Assembly (NCBI GenBank): GCA_015233195.1
Contig: JADFYE010000019.1
Span: 3,658-36,431 of the forward strand
Length of the DNA stretch: 32,774 nucleotides
Direction of reading: 5' to 3'
Origin: Candidatus Omnitrophota bacterium
Lineage (GTDB): Bacteria > Omnitrophota > Gorgyraeia > Zapsychrales > Zapsychraceae
Made by a program: the position numbers and the translations under genes. How positions within the stretch are numbered: the stretch's first letter is position 1; each line of letters begins with the position of its first letter. The notes beneath the pieces were generated by a model. It was given only the letters and a program-made list of their open reading frames with translations, was not told where the DNA came from and did not search any database. Positions 1-32,774 of the stretch are shown in pieces.

Positions 1-268
1 CCAAGGATGTTTAAAAGGAATTACCCGTGATTTAGTGCTATTGCTTGCGGCAAAGGGTAAGATCAAGACGGAAGAAAGATTAATTACTCGCCATGAAGTT
101 TTTACTGCGGATGAATGTTTCTTGACTGGAACAGCCGCGGAAATAATTCCGGTTGTTAAAGTGGACGGACGCGTGATAGGTAGTGGCGCTCCTGGTGCTA
201 TGACTAAGAAATTGATTCAACAGTTTCACGCAGCGACTACAAGATATGGTGTTAAATATATTGTATAA
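1..268 (+). CDS. ilvE: Branched-chain amino acid aminotransferase, C-terminal part (5' truncated by window)
   Basis: Only the last 89 or so codons are present, read in the frame that starts at base 2; the start codon lies outside the window. The visible protein carries the fold-type IV PLP aminotransferase C-terminus: a GITRD segment, then EERLITRHEVFTADECF and FLTGTAAEIIPV. The last is the phosphate-binding region typical of IlvE, and it is followed by the GSGAPGAMTKKL end motif. The family transfers the amino group between branched-chain amino acids and 2-oxoglutarate. D-amino-acid transaminase and aminodeoxychorismate lyase share the fold, but TADE plus GTAAE favours IlvE. The gene ends 13 bases before mcsA and could be co-transcribed with it. 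Confidence 0.85.
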   Translation, partial: QGCLKGITRDLVLLLAAKGKIKTEERLITRHEVFTADECFLTGTAAEIIPVVKVDGRVIGSGAPGAMTKKLIQQFHAATTRYGVKYIV

Positions 269-281
269 AAAGGATTTATTT

Positions 282-773
282 ATGCGTTGTGAAAAGTGTG
301 AAAAAAGTGAAGCTACAGTTCATTTGACTGAGATCTTAAACGGCAACGTCCACGAATTTCATTTATGTGAAGACTGTGCCAAAGTTAAAAGCGCTGAAGT
401 AGAACAGAATTTTGGTTTAGCAGATTTATTGGCTGGTTTATCAGTGCAAGGAAAGCCTCAGGCGCCAGTACTGCTTACTTGTAAGAATTGCGGTTTATCA
501 TATGAGGATTTTAGAAAAACCGGTCGTTTAGGTTGTAATGAATGCTATCAATCTTTTAAATCAGAATTATCAGTATTATTAAAACGCATTCATGGTTCAG
601 CCGAGCATCATGGTAAAAAACCTATAATGATCCACCAAGATCCGATTTTATTTTCAGCGGTAATTGAATTGGATAAAGTTAAAGACGAGTTAAAAGAAGC
701 TATTTTGAAAGAACAGTTTGAAAAAGCTGCGGAATTAAGGGATAAAATTAAATCATTAGAAAAGGGCGCGTGA
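282..773 (+). CDS. mcsA: McsA, zinc-binding activator of the McsB arginine kinase
   Basis: A 164-residue protein with two pairs of CxxC motifs. The first pair is CEKC near residue 4 and CEDC near residue 32; the second is CKNC and CNEC around residues 67-90. The C-terminus is a UVR-type helical hairpin (EQFEKAAELRDKIKSLE). This is the standard McsA architecture. In Firmicutes McsA activates McsB and links it to ClpC. The reading frame stays open upstream to an ATG at 246, but 282 is preferred: an AAAAAGGA ribosome-binding site sits 8 bases ahead and the protein then begins directly with MRCEKCEK, as in homologues. mcsB starts 1 base after the stop, so the two genes are probably translationally coupled. 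Confidence 0.93.
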   Translation: MRCEKCEKSEATVHLTEILNGNVHEFHLCEDCAKVKSAEVEQNFGLADLLAGLSVQGKPQAPVLLTCKNCGLSYEDFRKTGRLGCNECYQSFKSELSVLLKRIHGSAEHHGKKPIMIHQDPILFSAVIELDKVKDELKEAILKEQFEKAAELRDKIKSLEKGA

Positions 774-774
774 T

Positions 775-1827
775 ATGCAAATAAATGATCTGGTTAATCA
801 CACCGGCGAATGGTTCAGAGGTAAAGGGGAGCATCCGGAAATAGTGATGTCATCGCGTATAAGGTTAGCGCGGAATTTAGCATTACGACCTTTTCCCAGC
901 CGTGCGGCGAAAAAAGATTTGGATGCGATTTTAGACGCGGTTAAATCCGCTGTAGACCAAATTCCTTATTTCAAAGATACTTTGTTTTTAAAGATCAATG
1001 AATTAGATAATATCGATAAACAATTTTTGATTGAACGGCATTTGATGAGTCACGACCACGCTGAAAATCCTGAAGGTAGAGGATTGATTGTGTCACCCGA
1101 AGAAATCTTATCAGTAATGATTAATGAAGAAGATCATTTGCGTATTCAGGTGATGCAATCCGGACTTAATTTAGATGAGACCTGGAAAGTCGCAAATATG
1201 ATCGACGACGAATTATCCAAGCTTTTGGATTTTGCGTATTCAATGCAGTGGGGATATTTGACTGCGTGTCCGACCAATACTGGTACTGCGATGCGAGGAT
1301 CAGTTATGTTGCATTTGCCGGCATTGGTCATGACTAAACAGATCAACAAAGTATTAACTGCTGTGTCAAAATTGAATTTTGCGGCACGGGGATTTTACGG
1401 CGAGGGAACTCAGGCAGCAGGTAATTTTTATCAGATCTCCAATCAGGTTTCATTAGGGCACAGCGAGCTGGACGTTATTCAGAATATTAAAGGTTTGATT
1501 ATGCAGATAATTGAGCAGGAGGAGCAGGCTCGTCAGGCTTTATTAGTGCAGAATAAATTGATGTTAGAAGATAAAATATTCCGGTCATATGGTTTGTTAA
1601 AAAACGCGCATGTTATGTCGAGTCAGGAAACTATTGAGCTTTTATCAATGTTGCGTCTGGGAATAGATCTTAAAGTCGTTCCGGACGTGGATATAAAAGC
1701 TTTAAATGAGCTTTTGATTATGATCCAGCCTGCGCATTTGCAGAAGATCGAGGGGAAAAAATTATCAGCGGCAGAGCGGGATAAAAAACGCGCTGCTTTG
1801 ATCAGGGAAAAATTAGGAGGGAGCTAA
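775..1827 (+). CDS. mcsB: McsB, protein-arginine kinase
   Basis: A 350-residue member of the phosphagen-kinase fold. Visible landmarks are the N-terminal [11 protein letters not shown] nucleotide-binding segment, the [20 protein letters not shown] block containing the catalytic-loop cysteine, and the [20 protein letters not shown] segment that contributes phosphate-binding arginine. Length and motif order match McsB rather than creatine/arginine kinases, which carry an additional N-terminal domain. In B. subtilis it phosphorylates arginines on proteins to mark them for ClpC-ClpP. It sits between mcsA and clpC with gaps of 1-2 bases, which fits one stress operon. No ctsR repressor gene accompanies it here. 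Confidence 0.95.
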
Positions 1828-1829
1828 TT

Positions 1830-4265
1830 ATGTTTAATCGTTTTACAGAACGCGCACGTAAGGTAATAGTTTTTGCTAAAGAAGAGGCAAAACGTTTTAA
1901 TCATGATTATATTGGTACCGAACATTTATTGTTGGGTCTAATCCGCGAAGGTGAAGGAGTTGCTGCTGCGGTTTTGATGAAAATGGGATTGGATCTTGAG
2001 TCGATCCGGATTGAAGTTGAAAAATTTGTTCAGCCTGGACCGCCGACGCAAGTAATTGGTGATATACCATTTACTCCTCGGTCTAAGAAAGCATTAGAAT
2101 TGGCTGCTGAAGAAGCGAGAGCTTTAGGTCATAATTACATTGGTACAGAACATTTACTGCTCGGGTTGGTCAAAGAAGGCGAAGGCATGGCTTACCGGGT
2201 ACTTTTGAGTTTAGGATTGGATTTGGGAAAATTGCGTAATGAGATCATGGAATTATTAGGTTCAGGAATTCCTGGTTACAGTGGTCAGCAAGAACAACAA
2301 CAGCCTAAAGGTAATACTAAAACTCCGGCGCTTGATGCTTATGGCAGGAATTTGAATCAGTATGCTATCGACGGAAAATTGGACCCGGTTATCGGTCGTG
2401 CAGGCGAGATTGAACGGATTTTACAAATATTGAGCCGCCGCACTAAGAATAATCCGGTGCTGCTGGGCGAGGCAGGCGTTGGTAAGACTGCGATTGTGGA
2501 AGGTTTGGCTCAGCGTATAGTTGAAGGTAATGTGCCTGAAATTTTAAGAGAAAAGACGATTGTGGTTTTGGATATAGCGCTTATGATCGCAGGTACAAAA
2601 TACCGCGGTCAATTTGAAGAACGGATCAAAGCGGTAATGGATGAAATAAAACGTTCCGGCAAAATTATTTTATTTGTCGACGAGCTGCATACTTTGGTGG
2701 GCGCGGGCGCGGCTGAAGGCGCGATCGATGCTGCCAATATTTTAAAACCAGCTTTGGCTCGGGGAGAGATCCAATGTATCGGCGCTACTACTTTAGATGA
2801 ATATCGTAAACATATTGAGAAAGACGCGGCTTTGGAACGCAGGTTTCAGACGATAATTGTTGAGCCGCCTTCAATCGATGAGGCGATACTGATTCTTAAA
2901 GGTTTAAGAGATAAATATGAAGCTCATCATAGAGTAAAATTTTCGGATGAAGCATTGGATGCGGCAGTGCGCTTGTCAGAACGATATATTTCTGGACGAG
3001 CTTTACCAGATAAAGCAGTTGATATTCTTGACGAAGCAGGTTCAAGAGCCAGGTTAAAAGCTATGATCGCTCCGCCGGATGTGAAAGATCTTGAAGTCGA
3101 GATTGAGAAATTCCGTAAGGAAAAGGAATCTTACATCAAGAGCCAGAATTTTGAAAAAGCCGCGCAGATGCGCGACCAGGAACGGGAAGTAAGAGAAAAA
3201 CTCGAGAAGATAAAACAAGAATGGGCAGAAGCTCGGGATAAGATCACTCCAGTTTTAGGCTATGAAGATGTGGCTTTGGTGGTATCGCAATGGACCAAAA
3301 TACCTTTGGTGCGTTTGGAGCAGGAAGAGACCCAAAAGCTTTTGAAAATGGAAGAAAAAATGCGTCAGATGGTAATTGGTCAGGAAGAAGCGATCAGTGC
3401 TATGGCGCGCGCTATCCGCCGTTCTCGCGCGGGGATCAAAGATCCTCGTCGTCCGATTGGATCATTTATCTTTTTAGGACCGACTGGTGTGGGAAAAACA
3501 TTATTAGCGCAAGTATTAGCTGAATTTATGTTCGGCAGTAAAGAAGCTTTAGTGCAGATCGACATGTCTGAATATATGGATAAATTTAATGTGTCGCGGT
3601 TGATTGGCGCTCCGCCCGGATATGTCGGGTATGAAGAGGGCGGTCAGTTAACAGAAAAAGTGCGTCGGAAACCTTATTCAGTGATTTTGCTGGATGAGAT
3701 CGAAAAAGCGCATCCGGATGTTTTTAACTTGCTGTTGCAGGTTTTTGAAGAAGGGCGCTTGACTGATAGTTTGGGACGCAAAGTTGATTTTCGTAATACG
3801 ATTATTTTAATGACTTCTAATGTCGGAGCGGAAATGCTTCGTAAACAAGGATCCTTAGGTTTTGCTCAGCAAACGGATAATGCAACGTATGACAATATGA
3901 AGTCTAAACTTTTGGATGAAGTTAAAAAACATTTTAAACCTGAGTTTCTTAACCGTATCGACGAGATCATTGTGTTCCAGTCATTGACTAAAAATAATTT
4001 GACGCATATCGTCCAGTTAGAAGTTCAGGGAGTGTTCAAACGTTTGAAAGATAAGAATATTGATTTGGAGATTCCGCCGGATACTTTAGAGTTTTTGATC
4101 AGTAAAGGGTTTGATCCGATATATGGCGCGCGTCCTTTAAAAAGGACAATCCAGCGCTTTCTGGAGGACCCCTTGTCCGAATATATAATTTCTGGACAAG
4201 TAAAAGACGGACAAAAATTAAAAGCTGTGTTAAACGGCGAGACTGTTGTGTTTGAGGCAGTTTAG
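1830..4265 (+). CDS. clpC: ClpC-type AAA+ unfoldase subunit of Clp protease
   Basis: 811 residues with the full ClpC layout: two Clp N repeats at about 1-145 (each with the GTEHLLLGL motif), a first AAA+ module with Walker A GEAGVGKT at 213-220 and Walker B-like [10 protein letters not shown], a UVR-type middle domain ([14 protein letters not shown]) that distinguishes ClpC from ClpA, a second AAA+ module with GPTGVGKT at 550-557, and a C-terminal D2-small domain. The UVR middle domain is the McsB/adaptor docking region in Firmicutes. A GGAGG ribosome-binding site overlaps the end of mcsB. It would unfold substrates, including arginine-phosphorylated ones, for ClpP, which is not in this window. 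Confidence 0.97.
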
Positions 4266-4300
4266 ATTATAGGTCAAAGGCAAAAGGTAAAAGGTCAAAG
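4266..4300. repeat. AGGTCAAAGG word-repeat spacer
   Basis: The short spacer after clpC consists almost entirely of repeated words AGGTCAAAGG, AAAAGGTA and AAAGGTCAAAGG. The same GGTAAAAGGTCAAAGG string appears at about 23880-23895 in front of comF. It holds no clear terminator, and its AAAGG units may serve as the weak ribosome-binding site of the next gene. Confidence 0.55.
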
Positions 4301-5272
4301 GTGAACTTTTGGGTGAGAAAATTTGTATTCGTTTTAATAATGTTAATATTTTGCTCCCCTGTTTGGGCGGAGCCGATTGCGAGTTTTCAAGGGCATTTTA
4401 ATCCGGCAAATAGTACTGTCAGCGGGATTTTGGATTTAGGGGAATACCGTAAATTTAATATTGATGCTGGAAAATTATCTGCTGGTGTTTACCAATTTAC
4501 AATTGGCATGTCGCATTTATTTTTATTAGGTAGAGATGTTACTAGTGTGGTTAAAGGTACAGTTGAACGAGTAGTTGATGCTTATCAGGAAATTGTTTAT
4601 TTGGGTAGGTTAGGCAGTAATTATTCTTTAATTAATTATCAGCCGATTAGAGAATTGGAATGTTCTTTTCAGATACGCAAGAATGTATTGTACATTCAGT
4701 CTTTGATCATTGGCTCGCTATCTATATCTGGAACGGTCGGTATTTTGTCTCCGTTTTCTTTGGACTTGGAAGTTAAACTTAAAGATGTTGAATTGAATGA
4801 TTTTATTGATTTTTGGATGCAGCCTGAACGTTCAGATGCTTCAGGAAAAGTGAACGGTATTATTAAAGTATCAGGCGGGTTAGATAATGTATATTTGAAA
4901 GGTGATCTTACGGCGTCAACTGGTCATGTGGGACGGATGGATTTTGGTGATATGCAGATATCTGCGATGGGGTATTATCCGGTAGTACAGCTCACAAAGA
5001 CCCAGTTAAGTACTACGGATGGTTTAGTTTATTCAATATCTGGTGCTTTAGATTTTAGTAAAAAAGGAACGATTGCTAAACAAGTTAAATCATTGACTAT
5101 TGCTCCGGTAATTTTTAATTCTGAGTCGGGTTCGGAATGGACAATTAAAAAAAGCTCTTCGGATGAAGGTATAAATGCTTGGAAATCAATTATAAAGACT
5201 GATGGAAGTAAGCGTAATTTGGATGAGCATGATTCTGGTGTTTTAGGTGTGGAGCGGCGATTGGAATTTTAA
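4301..5272 (+). CDS. Secreted AsmA/TamB-like protein of unknown function
   Basis: A 323-residue protein with an N-terminal signal peptide (hydrophobic core FVFVLIMLIFC, likely cleavage after PVWA near residue 24). The body is rich in beta strands. It contains a segment of the AsmA/DUF3971/TamB type: a DFIDFW region, then SGKVNGIIKVSGG, LKGDLTASTGHVG and DFGDMQIS. Such repeats occur in periplasmic bridge-like proteins tied to outer-membrane lipid transport, so a cell-envelope role is possible; this is inference from resemblance. The annotated start is GTG; a second in-frame GTG at 4313 is equally plausible. The gene occupies the place between clpC and radA and ends 3 bases before radA. Confidence 0.6.
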   Translation: MNFWVRKFVFVLIMLIFCSPVWAEPIASFQGHFNPANSTVSGILDLGEYRKFNIDAGKLSAGVYQFTIGMSHLFLLGRDVTSVVKGTVERVVDAYQEIVYLGRLGSNYSLINYQPIRELECSFQIRKNVLYIQSLIIGSLSISGTVGILSPFSLDLEVKLKDVELNDFIDFWMQPERSDASGKVNGIIKVSGGLDNVYLKGDLTASTGHVGRMDFGDMQISAMGYYPVVQLTKTQLSTTDGLVYSISGALDFSKKGTIAKQVKSLTIAPVIFNSESGSEWTIKKSSSDEGINAWKSIIKTDGSKRNLDEHDSGVLGVERRLEF

Positions 5273-5275
5273 TTT

Positions 5276-6649
5276 ATGGCTAAAGAAAAGACAATGTTCG
5301 TGTGTCAGGAGTGCGGGTCGCAGTCGCCACGCTGGGTAGGTAAATGCCCGGGGTGCGACGGGTGGAATACTTTGGTTGAAGAGAAAACCCGTCCAGCAGC
5401 AAAAAAGCATAGCCATTTGGTATCAGATTCTAAACCGGTAGTGTTAAGCCAGGTGTCGACGCAAGATGAAGTCAGATATGTTACTGGGATCAAGGAATTT
5501 GATAATGTGATGGGTTCGGGGATTGTACTGGGTTCTGTGACTTTGATCGGCGGTGATCCAGGTATTGGTAAATCAACTTTGTCGTTACAGGTCAGCTGTG
5601 CGTTAAGTCAAAAAGGATATAAAGTTCTTTATGTTACAGGTGAGGAATCAATTCGCCAGACTAGCTTACGCGCTGAACGGCTTACTTCAAAAGCGGCTGA
5701 TAATTTGTATTTGGTGAGTCAGGTAGATTTGTCAGTTATATTATCGCATATTGAACAGTTCAGCCCAGAAGTAGTGGTGATAGATTCGATTCAAGTGGTT
5801 TATACTTCTGATATTTTATCGTCGCCAGGAAGTGTATCGCAGGTTCGGGAATGCGCTGCGATTTTGACGCATTTGGCTAAAGCCAAAGGCATAGCTTTAT
5901 TTTTAATCGGGCATGTTACTAAAGAAGGCGCGATTGCTGGTCCTAGGGTATTGGAACATATAGTTGATACAGTTTTATATTTTGAAGGTGACCGGTATTC
6001 ATCATACCGGATTTTGCGTGGAACGAAAAACCGTTTTGGGTCCACAAACGAGATCGGTGTTTTTGAAATGACCGGAGCTGGATTAAAAGAAGTAGATAAT
6101 CCGTCGGAAATATTTTTAGCAGAACGTCCGGTAGATTCATCAGGTTCAGTGGTAGTTCCAATAGTGGAAGGGACGCGACCTTTTTTAGTCGAGGTACAAG
6201 GCTTAGTCAGCCGTTCCGCGTTTGGCATGGTACGGCAGAAAGCCCAAGGTTTTGATGCTAACCGTCTGGCTTTATTGATCGCGGTTTTGGAAAAGCGGAT
6301 GGGTTTGAATTTGCAGGATAAAGATGTTTTTGTGAATGTGGTCGGCGGAGTTAAATTGATCGACCCTGCGGCTGATTTGGCGGTAGTCGTTAGCGTGGCA
6401 TCCGCTTTGTTGGATAAACCAGTACCGTATGATACGGTTTTTATCGGAGAGGTAGGGTTAGCTGCTGAAGTGCGCAGTGTCAGTCAGATCAGCTCTCGTA
6501 TAAAAGAAGCAGAAAAATTAGGATTTAAAAGATGTGTGCTTCCAAAAAATAATTTGAAAGCCGGAACAGATATTAAAACGAAATTAAATATTATCGCGGT
6601 TGAGAATGTAAGGCAAGCGCTGGACGTTTTGAAAGGAGCGGATAAATGA
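5276..6649 (+). CDS. radA: RadA/Sms DNA repair ATPase
   Basis: 457 residues in the standard RadA order. An N-terminal zinc finger (CQECG...CPGC) is followed by a RecA-like ATPase with Walker A GGDPGIGKST, then the RadA-specific KNRFG motif and a C-terminal Lon-protease-like domain (DPAADLAVVVSVASALLDKPV). RadA helps process recombination intermediates by promoting branch migration. The start at 5276 leaves MAKEKTMFVCQECG, as usual for the family. The stop codon overlaps the yacL-type start as ATGA, which indicates coupling. No disA gene follows, unlike in Bacillus. Confidence 0.97.
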   Translation: MAKEKTMFVCQECGSQSPRWVGKCPGCDGWNTLVEEKTRPAAKKHSHLVSDSKPVVLSQVSTQDEVRYVTGIKEFDNVMGSGIVLGSVTLIGGDPGIGKSTLSLQVSCALSQKGYKVLYVTGEESIRQTSLRAERLTSKAADNLYLVSQVDLSVILSHIEQFSPEVVVIDSIQVVYTSDILSSPGSVSQVRECAAILTHLAKAKGIALFLIGHVTKEGAIAGPRVLEHIVDTVLYFEGDRYSSYRILRGTKNRFGSTNEIGVFEMTGAGLKEVDNPSEIFLAERPVDSSGSVVVPIVEGTRPFLVEVQGLVSRSAFGMVRQKAQGFDANRLALLIAVLEKRMGLNLQDKDVFVNVVGGVKLIDPAADLAVVVSVASALLDKPVPYDTVFIGEVGLAAEVRSVSQISSRIKEAEKLGFKRCVLPKNNLKAGTDIKTKLNIIAVENVRQALDVLKGADK

Positions 6650-7623
6650 CATTGTTATTTATTAGGGTGTTTTATTTTATACTTACTGCCATGACCGGAT
6701 ATTATATCGGTACAATGGTGAATGCACCTCAGCTGGGTTTGGAGATTGGGCTTTTAGGTGCTTTGATTCTGATTTTTTTAGAGCAGCGAATGCATAATGT
6801 TTCAGTGCGTGGACTTTCGAGTATGGTCTTTGGTTTGTTATTAGGTTTGTTCATGGCAAAATTGGTTAGTAATATTTTAGGATTATTACCGTTAGGTGAT
6901 TTTATCCATTCAGTATCAGAGATCGTCTTGAATTTGGTGTTTTCATATTTAGGCGCGATTATGGCTTTACGGGGTAAAGACGAATTTAACGTGATCATTC
7001 CGTATGTGCGTTTTCGCAGGCAAGATGTGCATAGCAAGATCATATTATTGGATACCAGTGCAATTATCGACGGAAGAGTTGGCGATATTTATAGAAGTAA
7101 TTTTTTGTTAGGTCGTTTAGTTGTTCCTAAATTTGTTTTGCAGGAATTGCAAACCTTGGCAGATTCGGCGGATGATATTAAACGTCAACGTGGGCGCAGA
7201 GGTTTGGATATTTTAAAAGAATTACAAAAAGATACCCGCTTAGATTTACGGATCCATGAAGAAGAAGTGTCGGATGATCGTGGCGTAGACGCTAAATTAG
7301 TTAAGTTGGCAAAATTTTTAGATGCTACGGTTTGTACAGTTGATTTTAATTTAGAAAAAACGGCAACTTTGCAAGGCATACAAGTTTTGAATTTAAACGC
7401 TTTGGCAGAAGCTGTACGGTGCGTGATATTTCCTGGAGAGTATTTGGAAGTTACTTTGGTCAAAGAAGGCAAAGAGCATAATCAGGCTATCGGATATATG
7501 CAGGACGGAACCATGGTGGTAGTGAGTGAAGGGCGGAACCGGATAGGACAACGGGTGAACACGGTAGTTACTTCGGTATTACAAACTCAGTCGGGAAAAA
7601 TGGTTTTTGGATCTATTGTGTAA
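6646..7623 (+). CDS. YacL-type membrane PIN-TRAM domain protein
   Basis: 325 residues. About four hydrophobic segments fill residues 1-110. A PIN nuclease domain follows, starting at LLDTSAIIDGRVGDI (metal-binding Asp near 135) and including the acidic DDRGVDAKLVKLAKFLDA and TVDFN motifs. A TRAM-like beta domain closes the protein (about 265-325). This is the architecture of B. subtilis YacL and its relatives, putative membrane-anchored RNases. The gene overlaps radA by 4 bases and ispD by one, and a GAAAGGAG ribosome-binding site precedes it. Its place between radA and ispD matches the Bacillus order. Confidence 0.9.
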   Translation: MTLLFIRVFYFILTAMTGYYIGTMVNAPQLGLEIGLLGALILIFLEQRMHNVSVRGLSSMVFGLLLGLFMAKLVSNILGLLPLGDFIHSVSEIVLNLVFSYLGAIMALRGKDEFNVIIPYVRFRRQDVHSKIILLDTSAIIDGRVGDIYRSNFLLGRLVVPKFVLQELQTLADSADDIKRQRGRRGLDILKELQKDTRLDLRIHEEEVSDDRGVDAKLVKLAKFLDATVCTVDFNLEKTATLQGIQVLNLNALAEAVRCVIFPGEYLEVTLVKEGKEHNQAIGYMQDGTMVVVSEGRNRIGQRVNTVVTSVLQTQSGKMVFGSIV

Positions 7624-8300
7624 TGAAAATACAAGTTATTATAGTCGCGGCTGGGATAGGGAAAAGATTTAATAGTGATACGCCAAAGACTTTGCTGCCT
7701 TTGGATGGAAGATTGATTTTTTTGCGTAGTTGTGATGTGTTTGAAAAATTAAGTGTGGTCGATAGTATTATTTTGGTAGTGCATGAAGATTATGTTCAAG
7801 AATACAGCGATGCAGTTAAGAACAGTGGTTTGAAAAAAATTAAAAAGGTTGTAGTCGGAGGGTCAAAGCGTACTGATTCAGTTCTTAATGGTTTGCAAGC
7901 TTTGGATATTGATACGGATGTGGTTGCGATACACGACGGGGCGCGACCTTTATTTGATGAACATATAGCAGCGCGCGCGTTTGATATGATTAAAAACGTG
8001 GATGCTTTAGTAGTAGCCGTAAGAGTTAAGCCTACGATCAAGGAAGTCGATTTGCAGACTTTAAAAGTAAAGCGCACATTGGATCGAAATTTATTGTGGG
8101 ATATACAAACCCCGCAGATATTTAAGAAAGATTTGATTTTAAAGGCTTATGAGCAGGACACGTTTGATGCAACTGATGATGCTTCTATGGTAGAGAAAAT
8201 GGGAAAAGAAGTTGTGATTTGTGAGGGAGATTATCGCAATATAAAAATTACAACGCCGGAAGATATGATTGTGGCGGAGGCGTTTATAAAAGGAATGTGA
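7623..8300 (+). CDS. ispD: 2-C-methyl-D-erythritol 4-phosphate cytidylyltransferase
   Basis: 225 residues with the IspD hallmarks: the N-terminal CTP-binding loop VAAGIGKRFNSDTPK, AIHDGARPLF in the middle, the WDIQTPQIF segment, TDDASMVE and the terminal GDYRNIKITTPEDM. It makes CDP-methylerythritol in the MEP route to isoprenoids. The usual PKQ after the glycine-rich loop is PKT here. The start overlaps the stop of the preceding gene (TAATG), and the stop overlaps ispF (TGATG), so the three genes are tightly coupled. Confidence 0.95.
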   Translation: MKIQVIIVAAGIGKRFNSDTPKTLLPLDGRLIFLRSCDVFEKLSVVDSIILVVHEDYVQEYSDAVKNSGLKKIKKVVVGGSKRTDSVLNGLQALDIDTDVVAIHDGARPLFDEHIAARAFDMIKNVDALVVAVRVKPTIKEVDLQTLKVKRTLDRNLLWDIQTPQIFKKDLILKAYEQDTFDATDDASMVEKMGKEVVICEGDYRNIKITTPEDMIVAEAFIKGM

Positions 8301-8779
8301 TGAAACAAAAAGTCGGATTGGGTTATGATATTCACCGTTTTGTGCCTGGACGGAAATTAGTCTTAGGCGGGGTGGAGATCCCTTATGAAAAAGGCTTAGA
8401 CGGGCATTCAGACGCTGACGTGCTTTTGCATGCCATATGCGATGCTATTCTTGGTGCTTTAGGCAAAGGTGATATCGGCGAACATTTTCCAAATACTGAC
8501 TCAGCTTATAAAAATATTTCCAGCATGGTTTTATTGGGTAAGGTTAAAGAATTAATGGATATTGAAGGATATCAAGTTGTGAACTTGGATTGTGTGGTTC
8601 AAGCTGAAGCGCCAAAAATAAAAGAATATAAAGCGCAGATGAAATTTCATATAGCTTATAAATTAGCAATTGATGAAGATTGTGTGAATATAAAAGCTAC
8701 GACGCAGGAAGGGTTAGGCGCGATCGGGCAGAAGCAGGGAATTGCAGCTTTTGTAATAGTAATGATAGAAAAATTATAA
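8300..8779 (+). CDS. ispF: 2-C-methyl-D-erythritol 2,4-cyclodiphosphate synthase
   Basis: A 159-residue IspF. GYDIHRF and [15 protein letters not shown] contain the metal-binding Asp/His residues, [11 protein letters not shown] follows, and the C-terminal [12 protein letters not shown] loop is intact. It catalyses the step of the MEP pathway two after IspD; ispE is not in the window. The frame also allows a GTG start at 8297, but the ATG at 8300 has an AAAAGGA site at the better distance and gives [10 protein letters not shown]. Confidence 0.96.
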
Positions 8780-8792
8780 TAAAGGATATTTT

Positions 8793-9488
8793 ATGTTTTG
8801 GATACACGCTTTAGTTGTTTTGTTGCTTTTGTTCTCGGCATTTGTTTTGTTTGTAGCCATATTCTTCAAAGAAGAATTGCAGGCGACCAGAGAAAAAGAT
8901 CCTGCGGCAAAAGGATATTTACAGATTATTTTAATGTATTCAGGTCTGCACGCTCTTATCGCGTATCGCATAAGTCACAAATTGTGGGAAATGAAATTAT
9001 ATTTTTTGGCGCGTTGGGTTTCACAGATCGCTCGTTTTTTTACTGGTATTGAAATTCATCCTGGAGCGCAGATCGGTAAAGGGCTTTTTATCGACCATGG
9101 TATGGGAGTGGTCATCGGCGAAACCTCAGTAATAGGTAATGATGTAACTTTATATCAAGGGGTAACCTTAGGCGGCACAGGTAAAGAAACCGGCAAACGT
9201 CATCCTACTTTAGGCGATAATATCGTGGTTGGTGCAGGCGCTAAAATTTTAGGTAGTATTGAAATCGGGTCGAATTCGTATATTGGCGCGAACGCGGTAG
9301 TGATTAACCCAGTGCCTGCGAATTCTACAGTAGTCGGCGTTCCTGGACGTGTAACTAAACAAGACGGGAAAAAGCTGGATGTGAAATTAGATCATAGCCT
9401 TATCATCGACCCGATCATGGAAGAAGTAGAGGCGCTCGAAGCAAGGATTAAGGAATTGGAAATTATAATTAAAGAGGGAAGAAGATAG
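8793..9488 (+). CDS. cysE: Serine O-acetyltransferase with an N-terminal membrane segment
   Basis: 231 residues. The core (about 75-190) is a left-handed beta-helix of hexapeptide repeats with the CysE/EpsC signature: [41 protein letters not shown] and [10 protein letters not shown]. It would make O-acetylserine for cysteine synthesis. The first 30 residues are a strongly hydrophobic helix ([21 protein letters not shown]), which ordinary CysE lacks, so this copy may be membrane-attached. The tail is a charged coiled coil ([14 protein letters not shown]). An AAAGGAT ribosome-binding site precedes the ATG, and the cysteinyl-tRNA synthetase gene follows, a common pairing. Confidence 0.88.
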
Positions 9489-9574
9489 ACGATAGAAGTT
9501 AGAAGTAAGATAAAAAAATTATACAAATTTTAAAATAGAAAAACCTGCAAATTTTTAAAATGAAAATCGAAGGG

Positions 9575-9697
9575 ATTGAAGCGGACGTAGATAATTCGAA
9601 CGGGCACGGTTCGTACGCGAAGCGGACGAGAGCGAGAATTATCTTCGAGTGAAGTTTAACTCGCAGGGGTAAACTAGCGTTCCGCGAAAGACCGGAG
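9575..9697 (+). repeat. Dispersed structured repeat, copy A
   Basis: Within the 246-base cysE-cysS gap lies a GC-richer block that matches the minus strand of 22908-23080. Shared words in the same order are ATTGAAGCGGACGTAGATAA, CGGGCACGG, AGAGCGA, AATTATCTTCGAG, GAAG, AGCGTTCCG and ACCG. AGATAATT and AATTATCT within it can pair as a stem. Copy A lacks about 50 bases that copy B has in the second half. The rest of the gap (9489-9574) is AT-rich and contains only simple word repeats. No ORF of note and no T-box signature were seen. Confidence 0.75.
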
Positions 9698-9734
9698 ATT
9701 TTAAATATAAAATTTGCTTAATCTAGGACATTGA

Positions 9735-11117
9735 ATGCTTATTTACAATTCACTAACTAAACAAAATGAAGAGTTTGTGCCGCTTAACGGTCAGACCGTT
9801 AATATGTATTCCTGCGGTGTGACTGTATATGATAAATGTCATATCGGTCATGCTCGTAGTTTATATATTTTTGATGTGATCAAACGTTATTTAGAATACC
9901 GCGGATATAAAGTCAATTTTGTCCGTAATATCACAGACGTTGACGATAAAATAATTAATAAAGCTAATACCCTGCATAAAACTTTCGAAGAAGTAGTTGC
10001 GGAAAACATTGCGTTATATGAGCAGGATTTAAAGACTTTAGGTATTTCCCGGGCGAATAAAGCTGAACCGCGCGCTACTGAAAACATTGACGGAATGATA
10101 AGTCACATCCAACAACTTATTACAAAAGGCGCGGCTTATGTAAAAGACGGGGATGTATATTTTAGTGTGCGCCAATTTAAAGACTATGGAAAATTATCCG
10201 GGCAGAGCGTTGATAAAATGTTAGAAGCGGTACGTATTGATCAAGACGATAAAAAGCAGGATCCGTTGGATTTTATTTTATGGAAAAAATCAAAACCAGG
10301 TGAACCGTTTTGGAAATCGCCTTGGGGCGAAGGCAGACCGGGCTGGCATATTGAATGCTCAGTTATGAGTTTAAGGCATCTAAATTGTACTACACTTGAT
10401 ATACACGCTGGTGGGCGGGATTTGATATTCCCTCACCACGAAAACGAAATTGCTCAAGCCGAAGCATTAACTGGCAAACCGTTTGCTAAATATTGGATAC
10501 ATCATGGGTTGTTGACGATCAATGGTCAGAAAATGGCAAAGTCATTAGGGAATTTTATTACGGTTGAAGATGCAGTTAAAAAATTCGCGGTTATGGATTT
10601 AAAATGGTTTTTCCTATCTTCGCATTATTCCAGTGCTATTGATTTTACTGAAGAGAAGATTAAAGAGGCGCATAAAGCGCTCGATCGAATAAAGATATTT
10701 TTGGCAGAGGCAAAAACGTTGGCTGCGGAGGGGATAAAGGCTTGCGCGACTTGTCCGGAAAAAGTTGAGCATAAAAAAGCGCAGTTGCTCGACGCTATGG
10801 ATGATGATTTTAATACTCCCCAGGCGTTGGGTATAATTTTTGAATTAATTTCTGAAGTATATAAAAATGAAAATTCAGAATTAAAAGTATGCGTAGCTCA
10901 GTTCATCATAGAATTTTTTAAATCTGTGTTTGGTCTTACTTTTGAAGACGGTCAAAAAAAGATCAGCGAAGAAGAAATAAATAAGTTGTTGGCAGATAGA
11001 CAGCTTGCTCGTACTCAGAAAAATTTTAAAAAGTCAGATGAGGTCCGCGATTTTTTAAAGAGTAAAGGGGTTACAGTCGAGGATGGTAAAGACGGTCAAA
11101 GGTGGAGATGGGAATGA
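9735..11117 (+). CDS. cysS: Cysteinyl-tRNA synthetase
   Basis: 460 residues, normal for CysS. The class I HIGH motif appears as HIGHARS, the zinc-binding cysteine precedes it (SCGVTVYD), and the other zinc ligands lie in HIECSVMS and HHENEIAQAEA. The signature KMSKS loop is KMAKS at 266-270. The C-terminal anticodon-binding helical region ends with DGQRWRWE. The start follows an AGGAC site. The stop overlaps the tmk start (ATGA). Confidence 0.97.
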   Translation: MLIYNSLTKQNEEFVPLNGQTVNMYSCGVTVYDKCHIGHARSLYIFDVIKRYLEYRGYKVNFVRNITDVDDKIINKANTLHKTFEEVVAENIALYEQDLKTLGISRANKAEPRATENIDGMISHIQQLITKGAAYVKDGDVYFSVRQFKDYGKLSGQSVDKMLEAVRIDQDDKKQDPLDFILWKKSKPGEPFWKSPWGEGRPGWHIECSVMSLRHLNCTTLDIHAGGRDLIFPHHENEIAQAEALTGKPFAKYWIHHGLLTINGQKMAKSLGNFITVEDAVKKFAVMDLKWFFLSSHYSSAIDFTEEKIKEAHKALDRIKIFLAEAKTLAAEGIKACATCPEKVEHKKAQLLDAMDDDFNTPQALGIIFELISEVYKNENSELKVCVAQFIIEFFKSVFGLTFEDGQKKISEEEINKLLADRQLARTQKNFKKSDEVRDFLKSKGVTVEDGKDGQRWRWE

Positions 11118-11728
11118 AAAAAGGATTTCTTATAACATTTGAAGGTTCTGAAGGTTCTGGGAAAAGTACACAGATTGAATTATTACGTCAATATTTGGTA
11201 AAAAAGCGAAAAAAAGTAATGTATGTGCGTGAGCCGGGTGGGGTTTTAATAAGCGAGAAAATTCGTGCAATATTATTAGATGCGGCTAATAAAAAAATGG
11301 GAAGTGAGTGTGAAACTTTATTATACATGGCTGCACGCGCGCAATTAGTGCGGGAAGTTATACTGCCAGCCTTGCATAAAGGATATATTATTTTGTGTGA
11401 TCGTTATATGGATTCAACCGTTGCGTACCAAGGTTATGGAAATGGCATTAATATAGACGATATATATCAGATTGGGGAGTTTGCTACTGCTGGTATTTCG
11501 CCTGATCTGACTTTTGTTTTTGACATCGACGCTAAAAAAGGTTTGGCGCGGATCAAACGCCAAAAAGACCGGATTGAACAACGTAAGCTTGATTATCATA
11601 ATCGGGTGCGGGCTGGTTATTTGGCAATCGCTAAGCGAGAACCATTACGTGTGAAATTGTTAGACGCCAATCGTACAAAAGAAGATTTGCAGGAAGAAAT
11701 TCAAAAAATTGTGATTAATAAAATATAG
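11114..11728 (+). CDS. tmk: Thymidylate kinase
   Basis: About 204 residues. P-loop FEGSEGSGKSTQ at the N-terminus, the substrate-binding REPGG, and DRYMDSTVAYQG, which contains the DR(Y/F) motif. It phosphorylates dTMP to dTDP. In-frame ATGs lie at 11102, 11108 and 11114. The last is preferred because GGAG sits 6 bases ahead and MKKGFLITFEG is the family-like N-terminus. holB follows 5 bases after the stop, as in many bacteria. Confidence 0.94.
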   Translation: MKKGFLITFEGSEGSGKSTQIELLRQYLVKKRKKVMYVREPGGVLISEKIRAILLDAANKKMGSECETLLYMAARAQLVREVILPALHKGYIILCDRYMDSTVAYQGYGNGINIDDIYQIGEFATAGISPDLTFVFDIDAKKGLARIKRQKDRIEQRKLDYHNRVRAGYLAIAKREPLRVKLLDANRTKEDLQEEIQKIVINKI

Positions 11729-11733
11729 GTAAA

Positions 11734-12702
11734 ATGTTACCGATAGTAGTGGAATATAATGTTGAAGTTTTGAAAAAATTTGCTGGGCTTAACCGTAGCG
11801 GCAGATTAGCGCATGCATATTTGTTTATTGGACCGAGATTTGTTGGAAAAAAGAAAACCGCTTTAGCCATAGCTAAATTATTGAATTGCGAGCAGAACAT
11901 AGACGGGGCAAAAGATATTTTTTGTGGTCAATGCCCGTCGTGTTTAAAAATGCAGGCTATGGGGCATCCGGATGTTTCTTTGATCGCGCCTATGACTGAA
12001 GGCGCGAGTATTAAGATTGAGCAAGTACGCTTAATATTGGAAAAAGTTAAGATGCGTTCTTTTGGCGGAGGGAAAAAGGTTTTGATTATTGGAGAAGCTG
12101 ATCATTTGTTGACTGAAGGTTCAAATATATTGTTAAAGACTTTGGAAGAACCATCACCGGACACGCTTTTATTTTTAACTGCTACTGCAGTAGAAAATAT
12201 TTTGTCTACCATTAGGTCGCGTTGCCACATAGTAAGATTTTCACCATTTGAGAAAGTAGAATTAGAAGAACAATTAGTGCAAAATTATAATGAAAGCAAA
12301 TTCTCGTCTCATTTTTTAGCGTTTTCTGCAGAAGGGTGTTTAGGCAAGGCTTTACAATTACGGGATAGCCAGTCGTTTGATAAAAAGAATCAGGTTATAA
12401 ACCGTTTTGTTTTTAGTGAGGATGAAGAGTATATCAAAACTGTGACACAGGAAGATGAAGATGTAAAATTTCTTTTAGAAGTTCTTGAGGGTTGGGTCAG
12501 AGACGCGGTATTAGTTAAATCTGGTATACGGGATCAACGTATAATAAATTTTGACCGGCTCAATGATCTCAATGGATTTGTAAAAAAGTTGACTTTTAAA
12601 GAGTTAACTGAGCTTTATAGTCAAGTGGTAAAAACGCAAAAAATGTTGTCTGAGAATTTTAACGTCAAAGTCGCGTTAGCAGCGATTAAATTAAGTATGT
12701 AG
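11734..12702 (+). CDS. holB: DNA polymerase III delta' subunit
   Basis: 322 residues of the clamp-loader AAA+ family. The P-loop region reads GPRFVGKKKTA, a degenerate Walker A as often seen in delta'. A zinc-binding module CGQCPSC follows, then GHPDV, the DE-like EADHLL segment and the SRC motif IRSRCHIVRF. Neighbours tmk (upstream) and the PSP1 gene (downstream) repeat the known tmk-holB-yaaT grouping. The stop codon TAG is formed by the first bases of a GTAGGGG palindromic repeat. Confidence 0.88.
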   Translation: MLPIVVEYNVEVLKKFAGLNRSGRLAHAYLFIGPRFVGKKKTALAIAKLLNCEQNIDGAKDIFCGQCPSCLKMQAMGHPDVSLIAPMTEGASIKIEQVRLILEKVKMRSFGGGKKVLIIGEADHLLTEGSNILLKTLEEPSPDTLLFLTATAVENILSTIRSRCHIVRFSPFEKVELEEQLVQNYNESKFSSHFLAFSAEGCLGKALQLRDSQSFDKKNQVINRFVFSEDEEYIKTVTQEDEDVKFLLEVLEGWVRDAVLVKSGIRDQRIINFDRLNDLNGFVKKLTFKELTELYSQVVKTQKMLSENFNVKVALAAIKLSM

Positions 12703-12733
12703 GGGCTGGGTTGCCCAGCCTTTATATTTTTTA
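12699..12733 (+). terminator. GTAGGGG hairpin after holB, terminator-like
   Basis: GGCTGGG and CCCAGCC form a 7-bp stem around a TTG loop, followed by TTTATATTTTTT. The shape is that of an intrinsic terminator, but the leading GTAGGGG and the stem resemble the arms of the 15831-15949 element. It may therefore be a one-unit member of that repeat family that also terminates or attenuates transcription. Confidence 0.6.
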
Positions 12734-12745
12734 AAAAGGAGTTAT

Positions 12746-13618
12746 ATGTCAAATGTTGTTAAAGCACAGTTAGGCGAATACCGTGCGATAGAATATTTTG
12801 AGATCGGAGATCTTGAAGTTAAGCGCGGTGATTATATTATCGTGGAAGTTGACCGCTCATTTGAATTTGGCAGAGTGGTATCTTTAAATAAAATACCGGC
12901 TGATCCTAAATTAGCGCCGCCTGCTGGGAAAGTGGTAAGAGTTGCGACGTTGGGCGATCTAAAACAGATCGAGAATAACCGCATGAAAGCTAAAGACGCG
13001 ATGCAAAGTTGTTTGAGCAAAATTAGTGAGCGTCAGTTAGATATGCAAATGATCAAGTCAGAATATACTTTTGACAGCAGCAAAATTATTTTTTATTTTA
13101 CTTCAGAGGGTCGAGTTGATTTTCGTACTTTGGTTAAAGATTTGGCGCGGGTATTTAGAGTTCGTATTGAACTTAAGCAGATCGGCGTGCGGGATCGTTC
13201 CAAGATAATTAAAGGTCATGGTTTATGCGGACGTGATTTGTGCTGCGGTTCATATATGCATGATTTTCACCCCTTATCGATTAAAATGGCAAAAGAACAA
13301 AATTTGCCGCTTAATCCGTCGAGGATATCCGGAGTTTGTGGTCGCATTAAGTGCTGCATGTCGTATGAATATCTGGTTTATAAAGAGATGGCTCGGTCGT
13401 TGCCGCGCATTGGCGATAAGGTGGATCTTCCAGAGGGTAAAGGGCGGATAGTGGATATAAATGTATTAAAACGTTGTGCTACGGTTGATATGGGCGAAGG
13501 AGTGGTGGTTAGAAAAATATTTGATAAAAAAGATGCTCCAGTTAAAAGACCAGGAAATGGAAAAGAAGAAGATGACAAAGAAGTTTTATCTGACGACTCC
13601 GATTTATTACGTGAATGA
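12746..13618 (+). CDS. PSP1-domain protein, RicT/YaaT-like
   Basis: 290 residues. The central PSP1 domain (about 60-200) ends in two cysteine clusters, CGRDLCC and CGRIKCC, the cysteines that coordinate an iron-sulfur cluster in the B. subtilis Ric (YaaT-YlbF-YmcA) complex. That complex affects RNase Y-dependent mRNA processing; whether the partners exist here is unknown. AAAAAGGAG precedes the ATG. The neighbourhood (holB upstream, metG downstream) is the usual one for this family. Its last 47 bases overlap the metG coding region in another frame. Confidence 0.88.
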   Translation: MSNVVKAQLGEYRAIEYFEIGDLEVKRGDYIIVEVDRSFEFGRVVSLNKIPADPKLAPPAGKVVRVATLGDLKQIENNRMKAKDAMQSCLSKISERQLDMQMIKSEYTFDSSKIIFYFTSEGRVDFRTLVKDLARVFRVRIELKQIGVRDRSKIIKGHGLCGRDLCCGSYMHDFHPLSIKMAKEQNLPLNPSRISGVCGRIKCCMSYEYLVYKEMARSLPRIGDKVDLPEGKGRIVDINVLKRCATVDMGEGVVVRKIFDKKDAPVKRPGNGKEEDDKEVLSDDSDLLRE

Positions 13619-15086
13619 TAAGCCGCACATCGGACACGCTTATACTACGATTTTAGCTGATGTTCTTTCCAGGTTTCATCGTAATTTAGGGGATGAAGTA
13701 TTATTCCTTACAGGTTTAGATGAGCATGGTCAAAAAGTTCTGCAGGCTGCGCAGGCGCGTAACATGACTCCGCAAGATCATTGTGACGATCTGGCGCCGC
13801 GCTTTACTCAATTATGGGAAAAATTAGAAATATCCAACGACGATTTTATCCGTACTACCCAGGAGCGGCATAAAAAAGTTGTGCAGGCAGTTCTGCAGAT
13901 GGTCTACGATAAGGGTGATATTTACCAGAGTGAATATGAAGGTTGGTATTCGGTAGCTGAAGAACGGTTTATAACTGAGACTGAAAAAGATTCGGGTGAA
14001 TTTCGTGACGTTAAATTGTTAAAAGAACGCAATTGGTTTTTTAAAATGAGTAAATATCAGCAAGCCTTGATTGATCATATAAATGCCCATCCTGAATATA
14101 TACAGCCTGAACACCGCAAAAATGAAATATTAGGATTTCTGCGTCAGCCTTTAACAGACCTTTGTATTTCCCGCCCGAAATCACGCATGGGCTGGGGGAT
14201 TGAAATACCTTTTGATAATGAATATGTTACTTATGTGTGGTTTGACGCTCTGATTAATTATATTACAGCGCCTGGCTACTTATCTGATGATAAAAAATTT
14301 AATTATTGGTGGCCGGCTTCATTACATTTAATTGGAAAAGATATTTTAACTACTCATTCAGTTTATTGGAGCACCATGCTTTTTTCGCTTGGGTTGCCTT
14401 TGCCTAAGACCATATTTGCTCACGGTTGGTGGCTGATCGGTGATTCAAAAATGAGTAAGTCGGTTGGGAATGTGGTTAATCCGTTAGATCTGGTCGATGA
14501 ATTTGGGGTTGATCCAGTTAGATATTTTTTGATGAGAGAAATGGTGCCTGGTCAGGATGCGAGTTTTACCATGGATGCCTTTATAAAAAGGTATAACAGC
14601 GACCTGGCAAATGATTTCGGTAATTTACTTAACCGGGTCAGCGGTTTGATTCCGAAATATTTTAACGCGATCGTACCAGCGCCCGGGTCATTTACCGCAG
14701 AAGACAAAGTGGTGATAAATATTGCAGAATCACTTAAAGATAAAGTTCCAGCGCTGGTCGAGAATTTAAAAGTCAGTGAAGCGATCGAAGAAACCATGCA
14801 ATTAGTCAGGGCAGTAAATAAATATATGGAACAACAAGCGCCATGGAAACTGGCAAAAGAAAATTTACCAGTAGCCGGACGAGTATTGTATGTGGCGTCT
14901 GAAGCATTGCGTATAACAGCAGTACATTTATCAGCAGTAATGCCGGCTAAGACTAAAATAGTTTTGGATGTGTTAGGCGCACAAGGCTCGACGGTAAATT
15001 GGGGAGAACTAAAGCCCGGAACGAAGCTGGGAATACATGATGCATTATTTCCGAGAATCACCCTCCCACCCTGTGGGGAGGGGTAG
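13572..15086 (+). CDS. metG: Methionyl-tRNA synthetase
   Basis: 504 residues. The HIGH motif is HIGHAYT near residue 17 and KMSKS is at 293-297. The knuckle insert has no CxxC pairs, so it is the zinc-free type, and the C-terminal EMAP-like tRNA-binding domain is absent. The ORF extends upstream to 13476, but ATG 13572 gives MTKKFYLTTPIYYVND, the family N-terminus, with a purine-rich AAAAGAAGAAG ahead. After the normal end LFPRI the last seven residues (TLPPCGEG region) and the TAG stop are encoded by a palindromic repeat that begins at 15058, so the tail is element-derived. Confidence 0.95.
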   Translation: MTKKFYLTTPIYYVNDKPHIGHAYTTILADVLSRFHRNLGDEVLFLTGLDEHGQKVLQAAQARNMTPQDHCDDLAPRFTQLWEKLEISNDDFIRTTQERHKKVVQAVLQMVYDKGDIYQSEYEGWYSVAEERFITETEKDSGEFRDVKLLKERNWFFKMSKYQQALIDHINAHPEYIQPEHRKNEILGFLRQPLTDLCISRPKSRMGWGIEIPFDNEYVTYVWFDALINYITAPGYLSDDKKFNYWWPASLHLIGKDILTTHSVYWSTMLFSLGLPLPKTIFAHGWWLIGDSKMSKSVGNVVNPLDLVDEFGVDPVRYFLMREMVPGQDASFTMDAFIKRYNSDLANDFGNLLNRVSGLIPKYFNAIVPAPGSFTAEDKVVINIAESLKDKVPALVENLKVSEAIEETMQLVRAVNKYMEQQAPWKLAKENLPVAGRVLYVASEALRITAVHLSAVMPAKTKIVLDVLGAQGSTVNWGELKPGTKLGIHDALFPRITLPPCGEG

Positions 15087-15097
15087 GGGAGGGGGGG
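15058..15097 (+). repeat. Left inverted repeat of the DUF559 unit
   Basis: The block starts TCACCCTCCC, forms a CCCTCCC/GGGAGGG hairpin and ends GGGGTAGGGGAGGGGGGG. Its reverse complement matches 15430-15473 over about 25 bases at the inner end and 10 bases at the outer end; only the hairpin loop differs. It provides the metG stop codon and a GGGGAGGGGGG stretch that could act as a Shine-Dalgarno sequence for the DUF559 gene. Confidence 0.8.
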
Positions 15098-15462
15098 TAA
15101 TTATTAAAAAAGAACTAACATCATCTGCTCGTTCTTTACGAAGTGACCCTACTCTAGCAGAAAAAGAATTGTGGTGGGCGCTTCGATATCGTAGTATGGG
15201 TGTGAAATTTAGACGACAGGCAGTGATTGGTTCTTATATTGTAGATTTTGTGTGTTATGAAAAGAAAGTTATTATTGAAGTAGATGGCGGTCAGCATTTT
15301 GAAAATAGAAAAGATGTTGTTCGGGATGGTTGGTTAAAAAGCCAAGGGTTTAAAGTGTTACGTTTTTGGAATAATGAAATCTTGGGGAATTTGGATGGGG
15401 TTTATGAAACAATCGAACGAGAAATAAATCCCCCCTCCCCTACCCCTCCCCACAAAATTTAG
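15073..15462 (+). CDS. DUF559 / very-short-patch-repair-like endonuclease inside a repeat unit
   Basis: The protein core of about 100 residues is a DUF559 domain: ARSLRSDPTLAEKELWWALR, then GVKFRRQAVIGSYIVDFVCYEKK, IIEVDGGQH and VLRFWNNEIL. These are the conserved acidic and RQ positions of this PD-(D/E)xK-like family, related to Vsr. Cellular function of most members is unknown. Both ends of the ORF are encoded by the flanking repeats: the N-terminus runs through the left arm and the tail NPPSPTPPHKI through the right arm. The true start is unclear. The frame opens at 15037, a GTG lies at 15073, and ATT codons at 15100/15103 follow a strong purine-rich stretch. No other nuclease or methylase gene is adjacent, so a Vsr role is not supported. 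Confidence 0.8.
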   Translation: MGRGRGGGVIIKKELTSSARSLRSDPTLAEKELWWALRYRSMGVKFRRQAVIGSYIVDFVCYEKKVIIEVDGGQHFENRKDVVRDGWLKSQGFKVLRFWNNEILGNLDGVYETIEREINPPSPTPPHKI

Positions 15463-15473
15463 GGGGAGGGTGA
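15430..15473 (-). repeat. Right inverted repeat of the DUF559 unit
   Basis: Reads CCCCCCTCCCCTACCCCTCC on the plus strand, followed by an ACAAAATTTAG loop region and GGGAGGGTGA. It is the inverted partner of 15058-15097 and contains the DUF559 stop codon. Together the arms delimit a 416-bp unit. No convincing target-site duplication is visible outside it. Confidence 0.8.
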
Positions 15474-15516
15474 ATAAATGATGAAATTGAATGAATTTTG
15501 AAAGTGAAACACTTAA

Positions 15517-15567
15517 CACCTTCCCCCCGACAGAATTACGGGTGTGGGGAAGGGAAGGGTAGGGGGG
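15517..15567 (+). repeat. Solo palindromic repeat related to the DUF559-unit arms
   Basis: CACCTTCCCCCC and GGGGAAGG form a stem around an A/T-containing loop, followed by GAAGGGTAGGGGGG. Order and composition match the left arm of the DUF559 unit (CACC, C-rich, loop, G-rich, GGGTAGGGG), with no gene inside. It sits 15 bases before the next gene. Confidence 0.65.
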
Positions 15568-15581
15568 CTGAAAGGATGAAC

Positions 15582-15827
15582 ATGAAAAATTCTGAAGGGG
15601 TATGGGCGAAAGTGTTAGATATCGGTAGGAATCGTCATCCTTTTTACGGTACTATATTTTTAGGTCTTATAATTATGATTCTGACTTTTTATGCCACACG
15701 TGATGTGTTTTTGTCAGGTGTTGTTTTATTTTTTGTTTTGGGCTCACTGGCTGATCAGTATCATCAAATAAAAATAGAAAAACGAATTAAAATGCTTGAA
15801 GACAAAATTCAAGATATGCAGAAATGA
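15582..15827 (+). CDS. Small membrane protein with C-terminal coiled coil, unknown
   Basis: About 81 residues. Two hydrophobic segments (YGTIFLGLIIMILTFYA and FLSGVVLFFVLGSLA) span about 25-63, and a charged amphipathic helix (IEKRIKMLEDKIQDM) ends the protein. ATG 15582 has AAAGGA 6 bases ahead; ATG 15576 is in frame and too close to that site. Codons upstream of 15576 come from the palindromic repeat and are unlikely to be translated. No family was recognised. The gene stands alone between repeat elements. Confidence 0.6.
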   Translation: MKNSEGVWAKVLDIGRNRHPFYGTIFLGLIIMILTFYATRDVFLSGVVLFFVLGSLADQYHQIKIEKRIKMLEDKIQDMQK

Positions 15828-15830
15828 TTT

Positions 15831-15949
15831 TTCGTAGGGGAGGCTTCCCAGCCTCCCGCATACAAACAAATCGTTTTGGTTTTTATAGATATGTTTTAAG
15901 TTAAAAGCGATAATTTTTTAACGGGAGGCTGGGAAGCCTCCCCTACGAA
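15831..15949. repeat. 28-bp perfect inverted repeats, MITE/BIME-like element
   Basis: The arms 15831-15858 and 15922-15949 are exact reverse complements over 28 bases (TTCGTAGGGGAGGC... and its partner). Each arm is itself a hairpin: GGGAGGCT and AGCCTCCC around a TCCC loop. The 63 bases between the arms are AT-rich and have no ORF. The element fills the gap before mtnA. Two-level symmetry of this type is characteristic of paired REP sequences or small non-autonomous elements. Confidence 0.85.
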
Positions 15950-15964
15950 CGAAAGAATTTATAA

Positions 15965-17002
15965 ATGATTGAAACCATACTTTGGAAAAATAATTGCGCA
16001 CGACTTATTGACCAGACAAAACTGCCGGGTAAACTGGAATATATCGACTGCAAAGATGTTGAAACTTTGTGCGGCGCGATTAAACGTTTAAGTGTGCGCG
16101 GGGCTCCGGCTTTAGGTATTGCTGCAGGGTTCGGCGTGTTGTTGGGGATAAAAGAATTTTCAGGTAAAGACCGCAGATTATTCAACGCGCATATCGAACA
16201 AGTTTGCGCTACTATCGGCGCATCCCGTCCGACAGCAGTTAATTTATTTTATGCTTTAGAAAGAATGCTACGGGTATTAGAACAATTTCCGCATGATACA
16301 GTTCCACAAATTTGTGCTCGTCTAAAAAATGAAGCTATGGCTATGTTTAATGAAGATCAGCAAGTTTGTCGTAAAATGGGCAATTATGGAGCTAAGCTTA
16401 TTCGTAATGGCGGGACTTATATGACAGTATGTAATGCCGGGGCTTTGGCAACGGCTGATTATGGCACTGCACTCGGGGTTTTTTATGCGGCTAAAGAAGC
16501 AAAAAAAGATTTTAAAGTATTTTCACTTGAAACCCGTCCGCTTTTACAAGGCGCGCGTCTGACTGTATGGGAACTAATGCAGAACAACATTGATGTAACT
16601 CTGATCTGCGACAATATGGCTGCCGCAGTTATGAAAAAGTATAAAATCGACGCTATTTTTACCGGAGCGGATCGTATCGCTTCCAACGGTGATTCTGCGA
16701 ATAAGATCGGGACTTATATGTTGGCGGTATTAGCTAAATATCACAAGATCCCTTTTTATATTGTGGCGCCTGAATCTACTTTTGATTTGAGTATTAAGAA
16801 TGGAACTGAAATTCCGATTGAAGAGCGCAGCGCCGACGAAGTGCGGTCTTTTGCCGGATGTCAGAGTGCGCCAGCTAAGGTTAAAGTTTATAATCCTGCT
16901 TTCGATGTTACTGACCAGAAATTAATTACCGGTATTGTTACGGAAAAAGGTATAATAAGAAAACCTTTTAAAGAAAATATTAGAAAAACTTTTATAAAGT
17001 AA
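15965..17002 (+). CDS. mtnA: S-methyl-5-thioribose-1-phosphate isomerase
   Basis: 345 residues of the eIF-2B/MtnA family. Landmarks are SVRGAPALGIAAGFG, the active-site cysteine in TVCNAGALAT (Cys156), ETRPLLQGARLT, DNMAAAVM, and GADRIASNGDSANKIGT with the catalytic Asp236. It isomerises methylthioribose-1-phosphate in methionine salvage; related enzymes act on ribose-1,5-bisphosphate. The residue before the cysteine is Val, where MtnA proteins usually have His (THCNAG). No other methionine-salvage gene lies nearby. No strong ribosome-binding site is visible; the palindromic element ends 15 bases upstream. Confidence 0.9.
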   Translation: MIETILWKNNCARLIDQTKLPGKLEYIDCKDVETLCGAIKRLSVRGAPALGIAAGFGVLLGIKEFSGKDRRLFNAHIEQVCATIGASRPTAVNLFYALERMLRVLEQFPHDTVPQICARLKNEAMAMFNEDQQVCRKMGNYGAKLIRNGGTYMTVCNAGALATADYGTALGVFYAAKEAKKDFKVFSLETRPLLQGARLTVWELMQNNIDVTLICDNMAAAVMKKYKIDAIFTGADRIASNGDSANKIGTYMLAVLAKYHKIPFYIVAPESTFDLSIKNGTEIPIEERSADEVRSFAGCQSAPAKVKVYNPAFDVTDQKLITGIVTEKGIIRKPFKENIRKTFIK

Positions 17003-17056
17003 TTAGTGCGTATAACTACTAAGTACTATTGGATTAAAACATTACGATAGATAATT

Positions 17057-17956
17057 ATGCGACTAAGTAATTTAGGCGAGTTTGGTTTGATCGATCGGCT
17101 TAGCAAAGTCTGTCTTTGTTCAAACTCTGTAGTTAAAGGCATAGGCGATGATGCGGCTGTGGTGCAGGGTTCTGGTAAAAAGAAAATGCTTTTTACGACT
17201 GATATGCTGCTCGAGGATGTACATTTTACGCATAAAATGCCGGGCTTCTTGATCGGTAAAAAAGCTTTGGCGTGTAACATCAGCGATATTGCGGCTATGG
17301 GCGGTATTCCAAAATACGCGGTTATTTCTTTGGGAATATCCGGTAAAGAAGACAGTCATATGATAGAAGAGATCTATCGCGGTATCAGTGCCATGGCTAA
17401 AAAATTTAAAGTGGATGTGGTGGGCGGTGATACTGTCAGCGCGCACAAATTGATAATTAATATTGCGCTTACCGGCGAAGTTTTAAGTCGAGAAATAGTT
17501 TATCGTAATGGCGCAAAAGTTGGCGATAAGATTTTTGTGACCGGGCAGTTAGGTAATTCTTTTAAATCCGGGCATCATTTAACTTTTACTCCTCGTTTAG
17601 CTGAATCGCAATTTTTAGTAAAAAAATATCATCCGCATAGCATGATCGATATTTCAGACGGCTTAGTAAGTGATTTAGGTCATATTCTTGAGCAAAGTAA
17701 AGTTGGAGCGTGTTTATATGAAGACCAGATCCCATTAAGAAAAGGCGCGCGGGTAGGTGATGCTTTTAAAGATGGAGAAGATTTTGAATTGTTGTTTACA
17801 GTGTCCGCGGAAAAAGCGCGATATTTACGCAAGGTGAAAAAATTTCCAATGTATGAGATCGGCGAGATACTTCCTTTAGAAAGTGGATATTTTTTACAAG
17901 ACGATAATAGCCGTAGAGAAAAACTTTCTGCATTAACCGGGTACAGACATTTTTAA
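17057..17956 (+). CDS. thiL: Thiamine-monophosphate kinase
   Basis: 299 residues of the PurM/ThiL fold: an N-terminal GEFGLIDRL, the metal-binding GDDAAVV, TTDMLLEDVHF, ISDIAAMGG, GGDTVSA and IDISDGLVSDLGH. It phosphorylates thiamine monophosphate to the active diphosphate. The spacer from mtnA is 54 bases and shows neither a clear terminator nor a TPP riboswitch. tsaE begins 3 bases after the stop. Confidence 0.94.
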   Translation: MRLSNLGEFGLIDRLSKVCLCSNSVVKGIGDDAAVVQGSGKKKMLFTTDMLLEDVHFTHKMPGFLIGKKALACNISDIAAMGGIPKYAVISLGISGKEDSHMIEEIYRGISAMAKKFKVDVVGGDTVSAHKLIINIALTGEVLSREIVYRNGAKVGDKIFVTGQLGNSFKSGHHLTFTPRLAESQFLVKKYHPHSMIDISDGLVSDLGHILEQSKVGACLYEDQIPLRKGARVGDAFKDGEDFELLFTVSAEKARYLRKVKKFPMYEIGEILPLESGYFLQDDNSRREKLSALTGYRHF

Positions 17957-17959
17957 ATC

Positions 17960-18376
17960 ATGATAACTCATTCCCCCGAAGAAACAATGGCGTTAGGCGC
18001 TGATTTGGCTAAAAAAATAAAACCCGGAACTATTATTTGTTTGTATGGTGATCTGGGTGCTGGGAAAACTACTTTAGTCCGTGGTTTGGCAAAAGGTTTA
18101 CGTTTAAAAATCGATGAAGTACATAGTCCTACTTTTACGTTATTGAATATTTATGAGAGTAAAGGCCGCAGGAGTTTATATCATTTCGATCTTTATCGTC
18201 TGGCAAAGCCAGAGGAGATTGAGCTTTTGGGTTATGAAGAATTTTTATATGGCAACGCGATTACAGTGATTGAATGGCCGGATAGATTAGGCGAGTTGCT
18301 GCCAAAAAAATATTTAAAAATTGAATTGTTGCATAGCGCCGAGACTGAGAGGGAAATAGTTATAAAAGAGTGCTGA
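17960..18376 (+). CDS. tsaE: TsaE, ATPase of the tRNA t6A modification system
   Basis: 138 residues with Walker A GDLGAGKTT from residue 30, then SPTFTLLN and YHFDLYRL, and the late IEWPDRL motif typical of TsaE. It works with TsaB, TsaC and TsaD in N6-threonylcarbamoyladenosine synthesis. tsaB lies one gene downstream, separated by a lipoprotein gene with its own promoter and terminator. Confidence 0.95.
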   Translation: MITHSPEETMALGADLAKKIKPGTIICLYGDLGAGKTTLVRGLAKGLRLKIDEVHSPTFTLLNIYESKGRRSLYHFDLYRLAKPEEIELLGYEEFLYGNAITVIEWPDRLGELLPKKYLKIELLHSAETEREIVIKEC

Positions 18377-18383
18377 AAGTATT

Positions 18384-18412
18384 ATTTTAAAAAAATAAAA
18401 TTTTGGTATAAT
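18384..18412 (+). promoter_or_regulatory. Likely promoter of the TRL-like lipoprotein gene
   Basis: A consensus TATAAT lies at 18407-18412, with a poor -35 (ATTTTA, about 17 bases upstream) and A/T-rich tracts around it. The lipoprotein start is 35 bases downstream with a GAAAGGA site. Confidence 0.5.
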
Positions 18413-18446
18413 AAAATTCTTATAAATACTAACGAAAGGAAAGCAG

Positions 18447-18764
18447 ATGAAAAAAAGATTAGCAGTTTTATCAGCAGTAGTTTTGACATGTTGTTTTGTT
18501 GCAGGATGCGCTACAATTTATCCTGTGGGTATGATTTATAGTGAAGTAGCTGTTCCGGTTGCAGTTGGCGCGGCTGACGGCACTTATTCTAAAGTTGGAA
18601 CTGCTACATCAAAGTCGTATTTGTATATGATCGCAGTTGGTGATTCAAGTATTGAAGCAGCTGCTAAAGCTGGCGGGATAACTAAAATTCAGTTCGTAGA
18701 CCATAAAGTAAAGAATGTTCTTGGCTTTATTGGTGAGTACACAACTTATGTATATGGGGATTAA
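18447..18764 (+). CDS. TRL-like family lipoprotein
   Basis: 105 residues. The first 21 form a lipoprotein signal peptide ending in the lipobox VAGC (Cys21). The remainder resembles the TRL-like family: IYPVGMIYSEVAVPVAV, the glycine-rich GTYSKVGTATSKSYLYMIAVGDSSIEAAAKAGGI, and a conserved IQFVDHKVKNVLG segment. Function of the family is unknown. The gene is a single-gene unit: its own TATAAT upstream, an intrinsic terminator 25 bases after the stop. Confidence 0.8.
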   Translation: MKKRLAVLSAVVLTCCFVAGCATIYPVGMIYSEVAVPVAVGAADGTYSKVGTATSKSYLYMIAVGDSSIEAAAKAGGITKIQFVDHKVKNVLGFIGEYTTYVYGD

Positions 18765-18788
18765 CAAAGTTAATCTGTTATTTTGATC

Positions 18789-18825
18789 AACCGGCTGGTT
18801 GCGAAATGCGATCAGTCGGTTTTTT
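18789..18825 (+). terminator. Intrinsic terminator between the lipoprotein gene and tsaB
   Basis: AACCGGCTG pairs with CAGTCGGTT (9 bp, one G-U), with further pairing inside, followed by a run of six T. The tsaB start codon is only 9 bases beyond it. Confidence 0.8.
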
Positions 18826-18833
18826 AGTATATT

Positions 18834-19517
18834 ATGAAACTATTATCTATTGATACATCTTCGAAAAATTTTTCCATAGCGATAAGCGATAACGAAAAAG
18901 TTTTGCGTCATCGTAACCTCGAATTAGGGAAACAACTTTCATCCTCTATAATTAAACATATAAAAAGTTTGTTGTCAGCCGCAAAGCTAAGCGTTAAGGA
19001 TGTTGATGCGTTGATAGTTGGTCTTGGACCAGGATCATTTACCAGTCTGCGGGTAGGTTTAGCTACGGGCAAGGCTTTGGCTTTAGCTTTGAAACTTCCG
19101 GTTATAGGGATCAGTAGTTTAGATGTGATTGCTATGAATGTAATCAAAGAAAAAAATATTTGTGTCATTAATGATGCGCGACGGGATCTGGTATATGCCG
19201 CGTTTTATAATGTTAATGCGGAAGGCAGATTAGAAAGAAGCGGAGAATATCTTTTAGTAGATCTTAAAAGCGTTTTATCTAAAATTAAAAAAGATTTTGC
19301 TATTTTAGGGGATGCTGTAAAAATGATAGTAGAGTCAGAGCGCAAACGTTTGATCGCTATGGGCTGTAAATTGTATGATGAAAAATATTGGTGTCCTCAG
19401 GCTAAATTTTTACCAGTGTTAGCTAAAGATAAGTTAGCAAATAAAAAGTTTGATGATCCAATTAAAATGGTTCCGTTATATCTGCACGCGGAAGATTGTC
19501 AGGTTTCGAAGAAATAA
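18834..19517 (+). CDS. tsaB: TsaB, scaffold subunit of the t6A synthase
   Basis: 227 residues of the ASKHA fold. N-terminal LLSIDTSSKNFSIAI and the middle VGLGPGSFTSLRVGLATGKALA are diagnostic for TsaB (YeaZ). It binds TsaD and TsaE. There is no ribosome-binding site in the few bases between the preceding terminator and the ATG, so initiation is unusual or depends on read-through. The stop shares a base with the alr start (TAATG). Confidence 0.94.
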   Translation: MKLLSIDTSSKNFSIAISDNEKVLRHRNLELGKQLSSSIIKHIKSLLSAAKLSVKDVDALIVGLGPGSFTSLRVGLATGKALALALKLPVIGISSLDVIAMNVIKEKNICVINDARRDLVYAAFYNVNAEGRLERSGEYLLVDLKSVLSKIKKDFAILGDAVKMIVESERKRLIAMGCKLYDEKYWCPQAKFLPVLAKDKLANKKFDDPIKMVPLYLHAEDCQVSKK

Positions 19518-20695
19518 TGGAAAATAAATTAGTCGCTCCAGTTACCTGGGTTGAAATTGATATGGCTGCTTTACGGCATAATCTCAAAGAGATTCGTGCG
19601 GTTGCTAGCCGCAATCCATTTTTTTTGCCTTTCCGTCCTGCAGGCAAGAAAAAAATTTTGGATGTGACGCAAATATTAGCAGTTATTAAAGCTGACGCGT
19701 ATGGTCATGGCATGGATGAGGTTGGAAAAGAGCTGGATAATTTAGGGGTGGGATTTTTTGGAGTTTCCGACGCGCCGGAAGGGATTAGACTTAGGGAATT
19801 AGGAATTAAAAAACCGATTTTGTTGTTTGAAAGTACTTTGCTTGATCAGGTGGAAGTTATAATAGATCATGAGCTGATGCCGGCAGTATGTACTTTAGAG
19901 CTTGCGAAAGCTTTGAATGAATATGGACGGAAAAGTAAAAAGCGCGTTGATATTCATGTGGTGATTGACACTGGTATGGGACGGTTAGGAGTTTGGCATA
20001 AAGATGCTTTTCAATTTATAGTTGAAGTAATGAGTATGAATTATTTACGGGTCATGGGAATAATGACTCATTTTCCTGCAGCAGATTCTGATCGTGCTTT
20101 TACTAAACAGCAAATAAAAATTTTGTATAATTTGGTTAAACGTCTTGATCGGGAAGGTTTAATTATTCCATACATTCATGCTGCTAATAGCATGGGTTTG
20201 GCTTCGTATGAAACTCATGTTTTAAATTTAGCTCGTCCAGGATTGATGTTATATGGACTTTATCCTCACCTTAGTCTTAAAAAAACCATATCGCTGAAAC
20301 CGGTAATGAGTGTTAAGACTAGGATACTGTTTTTAAAAGATGTTGAAAAAGGGCGGAGCATTAGTTACGGGCGCACTTTTTATACTCAAAAGTATATGAA
20401 AGTAGCAGTGGTTCCTATAGGGTATCACGACGGATATTTTAGGGCGCTGTCAAATAAGGCGCATATGATAGTTAATGGGGTACGTTGTCCAGTCATTGGC
20501 AGAATAACCATGGATCAGACCATGCTGGATGTTTCTGATGTTCAAGATTTTTCTGCAGGTATGCCGGTTACGGTAATAGGTCGAGAAGGAAGCGTGGAAG
20601 TTACCGCTGATGAATTAGCAGATCTTGCAGGTACGATAAATTATGAAATAGTCTGCAGTTTGGGCAACCGTTTGCCTCGGATATACAAGAGTTAA
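19517..20695 (+). CDS. alr: Alanine racemase
   Basis: About 393 residues. The PLP lysine is in VIKADAYGHG (Lys58), the substrate Tyr in SYGRTFYT (Tyr284), and the C-terminal NYEIVCSLGNRLPRIY is typical. It makes D-alanine for peptidoglycan. The ATG at 19517 is preferred over a TTG at 19496 in the same frame because it leaves a short lead before the conserved VTWVEIDMAALRHNL. The 3' end converges on lptG, with the two stop codons overlapping. Confidence 0.95.
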   Translation: MENKLVAPVTWVEIDMAALRHNLKEIRAVASRNPFFLPFRPAGKKKILDVTQILAVIKADAYGHGMDEVGKELDNLGVGFFGVSDAPEGIRLRELGIKKPILLFESTLLDQVEVIIDHELMPAVCTLELAKALNEYGRKSKKRVDIHVVIDTGMGRLGVWHKDAFQFIVEVMSMNYLRVMGIMTHFPAADSDRAFTKQQIKILYNLVKRLDREGLIIPYIHAANSMGLASYETHVLNLARPGLMLYGLYPHLSLKKTISLKPVMSVKTRILFLKDVEKGRSISYGRTFYTQKYMKVAVVPIGYHDGYFRALSNKAHMIVNGVRCPVIGRITMDQTMLDVSDVQDFSAGMPVTVIGREGSVEVTADELADLAGTINYEIVCSLGNRLPRIYKS

Positions 20696-21795
20696 AATTT
20701 TTCTTCGATTAAATAAAACGCTCCCAGCGCGAAAACTACCGGAGTACAGAATGCGGCTACTATTGGAGGGAAAGCACCACCTTTGCCTAAAGCCAGAGTA
20801 ACTGCGTTTACTACGTAGTATAAAAATCCAATCAGAAGCGCGATACCGAAACACGCGAAAGTTGATCCTCGTCGTCCTCTTACTAAAAGCGCAAAAGGCA
20901 TTCCCACTAATACCAAAACTATATTCATCATCGGATAGGCGAATTTTTGGAACAAATCTACTTTAAGATTTTCTAATGCGCGGGTTGCTCCGCTGTGCGC
21001 GAACCTTTCAATGTATTGGGATAATTGTTTTATATTCATGACTTGAACATTAACCCGTTGTTTTAAAAAATCTTCCGGAGTTTCTTTTATATCCATAAGT
21101 TTTTCTTTGTATATTTTAACTATTGACGGTGATTGTAAATTTTCATCAAATAAGGAAATTTGGCAGTCAGTGAATTTCCAGGCTATTCCAGTCCATATTC
21201 CGTTTAAAGCTGAGATTTTTTGTTTGATATTTTGTTTGGCGTCGTTTTCGATAATAGTGATGCCAGTAAGATCAAAGGTTTTAGTATCGAAAGAGTCAAT
21301 GAAATATAAACGATTCTGCAGACCGTAAAAGGTAAGATTTTTTATATTTTCTTTTTGTTGTTTAGTGGGATCGGATTTTATGGTCAGATATTCCAGCTGG
21401 ATTTTTTTACCTTCAATGGTAGCGTTTGGTATGAACCGTTCATTAGCAAAAAATATAAGAATAGCAACTAATACACTTAACAACATGGCTGGTCGGCTGA
21501 TCTGCCAGAAATTTAAACCACTGGCGCGCATAGCAATAATTTCATTGTGACTATTAAGCTGGCTATAAGTAAAGATACATGCTAATAAGCAGGCTATAGG
21601 TATGACTTGGATCATCATGGTGGGAACAAAATATGTATAATATGTCAGCATTATTGTCATCGGGACTTTAAAGCTTATGATCTCTTCTAAATTTGTAGTG
21701 ATATCTATCAGGATATAAATAAATGCAAATATCAGAAGAATCAAAAAGAAATTCTGAATAATTGAGCGGGTTATGTATTTATCTAAGATACGCAT
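20692..21795 (-). CDS. lptG: LptF/LptG-family permease, second of the pair (LptG-like)
   Basis: 367 residues of the YjgP/YjgQ family. Three transmembrane helices occur near the N-terminus (about 12-125, including IYILIDITTNLEE and the NSHNEIIAMRASG coupling helix), a periplasmic beta domain is in the middle and three helices lie at the end. The family forms the membrane part of the LPS exporter with LptB. It overlaps the upstream permease by 13 bases. LptG identity is assigned by order only; the two paralogues cannot be told apart with certainty by eye. Confidence 0.85.
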   Translation of the reverse strand: MRILDKYITRSIIQNFFLILLIFAFIYILIDITTNLEEIISFKVPMTIMLTYYTYFVPTMMIQVIPIACLLACIFTYSQLNSHNEIIAMRASGLNFWQISRPAMLLSVLVAILIFFANERFIPNATIEGKKIQLEYLTIKSDPTKQQKENIKNLTFYGLQNRLYFIDSFDTKTFDLTGITIIENDAKQNIKQKISALNGIWTGIAWKFTDCQISLFDENLQSPSIVKIYKEKLMDIKETPEDFLKQRVNVQVMNIKQLSQYIERFAHSGATRALENLKVDLFQKFAYPMMNIVLVLVGMPFALLVRGRRGSTFACFGIALLIGFLYYVVNAVTLALGKGGAFPPIVAAFCTPVVFALGAFYLIEEKF

Positions 21796-22868
21796 TTTAG
21801 GTTTAAAATTCCTGCAGTGGTTATTCCAATTAAATTAGGCATCCACATCACCCAGGCTGGATCTGCAATACGTTGGGAACTTAAGGCTTCAGCTCCCATG
21901 GATAATAAATAATATATTACGGTGCAAATGACCGCAAAAAGAACATTAGCTGATTTTTCCCGCTTATTGGTTATAACAGCTATTGGGAATCCGATAAGTA
22001 TGAATACAAAAGGAGAGAAGGACCAAGTAATCTTACGCCAGTATTCTGTCCGTAGATCAGTAACATCAACTAATAATTGTTCCATTTTTACGATTTCTTC
22101 TCTCAATTCTTTTAGAGACATACTTTTAGGTTTTTTGGAAATTATCTGTTTACGGTTTGAGAGATCGAGCGTAATAAAATAATTATCAAAATTTATTTTA
22201 TAAAACGAATTGCCGTTTTTTAGATCCGGCTGGTCAGCAGTACCTTCCATTAATTTTAATTTGATCTGCTCTTTGCCTGGTATAGTCGTAAATTCGCCTC
22301 TTTTAGCGATAATGGTACGGGTCGGACCTTTCTCTTGAGGCTGATAAATAGTTACGTTGGTTAATTTATAACCATCTATTTTATGAATGAATAATATCTG
22401 TCCGTTAAAGGAGCTTATAAATACTCCGGCTTCCAAAAGCGCGGTAGGATTTTCCACGCCGAGATTTTTCATTAATACCCGTTGTTTATGGTGGGCAAAA
22501 GGGATAACCCTTTCATTAAGAATAATGCAGAATAAACTTAGTATCAAACCTAAAATCGCTAAAGGGAATAAAATATTAGTTAAATGTATGCCGTTAGCTC
22601 TTATTGCCATGATTTCGTTGTCGGACGATAAACGGCTGAACGCTATGATCACGCCGATCAGACATGCGATCGGCAAGGTATAGCCTAATAGTACAGGAAC
22701 TGAAAGGATAAAGATTTTACCGATGGATAGTAAACTCACTCCTTTATTTATGACGAGATTAGTCAATGGAATAAGGTTGCCCAAGAGGAAAATACCGGTC
22801 AATACCCCGAGGCACAAGAAAAATGGGGTAATACATTCTTTTAATATGTAATTACGTAATATTTTCAT
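21783..22868 (-). CDS. lptF: LptF/LptG-family permease, first of the pair (LptF-like)
   Basis: 361 residues with the same architecture: N-terminal helices including the ISLLSIGK region and the SSDNEIMAIRANGI coupling motif, a periplasmic domain (about 130-270) and a C-terminal trio of helices. Paired adjacent genes are the normal arrangement for LptF-LptG. Presence of both is good evidence for an LPS-bearing outer membrane. The start lies just downstream of dispersed repeat copy B. No lptB or lptC is in the window. Confidence 0.85.
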   Translation of the reverse strand: MKILRNYILKECITPFFLCLGVLTGIFLLGNLIPLTNLVINKGVSLLSIGKIFILSVPVLLGYTLPIACLIGVIIAFSRLSSDNEIMAIRANGIHLTNILFPLAILGLILSLFCIILNERVIPFAHHKQRVLMKNLGVENPTALLEAGVFISSFNGQILFIHKIDGYKLTNVTIYQPQEKGPTRTIIAKRGEFTTIPGKEQIKLKLMEGTADQPDLKNGNSFYKINFDNYFITLDLSNRKQIISKKPKSMSLKELREEIVKMEQLLVDVTDLRTEYWRKITWSFSPFVFILIGFPIAVITNKREKSANVLFAVICTVIYYLLSMGAEALSSQRIADPAWVMWMPNLIGITTAGILNLKCVS

Positions 22869-22907
22869 AATTTTTTATAAATATTTTGGTAAATTTTTTT
22901 AAAAAAA

Positions 22908-23080
22908 CTGCGGTATTTTGCGGAACGCTTGTTTAACCCGGCGACCGAGGACGCAATGTCCGAAGTAGTGCCGGGAGCTCCCGCGAGCGGTCGAGCAAAT
23001 CTTCGCTCGAAGATAATTATCGCTCTCCCCGCTTTCAGCGTGGATCCGTGCCCGCTCAAATTATCTACGTCCGCTTCAAT
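22908..23080 (-). repeat. Dispersed structured repeat, copy B
   Basis: Lies between comF and lptF. On the minus strand it matches 9575-9697 in the order ATTGAAGCGGACGTAGATAA, CGGGCACGG, AGAGCGA, AATTATCTTCGAG, AGCGTTCCG, with about 50 extra bases. Internal symmetry includes AGATAATT/AATTATCT, the palindrome ATCTTCGAGCGAAGAT and, in the extra part, CGGGAGCTCCCG. It is richer in G+C than its surroundings and has no ORF. Confidence 0.75.
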
Positions 23081-23121
23081 ACCTGCGTTTTTTAAGTGAA
23101 AAATTTACTTTTTTACTATAT

Positions 23122-23856
23122 CTACATATTTCTATTAACAATAGCCAAAGTCAGAACACCTACGGTGGCGGCGCCGGCTTGTTTTAATGTTTTTGCTGCT
23201 TCAGAAACAGTTGCGCCGGTAGTTAATAAATCGTCGATTATTAATATATTTTTTAATTTTATAACTTCAGAATGTTTTATTCTAAAAGCGCCTTGGATGT
23301 TTGTCCAGCGTTCTTTTTGATCAAAGTTAGTTTGGGTTTGGGTGTTTCGCGTCCGAATTATCGCCGTATTGCATATAGGTATCTGATATTTTTCACTTAT
23401 CATTTGACCTAGGATTTGGGATTGGTTGAATCCGCGTTCCCGCATTTTTGCGGGATGCAAGGGTATGGGAATTATAAGTTCAAATTGTTTAATATCTAGG
23501 TTATGTCTTTCTAAAAAAGTAGTCATTAACCGTAGGAATTCGTGTTTTAAAAATAGTTGGTGGTGATATTTGAAGTTGTGTAATAGTGTTCGTAAAGGTT
23601 CTTCATACGATAGACAGCACCAGGCAAAATCAAAAAATATTTCATTATCAGCACAGTTCTCACATAAGGCACTGCTCGAATGTTTCATGTTGCGGGAACA
23701 TTTGGGGCAAAAACGCGGCACATTTAATTTTATTTTACTGCGGCATTCTGGGCAGAGAAAGTCCTTGGACGAGCGAGAACGCGTATAATTTTTACATAGG
23801 GAACAATTTTGGGGATAGACCAGATCAATAAAGTATTTGAAAAAGTCTTTAATCAC
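23122..23856 (-). CDS. comF: ComF-family phosphoribosyltransferase-like protein
   Basis: About 244 residues. Two N-terminal zinc-finger cysteine pairs (CSLC, CPEC, CPKC, CENC) precede a PRTase-like domain with IIPIPLHPAKMRERGFNQSQ and the PRPP loop LIIDDLLTTGAT. ComFC proteins act in DNA uptake in competent bacteria, and many have unknown roles. The frame stays open to a TTG at 23892, but that TTG is the -35 of a good promoter. GTG 23856 gives MIKDFFKYFIDLVYPQNCSLC, the usual family beginning, almost at the predicted transcription start. Confidence 0.85.
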   Translation of the reverse strand: MIKDFFKYFIDLVYPQNCSLCKNYTRSRSSKDFLCPECRSKIKLNVPRFCPKCSRNMKHSSSALCENCADNEIFFDFAWCCLSYEEPLRTLLHNFKYHHQLFLKHEFLRLMTTFLERHNLDIKQFELIIPIPLHPAKMRERGFNQSQILGQMISEKYQIPICNTAIIRTRNTQTQTNFDQKERWTNIQGAFRIKHSEVIKLKNILIIDDLLTTGATVSEAAKTLKQAGAATVGVLTLAIVNRNM

Positions 23857-23863
23857 AGAAAAA

Positions 23864-23892
23864 AGAATAGCATAGGATAGGTAAAAGGTCAA
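23864..23892 (-). promoter_or_regulatory. Candidate comF promoter
   Basis: On the minus strand TTGACC (23892-23887), a 17-base spacer and TATTCT (23869-23864). The predicted start of transcription is about 23857, next to the GTG at 23856, which would make the message leaderless. Confidence 0.5.
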
Positions 23893-23899
23893 AGGGCAG

Positions 23900-23927
23900 T
23901 TGCCTTTCTCGTTCTTTTTGGTATGCT
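23900..23927 (+). promoter_or_regulatory. Candidate promoter of the small secreted protein gene
   Basis: TTGCCT, a 16-base spacer and TATGCT, with a second TATAAT at 23933-23938. It is back-to-back with the comF promoter. The gene it serves has a strong GGAGGAG site. Confidence 0.45.
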
Positions 23928-23963
23928 ATTTATATAATTAATAAGTCAAACTGGAGGAGTTTT

Positions 23964-24269
23964 ATGAAAAAGATAGTATTGATGTTTTTGGCTTTTGTAT
24001 TTGTGTGTACTACAGCGTTCGCGTTCATTTATGAAGGCAAGATTATGACTAAAGAAGAGATCAAACAGCTTACTGATGATGCTTTGATCCAGACTTTCAC
24101 TGAGATTATGATTGAGAAACGTGCTACCCAGGAATTTCATCGCAATACTGGATTCACGCCTAAAGAATATGAAAATTTTAAATTATTGTTGGGTTTTATT
24201 ATTAATTTGAGGAGAGAATTTGTTTCGCGTAATATAGAAGTCCCACCGATAGAAGATTGGATTAAATGA
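23964..24269 (+). CDS. Small secreted protein of unknown function
   Basis: 101 residues with a clear signal peptide (MKKIVLMFLAFVFVCTTAFA, cleavage near residue 20). The mature part is helical and charged, with IMTKEEIKQLTDDALIQTFTEIMIEKRATQEFH. I recognise no family. The ribosome-binding site GGAGGAG, 5 bases before the ATG, is one of the strongest in the window, suggesting good expression. The TGA stop is formed by the first bases of a palindromic repeat. Confidence 0.75.
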   Translation: MKKIVLMFLAFVFVCTTAFAFIYEGKIMTKEEIKQLTDDALIQTFTEIMIEKRATQEFHRNTGFTPKEYENFKLLLGFIINLRREFVSRNIEVPPIEDWIK

Positions 24270-24309
24270 TCCCCTCTCCAGCCTTTGGGGAGAGGGTTAG
24301 GGTGAGGGG
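24267..24309 (+). repeat. 43-bp palindromic repeat, copy 1
   Basis: TGATCCCCTCTCC, a short loop, GGGGAGAGGG, then TTAGGGTGAGGGG. It differs from 25479-25521 at two loop bases only. The hairpin part is CCCTCTCC/GGAGAGGG. The two copies are direct repeats enclosing pyrE-maf. Confidence 0.85.
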
Positions 24310-24350
24310 ATTGATTTTAATAAATTTTAAAAAATTTGAAAGGGTTTGAT

Positions 24351-24902
24351 ATGTTGGTAGAAAAACGTAAACGGTTGTTGGAAATTATTACTAAAGATGC
24401 TTATTTCCGTGAAAAGATCATTCTTTCGTCTGGAAAAGAAAGTGATTTTTACATTGACGCTCGTCTGGTAACGCTTAATGCCGAAGGCGTGACTTTGATA
24501 GCAGAGATAGTACTCGATATGTTAAAAGGTGACAAAATTACAGCAATAGGCGGACCAACTTTGGGAGCTGATCCAATGGTTGGCGCGTTTGGCGTCATTA
24601 GTTTTCAGTCAGGTCATCCGCTTAAAACATTTATCATTCGTAAAGAGCCCAAAAAGCATGGTAAACAAAAACAGATCGAAGGTCCGGTTTTGACTGTGCA
24701 GGATAATATAGTGCTGGTTGATGATGTTGCTACTACAGGTAAAGCTTTTTTACAGTCTTTGGATGTGTTTGACCAAATGGGATTAAAAGCTAAAAAAGCA
24801 GTTTGTATAGTTGATCGTAATGAAGGAGCAAGAGAAGCGTTGGCAGCGAGAGGCTGCGAATTGGTGAGTATATTTGATATTGGGGAGATACATAAAAAAT
24901 GA
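24351..24902 (+). CDS. pyrE: Orotate phosphoribosyltransferase
   Basis: About 183 residues. SSGKESDFYIDARLVTL, IGGPTLGADPM, the FIIRKEPKKHGKQKQIEG loop and the PRPP-binding LVDDVATTGKA identify PyrE. It converts orotate to OMP in pyrimidine synthesis. ATG 24351 has GAAAGGG 6 bases ahead; a TTG at 24336 lies in frame but lacks a site. It overlaps maf as ATGA. Confidence 0.95.
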   Translation: MLVEKRKRLLEIITKDAYFREKIILSSGKESDFYIDARLVTLNAEGVTLIAEIVLDMLKGDKITAIGGPTLGADPMVGAFGVISFQSGHPLKTFIIRKEPKKHGKQKQIEGPVLTVQDNIVLVDDVATTGKAFLQSLDVFDQMGLKAKKAVCIVDRNEGAREALAARGCELVSIFDIGEIHKK

Positions 24903-25477
24903 AGAAACTAATTCTCGCTTCCGGATCTGCTCAGCGCCGGAAGCTTCTTAAATTATTAGATGTTAAATTTACCGTTATACGCAGTGATGCTCCAGAATTG
25001 AGTAAAATAAAGACTACTTGCGAAGATCTGGTTAAGCATAACGCGTTGATCAAAGCCCGCGATGTTGCTTCCCGTCTAAAAAAAGGCGTAGTTATTGGCG
25101 CTGATACAGTCGTATATTTAGGTGGGAAAAAACTTATACTTAAACCAAAATCTTTGCAGGAAGCTAAGCGTAATTTAAAACTGTTATTTCGTCGTCCGCA
25201 ATGGGTTTTAACTGGTGTAGCAGTTATTGACGTTGAAACTGGCAAAGAATTGGTTGAGTATGAAAAAACGCGTGTATATATGGAGCCATTGACTGACGCA
25301 GAGATAGATAGGTATTACGAAAAAATGTCGCCATTGGATAAAGCTGGCGGATTTGATATTGAAGGACGCGGGTCGGCTTTTATTCATAGGATTGAAGGTT
25401 GTTATACTAACGTGATCGGTCTGCCTATGGCTCGGTTGTTTGAAATGTTAAAAAAATTTGATATATCACTTATATAA
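24899..25477 (+). CDS. maf: Maf-family nucleotide pyrophosphatase
   Basis: 192 residues with LILASGSAQRRKLLKLL at the N-terminus, GADTVV in the middle, and the DKAGGFDIEGRGSAFIHRIEGCYTNVIGLP block at the end. Maf proteins hydrolyse non-canonical or standard nucleoside triphosphates and are linked to septum formation. Together with pyrE it forms a two-gene unit enclosed by direct repeats. Confidence 0.94.
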   Translation: MKKLILASGSAQRRKLLKLLDVKFTVIRSDAPELSKIKTTCEDLVKHNALIKARDVASRLKKGVVIGADTVVYLGGKKLILKPKSLQEAKRNLKLLFRRPQWVLTGVAVIDVETGKELVEYEKTRVYMEPLTDAEIDRYYEKMSPLDKAGGFDIEGRGSAFIHRIEGCYTNVIGLPMARLFEMLKKFDISLI

Positions 25478-25478
25478 G

Positions 25479-25521
25479 TGATCCCCTCTCCAGCCTCCGG
25501 GGAGAGGGTTAGGGTGAGGGG
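25479..25521 (+). repeat. 43-bp palindromic repeat, copy 2
   Basis: Same sequence and orientation as 24267-24309 except CC for TT in the loop. Just downstream, TTTGGGGG gives the M48 gene its purine-rich upstream region. Confidence 0.85.
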
Positions 25522-25538
25522 TTTGGGGGTTTAAATAT

Positions 25539-26312
25539 ATGAGAGTTTTAATATTATTAATTTTTTTATCATGTTTGTTGGTAGTGGGAAGTGCCCACGC
25601 TGAATTTAATTTAGCGACTGGTCAAACTGAATCACTTTTTTACGATAGTGATGACGAGGAGAAAATGGGTGCGTCAGCTGCCGCGAGTGTGGACGCACAT
25701 TTTAAGACAGTTGAAGATGTTGATATAAATGAGCGGGTTAAAAAAATTTTGGATAAGATCGTAAAGGTGTGTGATCGTAAAGATTTGGTATATGTGGCAA
25801 AGGTTATTGATGAGGACGAGATCAATGCGGTGAGTTTGCCGGGTGGATATATATATGTTTTCAAAGGATTAGTGGATAAAGCTAAGAATGATGGACAAAT
25901 AGCCAGTGTTATTGCGCACGAAGTCGGACACATAACAGCTCGGCATAGCGTAAAACGTTTGCAAGCCGCTTATGCTGCGTTGTTGTTGCAAGTCGCAGCT
26001 GTTAAAGCCGGCGGGGATGTTGCTCAAGGAGTTGGGCTGGCTTTAGATTCAATATTCAGCGCTTATTCTCAACAAGACGAATTTCAGGCGGATGAATTAG
26101 GTTTAAAATATATGCGAGAAGCAGGGTATGACCCAAAAGATATGCTAGGTTTTTTTGAGATTTTACAAAAAGAGGAAAGTAAAAAGATAAGACCTTACAG
26201 TTATTTTAGAACTCATCCGTATATAGGCAAACGTATTTCAAATATTAGGGCGCAGATAAAAGGCACAGTTGATTTCAGAGCATATTTAAACTTAACAGGA
26301 GATAAAAAATGA
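25539..26312 (+). CDS. Periplasmic M48-family metalloprotease
   Basis: 257 residues with a signal peptide (LILLIFLSCLLVVGSAHA, cleavage near residue 21). The zinc motif HEVGH is at about 128-132, and the third ligand is the first Glu of EFQADELGLKYM. NAVSLPGGYIYVFKGLV before the motif is typical of the BepA/YcaL/LoiP-like soluble M48 proteins that act in outer-membrane quality control. Substrates are unknown. It overlaps the DUF192 gene as ATGA. Confidence 0.88.
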   Translation: MRVLILLIFLSCLLVVGSAHAEFNLATGQTESLFYDSDDEEKMGASAAASVDAHFKTVEDVDINERVKKILDKIVKVCDRKDLVYVAKVIDEDEINAVSLPGGYIYVFKGLVDKAKNDGQIASVIAHEVGHITARHSVKRLQAAYAALLLQVAAVKAGGDVAQGVGLALDSIFSAYSQQDEFQADELGLKYMREAGYDPKDMLGFFEILQKEESKKIRPYSYFRTHPYIGKRISNIRAQIKGTVDFRAYLNLTGDKK

Positions 26313-26743
26313 GACGAGGTATATTGACTGCAGTATTAGTTTTTATAATTTATAATTATAGCTATGCTTTGGATATGGGCACCGTTTGTTATAAAGATAA
26401 ATGTTTGCAGGTTGAAGAGGCAAAAGAGTTGGCAGATAAAGCTCGGGGTTTACAAGGACGGGAGAAGATCGACGAAGATAAAGGAATGTTGTTTATATTC
26501 AGTGAACCTGAAAATATAGCGTTTTGGATGAAAGATATGAAAATGCCGATTGATATGATATGGATGGATGAAAAAGGAACAATTCAAGCATTGCATGAAA
26601 CTGTTCCTCCTTGTGCTACGGAAAAATGTTTGAATTATACTTCAGGAAAACCCACCAAATATGTTTTAGAAACTGCAGCCGGTCTTGCGCAGAAATGGGG
26701 ATTGAAAGAAGGGGAAGTAATGAAAGTGTCAGAGAAAAAATAA
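26309..26743 (+). CDS. Secreted DUF192-family protein
   Basis: 144 residues. A signal peptide (ILTAVLVFIIYNYSYA) is followed by the DUF192 core: LADKARGLQGREKIDEDKGM, FIFSEPENIAFWMKDMKMPIDMIWMD and the tail HETVPPC. Function of the family is unknown; members are small periplasmic or archaeal beta-barrel proteins. It is translationally coupled to the M48 protease gene, and ends 8 bases before convergent lpdA, leaving no room for a separate terminator. Confidence 0.85.
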   Translation: MRRGILTAVLVFIIYNYSYALDMGTVCYKDKCLQVEEAKELADKARGLQGREKIDEDKGMLFIFSEPENIAFWMKDMKMPIDMIWMDEKGTIQALHETVPPCATEKCLNYTSGKPTKYVLETAAGLAQKWGLKEGEVMKVSEKK

Positions 26744-26751
26744 AACTATTT

Positions 26752-28170
26752 TTACGCTTTATAATGCGCGCATTTGCCTAAGAATAATTCCGCGCATTCT
26801 TTGATAGTTTCGGAAAGTGTCGGATGAGGATGGATCGCGCTGGCTAATTGTTCGACTGTAAAACCATTCTCAATCGCTAAAACTGCTTCACTGATTAAAT
26901 CTCCAGCTTCAGCACCTGCAATACCGATACCTAAAATTTTATGAGAGCTTTTATCCGCGATAATTTTTGTTGTGCCTTCAGGTTTTGACATGGATAAAGC
27001 TCGTCCACAAGCAGCCCAAGGAAATGAAATAATTTTAACGTCAAGATTTTGGGCAATAGTTTCGGTTTCAGTGATGCCGCACCAAGCAATTTGAGGCTCA
27101 GTAAAAATTACAGCAGGGATTGCTTTGGGCGCGTAAACCGATTTATTTCCAGTTATATTATTAACTGCAATATGTGCTTCAAACGAAGCTTTATGGGCGA
27201 GCATTGGTTGTCCGGTAACGTCACCAATAGCAAAAACATTTGGATTAGTAGTTTGGCGGATTTCATTTACCTTTATAAAGCCTTTTTCATCAATTTCAAC
27301 TCCTGCTTTAGATAAATTGATATTTGCGGTGTTAGGGCGTCGTCCAATAGACACTAATGCCTTGTCGAATAAATGTTCAGTTTTGCCTTTTTTATCCTCC
27401 AGTATGACTTTTAATTGAACGCCAGTATCTTCGATAAATACTACTTTTGTAGAGGTTTTAATTTCTTTAAATTTTTTACGCAACTTTTGCATTAATACCC
27501 GGCTCAGATCTTTATCCACACCTGGCAGAATAGAATCAGCCATTTCAACCACAGTTACTTGACTGCCAAGAGCAGCGTAAACACTGCCAAGTTCCAGACC
27601 AATATATCCGCCGCCAATTACCAGAAAATTTTGTGGAACATCACCTAAGTCGAGCGCAGCAGAAGAATCTAATATTTTTTCCGACAAAGGCATATTCGGT
27701 ATACCCATAGGAATAGAACCAGTTGCAATAATAGCTTTATCGAATTTAATTCCTTCGTCGCTATTAGCGGTGTGGATGATTGCAGTATCAGTTGATACAA
27801 ACGTTGCAAGTCCGTGAATAAAATTGACTTTGCGGGCTTTGCATAATTGTTTAAGTCCTATAGCCAGACGATCTGATACTGAAATTTTAAAGTCGCGTAA
27901 TTGGTTGATGTCTATTGAAGGATCAGCGAAAGTGATGCCCATATTTTTCGCGTCTTTTGCATCATTTAAAATTTTAGCAGCATTTAGTAAGGTTTTAGAA
28001 GGGATACATCCACGATGTAAACATACTCCACCAAGCTGTTCAGACGTGTCGACCAAAGTAACAGACAGACCTTTATCAGCAGCTAAAAAAGCTGCAACAT
28101 ATCCGCCTGGACCAGCGCCCATGATTAAGAGGTCAGTTTTGTTTTTGTAGCATGTGCATTCGTTTTGCAT
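26752..28170 (-). CDS. lpdA: Dihydrolipoyl dehydrogenase
   Basis: 472 residues of the pyridine nucleotide disulfide oxidoreductase family. An N-terminal FAD site MGAGPGGYVAA, the redox-active disulfide in GGVCLHRGCIPSK (C-x4-C), the NAD site IGGGYIGLELG, and the C-terminal catalytic His-Glu in HPHPTLSE are all present. It reoxidises dihydrolipoyl groups of 2-oxoacid dehydrogenase or glycine cleavage complexes. No E1/E2 gene is nearby. Confidence 0.94.
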   Translation of the reverse strand: MQNECTCYKNKTDLLIMGAGPGGYVAAFLAADKGLSVTLVDTSEQLGGVCLHRGCIPSKTLLNAAKILNDAKDAKNMGITFADPSIDINQLRDFKISVSDRLAIGLKQLCKARKVNFIHGLATFVSTDTAIIHTANSDEGIKFDKAIIATGSIPMGIPNMPLSEKILDSSAALDLGDVPQNFLVIGGGYIGLELGSVYAALGSQVTVVEMADSILPGVDKDLSRVLMQKLRKKFKEIKTSTKVVFIEDTGVQLKVILEDKKGKTEHLFDKALVSIGRRPNTANINLSKAGVEIDEKGFIKVNEIRQTTNPNVFAIGDVTGQPMLAHKASFEAHIAVNNITGNKSVYAPKAIPAVIFTEPQIAWCGITETETIAQNLDVKIISFPWAACGRALSMSKPEGTTKIIADKSSHKILGIGIAGAEAGDLISEAVLAIENGFTVEQLASAIHPHPTLSETIKECAELFLGKCAHYKA

Positions 28171-28190
28171 ATGATTTTTAGATTGTTATA

Positions 28191-28222
28191 TGTGACAATG
28201 TAACAGTGTAACAATGTGACAA
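28191..28222. repeat. Four 8-bp word repeats upstream of lpdA
   Basis: TGTGACAA, TGTAACAG, TGTAACAA and TGTGACAA follow one another without gaps. On the minus strand they supply TTGTTA/TTGTCA words; with TATAAC (18-base spacing from TTGTTA) they may form the lpdA promoter. The rest of 28223-28334 is AT-rich with loosely repeated ATAGA/GAAC words and no gene. Confidence 0.6.
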
Positions 28223-28334
28223 TGAAACCGCAAAAAATAAAATTAGTTTTAAGAACAATAGATAATAGATCAATAGAACGCAATTGAGATTTCATTTCGA
28301 TTGTTCTAATGTTCTATTTGTCAATTGCTCTTTA

Positions 28335-28361
28335 AATTTCAGCTTTAAAAAGCTGAAATTT
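28335..28361 (-). terminator. Terminator of tRNA-Leu
   Basis: AAATTTCAGCTT and AAGCTGAAATTT form a 12-bp stem around a TAA-type loop directly after the tRNA 3' end (minus-strand direction). The T-run is weak, but position and stem fit a terminator. Confidence 0.65.
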
Positions 28362-28363
28362 AA

Positions 28364-28445
28364 TGCGGAAGGAGGGACTTGAACCCTCAAGTCTTGCGAC
28401 ATAGGCTTCTGAGACCTACGTGTCTGCCAATTTCACCACTTCCGC
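28364..28445 (-). tRNA. tRNA-Leu(CAG)
   Basis: On the minus strand the gene starts GCGGAAGTGGTGAAATTGGCAG... and ends with TTCCGCA. The acceptor stem GCGGAAG/CTTCCGC is complete. The anticodon arm is TAGGT-CTCAGAA-GCCTA (anticodon CAG), a long class II variable arm follows, and the T-arm is GAGGG-TTCAAGT-CCCTC. CCA is not encoded. Length 82 bases. Confidence 0.95.
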
Positions 28446-28457
28446 AAATTATTTCTA

Positions 28458-28485
28458 GATATATATTTTGTTGCTATATTGTAAA
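28458..28485 (-). promoter_or_regulatory. Candidate tRNA-Leu promoter
   Basis: Minus strand TTTACA, 16-base spacer, TATATC, ending about 13 bases before the tRNA 5' end. Confidence 0.4.
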
Positions 28486-28651
28486 TTTGCCTCGCAGTGA
28501 GGCCTTGTCTTCCTGAAATTAAATTATAGAAACAAGAGCGCAACCACTTCCGCGTAATTCTTTAAGAACAGAGCACAGTATACTTTTAAACTCATATCAT
28601 GTCAAATTTTGAGAGAGGGAATAAAAATTTTCTAATAAATGATGAATATGT

Positions 28652-28657
28652 TATAAT
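28652..28657 (+). promoter_or_regulatory. Consensus -10 box ahead of smpB
   Basis: TATAAT lies 30 bases before the smpB start. No convincing -35 is seen at 16-18 bases. The upstream stretch 28486-28651 has a short GCCTCGCAGTGAGGC hairpin but no gene. Confidence 0.4.
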
Positions 28658-28686
28658 TTTTAAATTATTTTGATCGGATAAATATT

Positions 28687-29133
28687 ATGGATAATACAGT
28701 TGCAACAAATAAAAAGGCTTTCCGTGATTTTGAACTTTTTGATAAGTATCAATGCGGGATAGTTTTGCAAGGTGCCGAGATAAAATCTGTCCGCGCAGCT
28801 AAAGTAAATTTCAAAAGTGCGTTCGCACGCGTCGATGAAGACGAGGTTTATCTTTATAATTTGAGTATTGATCCTTATGCGCAGGCGAGTTATTTGAACA
28901 CTTTATCTGAACGTCCTCGCAAATTGCTTTTACATAAACGTGAGATAAAAAAACTTAATGGGATTTTACAGCAGAAAAATATGACTTTAGTACCAACGCA
29001 ATTATATTTTAATGCTCGAGGAATATTAAAGGTTGAGTTAGCTTTGGCAAAAGGAAAGCGGTCGTTTGATAAACGTGATGACATTAAAAAGCGTGAGATA
29101 GGTCGCGAGATTGACCGCAGAATGAAACAGTAA
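28687..29133 (+). CDS. smpB: SmpB, tmRNA-binding protein
   Basis: 148 residues of the SmpB OB-fold: FELFDKYQCGIVLQGAEIKSVR, YLYNLSIDPY, RPRKLLLHKREIKKL, and the basic C-terminal tail (GKRSFDKRDDIKKREIGREIDRRMK) that mimics mRNA in the ribosome. It partners the tmRNA encoded 150 bases downstream. Adjacent smpB and ssrA is a common arrangement. Confidence 0.97.
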   Translation: MDNTVATNKKAFRDFELFDKYQCGIVLQGAEIKSVRAAKVNFKSAFARVDEDEVYLYNLSIDPYAQASYLNTLSERPRKLLLHKREIKKLNGILQQKNMTLVPTQLYFNARGILKVELALAKGKRSFDKRDDIKKREIGREIDRRMKQ

Positions 29134-29378
29134 AAAAGTCAAACGTTAAAAGTCAGACGTCAGAAGATGGGAAAAGTTTTCGGAGGGACAGCAGAGAACA
29201 AAAGTTGCTATATAACCATTTTTTATGTATATTTATTACTACATACAACATACTACGCACTACATACTGTAAAAATTTACATATGGGGGTGATCGGATTC
29301 GACTTAAGATGTTGATGTGTAGGTGGCATGCCGAGGAAGCCTGGTTGGCCTCGTAAAAAATCTGGGCACAAATTAAAC

Positions 29379-29438
29379 GCAAACTACGATGTAGTTGCCG
29401 AAGCACAAAGCTACCTTTTAGAAGGTGCTTTAGTCTAA
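29379..29438 (+). other. tmRNA tag reading frame
   Basis: From resume codon GCA: ANYDVVAEAQSYLLEGALV then TAA. It starts like known tags (AN...) but is long, and ends ALV in place of the usual LAA. A hairpin, AAAGC-T-ACCTT with AAGGT-GCTTT, is formed inside the frame. The resume codon is chosen by resemblance to other tmRNAs; the other frames give no tag-like peptide. Confidence 0.65.
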
Positions 29439-29652
29439 GTTACAAGCTAACTTAGCCTTTTTATCGGGAATGTCCGCGGCTCGATAAAAAGCACTTCGCG
29501 GGCTGGTCGTTTCGGATGTTCTCGCCGGAATGACAAGATTTAGAGAACTGGGTTTAACGCATCGTGTACGATTCGAGTCGTTAAACTAAGATTAAAAAAC
29601 GTGCTACGCATGTAGAAGCTTATGCAAAGCTCTTTAAGGACCGGGGTTCGAT

Positions 29653-30294
29653 TCAAATGGGTCGACTTCTGGAGTAATCCAGAACGAAAAACTTGGCTTA
29701 CATCAAGGAAACCCTAATCTCAGTATTTTGAGATGGGCAATCTTGAGGGGTGAAAGCCCTGCAGAGACTTCCTCGATAGCGAGGGGATAGGAGACAATAC
29801 TGTTGATAGAAGTTGAGAAGGCATACATTGCCGGAATTATTGATGGTGAAGGAACGGTTTCATTAAATAGAAGACGTAAAAATGAAACTCATACGCCTAA
29901 TGTTTCAATAGCTAATAATAATTTAGTAATGTTGCAGTGGATCCAGTCAAAAGCTGGAGGGTTGATTTGTTCTAAGAAAAAAAGATTAGCCCATCACAAT
30001 AATTCATATGCTTGGTCAGTAAGACAAGATCGAGCAATTGATTTTCTCAACGAAATTAAAAAGTATTTGATCATTAAAAAACAACAAGCTGAGTTAATAA
30101 CAATGGAGTATAAAAAGGTTACACATCGAGCAGGAAAATATACCCCGGAACTGTTAGCAAAAAAAGAAGCGCTTGTTGAAAATATTAGACAACTGAATCA
30201 ACGGTAAATTTAGGTCTTCTATAATACGCCAGGCTCCCGAGTATTTTCGGGATGAAGAAATAGTCCACGCTATTTGGAAACAAGTAGATTTGTG
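29653..30294 (+). other. Group I intron in the T-loop of tmRNA
   Basis: 642 bases. P1 is formed by exon UCGAU and intron bases UC with the guide GGGUCGA at 29659-29665, giving the required U-G pair at the splice site. A P-Q region (ATCAAGGAAACCCTAAT) follows. The R-like element GCAGAGACTT is at 29761-29770, and the S-like element AAATAGTCC at 30258-30266 supplies the P7 AGTC partner. The intron ends in G (30294), and splicing there restores a 7-base T-loop and CCCCG T-stem. The LAGLIDADG gene lies between R and S. Boundaries were deduced by restoring the tmRNA, not by a covariance model. Confidence 0.85.
29803..30207 (+). CDS. Intron-encoded LAGLIDADG homing endonuclease
   Basis: 134 residues with one LAGLIDADG motif (YIAGIIDGEGTVSL, about 8-21), so it would act as a homodimer. 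A conserved-looking NNNLVMLQWIQSKAGG and the DFLNEIKKYLIIKKQQAEL helix follow, as in small LAGLIDADG proteins. It starts at TTG 29803 with ATAGGAGA 8 bases ahead; no ATG is available at the family start. It lies inside the tmRNA intron, in the P7-P8 region. Expected role: cut intronless ssrA genes at the T-loop site to spread the intron. The reading frame is intact. Confidence 0.88.
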   Translation: MIEVEKAYIAGIIDGEGTVSLNRRRKNETHTPNVSIANNNLVMLQWIQSKAGGLICSKKKRLAHHNNSYAWSVRQDRAIDFLNEIKKYLIIKKQQAELITMEYKKVTHRAGKYTPELLAKKEALVENIRQLNQR

Positions 30295-30298
30295 TCCC

Positions 30299-30311
30299 CG
30301 CACCTCCACCA
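30299..30311 (+). repeat. tmRNA 3' end repeat, copy 1 (functional)
   Basis: CGCACCTCCACCA, the end of the T-stem plus acceptor and CCA. The same 13 bases recur at 30450-30462. Confidence 0.85.
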
Positions 30312-30326
30312 TCTGCTGCGCAATTG

Positions 30327-30346
30327 CTGAAATGTAACCATTTCAG
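30327..30346. other. Perfect hairpin downstream of tmRNA
   Basis: CTGAAATG, TAAC loop, CATTTCAG. Lies between the tmRNA CCA end and its terminator; it could be a processing or stability element. Confidence 0.45.
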
Positions 30347-30364
30347 ACATCTGCTTCGGCATAA

Positions 30365-30399
30365 ACAGAGCGAGAATAAATTCTCGTTCTGTTTTATTT
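30365..30399 (+). terminator. Intrinsic terminator of ssrA
   Basis: ACAGAGCGAGAA pairs with TTCTCGTTCTGT over 12 bp (one G-U), loop TAAA, then TTTTATTT. Confidence 0.8.
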
Positions 30400-30449
30400 C
30401 TCGTATCTGTTTGGCGGGCGTGGCATCTTTGTAAAATTTATGATGACCT

Positions 30450-30462
30450 CGCACCTCCACCA
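30450..30462 (+). repeat. Displaced copy of tmRNA 3' end (att-like)
   Basis: CGCACCTCCACCA again, preceded by CCT. It could pair with the tmRNA acceptor perfectly and with the CGGGG T-stem (CCUCG, one G-U). It lies 151 bases after the functional copy and beyond the terminator. Confidence 0.7.
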
Positions 30463-30472
30463 GTTTAAAAAT

Positions 30473-30538
30473 GAAGTCCGCAAATTGTTGAAAAAAAACG
30501 ATTTGCGGATTTTGTTTTTATGCTATCTTAATTTGGTG
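30473..30538 (+). repeat. 66-bp terminator-like repeat, copy C1
   Basis: Begins GAAGTCCGCAAATTGTTG. The stem TCCGCAAAT/ATTTGCGGA is followed by TTTTGTTTTT, then TATGCTATCTTAATTT. It matches 32454-32519 at 64 of 66 positions. Confidence 0.85.
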
Positions 30539-30592
30539 CCTAAAAAGAGATTCCGGTGCCACGCACCGTGACCCGAAAGGTTTAAGGATTAA

Positions 30593-31321
30593 ATGAATTT
30601 TAAAAAAATTTTAAAGGAAGTTCTTGTAGCTCTTCTGCAAATAATCGGAGCTTTTATTGTTTTAATATTATTGCTTAAAGGATGCGATCGTCCGGAAATG
30701 ATTTCTTCGCAAAAATTGGAATGTGCTTCTTTAGATTTAAAGGTAAAGACATTTCGCGAAGCTATTGGTCTTGCTGTCTATCATAATTATTCATATCTTT
30801 ATCTGAGAAATAAAAAATTAGGCGTTATTGAATATTATGAAAATTCAAAAGGCGGATCATTTAGCCTTATGCCTATTTTAAAAAAGTACGGTATTAATGT
30901 ATATCCTGTATATGATTTTTCAAAAGAAGAGGAATACCGGCTAAATATCTTATCGATTGATCCTAAAAAAACACCACCGGATAAATTTCAGGAAATTGGA
31001 GTGTGTCTTAAAAATAATATATCGCAATTATCAGGGGATAAATCGATTCATTACTTGATATATGCTTCGGAAAAATATTTATCGGGTGATTCTCCGGATA
31101 GCCCCTGGCATTTTACTTGCCTTTCAAAACAATATCTTACAGGTTCACCGTCGGGGTTTTGTGTAAATACTATAATGTTATTGCAATCTAAACCTGATAG
31201 TGAGTGCAGGAGGTTTGATTCTAAAAACGATGCTCAGCGTTATGGTGATTTGGTGAATACATGCTGGAATTATGAAGGGAAAAATATATTAGAATTTTAT
31301 AAAGAAATGGGTTATCAATAA
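30593..31321 (+). CDS. Membrane-anchored protein of unknown function
   Basis: 242 residues. A hydrophobic segment at about 10-30 (VALLQIIGAFIVLILLL) ends in KGC; this is a poor lipobox because of the lysine, so an N-terminal anchor is more likely. The soluble remainder contains several cysteines and a SLMPILKKYGINVYPVYDF segment, but I recognise no domain. A weak GTTTAAGGATTAA site precedes the ATG. Repeat C1 sits 54 bases upstream, and a CGGTGC/GCACCG hairpin at 30553-30567 lies between. Confidence 0.65.
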   Translation: MNFKKILKEVLVALLQIIGAFIVLILLLKGCDRPEMISSQKLECASLDLKVKTFREAIGLAVYHNYSYLYLRNKKLGVIEYYENSKGGSFSLMPILKKYGINVYPVYDFSKEEEYRLNILSIDPKKTPPDKFQEIGVCLKNNISQLSGDKSIHYLIYASEKYLSGDSPDSPWHFTCLSKQYLTGSPSGFCVNTIMLLQSKPDSECRRFDSKNDAQRYGDLVNTCWNYEGKNILEFYKEMGYQ

Positions 31322-31366
31322 TAGTTTTTTCTATTTTGATTGAAAATATTAACTGGAAAGGGTTTT

Positions 31367-31582
31367 ATGGCCAAAATCAATGATATTATCGAATGGGATT
31401 ATTTGGGTTCACATTTAAGTTTGTATATTAAACATTTTAGAGACGAAGAAGGTCATAATGGTGTGACTATGATTTTTGAAGATCAGACTTTTCAAAAGGT
31501 AACTGAAATCGTCATTCCAGCTCGTAAGTATTCTGAATTTTTGCGTGCGGTTAGTGCAGGGGCGTTGCCAAGAGAATTTTAA
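31367..31582 (+). CDS. Small hypothetical protein
   Basis: 71 residues: MAKINDIIEWDYLGSHLSLY..., predicted mixed strand-helix with IFEDQTFQKVTEIVIPARKYSEF. It could be a small PC4/ssDNA-binding-like or regulator fold, but this is not certain. The ATG at 31367 has GGAAAGGG 4-5 bases ahead; an earlier in-frame start at 31340 lacks a site. A hairpin terminator follows. Confidence 0.6.
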   Translation: MAKINDIIEWDYLGSHLSLYIKHFRDEEGHNGVTMIFEDQTFQKVTEIVIPARKYSEFLRAVSAGALPREF

Positions 31583-31633
31583 ATATTTGTAAGTTGCTCG
31601 AGCTTTACCATTTCGGGGTTGTCAGGTTGGGAG

Positions 31634-31663
31634 AGTATGTCCTATTGACATACTTGGGTTTTT
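31634..31663 (+). terminator. Intrinsic terminator
   Basis: AGTATGTC and GACATACT form a perfect 8-bp stem with loop CTATT, followed by TGGGTTTTT. It separates the small gene from the PEP-CTERM gene. Confidence 0.75.
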
Positions 31664-31720
31664 ACTTTATATTTTTAAAGTTTGTAAAATTAAAATTTTT
31701 AATTAAACAGGAGAAACATG

Positions 31721-32431
31721 ATGTGCAAAAATTTATTATTAACTATATTGTTATTATCTGCTGGAATTATTTTAGTTCCTCAAGCGTATGCTTTCAGTAC
31801 GGTGGATGTATATAAAGATGCGTATATCGATGATTATGATCGTGCTGCGACCATTGATGGCGTTCCGGATTCAATTACAAACAGTCAGGCTCTTTTTATT
31901 GGTAATGGGATTTTAAGTAACGGGAACGCTTTAGAGGCTCGTGGAATTTTGACTTTTGATATTCATTCTTTTGCCGGACAAACGCTTGATCATGCGAGTC
32001 TTAATGGCATGGGAGGTCGTTACAGCGGTCAAATATTAAGTATTTATAGTTATTCAGGAAACGGTTTGGTTGACTTGTCTGATTATAATACTTCGGCTTA
32101 TTTTATTGGGAACTTGCCTTTGGCTGAAACAAACTCTTTGATGGATGTTGCGCCTTTCGAGATGGATATTACAGCGGCATTGCAATCTCTCATTGATAGT
32201 AACGCTCAATATGCGGAATTTCGGATATCATCAAACGCAATGAATCCGTATAAAGACGCGGTTATTTTAAGTGGAGAAGCTAGCAGTCCTTTTTCTATTC
32301 CTGAAGGTCAAATTGGCTCTCAATTACATTTGACTTTTCAAGATAGCAATCCTGTTCCTGAACCAGCGACGATGGTTCTATTAGGTAGCGGATTGATTGG
32401 AATTTTAGGATTAAGACGAAAAATCATCTAA
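31721..32431 (+). CDS. PEP-CTERM-sorted secreted protein
   Basis: About 236 residues. A signal peptide (LLLTILLLSAGIILVPQAYA) starts the protein. The end is a PEP-CTERM sorting signal: VPEPATM, a hydrophobic helix (VLLGSGLIGILGL) and RRK. The body resembles DNRLRE-type beta-sandwich surface proteins (SLNGMGGRYSGQ..., DITAALQSLIDSNAQYAEFRIS). PEP-CTERM proteins are processed by exosortase and exported with exopolysaccharide in many diderms. ATG 31721 is preferred over 31718 for its 7-base distance from AGGAG. Repeat C2 follows and likely terminates the transcript. Confidence 0.85.
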   Translation: MCKNLLLTILLLSAGIILVPQAYAFSTVDVYKDAYIDDYDRAATIDGVPDSITNSQALFIGNGILSNGNALEARGILTFDIHSFAGQTLDHASLNGMGGRYSGQILSIYSYSGNGLVDLSDYNTSAYFIGNLPLAETNSLMDVAPFEMDITAALQSLIDSNAQYAEFRISSNAMNPYKDAVILSGEASSPFSIPEGQIGSQLHLTFQDSNPVPEPATMVLLGSGLIGILGLRRKII

Positions 32432-32453
32432 TTAGTAAAAAATAGATATTATA

Positions 32454-32519
32454 GAAGTCCGCAAATTGTTGATAAAAAACGATTTGCGGATTTTGTTTTT
32501 ATGCTATCTTAATTTAGTG
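32454..32519 (+). repeat. 66-bp terminator-like repeat, copy C2
   Basis: Same as 30473-30538 with two changes. It directly follows the PEP-CTERM gene and ends 31 bases before the last gene of the window. Confidence 0.85.
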
Positions 32520-32550
32520 TTTAAACGGTGCCAATTATTTAAGGATGCCT

Positions 32551-32774
32551 GTGAAATATAAAAAATTTTTGTCTTTATTTTTAGGTCTAATATTGATTGG
32601 TTTATCTTGTTTTATTTTTTTAAAAGCCGCGCAGCAAAAGCCTTTTTGGAATGACGAAGGTTATGATATTCTATCCATTTATTCAACCAATATTCAAGAC
32701 ATTATCTCAGGGAATACTGGTCAGCCCAACAATAATCCGCTTTACTCTATTTTTCAAAAAATAAATTTTTCTTT
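32551..32774 (+). CDS. GT-C (PMT/ArnT-like) membrane glycosyltransferase, N-terminal part (3' truncated by window)
   Basis: The first 74 codons only. A transmembrane helix (FLSLFLGLILIGLSCFIFL) is followed by KPFWNDEGYDILSIYS and, after a short loop, NNNPLYSIFQKI. The DE dyad after FW and the later PLY are the first extracytoplasmic loop of GT-C glycosyltransferases of the GT39/PMT_2 type, which use lipid-linked sugars. GTG 32551 is preferred, with AAGG 6 bases ahead; ATG 32545 is in frame but abuts that site. Substrate is unknown. Confidence 0.65.
   Translation, partial: MKYKKFLSLFLGLILIGLSCFIFLKAAQQKPFWNDEGYDILSIYSTNIQDIISGNTGQPNNNPLYSIFQKINFS

Follow-up and report, generated by a model that had tools for sequence, protein, structure and literature searches.

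A group I intron with a LAGLIDADG gene in the T-loop of an Omnitrophota tmRNA gene, and its same-site relatives across the phylum

The form of tmRNA gene (ssrA) that carries an intron at T-loop position 7 was reportedly described by Williams in 2002. Counted over all positions, 883 intron-form tmRNAs from 21 phyla have since been compiled, and 36 of these carry a homing gene (Nawrocki, Petrov and Williams 2025, PMC11915505). According to the same compilation, T-loop position 7 holds group I introns in 21 phyla, a LAGLIDADG gene lies in the P7.1 region in 19 of the 23 gene-bearing founders, and no published tmRNA intron exceeds 700 bp. The tmRNA intron of Clostridium botulinum self-splices in vitro (PMC2729099). 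For genes inside introns, a precedent of translational control comes from phage T4, where the ribosome site of I-TevI and other intron endonucleases is hidden in RNA structure (reviewed in PMC2988022).

We analyzed a 32,774-nucleotide stretch of an Omnitrophota genome (hereafter, “the window”), which an earlier note on this DNA had correctly assigned to a diderm candidate phylum. Its ssrA is interrupted by an intron that shares with the published T-loop form the site after the sixth T-loop base, the U at -1 that pairs with G in P1, the terminal G and the LAGLIDADG gene in P7.1. There is no difference in kind, and at 642 nt the intron lies near the 700-bp ceiling. As tmRNA T-loop introns with a LAGLIDADG gene in P7.1 are already published, the window intron is a further example, and it may be one of the 36 gene-bearing cases counted in 2025 (PMC11915505); the earlier note, which called such an intron less familiar, overstated its rarity. 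The C. botulinum intron has the same host RNA and intron class but comes from another phylum and lacks a homing gene; it is likened here by class and by size, since its 287 nt resemble the gene-less Omnitrophota introns described below. In the literature we found no earlier description of a gene-enclosing helix, a gene swap and loss remnants within one phylum.

The window gene matches the tmRNA covariance model RF00023 (126 bits, E 2.8e-49), in a match that stops in the T-loop with the 3' end missing, and ARAGORN calls no tmRNA in the unspliced gene. When the intron (Table 1) is removed in silico, ARAGORN accepts the resulting 385-nt tmRNA, with a rebuilt T-arm of CGGGG-TTCGATT-CCCCG and an acceptor of GGGGGTG/CACCTCC. 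ARAGORN gives only AEAQSYLLEGALV as the tag; relatives have tags such as ANYNPVAEAEAILAEAPALV. The covariance-model match, tag frame and tRNA-like ends are those of a standard-form tmRNA, and smpB lies directly upstream. No other tmRNA match over the cut-off occurs in the 1.98-Mb, 77.6%-complete genome; at 78% completeness a second ssrA could be missing from the assembly.

Table 1. Features at the ssrA locus, in window positions.
Feature	Position	Strand	Basis or remark
smpB, protein partner of tmRNA	28687..29133	+	Pfam SmpB PF01668, E 1.3e-53
Possible sigma-70 promoter of ssrA	29205..29233	+	9/12 consensus matches; scan found 3 vs 3.7 expected, chance level
ssrA 5' exon, 368 nt	29285..29652	+	Acceptor strand GGGGGTG to T-loop TTCGAT; RF00023, ARAGORN on spliced sequence
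Tag reading frame ANYDVVAEAQSYLLEGALV, then stop	29379..29438	+	Taken from the GCA resume codon, on the pattern of relatives
Group I intron, 642 nt	29653..30294	+	T-loop position 7, after sixth T-loop base (TTCGAT, then T); terminal G at 30294
P2	29667-29673/29678-29684	+	
P3	29692-29697/30228-30233	+	
P4	29703-29707/29742-29746	+	
P5	29712-29714/29735-29737	+	
P6	29748-29750/29757-29759	+	
P7	29766-29769/30262-30265	+	
P7.1	29771-29774/29781-29784	+	
P7.2 5' strand and extension	29787..29805	+	Shine-Dalgarno GGAG 29790-29793 and start codon TTG 29803-29805 of the endonuclease gene; covariation
Single-motif LAGLIDADG homing endonuclease gene (HEG), 134 aa, TTG start	29803..30207	+	Pfam, family profile, pN/pS
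3' strands of P7.2 extension (30199-30205) and P7.2 (30215-30222)	30199..30222	+	Covariation and thermodynamic ensemble
P8	30235-30240/30247-30252	+	
P9	30270-30276/30281-30287	+	
ssrA 3' exon, 17 nt	30295..30311	+	3' strands of T-stem and acceptor, CCA; ARAGORN
Intrinsic terminator-like hairpin after ssrA	30363..30394	+	Region scan: 5 found vs 1.0 expected
Second ssrA 3'-end copy	30444..30462	+	17/19 identical; 151 bp after first; own terminator-like hairpin 30470-30516

Exon bases UCGAU (29648-29652) pair in P1 with GUCGA (29661-29665), with U-G at the junction, and Q/R/S-type elements are present. The window copy matches the Rfam group I model in two pieces of 28.7 and 21.1 bits and stays below the gathering score of 50 because the open reading frame splits the match; several gene-less same-site orthologues score 50.9-62.4 bits, above it (61.2, 50.9 and 61.6 bits in genomes G001, G003 and G009). 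ARAGORN accepts several neighbouring cut pairs as well, so the precise junction was placed by group I rules (U at -1 with G in P1, and a terminal G). We aligned 13 introns, gene removed, to a P1-P9 structure drawn by hand on the window sequence. Over 65 pairs, 95% of cells are paired and 29 pairs show changes in both partners; shuffles give 16.2 (0/500 as high), and sliding the structure along the alignment gives at most 14. That the structure was drawn on the window sequence favours it somewhat in the slid control; the compensatory changes in the other sequences are independent of this. Both-side changes fall in P2, P3, P4, P7.1, P7.2, P8 and P9, and P7 is invariant. The P3-P8 core with its P7/P3 pseudoknot is backed by covariation. 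The U-G at the 5' splice site is present in 13/13 aligned introns and the terminal G in 17/17 introns. In each of the 17, the two T-stem halves are complementary across the intron, and five stem versions occur (CGGGG/CCCCG, CCGGG/CCCGG, GGCGG/CCGCC, GCCGG/CCGGC and GCGGG/CCCGC); the exons therefore evolve as if joined. Removal of the 642 bases restoring a tmRNA, together with the covarying structure of relatives, upholds the earlier note's reading of an ssrA T-loop split by a group I intron, including its exon-guide pairing with U-G junction, R- and S-like elements and final G.

The intron encodes a putative homodimer-type LAGLIDADG endonuclease, judging by its sequence. The window protein scores 24.3 bits against Pfam LAGLIDADG_1 (PF00961; cut-off 23.1), and the family profile matches the PDB chains of I-MsoI (E 5.6e-7) and I-AniI (5.2e-5). 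Its motif AYIAGIIDGEG ends in an acidic residue, and DGEG is invariant in the window protein and ten Omnitrophota homologues (63-79% identity); 10 of these 11 proteins lie in tmRNA introns. The window protein resembles I-CreI and I-MsoI in its order of secondary structure and in having a single LAGLIDADG motif that ends in an acidic residue; sequence similarity to them is weak, the window protein is ~30 residues shorter, and its probable target is the T-arm rather than 23S rRNA. A two-sequence alignment gave an AlphaFold model of low confidence (mean pLDDT 55); its helix and strand order fits LAGLIDADG, but the model is too poor to base a fold search on. Between the window gene and its homologues pN is 0.15-0.27 and pS 0.63-0.86; across the homologues pN is 0.04-0.31, pS is mostly saturated, and dN/dS is 0.06-0.20 where dS is measurable. 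Low pN against mostly saturated pS places the frame under purifying selection. The earlier description of the gene as intact is borne out. A viral origin was considered and rejected: the gene has no relative in viral contigs, and the best-listed phage matches reach 29-34% identity only.

Along the RNA, the order is P7 5', P7.1, P7.2 5', HEG, P7.2 3', P3 3', P8 and P7 3'. The earlier placement of the gene in the P8 region is ruled out, as P8 (30235-30252) is a short, undisrupted helix and the gene sits between the P7 5' and P3 3' strands; its actual place is P7.1/P7.2. There, P7.2 (8 bp; 5' strand 29787-29794) and its extension (7 bp) pair the Shine-Dalgarno and start codon of the gene with its last codons and the bases just beyond, the 3' strand of the extension including the first base of the stop codon. 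In the 13-intron alignment all cells of P7.2 are paired, with three pairs changed on both sides; for the extension the values are 97.7% and two pairs. The gene has a constant length in 10/10 gene-bearing introns (390 nt, counted from its start codon to the closing Asn-Gln/His-Arg codons). The thermodynamic ensemble computed for the window intron has the bases of the Shine-Dalgarno and start codon ~99% paired, with an unpaired probability of 0.01 or less.

With the ribosome site and start codon of the gene paired in the folded intron, its translation is probably confined to precursor that is still unspliced and unfolded, and we infer that the P7.2 helix represses it. The T4 endonuclease genes have in common with it a hidden Shine-Dalgarno and an intron whose folding translation would disturb; in T4, however, the site is masked by a local hairpin, with relief from a late promoter, whereas the partner in the window is the 3' end of the gene itself. 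A consensus scan gave no internal promoter above chance here. A stronger reading, which we offer tentatively and regard as doubtful, is that P7.2 acts as a lock, such that splicing and translation of the endonuclease exclude each other: ribosomes would start only on unfolded precursor and, conversely, a translating ribosome would block maturation of the tmRNA. The earlier note's proposal that the timing of mature rescue RNA is set by splicing is conjectural.

A sequence profile of the 5' core only (R1), run over 384 Omnitrophota genomes, gave matches above 80 bits, all of them same-site introns, in 17; ssrA genes with and without the intron, which the earlier note had suggested looking for in related genomes, both exist in the phylum. 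The endonuclease gene is present in 10/17 introns and absent in 7/17, at least three of which keep coding remnants. Gene-less introns of ~255-270 nt occur in G001, of the same genus as the window genome, and in G003 and G009, of the same family. The core tree needs six changes of gene presence, counts that cannot tell gain from loss. Weak R1 matches (20-27 bits) were rejected as tmRNA introns; 11 of the 14 loci checked gave long-intron tRNA genes, chiefly tRNA-Thr. The window genome itself has a second group I intron (G000:C13:15108-15327, minus strand, L095; RF00028, 59.9 bits). By the ARAGORN call it sits in a tRNA-Thr gene with a 568-nt intron, and it comes with a 123-aa ORF of HNH type. 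Other Omnitrophota have long tRNA-Thr introns like it, and calls of further introns fall in tRNA-Tyr, -Asn and -Asp.

Three gene-less introns hold traces of the gene. In G009 the loop reads TTG AAA TTA AAT CAA CGG TAA (M K L N Q R, stop) and includes the gene's own last codons; in G379 the loop ends in AAATTGAACCAACGGTAA (K L N Q R, stop); and in G234 it starts with TTGATAGAAGT, like the window gene. From their sequences, these remnants are best read as gene losses. The gene has also moved apart from its intron: G112 and G181 share 84-96% of bases over the length of the gene and are 50-86% alike in the flanking core, while the core of G112 is close to that of G172. In AU tests, the core rejects G112 with G181 (p 0.0007) and the gene rejects G112 with G172 (p 1.8e-11), p-values that are somewhat optimistic because the pairs were picked after the identities had been seen. 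The conflict between the two trees amounts to one gene swap. Trimming for the core tree lost a little of P7.1 in the window genome and part of P6-P7 in G234 and G215, and left the test of G112, G181 and G172 untouched. In G102 (L054 985-2010), an uninterrupted ssrA is followed by a 5'-truncated intron with an intact endonuclease gene; this displaced half-intron keeps P3 3', P8, P7 3', P9 and a decayed 3' exon.

We consider it very likely that the window gene is the organism's own ssrA, that its T-loop holds a subgroup IA-like group I intron extended by P7.1/P7.2, and that this intron carries a homing endonuclease gene hidden in P7.2. As the pre-tmRNA folds, P1 would pair the last bases of the 5' exon with the guide, an external guanosine would cut after U29652, and the exon end would attack after G30294, joining the exons into the 385-nt tmRNA. 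The endonuclease would cut the T-arms of intronless ssrA genes, and double-strand-break repair would copy the intron in; the intron's scattered occurrence and the one gene swap are indirect signs of such homing. Single-motif LAGLIDADG proteins act as homodimers, and the joined T-arm DNA, CCGGGGTTCGATTCCCCGCACC, is nearly palindromic, which makes the T-arm a plausible natural target. All 17 intron-bearing ssrA genes have TTCGAT, and intronless relatives have TTCGAT (16) or TTCAAT (8), counts uncorrected for kinship; the A of TTCAAT would break P1.

It is possible, if unlikely, that the intron splices while its endonuclease no longer homes and persists as a maturase or passenger. The intron has a patchy distribution and frequently lacks the gene, and I-AniI, a LAGLIDADG protein that shows that such proteins can act as maturases, is among the PDB matches of the family profile. 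However, gene-less orthologues keep the full ribozyme structure, so that a maturase is not needed in general, and the gene has moved independently of the core and is under purifying selection, as would be expected if it were active in homing or had been until recently.

The second ssrA 3'-end copy downstream, of which the genome contains no third, is probably the attachment-site scar of an element integrated at ssrA, and it indicates that other elements have been active at the locus. Together with the incomplete assembly, it could be taken to mean that the insertion is an integrated element rather than a working intron and that this ssrA is dead, rescue being left to another ssrA or pathway. 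The covarying intron, the T-stem halves covarying across it, the adjacent smpB and the lack of another ssrA match in the genome make this very improbable. We give just as little credence to alternative 3' splicing of the 5' exon to the second copy (30446-30462), yielding a second tmRNA form: the copy follows a G and the rebuilt tmRNA is accepted by ARAGORN (loop TTCGATA), but the copy has neither a +1 pyrimidine able to pair in P10 nor an adjoining intron core, and it lies beyond the terminator-like hairpin; in same-genus G001, the part of the locus that was read has just one 3' end.

Repeats also flank ssrA elsewhere in the family. In G003 a second ssrA 3' end lies 2.9 kb downstream of the gene (L043 5625), enclosing three ORFs, and upstream (L043 1128-2049) three copies of a 197-nt repeat, whose ends resemble the tmRNA 5' end, surround an 85-aa ORF that is GIY-YIG-like by eye. 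Shortly 3' of ssrA, both G001 and G003 (L039, L038) have direct repeats GTGCCCAAA-N-AGTGCCCA, which are perhaps recombinase binding sites.

For the preferred reading, a spliced ssrA with a homing intron, the practical consequence is that standard tools miss such genes, as ARAGORN does here. Homing genes are rare among tmRNA introns, a class to which Omnitrophota add ten gene-bearing introns and a displaced eleventh gene copy. Within a single phylum and at a single site, several stages in the life of such an element are found together: the empty site, the intron with its gene, the gene swapped, the gene decayed and the intron displaced. If P7.2 does act as a lock, the output of tmRNA would depend on the number of ribosomes free to start translation.
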